Source of the DNA: an uncultured Aliiroseovarius sp.
GTDB lineage: Bacteria; Pseudomonadota; Alphaproteobacteria; Rhodobacterales; Rhodobacteraceae
Length of the DNA: 11,479 nucleotides
Direction: 5' to 3'
Assembly: GCA_938023895.1 (NCBI GenBank)
Contig: CALJDH010000297.1
Location: 1-11,479 of the forward strand
The notes below the pieces were generated by a model, which worked only from the letters and a program-made list of their open reading frames with translations, was not told the origin of the DNA and did no database searches. Each line of letters opens with the position of its first letter. Within the stretch, counting starts at the first letter, position 1. Of the stretch, positions 1 through 11,479 are shown piece after piece. A program made the position numbers and the translations under genes.

Positions 1-9
1 CTTTATTCG

Positions 10-125
10 GTTTGGTGGTCACAGCACCAGTGAAACACCCGATCCCTTCCCGAACTCGGCCGTTAAGCACGGTTGCGCCAATGGTACTGCATCTTAAGGT
101 GTGGGAGAGTAGGTCACCGCCAAAC
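10..125 (+). rRNA. rrf: 5S ribosomal RNA
   Basis: This is the small rRNA of the large ribosomal subunit and the last gene of an rRNA operon whose 16S and 23S lie upstream of the window. The 5' end GTTTGGTGGT pairs with the 3' end ACCGCCAAAC with one G-U pair. The 5S core is visible between them, including the segment CCGATCCCTTCCCGAACTCGG and the 3' GTGGGAGAGTAGGTCACC. The terminal helix continues outside the mature gene: 1-19 pairs with 116-134 with one mismatch and one wobble, which probably forms the precursor processing stem. No tRNA-fMet gene follows before the terminator, although many Rhodobacterales rRNA operons have one. The exact mature ends are uncertain by a few bases. Confidence 0.95.
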
Positions 126-173
126 CTAATAAAGAGCAATCAGTATCCTCTCAGAACGATGATAAAAACAAAC

Positions 174-209
174 AAAACGCCGCCGAGCAGAAATGCCGGC
201 GGCGTTTTG
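174..209 (+). terminator. Intrinsic terminator of the rRNA operon
   Basis: A perfect 12-bp inverted repeat, AAAACGCCGCCG (174-185) and CGGCGGCGTTTT (197-208), encloses an 11-nt loop. The 3' arm ends in four T. It lies about 50 nt after the 5S gene and closes the rRNA transcript. Because of the A-run on the 5' side it could also work on the minus strand and stop the convergent gene at 384-1082. Confidence 0.85.
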
Positions 210-259
210 CGTTTGGGGGGGGATACCTAATTCACCCATAGAAGGTAAGCGCCCGTTTC

Positions 260-281
260 GCCCCAAGCAATTCCTTGGGGC
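260..281. repeat. Short inverted repeat downstream of the convergent gene
   Basis: GCCCCAAG (260-267) and CTTGGGGC (274-281) form a perfect 8-bp stem with a 6-nt loop. It lies about 100 nt past the stop of the minus-strand gene, in the 210-383 spacer. No T-run follows on either strand, so it is not a canonical terminator. The rest of the spacer shows nothing I recognise. Confidence 0.4.
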
Positions 282-383
282 AACTCAACAGTCTCAACTT
301 GGGCGTTGTACGCAAGCCGCTGCCAAAGGAGTAACTTCCCATCCATCTAAATCCTTATATTTAGTTCGTAAATTGCAGCCTGC

Positions 384-1082
384 TTATTTAGTCAAACAAC
401 GCTGAACCGCATTGCTCTCGAGAAATTCACTGAGCGGCAACTGGTACGCATCATACCGAACGGTGCAAAATAGTAGGTCTGTTGGTTTGATCTCAATGCT
501 CTGAGTTTGCCCGTCATCTAGGCGAAGGGAAAGATTCCAGTTTTCAGGACCATCAATGCATGGGCCGTTCGGTTGAGCGCAAAGCTCCAAAATAGCCTGC
601 CTTTGAATATCAGTCAGAACATTCGCGTAATAGGTCGCGCGATCTTTGTCGCCTGAATTAGCCATTGCATACACAATTGAAACTAAGGCATCGGCACTGG
701 TACTGAATCGTGTCTCTATATTACTGGCATCTACTGATTGCAGTACCGAAACAAGTTTGCTTAACGTTGGAGATCCGTCCAACAACTCCAAATATGCACT
801 CGGGAAATCCTGATCCGATACTCCCTGCTTGGTGAGAGACACCAGTCCAGATGCTATGTCATGGCATTCATCCGCGGGCTCGGTAATAGGTTGCCCGTTC
901 AAAAGCTGAACATACGCTCCACACGTCTCTATGCTTTGAACGCGGTCTGAGTTCGAATAGGAAGGAACCGCAATAGCCAAAAGCCAACCAATCGAGAAAA
1001 CCAAGCTACCGACCGGGCGTCGTAGACATAATTTCTGTAATGGTCTCCGAGACTGTGAAATTCCAAATACTGAGTGGTTCAA
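384..1082 (-). CDS. Predicted exported Cys-containing protein of unknown function
   Basis: I do not recognise a family for this 232-residue protein. The start is TTG at 1080-1082. It is supported by GGAG 8 nt upstream on the minus strand, and the nearby ATG is out of frame and stops at once. A basic N-terminal stretch (residues 12-22 with four Arg and one Lys) is followed by a hydrophobic segment at about 25-40 (SLVFSIGWLLAIAVP) and a small polar SYSNS. This fits a signal peptide or a single membrane anchor. The remaining part has six Cys (54, 73, 168, 175, 206, 229), an even number that could form disulfides in the periplasm. The gene stands alone, convergent to the rRNA operon, and looks AT-richer than the ribosomal genes. 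It may be an accessory gene. That it is coding is likely but not certain. Confidence 0.65.
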   Translation of the reverse strand: MNHSVFGISQSRRPLQKLCLRRPVGSLVFSIGWLLAIAVPSYSNSDRVQSIETCGAYVQLLNGQPITEPADECHDIASGLVSLTKQGVSDQDFPSAYLELLDGSPTLSKLVSVLQSVDASNIETRFSTSADALVSIVYAMANSGDKDRATYYANVLTDIQRQAILELCAQPNGPCIDGPENWNLSLRLDDGQTQSIEIKPTDLLFCTVRYDAYQLPLSEFLESNAVQRCLTK

Positions 1083-1484
1083 ATCATTCGCTCCAATACA
1101 CTAATACCTTCTATTGCATCGAAAGTGGCGTCAGATTTGATCACCGCTTCATCACACGCCCATCCAAAGATTAATGAACTAGAATGACTTTTTATGCACG
1201 CTATCTGCATCAGCCTTGGCTATCAACCCAGGCTTGCAACCGCGCTTGGTTCCTGAATAGCCTACTAGGGGTGAAATGGGTCTTTCGAACTCCGCGTCAT
1301 GCTCTGAGCCGGTAAAGAGATAACCGTTCGTTCCAGGTCGAAGGGTCTAGAAGAATTCGCTCTTTGGCAAAGTGCTGCTGGGAAGTGACTTAAGAAAGGT
1401 CAGCCGACAGTCTATCGATAAAGACGTGAGATGCGCTTGAATGCAAAACGCGTTAACAGGGCTTTAATCAATTCTGGACCAAAT
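1083..1484. other. Intergenic region without recognisable gene
   Basis: This stretch of about 400 bp separates the divergent exported-protein gene and permease gene. I looked for tRNA cloverleafs, intrinsic terminators and short ORFs with a ribosome binding site and found none that hold up. It should carry the promoters of both flanking genes, but no convincing -35/-10 pair stands out. An in-frame ATG at 1431 would extend the permease by 18 residues. Confidence 0.5.
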
Positions 1485-2327
1485 ATGCGCCTCATTCTCC
1501 TCACCCTCCTCACCATGACCGCTTTCGCGGCCAACTCTCTGCTTAACCGGGCTGGACTCGCTGATGGCGCCATTGGTCCCTCTGGATTTGCCGCAATCCG
1601 AGTGATCTCGGGCGCGGTGATGTTGTGGGTGTTGATGGTGTTGGGGAGGAAGATCGCTTCCAAACGCCCCGCGCCGGATTGGATCTCGGCGGGAGCGTTG
1701 GCCACCTATCTTCTGGGCTTCTCGTTTGCCTATGTGGCGCTGGATGCGGGGCTGGGCGCGTTGGTGCTCTTCGCCATCGTGCAGGTCACGATGTTCGCGG
1801 GCGCGGTCCGGGCGGGGGATCGGATTCCGGCGCTTCGGTGGGGCGGCATGGCGGTATCGATGCTCGGGCTGGCCTATCTTGTTTGGCCGTCTGAGACCGT
1901 TCAGCTCCCCGCGCTCCCCTTGATCCTGATGACCGCCGCGGCGATAGGGTGGGGCGTCTACTCTCTGATTGGTCGCCGGGCCGTAGAACCGCTTCAGGCG
2001 ACCGGGTGGAATTTCATCTATGCCACGCCCATCGTACTGATCGTAACGCTGCCGTTCATATTGGACGAAGCGCTGTCCACTCCCGGCATCCTTCTGGCCG
2101 TCACCTCCGGCGCCATCACATCCGGCCTCGGCTACGCGCTTTGGTATCGTGTGCTTCCGCAACTTGGCGCCAGCACTGGCGCGCTCGTCCAGCTCTCGGT
2201 TCCAGTCATCGCGATGGGGGCGGGGGTGATCCTGCTAGGCGAAACCGTCGGAGTGCGTGAGGTGACGGCCTCGGTTCTTGTGCTGGGCGGCATCGCAGTC
2301 GGTTTGATGGCGGGCAAGAAGGCGTAA
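1485..2327 (+). CDS. EamA-family (DMT superfamily) inner-membrane permease
   Basis: This is a 280-residue membrane protein of the drug/metabolite transporter type. Such proteins export or import small metabolites across the inner membrane, and the substrate cannot be read from the sequence. It opens directly with TM1 (RLILLTLLTMTAFAANSLLNR), as is typical of EamA proteins. Hydrophobic segments then continue throughout in two similar halves of about five helices each: roughly residues 1-130 and 140-280, the second half including IGWGVYSLIGRRAVEP and LGYALWYRVLPQLGAS. I chose ATG 1485 because it begins at TM1. An upstream in-frame ATG at 1431 would add a basic 18-residue tail, and neither start has a strong ribosome binding site. 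GC is high, unlike the two neighbours. It seems monocistronic. Confidence 0.88.
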   Translation: MRLILLTLLTMTAFAANSLLNRAGLADGAIGPSGFAAIRVISGAVMLWVLMVLGRKIASKRPAPDWISAGALATYLLGFSFAYVALDAGLGALVLFAIVQVTMFAGAVRAGDRIPALRWGGMAVSMLGLAYLVWPSETVQLPALPLILMTAAAIGWGVYSLIGRRAVEPLQATGWNFIYATPIVLIVTLPFILDEALSTPGILLAVTSGAITSGLGYALWYRVLPQLGASTGALVQLSVPVIAMGAGVILLGETVGVREVTASVLVLGGIAVGLMAGKKA

Positions 2328-2477
2328 ATCCCGGCGTGGGGCTGAGGAAAGTCGATGCGAGTCGCGCTCGATGCGTGGTCAGCACGGATCCGGATGTCCC
2401 GTCCGTTGCGTCACGACCATTTTGGGGATGTCATCGACCGGCGCATTGCTTAAGCATACTGGGGCGTGCCACCTCAC

Positions 2478-2507
2478 TTGGGAACCTTCAGGGGCTGTGG
2501 ATATAGA
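2478..2507 (+). promoter_or_regulatory. Candidate sigma-70 promoter of the sulfotransferase gene
   Basis: TTGGGA (2478-2483) and TATAGA (2502-2507) are separated by 18 nt. The start of transcription would fall near 2514, about 50 nt before the GTG start codon. The match is partial, so this is a prediction from spacing and motif only. Confidence 0.35.
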
Positions 2508-2513
2508 TCTGAG

Positions 2514-2523
2514 GTGACGTCAC
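2514..2523. promoter_or_regulatory. Palindrome at the predicted transcription start
   Basis: GTGACGTCAC is a perfect 10-bp palindrome lying just after the candidate -10 element and about 40 nt before the sulfotransferase start. The position would suit a repressor operator. No regulator is known here, so this is inference. Confidence 0.25.
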
Positions 2524-2563
2524 AGATGAGACGGTCGAACCGCGTTGGGGAGGAGTGCAGCCA

Positions 2564-4168
2564 GTGCGAAAACTGTTCAGAAAAATCGGCCGAAAGTACA
2601 AGCGGCCCCGCAAAGACAAGTCTTTCGTCTTGATCGTAACCCATGGGCGCAGTGGATCTACACTTCTGCAAGGGATTCTGAACCGAGCGCCGGGTTGGTA
2701 CATTCATGGTGAGAACGCCAACTTGCTGTATCATCAGTATCAAGAATTGTTGGCGGTGCGCAAAATCAAAAAGCATCAAAGGTTTGGTTCGTTTGACCCG
2801 CCTGAAACTTCTCCTTGGTTTGGGTATGAAAATCTGAACGCGTTAAAGTTCTACAGGCAGATGCGCAAGCGCATGCGTTCGTTTCTGACGGATCATGCGC
2901 CAGCGGATGCAACCGTCGTCGGGTTCAAAGAGATCCGTTATCTGCAGGCCTTCCTTAAAGACCCAAATAGCTTGCAGGATTATCTGGATTTCTTGTTGGA
3001 AACTTTGAAGCCCTGCAAACTTGTCATGCTGACACGTGACCCAAGCGCGACGTCGAACAGCGGGTGGTGGGCACATCAAGACCAAGCCGAAGTTGTTTCA
3101 AATCTACAGGCCTACGGTCGCTTCTTGATCGACTATGCCGACAACCATTCGGATCATGCGATACATGTATCCTATGAGGATGTGGTCAATCAGACTGACG
3201 CATTCTGGAACATGCTGTCATTTGTCGGCGCCGGAATCGATGAAGCTCAGGTTGCTGACGCGCTGTCGCAACCGCACAGCTATAGACCCAAAACCACTCG
3301 GCCGTTCGCTGTGCCTAATCTGCCCGCTAAGAAGGGGCATTCACCGCTGCTTGTCCGTGCGAACGAAGAATGGGCTAAAGGAAACAGCAGTTCGGCGCGG
3401 ACGTTATATCAGGCTTACTATGATGCAACGGAACCGGAGGAAGGCCGAAAGGTCTTGCCAGCATATGTGTTCCGTCGTCTGAATATGAAGTGCTGGCCGA
3501 CAATGACGGTCGACGCCCCCAAGATTGCGTATTTCAACATCCCGAAATGCGGATGCACTTCGGTTGGACACCTGCTGTTTTCTGTGGAACGACCGGATGC
3601 CTCGCGCCCGAAGGGGATACATGGATATTTCAAGGGTGCGATGCACGAAGACTCGATCGAGCATCTTAAGGACCATTTCAAGTTTACGGTCGTCCGCGAT
3701 CCTGTGAAACGGTTCGTGTCGTGTTTTCGTAATCGTGTATTGCACCATGGCGATCTGGCCCCTTTGGTCGACACAAACATCATTCCCCGCCAGCCGGACA
3801 TTAATGAGTTTGCCCTGCAGCTGAAGTTTTTTGCGGATCAGAGCTTGGCACTTGAACACCACGTGCTGTCGCAATCATGGTTCTTGAATGGCGATTTGAC
3901 GGCTGTCGACCGAGTTTACCCGATTGAAGAGATTGCTCAGATCGCCACGGATGTCTCGCAGTTGGCTGGTCGTGAATTGGACATGCCTCACGAACAGATC
4001 GGAGGTCCGGATATCGGCCTTGGGGAGCTGTCCGAAGAGGCATTCGAACATATCCTGAAATACTATGCCGAGGACTACGCGTTGCTTCAGGACTTCTATT
4101 CGGAAGAGGCGATACGTGCCGAGTACAAGGCGGCCAGAGAGGCCAAGTTGAGTGCAGAACGCACCTGA
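2564..4168 (+). CDS. Two-domain sulfotransferase-like protein
   Basis: This 534-residue cytoplasmic protein appears to contain two sulfotransferase domains, which move sulfate from PAPS to an acceptor such as a glycan or lipid. The N-terminal domain (about 20-240) has a PAPS 5'-phosphosulfate loop, THGRSGSTLLQ (26-36), and a 3'-phosphate-type motif LTRDPSATSNS (156-166). The C-terminal domain (about 315-520) resembles the Sulfotransfer_2/carbohydrate sulfotransferase group: FNIPKCGCTS (324-333) then VVRDPVKRFVSCFRNR (376-391). Each half therefore has its own PAPS-site signature. I chose GTG 2564 because AGGAG ends 8 nt upstream; the GTG at 2555 overlaps that sequence. No signal peptide is seen, and the N-terminus is very basic. 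The acceptor is unknown. Base composition is less GC-rich than the permease, and the gene sits just ahead of the ribosomal block, so horizontal gain is possible. Confidence 0.85.
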   Translation: MRKLFRKIGRKYKRPRKDKSFVLIVTHGRSGSTLLQGILNRAPGWYIHGENANLLYHQYQELLAVRKIKKHQRFGSFDPPETSPWFGYENLNALKFYRQMRKRMRSFLTDHAPADATVVGFKEIRYLQAFLKDPNSLQDYLDFLLETLKPCKLVMLTRDPSATSNSGWWAHQDQAEVVSNLQAYGRFLIDYADNHSDHAIHVSYEDVVNQTDAFWNMLSFVGAGIDEAQVADALSQPHSYRPKTTRPFAVPNLPAKKGHSPLLVRANEEWAKGNSSSARTLYQAYYDATEPEEGRKVLPAYVFRRLNMKCWPTMTVDAPKIAYFNIPKCGCTSVGHLLFSVERPDASRPKGIHGYFKGAMHEDSIEHLKDHFKFTVVRDPVKRFVSCFRNRVLHHGDLAPLVDTNIIPRQPDINEFALQLKFFADQSLALEHHVLSQSWFLNGDLTAVDRVYPIEEIAQIATDVSQLAGRELDMPHEQIGGPDIGLGELSEEAFEHILKYYAEDYALLQDFYSEEAIRAEYKAAREAKLSAERT

Positions 4169-4220
4169 AGTTCTGCTCTGCTAGTTCAGGAGAAGCGCGC
4201 AAGCACTCACAATTCCAGCA

Positions 4221-4258
4221 TTGCGTTTCCTGCGAAGGCTTGCGTCGCTGGGAAGGCT
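4221..4258 (+). repeat. Imperfect tandem repeat upstream of rplO
   Basis: Two units of about 19-20 nt follow each other. Both begin TTGCGT and end GAAGGCT (4221-4240 and 4240-4258), with differences in the middle. A third TTGCGT occurs at 4281. The second unit supplies the -35 of the candidate rplO promoter. Confidence 0.4.
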
Positions 4259-4268
4259 CGTCTATACG
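4240..4268 (+). promoter_or_regulatory. Candidate promoter for the rplO-secY-adk unit
   Basis: TTGCGT (4240-4245) and TATACG (4263-4268) are spaced by exactly 17 nt. The start of transcription would be near 4275, giving a leader of about 90 nt before rplO. A promoter is expected here, because the usual upstream spc genes are missing and a sulfotransferase gene sits in their place. Confidence 0.4.
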
Positions 4269-4317
4269 CCCCCGGTGGCCTTGCGTCACAGAATCAAAAC
4301 CAAGAAAAGCCGTGTTT

Positions 4318-4340
4318 GGCCCCGTATCGCTTCTGGGGTC
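4318..4340 (+). promoter_or_regulatory. Small hairpin just upstream of the rplO ribosome binding site
   Basis: GGCCCC (4318-4323) can pair with GGGGTC (4335-4340) with one G-U pair and an 11-nt loop, ending 10 nt before AAGGAG. It could modulate rplO translation, but the helix is short and may be chance. Confidence 0.25.
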
Positions 4341-4363
4341 AGTTCCGGCAAAGGAGAAGCGAT

Positions 4364-4834
4364 ATGAAATTGCATGAACTGCGCGACAATCCTGGCGCAA
4401 CAAAACCCCGCAAACGTGTTGGTCGTGGTCCTGGTTCGGGCACTGGTAAAACCGGTGGCCGTGGTATCAAAGGTCAAAAGTCGCGTTCGGGTGTAGCCAT
4501 CAATGGCTACGAAGGCGGCCAAATGCCCCTCTACCAGCGTCTTCCCAAGCGTGGCTTCAACAAGCCGAACCGCAAGAAGTTCGCTGTGATCAACCTGGGC
4601 CTGATCCAGAAGTTCATCGACGAAAAGAAAATCGACGCCAAAGACATCAACGAAGACACCCTGGTGGCTTCGGGTCTGGTGCGCCGCAAGCTGGACGGTG
4701 TTCGTGTTCTGGCCAAAGGCGAACTGACCGCCAAGGCGAACATCACCGTAACCGGTGCGTCGAAGTCGGCCATCGAAGCTGTTGAGAAAGCTGGCGGTAA
4801 ATTGACCGTCGCTGCTCCGGCTGCGGCTGAATAA
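4364..4834 (+). CDS. rplO: 50S ribosomal protein L15
   Basis: L15 is a large-subunit protein that binds 23S rRNA and joins late in assembly. The 156-residue product begins [20 protein letters not shown] and has the glycine/arginine-rich N-terminal extension [24 protein letters not shown] (written here across residues 19-43), followed by the FEGGQ-like [17 protein letters not shown] segment. Length is normal for the family. The ATG start has AAGGAG 7 nt upstream. In most bacteria rpmD precedes rplO; here a sulfotransferase gene ends about 195 nt upstream. A strong hairpin separates it from secY. Confidence 0.97.
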
Positions 4835-4882
4835 GACCTTGTGAGGCGCGCCCCAGCGTCTTACATGTCTAATCACGTTTTC

Positions 4883-4921
4883 AAGCGCCGCCGGAGCCGG
4901 GAACGGTCCGGCGGCGCTTTA
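4883..4921 (+). terminator. Terminator-like hairpin between rplO and secY
   Basis: AAGCGCCGCCGGA (4883-4895) and TCCGGCGGCGCTT (4907-4919) form a perfect 13-bp stem with an 11-nt loop. Only three T follow directly, then ACTTG, so termination may be partial. The secY ribosome binding site starts about 10 nt later. It may act as an attenuator, an mRNA-processing site or a stability element that lowers secY and adk relative to rplO. Confidence 0.65.
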
Positions 4922-4940
4922 CTTGATCCAAGGGGGCCTT

Positions 4941-6296
4941 ATGGCATCTGCAGCAGAACAAATGGCGTCGAACATGAGCTGGAGCGCCTTCGGCAAGGCG
5001 ACTGAGCTTCGCCAGCGCATCTTCTTCACGATCGGGCTTCTGATCATCTATCGTCTTGGCACGTATATTCCCGTTCCTGGGATCGATGCGAACGCCCTGC
5101 GTGAGTTCATGGACCAGGCACAATCCGGCATCGCCGGCGTGCTGGGCATGTTCACCGGTGGCGCGCTCAGCCGGATGGGTGTCTTTGCCCTTGGCATCAT
5201 GCCGTATATCTCGGCCTCGATCATCGTGCAGCTTCTGTCTTCCATGTGGGAGCCGCTGAAGCAGCTGAAGAAAGAGGGCGAGCAAGGCCGTAAGAAGATC
5301 AACCAGTACACCCGCTATGGCACTGTTCTGCTGGCCACGGGTCAGGCCTTCGCACTGGCGAACTCGCTGCAAGCTGGTGATCTGGTCACCAATCCCGGTT
5401 CGTTCTTCATCGCAGCTTGTGTGATCACGCTGGTTGGCGGCACCATGTTCCTGATGTGGCTGGGTGAGCAGATCACTGCGCGCGGCATCGGCAATGGTAT
5501 CTCGCTGATCATCTTCGTCGGCATCGTCGCCGAAATCCCCGCCGCTCTGGCACAATTCCTGGCCTCGGGCCGTTCGGGTGCTATCAGCCCCGCCGTGATC
5601 ATCGGTGTGATTGTGATGATGGTCGCCGTGATTGCCTTCGTCGTGTTCATGGAACGCGCGCTGCGCAAGGTGCACATCCAGTACCCGCGCCGTCAGGTTG
5701 GCATGAAGATGTATGACGGTGGCTCGTCGCACCTGCCGATCAAAGTGAACCCGGCAGGCGTTATCCCGGCAATCTTCGCCTCGGCGCTGCTGCTACTGCC
5801 GACGACGATCTCGACCTTCTCGTCGGGTCAGTCCGGTCCGATTATGTCGACCATTCTGGCCTATTTCGGACCCGGTCAGCCGCTTTACCTGCTGTTCTTC
5901 ACAGCGATGATCATGTTCTTCACCTTCTTTTACACGAAGGAAGTTGCGTTCAAGACGGATGAAGTCGCGGACAACCTGAAAAACCAGAACGGCTTCGTGC
6001 CCGGCATTCGTCCCGGCAAGAAAACCGCCGAGTATCTGGACTATGTTGTTACCCGCCTGCTGACGCTTGGCTCGATCTATCTGGCCGCCGTCTGCTTGAT
6101 GCCGGAAATCCTGCGCAGCCAGCTGGCTATCCCGTTCTATTTCGGCGGCACCTCGGTTCTGATTGTTGTGTCCGTCACCATGGACACCATCCAGCAAGTG
6201 CAGTCGCATCTTCTGGCCCACCAGTATGAGGGCCTGATTGAAAAGTCGCAGCTGCGCGGCAAGAAACGTGGCAAGAAGGGGCCTGCACGTCGATGA
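4941..6296 (+). CDS. secY: Protein translocase subunit SecY
   Basis: SecY is the pore subunit of the SecYEG channel in the inner membrane, through which SecA or the ribosome drives proteins out. The 451-residue product has ten predicted membrane helices. It carries family signatures: [12 protein letters not shown] after TM1, [21 protein letters not shown] in the plug/TM2 area, the cytoplasmic loop with [13 protein letters not shown], and [18 protein letters not shown]. The C-terminus is basic ([13 protein letters not shown]). I chose ATG 4941, since AAGGGGG lies just upstream and a TTG at 4923 would only add six residues. Its stop overlaps the adk start as ATGA, which suggests translational coupling. 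Confidence 0.98.
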
Positions 6297-6871
6297 ACAT
6301 TATTCTTCTTGGACCGCCGGGCGCCGGCAAAGGAACCCAAGCCGCCAAACTGGTGGAAGAACGTGGCATGATCCAGCTGTCGACCGGTGACATGCTGCGG
6401 GAAGCCAAAGCCTCGGGCACCGAGATGGGCAAGAAAGTCGCCGCCATTATGGACGCAGGCGAGCTGGTCACCGACGAGATCGTCATCGGCCTGATCGAGG
6501 AAAAGCTGGAAGGCGATACCGGAGGCGGCTTCATCTTTGACGGCTTCCCCCGCACGCTTCCTCAAGCCGACGCCTTGGGTGCGCTACTTGAGAAGCACAA
6601 TCAGACGCTGGATGCTGTTGTCGAAATGCGCGTGGATGACGAGGTGCTGGTTGGCCGTATCGTTGGCCGCGCCGAAGAAGCCCGCAAAGCAGGTCAGCCT
6701 GTGCGTGCAGACGACAACGAGGAAAGCCTGAAGATCCGTCTGATGGAATACTACAAAAAGACCTCGCCGCTGATTGGCTATTACTGGGCCAAAGGTGACC
6801 TGAAATCGGTCAACGGTCTGGGCACCATTGACGAAGTGCAGGGCGAAATCGCCGAGGTACTAGGCGTCTGA
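6293..6871 (+). CDS. adk: Adenylate kinase, short-LID form
   Basis: Adenylate kinase interconverts ATP + AMP and 2 ADP in the cytoplasm and is essential for nucleotide balance. The 192-residue protein has the P-loop GPPGAGKGT at 7-15, the AMP-site STGDMLR at 30-36, DGFPRT at 83-88, and the Arg-bearing segment [12 protein letters not shown] near 149-160. The LID region (about 122-142) is short and has no zinc-binding cysteines, so this is the small variant common in Alphaproteobacteria. Its ATG overlaps the secY stop by four bases. A hairpin spans its stop codon, and a strong terminator follows. Confidence 0.97.
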
Positions 6872-6881
6872 TCCAGACGCC
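6863..6881 (+). repeat. Triloop hairpin spanning the adk stop codon
   Basis: GGCGTCTG (6863-6870) and CAGACGCC (6874-6881) form a perfect 8-bp stem around the triloop ATC, with the adk TGA inside. It sits 12 nt before the adk terminator. It may protect the mRNA 3' end from exonucleases. Confidence 0.6.
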
Positions 6882-6893
6882 AAAGATGAATTG

Positions 6894-6932
6894 CCAAGCG
6901 CCGCGGACTGATCGCGGCGCTTTGGTTTTTTT
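6894..6932 (+). terminator. Intrinsic terminator after adk
   Basis: CCAAGCGCCGCG (6894-6905) pairs with CGCGGCGCTTTGG (6913-6925) with one bulged T and a 7-nt loop, followed by seven T (6926-6932). It ends the rplO-secY-adk transcript and separates it from the rpsM unit. Confidence 0.92.
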
Positions 6933-6974
6933 GGGCCGGGCCGGGGTGTGCAAAAGGCTTGGTGCCATGATGGG

Positions 6975-7003
6975 TTGACGAGAAGCTCAATCCCGAGTAA
7001 CTC
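6975..7003 (+). promoter_or_regulatory. Candidate promoter of the rpsM-rpsK-rpoA-rplQ operon
   Basis: TTGACG (6975-6980) and TAACTC (6998-7003) are separated by 17 nt, about 40 nt after the adk terminator. The start of transcription would be near 7010, giving a long leader of about 150 nt before rpsM. A good -35 with a poor -10 is common in Rhodobacterales. Confidence 0.5.
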
Positions 7004-7119
7004 ACCCCATCCCTTACGGGAATCGGTGTGTCTGCGGGGTCGCTCCCCATGTCGCACCAGACCAGAGAATTCAGCGCGGCCCGCTTGGAATGATCCGGCG
7101 GGCTTACGTTGTGAAAAAA

Positions 7120-7139
7120 GGTTCCGGAGCTACGGAACC
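7120..7139 (+). promoter_or_regulatory. Hairpin in the rpsM leader, candidate autoregulatory site
   Basis: GGTTCCG (7120-7126) and CGGAACC (7133-7139) form a perfect 7-bp stem with loop GAGCTA. It ends 21 nt before the rpsM GTG start and about 8 nt before the ribosome binding site. In E. coli the alpha operon is repressed by S4 binding to the rpsM leader. rpsD is absent from this operon, so the ligand, if any, is unknown. Confidence 0.4.
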
Positions 7140-7160
7140 GCAACGAAAAGGAAAGACTAC

Positions 7161-7529
7161 GTGGCACGTATTGCTGGCGTAAACATCCCGACCCATAAAC
7201 GGGTCCCGATCGCCCTGACTTATATTACCGGTATCGGCCATACTTCGGCTGCTGCTATCTGCGAAGCTGTGAACATCGATGTAACCCGTCGCGTGAACGA
7301 ACTGTCGGACGCTGAAGTTCTGGCAATTCGCGAGCACATCGACGCAACCTACACCGTTGAAGGTGACCTGCGCCGTGAAGTTCAGATGAACATCAAACGT
7401 CTGATGGATCTGGGCTGCTACCGTGGTCTGCGCCACCGTCGTAACCTCCCCGTTCGTGGTCAGCGTACCTCGACCAACGCACGTACTCGCAAAGGCCCTG
7501 CAAAGGCCATTGCTGGTAAGAAGAAATAA
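7161..7529 (+). CDS. rpsM: 30S ribosomal protein S13
   Basis: S13 sits in the head of the small subunit and contacts the P-site tRNA and the large subunit (bridge B1). The 122-residue protein starts [20 protein letters not shown] after the initiator. It has the helix-two-turn-helix region [15 protein letters not shown] and the basic C-terminal tail [18 protein letters not shown]...[14 protein letters not shown]. The start is GTG at 7161, with AAGGA about 8 nt upstream. It is the first gene of the alpha operon, 15 nt ahead of rpsK. Confidence 0.97.
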
Positions 7530-7544
7530 GGGAGGGTTTGACCA

Positions 7545-7934
7545 ATGGCTCGTGATAAGACCCGCATGAAGCGTAAAGAGCGTAAGAACATCGCATCCGG
7601 TGTTGCTCACGTTAACTCGTCGTTCAACAACACCAAGATCCTGATCTCGGACGTGCAAGGCAACGCCATCTCATGGTCGTCGGCTGGCACCATGGGTTTC
7701 AAAGGCTCGCGTAAGTCGACCCCGTATGCTGCTCAGATGGCTGCGGAAGATGCTGGCAAGAAAGCCCAGGAACACGGTGTTAAGACGCTGGAAGTTGAAG
7801 TTCAGGGCCCCGGTTCGGGTCGTGAATCGGCTCTGCGTGCGCTGGCCGCTATCGGTTTCAACATCACCTCGATCCGTGATGTAACCCCGATCGCACACAA
7901 CGGCTGCCGCCCGCCGAAGCGCCGCCGCGTATAA
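7545..7934 (+). CDS. rpsK: 30S ribosomal protein S11
   Basis: S11 binds 16S rRNA in the small-subunit platform near the mRNA exit. The 129-residue product contains the family signatures [48 protein letters not shown] and the C-terminal [18 protein letters not shown]. The ribosome binding site GGGAGGG begins right after the rpsM stop, 8 nt before ATG. A hairpin lies between it and rpoA. Confidence 0.98.
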
Positions 7935-7948
7935 GCACTTTTTTACCG

Positions 7949-7976
7949 CCGGGCCGCGTGTGAATGCGTGGCCCGG
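7949..7976 (+). other. Intercistronic hairpin between rpsK and rpoA
   Basis: CCGGGCC (7949-7955) and GGCCCGG (7970-7976) form a perfect 7-bp stem, extendable by a G-U pair, with a 14-nt loop. Only TTT follows, so it is a weak terminator at most. It may be a processing or stabilising site that sets the rpoA level apart from the ribosomal proteins. Confidence 0.5.
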
Positions 7977-8044
7977 TTTCCGTCATTTTAACCTCGGGCG
8001 TCCTGCCCTTTGGACATGGGGACAGGACAAGTATGGAGGGACGC

Positions 8045-9061
8045 ATGATCCACAAGAACTGGGCAGAATTGATCAAGCCGACACAGCTGGACGTAAAGCC
8101 GGGTAATGACCCTGCACGTCAGGCAACCGTAGTTGCTGAACCGCTGGAGCGTGGCTTTGGTCTGACCCTGGGCAACGCCCTGCGCCGCGTGCTGATGAGC
8201 TCGCTGCAAGGTGCCGCTATCACGTCGGTTCAGATCGACAACGTTCTGCACGAGTTCAGCTCGGTTGCGGGTGTACGTGAAGACGTCACCGACATCGTTC
8301 TGAACCTCAAAGGTGTTGCGATCAACATGGAAGTCGAAGGCCCCAAGCGCCTGTCGATTTCGGCCAAAGGCCCGATGGTTGTGACCGCTGGTGCGATTTC
8401 GGAATCGGCTGGCATCGAGATCCTGAACAAAGATCACGTGATCTGTCACCTGGATGACGGCGCGGACCTGTTCATGGAGCTGACCGTCAACACTGGCAAA
8501 GGCTATGTTGCAGCTGACAAGAACAAGCCGGAAGATGCGCCGATTGGCCTGATCCCGGTGGACGCGATCTATTCGCCGGTCAAGAAAGTGTCGTATGACG
8601 TTCAGCCGACCCGTGAAGGTCAGGTTCTGGACTATGACAAGCTGACCCTGAAGCTGGAAACCGATGGATCGGTTACCCCGGAAGATGCTGTGGCTTTCGC
8701 TGCCCGCATCCTGCAAGACCAGCTGTCGATCTTCGTAAACTTCGACGAGCCGGAAGCTGCTGGCCGTCAGGACGAAGACGATGGTCTCGAGTTCAACCCG
8801 CTTCTCTTGAAGAAAGTGGACGAGCTGGAACTCTCTGTCCGGTCTGCAAACTGCCTCAAGAACGACAACATCGTTTACATCGGCGATCTGATCCAGAAGA
8901 CCGAAGCAGAGATGCTGCGCACGCCAAACTTTGGCCGCAAGTCGCTGAACGAGATCAAAGAAGTACTTTCCGGCATGGGTCTGCACCTCGGCATGGACGT
9001 CGAGGACTGGCCACCGGACAACATCGAAGATCTGGCCAAGAAGTTCGAAGACACCTTCTAA
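8045..9061 (+). CDS. rpoA: DNA-directed RNA polymerase subunit alpha
   Basis: The alpha subunit dimerises to start RNA polymerase assembly and contacts promoter UP elements and activators. The 338-residue product begins [15 protein letters not shown]. Its N-terminal assembly domain (to about 235) includes [20 protein letters not shown]. After an acidic linker ([11 protein letters not shown]) comes the C-terminal domain with [21 protein letters not shown] and [14 protein letters not shown]. This includes the Arg and Asn of the VRSAN motif, which bind DNA in the E. coli protein. ATG 8045 is preceded by GGAGGG at 8035-8040; longer in-frame readings lack the family N-terminus. It lies downstream of rpsK and upstream of rplQ as usual. 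Confidence 0.98.
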
Positions 9062-9082
9062 GAACCTCTGACCACTCCGAAT

Positions 9083-9130
9083 TTGAGGGCAGGCCCCGGT
9101 CTGCCCTTAAACAATGCCCGCGAGCGCGGG
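9083..9130 (+). other. Two consecutive hairpins between rpoA and rplQ
   Basis: TTGAGGGCAG (9083-9092) pairs with CTGCCCTTAA (9101-9110) over 10 bp with one G-U. CCCGC (9117-9121) pairs with GCGGG (9126-9130). Neither has a T-run, so transcription should continue into rplQ. They probably affect mRNA processing or stability within the operon. Confidence 0.5.
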
Positions 9131-9151
9131 GAAGATCCGGGCACCTGCCCC

Positions 9152-9182
9152 AAGGAGATCGGCTGACACGCATCGGCTGACA
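9152..9182 (+). repeat. Orphan Shine-Dalgarno and direct repeat before rplQ
   Basis: AAGGAG (9152-9157 region) is followed not by a start codon but by two direct copies of ATCGGCTGACA (9158-9168 and 9172-9182), 14 nt apart. The true rplQ ribosome binding site lies further on. It looks like a small duplication in the leader. Confidence 0.45.
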
Positions 9183-9216
9183 GACAAAGCAAAAACGCGA
9201 AAGAAGGAATTCAACA

Positions 9217-9642
9217 ATGCGTCACGCACGTGGTTACCGCCGCCTGAACCGTACTCATGAGCACCGTAAGGCCCTGTTTGCAAACATGGCAGGCTCGCTG
9301 ATCGAGCACGAGCAGATCAAAACAACTCTGCCCAAGGCAAAAGAATTGCGCCCCATCATCGAAAAGATGATCACCCTGGCAAAACGCGGCGACCTGCACG
9401 CCCGTCGTCAGGCCAACGCGCGCCTCAAAGAGGACCAGTATGTCTCCAAACTGTTTGACGTGCTTGGCCCCCGCTACAAAGACCGTCAGGGCGGCTATGT
9501 TCGCATCCTGAAAGCGGGCTTCCGCTATGGCGACATGGCGCCTATGGCGATCATCGAATTCGTCGACCGTGACGTTGCTGCCAAAGGCGCCGCCGACAAG
9601 GCCCGCGTTGCTGCAGAACTCGAAGCAGACGACGCAGAATAA
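9217..9642 (+). CDS. rplQ: 50S ribosomal protein L17
   Basis: L17 lies at the polypeptide exit side of the large subunit. The 141-residue protein begins [20 protein letters not shown]. It has the family segments [24 protein letters not shown] and [14 protein letters not shown] [17 protein letters not shown], and ends in an acidic Ala/Glu-rich tail. AGAAGGAA lies about 7-8 nt before ATG. It is the last gene of the alpha operon and is followed by a double hairpin terminator. Confidence 0.98.
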
Positions 9643-9644
9643 GA

Positions 9645-9665
9645 CCATCTGACATCGTCAGATGG
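9645..9665 (+). repeat. Triloop hairpin after the rplQ stop
   Basis: CCATCTGAC (9645-9653) and GTCAGATGG (9657-9665) form a perfect 9-bp stem with triloop ATC, placed 5 nt before the terminator stem. Size, triloop and position mirror the hairpin at the adk stop (6863-6881). Confidence 0.65.
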
Positions 9666-9670
9666 CATGG

Positions 9671-9703
9671 CCCCCGTTCCATTGGAGCGGGGGTTTTTCT
9701 TTT
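9671..9703 (+). terminator. Intrinsic terminator of the alpha operon
   Basis: CCCCCGTTCC (9671-9680) pairs with GGAGCGGGGG (9684-9693) with one T-G pair and a triloop. It is followed by TTTTTCTTTT. It closes the rpsM-rplQ transcript. Confidence 0.92.
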
Positions 9704-9804
9704 CGAGGCCATAAAACGATGAGCATTTCCAACGCCTCGCTCTATTGCGGAGTTCACGTCGCTTCACAAAACCACCGCCTCCGAACCGAGGGGTGGAAAG
9801 CGAA

Positions 9805-9854
9805 GCGCCCGCCCCGTGGGGGCGGTTCGGGCGCGGCCAAAGCTAGGCTTTGGC
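9805..9854. repeat. Two adjacent perfect inverted repeats, GC-rich
   Basis: GCGCCCG (9805-9811) pairs with CGGGCGC (9828-9834), with an inner CCCC/GGGG extension. Immediately after, GCCAAAGC (9836-9843) and GCTTTGGC (9847-9854) pair around the triloop TAG. No T-run follows. They lie in the 9704-9986 spacer, which holds no credible gene on either strand. Confidence 0.5.
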
Positions 9855-9874
9855 AATTTGTGAGACTCTTGATT

Positions 9875-9902
9875 TTGACTGTCTTCAGAGGTTTGCTATG
9901 CG
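9875..9902 (+). promoter_or_regulatory. Candidate promoter of the DUF4265-like gene
   Basis: TTGACT (9875-9880) and TATGCG (9897-9902) are separated by 16 nt. The start would be near 9909, leaving a leader of about 78 nt. The -35 is good and the -10 is partial. Confidence 0.4.
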
Positions 9903-9986
9903 GTACGAAACAGCCCTCCAGAAATTGCTGTTCATCTAGTTGTCCGCGACGCGCACTGCTTTATTTTTGGATTGGAGTATAACCAT

Positions 9987-10436
9987 TTGGATAAGGTATA
10001 CATAGAGCTGGAGCCCGGCTCATGGCACGGTCATTCTATTGAAAGCATGTGGGCGACACGGCTCGACAACGGTCTATACAAAGTCAAAAATTCACCTTTC
10101 TTCGCACGCGGCATATCCTACGAGGACATCGTCGAAGTTACGCAGCGAGACGGTGTAAATATGTTCGTTAGAACAGTATTTCCATCGGGTGGGTCAACGT
10201 ACCGTATCATAGTTGAGAAAAATACGACCAAGGCGCAGTTCGAACACTTTTGGACGCCCTTGGAAGCCGAAGGCTGCACCTACGAGCAAGGTGACTTTGG
10301 CTACATCATGTACTCTGTGAATGTGCCAAAAGAAGCCGACGTACATAGGGTTTTCGCGTGCCTGAATGAAGGTGAAACACAGAAAGCTTGGGATTTCGAA
10401 GAAGGGCACTGCGGTCACGTAACTCGAACGCAGTGA
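9987..10436 (+). CDS. DUF4265-like small protein
   Basis: This 149-residue soluble protein resembles the DUF4265 family, whose function I do not know. The recognisable pattern is E-S-M-W-A then GLYKVKNSPFFARGISYEDIV (residues 19-49), followed by VNMFVRTVFPSGGSTYRIIV. No signal peptide or membrane segment is seen. The start is most likely TTG 9987, since GGAG at 9974-9977 lies 9 nt upstream. TTG 9972 is in frame but overlaps that site. The codon use is mixed and AT-richer than the ribosomal genes, which suggests an accessory gene. It has its own candidate promoter and no partner gene. Confidence 0.7.
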   Translation: MDKVYIELEPGSWHGHSIESMWATRLDNGLYKVKNSPFFARGISYEDIVEVTQRDGVNMFVRTVFPSGGSTYRIIVEKNTTKAQFEHFWTPLEAEGCTYEQGDFGYIMYSVNVPKEADVHRVFACLNEGETQKAWDFEEGHCGHVTRTQ

Positions 10437-10469
10437 GGCGGTCGCCCTGGGCACAAAGCGGATTCTGGC

Positions 10470-10515
10470 ATTCGACGAGGTTCGCGCCAAATTTCCTGAT
10501 GACACCTCGTCGAAT
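10470..10515. repeat. Long perfect inverted repeat upstream of the aro leader
   Basis: ATTCGACGAGGT (10470-10481) and ACCTCGTCGAAT (10504-10515) are exact 12-bp inverted copies separated by 22 bp. The right arm overlaps the predicted -35 edge and fills the space to the -10 of the leader promoter. There is no T-run on either strand, so an operator for a dimeric regulator is more likely than a terminator. Confidence 0.55.
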
Positions 10516-10527
10516 CTCCGCTAGCGT
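10499..10527 (+). promoter_or_regulatory. Candidate promoter of the aro leader transcript
   Basis: ATGACA (10499-10504) and TAGCGT (10522-10527) are separated by 17 nt. The expected transcription start falls at 10534-10535, the A of the leader-peptide ATG. This fits the lack of any ribosome binding site before that ATG. The -10 match is weak. Confidence 0.4.
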
Positions 10528-10534
10528 CGCCGAC

Positions 10535-10615
10535 ATGACCCAAACCTATGCTGCAATCTGGTTTTATTTTTATCCGGGCCGACAGGCGGACGGAGGGGTC
10601 TTGGCGTGCAGATGA
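10535..10615 (+). CDS. Aromatic-rich leader peptide of the DAHP synthase gene
   Basis: This is a 26-codon ORF from ATG 10535 to TGA 10613. Its codons 9-13 are TGG TTT TAT TTT TAT, that is Trp-Phe-Tyr-Phe-Tyr, with another Tyr at codon 5. Short peptides loaded with the end-product amino acid are the hallmark of ribosome-mediated attenuation, as in trpL and pheL. This one senses all three aromatics. It ends about 30 nt before an intrinsic terminator and 105 nt before the DAHP synthase start, the first committed enzyme for the same three amino acids. No Shine-Dalgarno is present, and translation may be leaderless. The peptide itself probably has no stable function. Confidence 0.8.
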   Translation: MTQTYAAIWFYFYPGRQADGGVLACR

Positions 10616-10672
10616 CATAAGCGCGCAAAAGCAGATACCACACCAACCGCCCTCAGCAGATGGCGGTTTTTT
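10594..10672 (+). promoter_or_regulatory. Aromatic amino acid attenuator (antiterminator/terminator switch)
   Basis: Two exclusive folds are visible. The antiterminator pairs 10594-10608 (AGGG..., TTGG, GTG) with 10639-10653 (CAC, CCAA, CCCT), 11 of 15 positions pairing in three blocks. It takes up the 5' arm of the terminator (10645-10651). A further small stem, GCGTGC (10604-10609) with GCGCGC (10621-10626), could sequester the antiterminator arm. A ribosome stalled at codons 9-13 (10559-10573) would leave 10594-10608 free and allow read-through. A ribosome at the stop codon (10613-10615) would cover that arm and allow termination. The geometry matches classical attenuation; the folds are predicted by eye. 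Confidence 0.7.
10645..10672 (+). terminator. Attenuator terminator before the DAHP synthase gene
   Basis: AACCGCC (10645-10651) and GGCGGTT (10662-10668) form a perfect 7-bp stem with a 10-nt loop. The T-run extends from the stem to six T in total (10667-10672). It stands 47 nt upstream of the DAHP synthase ATG and not after any normal gene, which marks it as a regulatory terminator. Confidence 0.85.
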
Positions 10673-10719
10673 GTATCCGCCGCCACGCTCCGGGGCCTCC
10701 CGCAAGGAACCTGAGAACC

Positions 10720-11479
10720 ATGACCACCCAAATCGAAAACCTCCGCATCACCGATATGCAGGAATTGATCTCGCCAGACGAACTGGCGGCAAAACTGCCC
10801 AGCAATGATCTGGCCAGCAAAACCGTGCTGGATAGCCGCGCCGATATTCAAAAGGTGCTGCGCGGCGCAGATGACCGGCTGGTGGTCGTGGTCGGGCCCT
10901 GCTCGATCCATGACAGCAAGGCGGCATTGGAATACGCTGAACGCTTGAAGCCGTTGAGAGATGAGCTGGCAGGTGAGCTGGAAGTGGTGATGCGGGTCTA
11001 TTTCGAAAAACCCCGCACCATCAGCGGCTGGAAGGGGTTGGTAAATGATCCCGGCCTGGATGGTTCCTTCCGCATCAATGACGGGCTGGAGATGGCGCGC
11101 AAGCTCCTCCTCGATATCAACCAGATGGGCCTGCCAGTGGGGACCGAGTTCCTCGATACCGCCGTGCCGCAATATCTGTCGGACCTGATGGCCTGGGCCG
11201 CCATTGGCGCGCGCACGACCGAGAGCCAGATCCACCGCGAGATGGCCTCGGGGCTGAGCTGCCCTGTGGGGTTCAAGAACGGCACCCGTGGCAATGTGCA
11301 GATCGCCATTGATGCGGTGCGCTCGTCAGCCCATCCGCATCATTTCATGGCCTTGGCCAAGAACGGCCGTGCGGCAATTGCGGCAACCAGCGGCAACCCC
11401 GATTGCCACCTGATCCTGCGGGGCGGTGGTGGTACCAACTACGATGCGGGTTCAGTAGATGCAGCCTGTAACAAGGCCG
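10720..11479 (+). CDS. aroG: 3-deoxy-7-phosphoheptulonate synthase, class I (partial)
   Basis: DAHP synthase joins phosphoenolpyruvate and erythrose 4-phosphate, the entry step to the shikimate pathway for Trp, Phe and Tyr. The reading frame is open to the window end, giving 253 of roughly 350 residues. It is colinear with the E. coli AroF/G/H type: VVVVGPCSIHD (55-65, with the metal ligand Cys61), VMRVYFEKPRT (90-100), GWKGL, PVGTEFLD (139-146), GARTTESQ (163-170), PVGFKNGT (182-189) and LRGG (233-236). The missing part should hold the remaining metal ligands. ATG 10720 has AAGGA 11 nt upstream. An N-terminal tail of about 45 residues is present, as in feedback-inhibited enzymes. I cannot tell which aromatic inhibits it, so aroG is a family-level symbol. 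It is regulated, I infer, by the attenuator just upstream. Confidence 0.95.
   Translation, partial: MTTQIENLRITDMQELISPDELAAKLPSNDLASKTVLDSRADIQKVLRGADDRLVVVVGPCSIHDSKAALEYAERLKPLRDELAGELEVVMRVYFEKPRTISGWKGLVNDPGLDGSFRINDGLEMARKLLLDINQMGLPVGTEFLDTAVPQYLSDLMAWAAIGARTTESQIHREMASGLSCPVGFKNGTRGNVQIAIDAVRSSAHPHHFMALAKNGRAAIAATSGNPDCHLILRGGGGTNYDAGSVDAACNKA

What the first reader, a model, noticed from the sequence alone, without database searches (positions are those of the whole stretch)
10535..10672. Attenuator reading all three aromatic amino acids ahead of DAHP synthase
Seen: a 26-codon ORF with consecutive Trp-Phe-Tyr-Phe-Tyr codons, a terminator with a T-run, and a competing pairing between 10594-10608 and 10639-10653, all directly before a class I DAHP synthase gene. 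Known: leader peptides usually carry codons for one end product (trpL, pheL, hisL). Inference: this leader merges the charging state of tRNA-Trp, tRNA-Phe and tRNA-Tyr, so a shortage of any one would open the common pathway. I do not recall a described mixed aromatic leader of this kind in Rhodobacterales, but cannot rule it out.
Basis: partly seen in the sequence, partly recalled or inferred. Interest (0 to 1): 0.88.

Follow-up and report, generated by a model that had tools for sequence, protein, structure and literature searches.

The report
Three-aromatic attenuator before DAHP synthase
A tiny gene that reads tryptophan, phenylalanine and tyrosine codons sits in front of an enzyme that starts aromatic amino acid synthesis and looks like an off-switch released when these amino acids run short; related switches precede the same enzyme in many other bacteria.

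Summary
The leader is real. A 26-codon ORF (10535-10615, MTQTYAAIWFYFYPGRQADGGVLACR) is followed by a U-tailed terminator (10645-10672) and a class I (AroFGH-type) DAHP synthase gene at 10720. Aromatic leader plus terminator precedes 76 of 110 related genes examined, including 17 of 17 carriers found among 394 family genomes. The same detector gave 0 of 109 reverse strands, 0 of 317 upstream tiles, 1 of 1090 shuffles. A covariance model of 16 family leaders matches 29 of 30 leader loci tried outside that set, in Alphaproteobacteria, Xanthomonadales and Burkholderiales, and 0 of 8 leaderless controls.

The leader has no Shine-Dalgarno; its promoter is placed so that transcription should start at the AUG (41 of 44 testable alphaproteobacterial leaders), as known for Sinorhizobium trpL.

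Best reading: classical ribosome-mediated attenuation with mixed aromatic input (55 of 76 leaders carry F, W and Y; 21 F and Y). The response to each amino acid is inferred. Closest precedent: Corynebacterium AroR (Phe-Tyr-Phe) before aroF.

The parts
10499..10504 (+). -35-like element ATGACA
   Evidence: 17 nt before the -10-like element; xTGACA at this place recurs in the alphaproteobacterial leaders
10522..10527 (+). -10-like element TAGCGT, ending 7 nt before the leader ATG; start of transcription predicted at or next to 10535 (leaderless mRNA)
   Evidence: promoter at the leaderless position in 41 of 44 testable alphaproteobacterial leaders, 2 of 2200 shuffles; no Shine-Dalgarno-like word here
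10535..10615 (+). leader peptide ORF, MTQTYAAIWFYFYPGRQADGGVLACR*
   Evidence: comparable leaders in 76 of 110 upstream regions
10559..10573 (+). aromatic codon run TGG TTT TAT TTT TAT (W F Y F Y)
   Evidence: a ribosome modelled as stalled at any of these codons leaves the antiterminator arm free
10585..10589 (+). antiterminator 5' arm, outer helix (GGCGG), inside the ORF, starting 14 nt after the first base of the last aromatic codon
   Evidence: GGCGG in 70 of 76 loci; 14 nt in 41 of 76; 16 of 16 family rows
10596..10600 (+). antiterminator 5' arm, inner helix (GGGUC)
   Evidence: RNAalifold consensus; 92.5% of cells paired in 16 family rows; only 0.29-0.71 probable in the window alone
10634..10639 (+). 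antiterminator 3' arm, inner helix (GAUACC, A bulged)
10647..10651 (+). antiterminator 3' arm, outer helix (CCGCC), shared with the terminator
   Evidence: CCGCC in 73 of 76 loci, CCGCT in 3
10645..10668 (+). intrinsic terminator hairpin AACCGCC / GGCGGTT
   Evidence: 100% of cells paired in 16 family rows against 21-71% when slid
10667..10672 (+). T-run of the terminator (first two T are in the stem)
10720..11479 (+). class I DAHP synthase gene (AroFGH type), cut by the contig end
   Evidence: TIGR00034 2.6e-116; best matches among solved structures are entries named DAHP synthetase, Phe-regulated or Phe-sensitive

Best explanation
This is a ribosome-mediated transcription attenuator of the classical leader-peptide kind, controlling a second (class I) DAHP synthase. 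Transcription starts at or next to the leader AUG, so a ribosome can load on the bare 5' end and follow RNA polymerase closely (inferred from the promoter position). When Trp-, Phe- and Tyr-tRNA are all charged, the ribosome runs past the aromatic codons and over GGCGG, so CCGCC pairs with the second GGCGG and transcription stops at the U-run. If one of the three is short, the ribosome halts in the aromatic run. From the last aromatic codon back, its leading edge stops just short of GGCGG, which then captures CCGCC before the terminator's 3' arm is made, and aroG is transcribed. Shown: ORF, codons, arms, spacing, conservation, promoter position. Inferred: translation, kinetic capture, the response to each amino acid, and the OR logic.
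For: Leader plus terminator before 76 of 110 class I DAHP synthase genes. The same detector gives 76 of 109 true upstreams, 0 of 109 reverse strands, 0 of 317 further-upstream tiles, 1 of 1090 shuffles, 0 of 126 window tiles. All 76 leaders have both F and Y in the run; 55 also W. The order of the aromatic residues differs between lineages while aromatic identity is kept, as expected if tRNA charging is read rather than a fixed arrest peptide. The 5' arm core sits at 14, 17 or 20 nt from the last aromatic codon in 62 of 76. Where CCGCC becomes CCGCT (3 of 76), the 5' arm becomes AGCGG in 2. Own arms pair better than exchanged arms (1341 against 1243 +/- 18, 0 of 300 permutations) and than shuffled ORF tails (0 of 200; 71 distinct pairs). 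Before the terminator 3' arm is made, a ribosome stalled at the last aromatic codon gives antiterminator probability above 0.5 in 66 of 76 (window 0.99); a ribosome at the stop codon gives terminator above 0.5 in 76 of 76. In the window every codon up to and including 10571 is productive (0.92-0.99) and from 10574 on the arm is covered. A model built on 16 family leaders matches 29 of 30 other leader loci, 0 of 8 controls. In 388 family genomes the 15 hits at E 1e-5 or better all lie before aroG (14 of these leaders were in the model, so what this adds is that nothing else scores like them).
Against: No expression data. With the whole RNA present, equilibrium favours the terminator even with the ribosome stalled (above 0.5 in 60 of 76; window 0.74; antiterminator above 0.5 in only 15 of 76), so the model needs kinetic capture. 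Inside the family the core helix never varies, so covariation is not shown there (observed score reached in 211 of 500 shuffles). Shuffled GC-rich ORF tails also sequester the arm in 533 of 710 trials, against 71 of 71 real. In the 16 close family rows GGCGG lies 22-28 nt before the stop codon, so a ribosome waiting at the stop probably does not cover it and must block pairing sterically or by cutting the inner helix (inferred). Ten of 76 loci fail the stall test: five because the arm starts under 12 nt from the last aromatic codon (L041, L063, L109, L110, L117), and five on folding (L005, L019, L074, L084, L113), of which L084 is a family member. The closest relative with a reported response, C. 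glutamicum AroR, answers to Phe but not Tyr.
Confidence: 0.85

Rival explanations
1. It is an attenuator, but only one amino acid (most likely Phe) controls it; the Trp and Tyr codons are passengers, as reported for Tyr in C. glutamicum AroR.
For: AroR (Phe-Tyr-Phe) before aroF was reported to respond to Phe and not Tyr (passage in PMC11802643). F is the commonest aromatic codon in the runs (TTT 169 + TTC 41 of 450). W is absent from 21 of 76 leaders.
Against: Both F and Y are in the run in 76 of 76 leaders, and W in 17 of 17 family members. In the model F, Y and W each have a productive codon in 46 of 54 W-bearing leaders tested.
Confidence: 0.3
2. The leader is an arrest peptide: a particular nascent chain halts the ribosome in response to a free aromatic amino acid or another ligand, rather than to uncharged tRNA.
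For: The peptide downstream of the run looks alike within clades (ADGGVCAF, LAEEGLRSP, LADREG).
Against: That stretch is the codon image of the antiterminator arm (GGCGG). The aromatic residues are permuted between lineages (FWYFYYP, SFWYFSY, FYFWYYGF, KFYFYFFWY), which a specific arrest sequence would hardly tolerate.
Confidence: 0.07
3. A plain terminator plus a chance short ORF, with no regulation.
For: Folding energy of the window stretch is ordinary (z -0.66), and the terminator scan found no more sites than shuffles.
Against: Leader and terminator occur together before this gene in three classes and almost never in controls; model matches in 29 of 30 leader loci and 0 of 8 controls.
Confidence: 0.03
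4. The terminated RNA or the peptide also acts in trans, as rnTrpL and peTrpL do in Sinorhizobium.
For: The short RNA would be a leaderless mRNA ending in a terminator, like rnTrpL (passages in PMC7298713 and PMC10117765).
Against: No target or function was looked for here; the conservation is explained by the cis role.
Confidence: 0.1

Closest known systems
C. glutamicum AroR leader before aroF (Neshat 2014, not read; seen through passages of PMC11802643 and PMC4046766)
   Same: Leader peptide with mixed aromatic codons (Phe-Tyr-Phe) before a DAHP synthase operon; transcription attenuation.
   Different: Actinobacterium; Phe-Tyr-Phe and no Trp mentioned; reported to answer to Phe and not Tyr. 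No sequence comparison with it was made here.
Sinorhizobium meliloti trpL / rnTrpL attenuator of trpE(G)
   Same: Alphaproteobacterial leader-peptide attenuator whose RNA begins with the AUG of the leader ORF (passages in PMC7298713 and PMC10117765).
   Different: Trp codons; controls the Trp branch, not the common pathway.
trpL and pheL (pheA) leaders of E. coli; ilv and thr leaders (ilv and thr recalled)
   Same: Ribosome position decides between antiterminator and terminator. Mixed inputs are known for branched-chain and threonine leaders (recalled).
   Different: In E. coli trp the antiterminator arm lies after the leader stop codon (recalled). Here the outer arm lies inside the ORF, 22-28 nt before the stop in the 16 close family rows.
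uORFC-13-1 motif before aroF in Acholeplasma (PMC8632094, passages)
   Same: Candidate uORF attenuator with at least one Phe codon before a DAHP synthase gene and a terminator.
   Different: Reported only from Acholeplasma and environmental sequences; computational prediction; no structural comparison made here.

Membership tests
ribosome-mediated (leader peptide) transcription attenuators | short translated ORF with clustered codons for the pathway's end product(s) | tested here: met
   WFYFY at 10559-10573; 76 of 110 relatives. Translation itself not shown.
ribosome-mediated (leader peptide) transcription attenuators | intrinsic terminator between the ORF and the biosynthetic gene | tested here: met
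   10645-10672; 100% of cells paired in 16 rows
ribosome-mediated (leader peptide) transcription attenuators | alternative antiterminator that uses the terminator's 5' arm | tested here: met
   GGCGG/CCGCC plus inner helix; covariation inside the family not shown because the core is invariant
ribosome-mediated (leader peptide) transcription attenuators | stall position leaves the antiterminator arm free | tested here: met
   14 nt in the window and in 41 of 76 loci; modelled only, 66 of 76 pass
ribosome-mediated (leader peptide) transcription attenuators | read-through rises when the cognate tRNA is uncharged | not testable with these tools
   needs an experiment
leaderless leader-peptide mRNAs (Sinorhizobium trpL type) | transcription start at the AUG of the leader ORF | tested here: inconclusive
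   promoter position fits in the window and in 41 of 44 testable alphaproteobacterial leaders; no mapped start
Rfam 15 families | match to an Rfam covariance model | tested here: not met
   no match at 10520-10680 at E up to 5
C. glutamicum AroR leader | homology to AroR | not tested
   AroR sequence not fetched

The most novel reading that the evidence does not exclude
One homologous attenuator family, undescribed in what I could search, guards AroG-type DAHP synthases across Alphaproteobacteria, Xanthomonadales and Burkholderiales. It is a three-tRNA OR gate built as a ruler: an aromatic codon 14 nt or more before GGCGG counts as an input, so evolution adds or drops Trp as an input by codon swaps (W changed 6 times by parsimony on a tree where the leader itself changed twice). 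In Alphaproteobacteria it runs on a leaderless mRNA and turns on a spare class I enzyme beside a class II one.
Probability: 0.45. Interest if true: 0.7.

Novelty: new member of a known kind. Interest (0 to 1): 0.55.

Why it matters
The first step of a shared pathway must answer to three end products. E. coli does it with three isoenzymes under the repressors TyrR and TrpR (passage in PMC5343134). This element would do it with one 26-codon leader. Because leaders with and without Trp codons exist in related organisms, it is a natural test of whether one leader can sum several tRNAs, which AroR, the one relative with a reported response, seemed not to do for Tyr. It also gives a class of small ORFs with a simple sequence signature that annotation can easily miss.

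Tried and rejected
Antiterminator register as first proposed: 67.7% of cells paired in 16 family rows against 96.3% for the consensus register, and probability 0.0 in the modelled window RNA. Folding energy as proof: uninformative (z -0.66). Covariation inside the family as proof: uninformative because the core is invariant. A leader before the other DAHP synthase: leader plus terminator in 0 of 14 class II upstreams examined, out of 30 carriers; 2 of the 14 have an aromatic ORF without a terminator. The same element before other genes in the family: 14 hits weaker than E 1e-5; in 12 of them a frame of 108 to 506 codons ends within 70 nt before the hairpin, as for ordinary gene-end terminators; one (L151) also passes my leader detector, but a 436-codon frame ends just before its hairpin, so I take its ORF to lie in the end of a coding sequence. 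That search scored 9 candidates per genome, and two carriers with diverged leaders (G198, G294) gave no row, so weak relatives could be missed. W content explained by loss of the class II enzyme: no, 30 of 30 alphaproteobacterial carriers have it. Residue 211 of the enzyme (recalled Phe/Tyr feedback position) as an explanation of W: A, S and G all occur with W leaders.

Literature: ten full-text searches, passages from nine papers and a term count of zero in a tenth gave no description of this proteobacterial leader. The library holds open-licence papers only. Two papers asked for were not held. Vitreschak 2004, Panina 2001 and Neshat 2014 were not read, so an earlier prediction cannot be excluded.

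Limits: the detector thresholds were set after looking at the sequences. In one search each in-frame ATG of a real leader was allowed, but one per shuffle. 'Alphaproteobacterial' means all leader loci outside my hand-made lists of beta and Xanthomonadales loci (from the record titles, or from the genome searches). The tree is a quick FastTree, midpoint rooted, with weak nodes. Before, L111 (cut contig) and L025 (shifted frame) were dropped and L116 was set to leader by hand; L058, L064 and L065, which have an aromatic ORF but no terminator, counted as without leader.

Full report
What is there. The window is contig C297 of a 1.89 Mb, 56% complete assembly. Its closest named relatives by this enzyme are two Leisingera genomes, 81% identical, so I take it to be of the Rhodobacteraceae; no call names it. 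After the ribosomal protein genes ending in rplQ (9217-9642) and a DUF4265 gene (9972-10436) come the leader ORF 10535-10615, the terminator 10645-10672, and from 10720 a class I DAHP synthase gene. The codon run is TGG TTT TAT TTT TAT, with another TAT at 10547.

Conservation. Of 110 upstream regions examined, 76 have an aromatic short ORF followed by a U-tailed hairpin, 4 the ORF only, 3 the hairpin only, 27 neither. With 150 nt or more of upstream sequence the count is 76 of 109; the same detector gives 0 of 109 on the reverse strand, 0 of 317 on tiles further upstream, 1 of 1090 on shuffles, 0 of 126 on tiles of the window. The aromatic ORF alone is less telling: 10 of 109, 11 of 317, 89 of 1090 and 5 of 126. 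All 17 family carriers are positive. Of the 13 other class carriers, 11 are positive (L085, L107-L110, L112-L115, L117, L118). L116 has a terminator and a short leader with only F-Y. L111 is cut by a contig end with only the end of a terminator visible. Among the negatives are enterics, vibrios, Rhodocyclales and Methylotenera (titles). On an enzyme tree, presence against absence changes twice among 108 tips, shuffled minimum 21.

One family. A covariance model from 16 family leaders was run on 38 other loci, 30 with a leader and 8 without. It matches 29 of the 30 at E up to 1 (25 of them at E 1.3e-5 or better; the miss is L105) and none of the 8 (the table has 30 rows, one being a second, reverse-strand match in L018). 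In 388 family genomes there are 29 hits at E up to 0.01. The 15 at 1e-5 or better all lie before aroG, and 14 of these leaders were in the model. The other 14 look mostly like gene-end terminators. Two carriers with diverged leaders, G198 and G294, gave no row in that search.

Antiterminator. The leader's own 3' part repeats the terminator's 3' arm. CCGCC (73 of 76; CCGCT in 3) can pair with the terminator's GGCGG or with GGCGG inside the ORF (70 of 76). In L104 and L074 the arms read AGCGG/CCGCT; in L105 only one of the two is changed. Exchanging arms between loci lowers the pairing score (1341 observed, 1243 +/- 18, 0 of 300), and so does shuffling the ORF tail (925 +/- 21, 0 of 200; 71 distinct pairs). 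RNAalifold on the RNA before the terminator 3' arm finds the outer helix in four groups and an inner helix in three of them. In the family alignment 96.3% of cells pair, against 36-59% when slid, but the shuffles are not exceeded because the core does not vary.

Ruler. From the first base of the last aromatic codon to the 5' arm core is 14 nt in 41 of 76, 17 in 11, 20 in 10. With a footprint edge 12 nt ahead of the first base of the A-site codon (assumed), the last aromatic codon is about the last place where a stalled ribosome leaves the arm free. In the window, stalls up to 10571 give antiterminator probability 0.92-0.99 and from 10574 the arm is covered. F, Y and W each have at least one productive codon in 46 of 54 W-bearing leaders tested. 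The stall test fails in 10 of 76: five because the arm starts under 12 nt away, five on folding, L084 of the family among them. With the terminator arm present, equilibrium favours the terminator (60 of 76), so capture must be kinetic, as in the classical model.

Promoter and start. No Shine-Dalgarno-like word precedes the leader AUG of the window; of 43 alphaproteobacterial rows 2 have one. Instead ATGACA-17 nt-TAGCGT ends 7 nt before the AUG (10499-10527), and such a layout is found in 41 of 44 testable alphaproteobacterial leaders (not in L084, L105, L107; L063 untestable), 4 of 6 Xanthomonadales and 1 of 24 betaproteobacterial ones; shuffles 2 of 2200, 1 of 300, 11 of 1200. In many Burkholderia-group and Oxalobacteraceae rows a TATAAA- or TATAGT-like box lies further upstream. 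S. meliloti trpL is a known leaderless leader ORF (passages).

Which amino acids. 55 of 76 leaders have F, W and Y in the run, 21 F and Y, none fewer (L116, with F-Y, lies outside the 76). By parsimony Trp changed 6 times among 77 leader-bearing tips, shuffled minimum 14. So mixed input is the rule and Trp is the variable one.

Physiology. All 30 alphaproteobacterial carriers also have a class II DAHP synthase; 0 of 14 of its upstream regions examined has leader plus terminator. The class I enzyme is thus an extra one, plausibly called up on aromatic shortage (inference). It is absent from the 20 other genus genomes searched, but rplQ lies within 1.5 kb upstream in 8 of 16 other family carriers. 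The conserved gene order suggests old presence with many losses; transfer is not excluded.

What is known. Leader-peptide attenuation is classical. Mixed Phe-Tyr input before a DAHP synthase is reported for C. glutamicum AroR, where Tyr had no effect (passage). A Phe uORF is predicted before Acholeplasma aroF (passage). Putative attenuators ahead of operons with tyrA, among them the DAHP synthase-tyrA operon of two Vibrio species, are listed in PMC1173090 (passage). No Rfam family matches and no held paper that I found describes the present family, but key subscription papers were not read. Verdict: a new, widely spread member of a known kind, with good support for the mechanism and none yet for the three-input response.

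Noticed in passing
L064, about 110-200 nt upstream of aroG at 1501 (Anaerolineae MAG): A leader-like ORF MSRYFSFFSWYGYFAAGQVERAVVRPRDV and, by eye, a strong hairpin with a poor T-run precede a DAHP synthase outside the leader-bearing clades; it may be an independent mixed aromatic leader.
   Followed up: partly
L025, upstream of aroG (Candidatus Burkholderia humilis): The leader's reading frame is shifted relative to other Burkholderia-group leaders while the terminator is kept, as if the leader were decaying.
   Followed up: partly
window 10720-11478: The enzyme is 94% identical to one in another genus (G400), whose leader peptide is the same but one residue shorter, yet it is absent from the 20 other genomes of the window's own genus; transfer or a misbinned contig is possible.
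   Followed up: partly
window protein 10720-11478, residue 211: The residue aligned with E. coli AroG Ser211 (recalled as a Phe/Tyr feedback position) is Ala; A is found in 45 of 76 enzymes with leader and terminator, S in 30 of 34 others.
   Followed up: partly
window 10634-10638 and 10673-10677: GATAC and GTATC flank the terminator and pair in the minimum-energy fold; L004 has the second word too, L003 does not. Purpose unknown.
   Followed up: no
window 7115-7193: Match to the alpha-operon ribosome binding site (RF00140) below the gathering score (29.7 against 38 bits), in the ribosomal protein cluster.
   Followed up: no
window 9669-9695: Terminator-like hairpin with T-run after rplQ, separating the ribosomal operon from what follows.
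   Followed up: no
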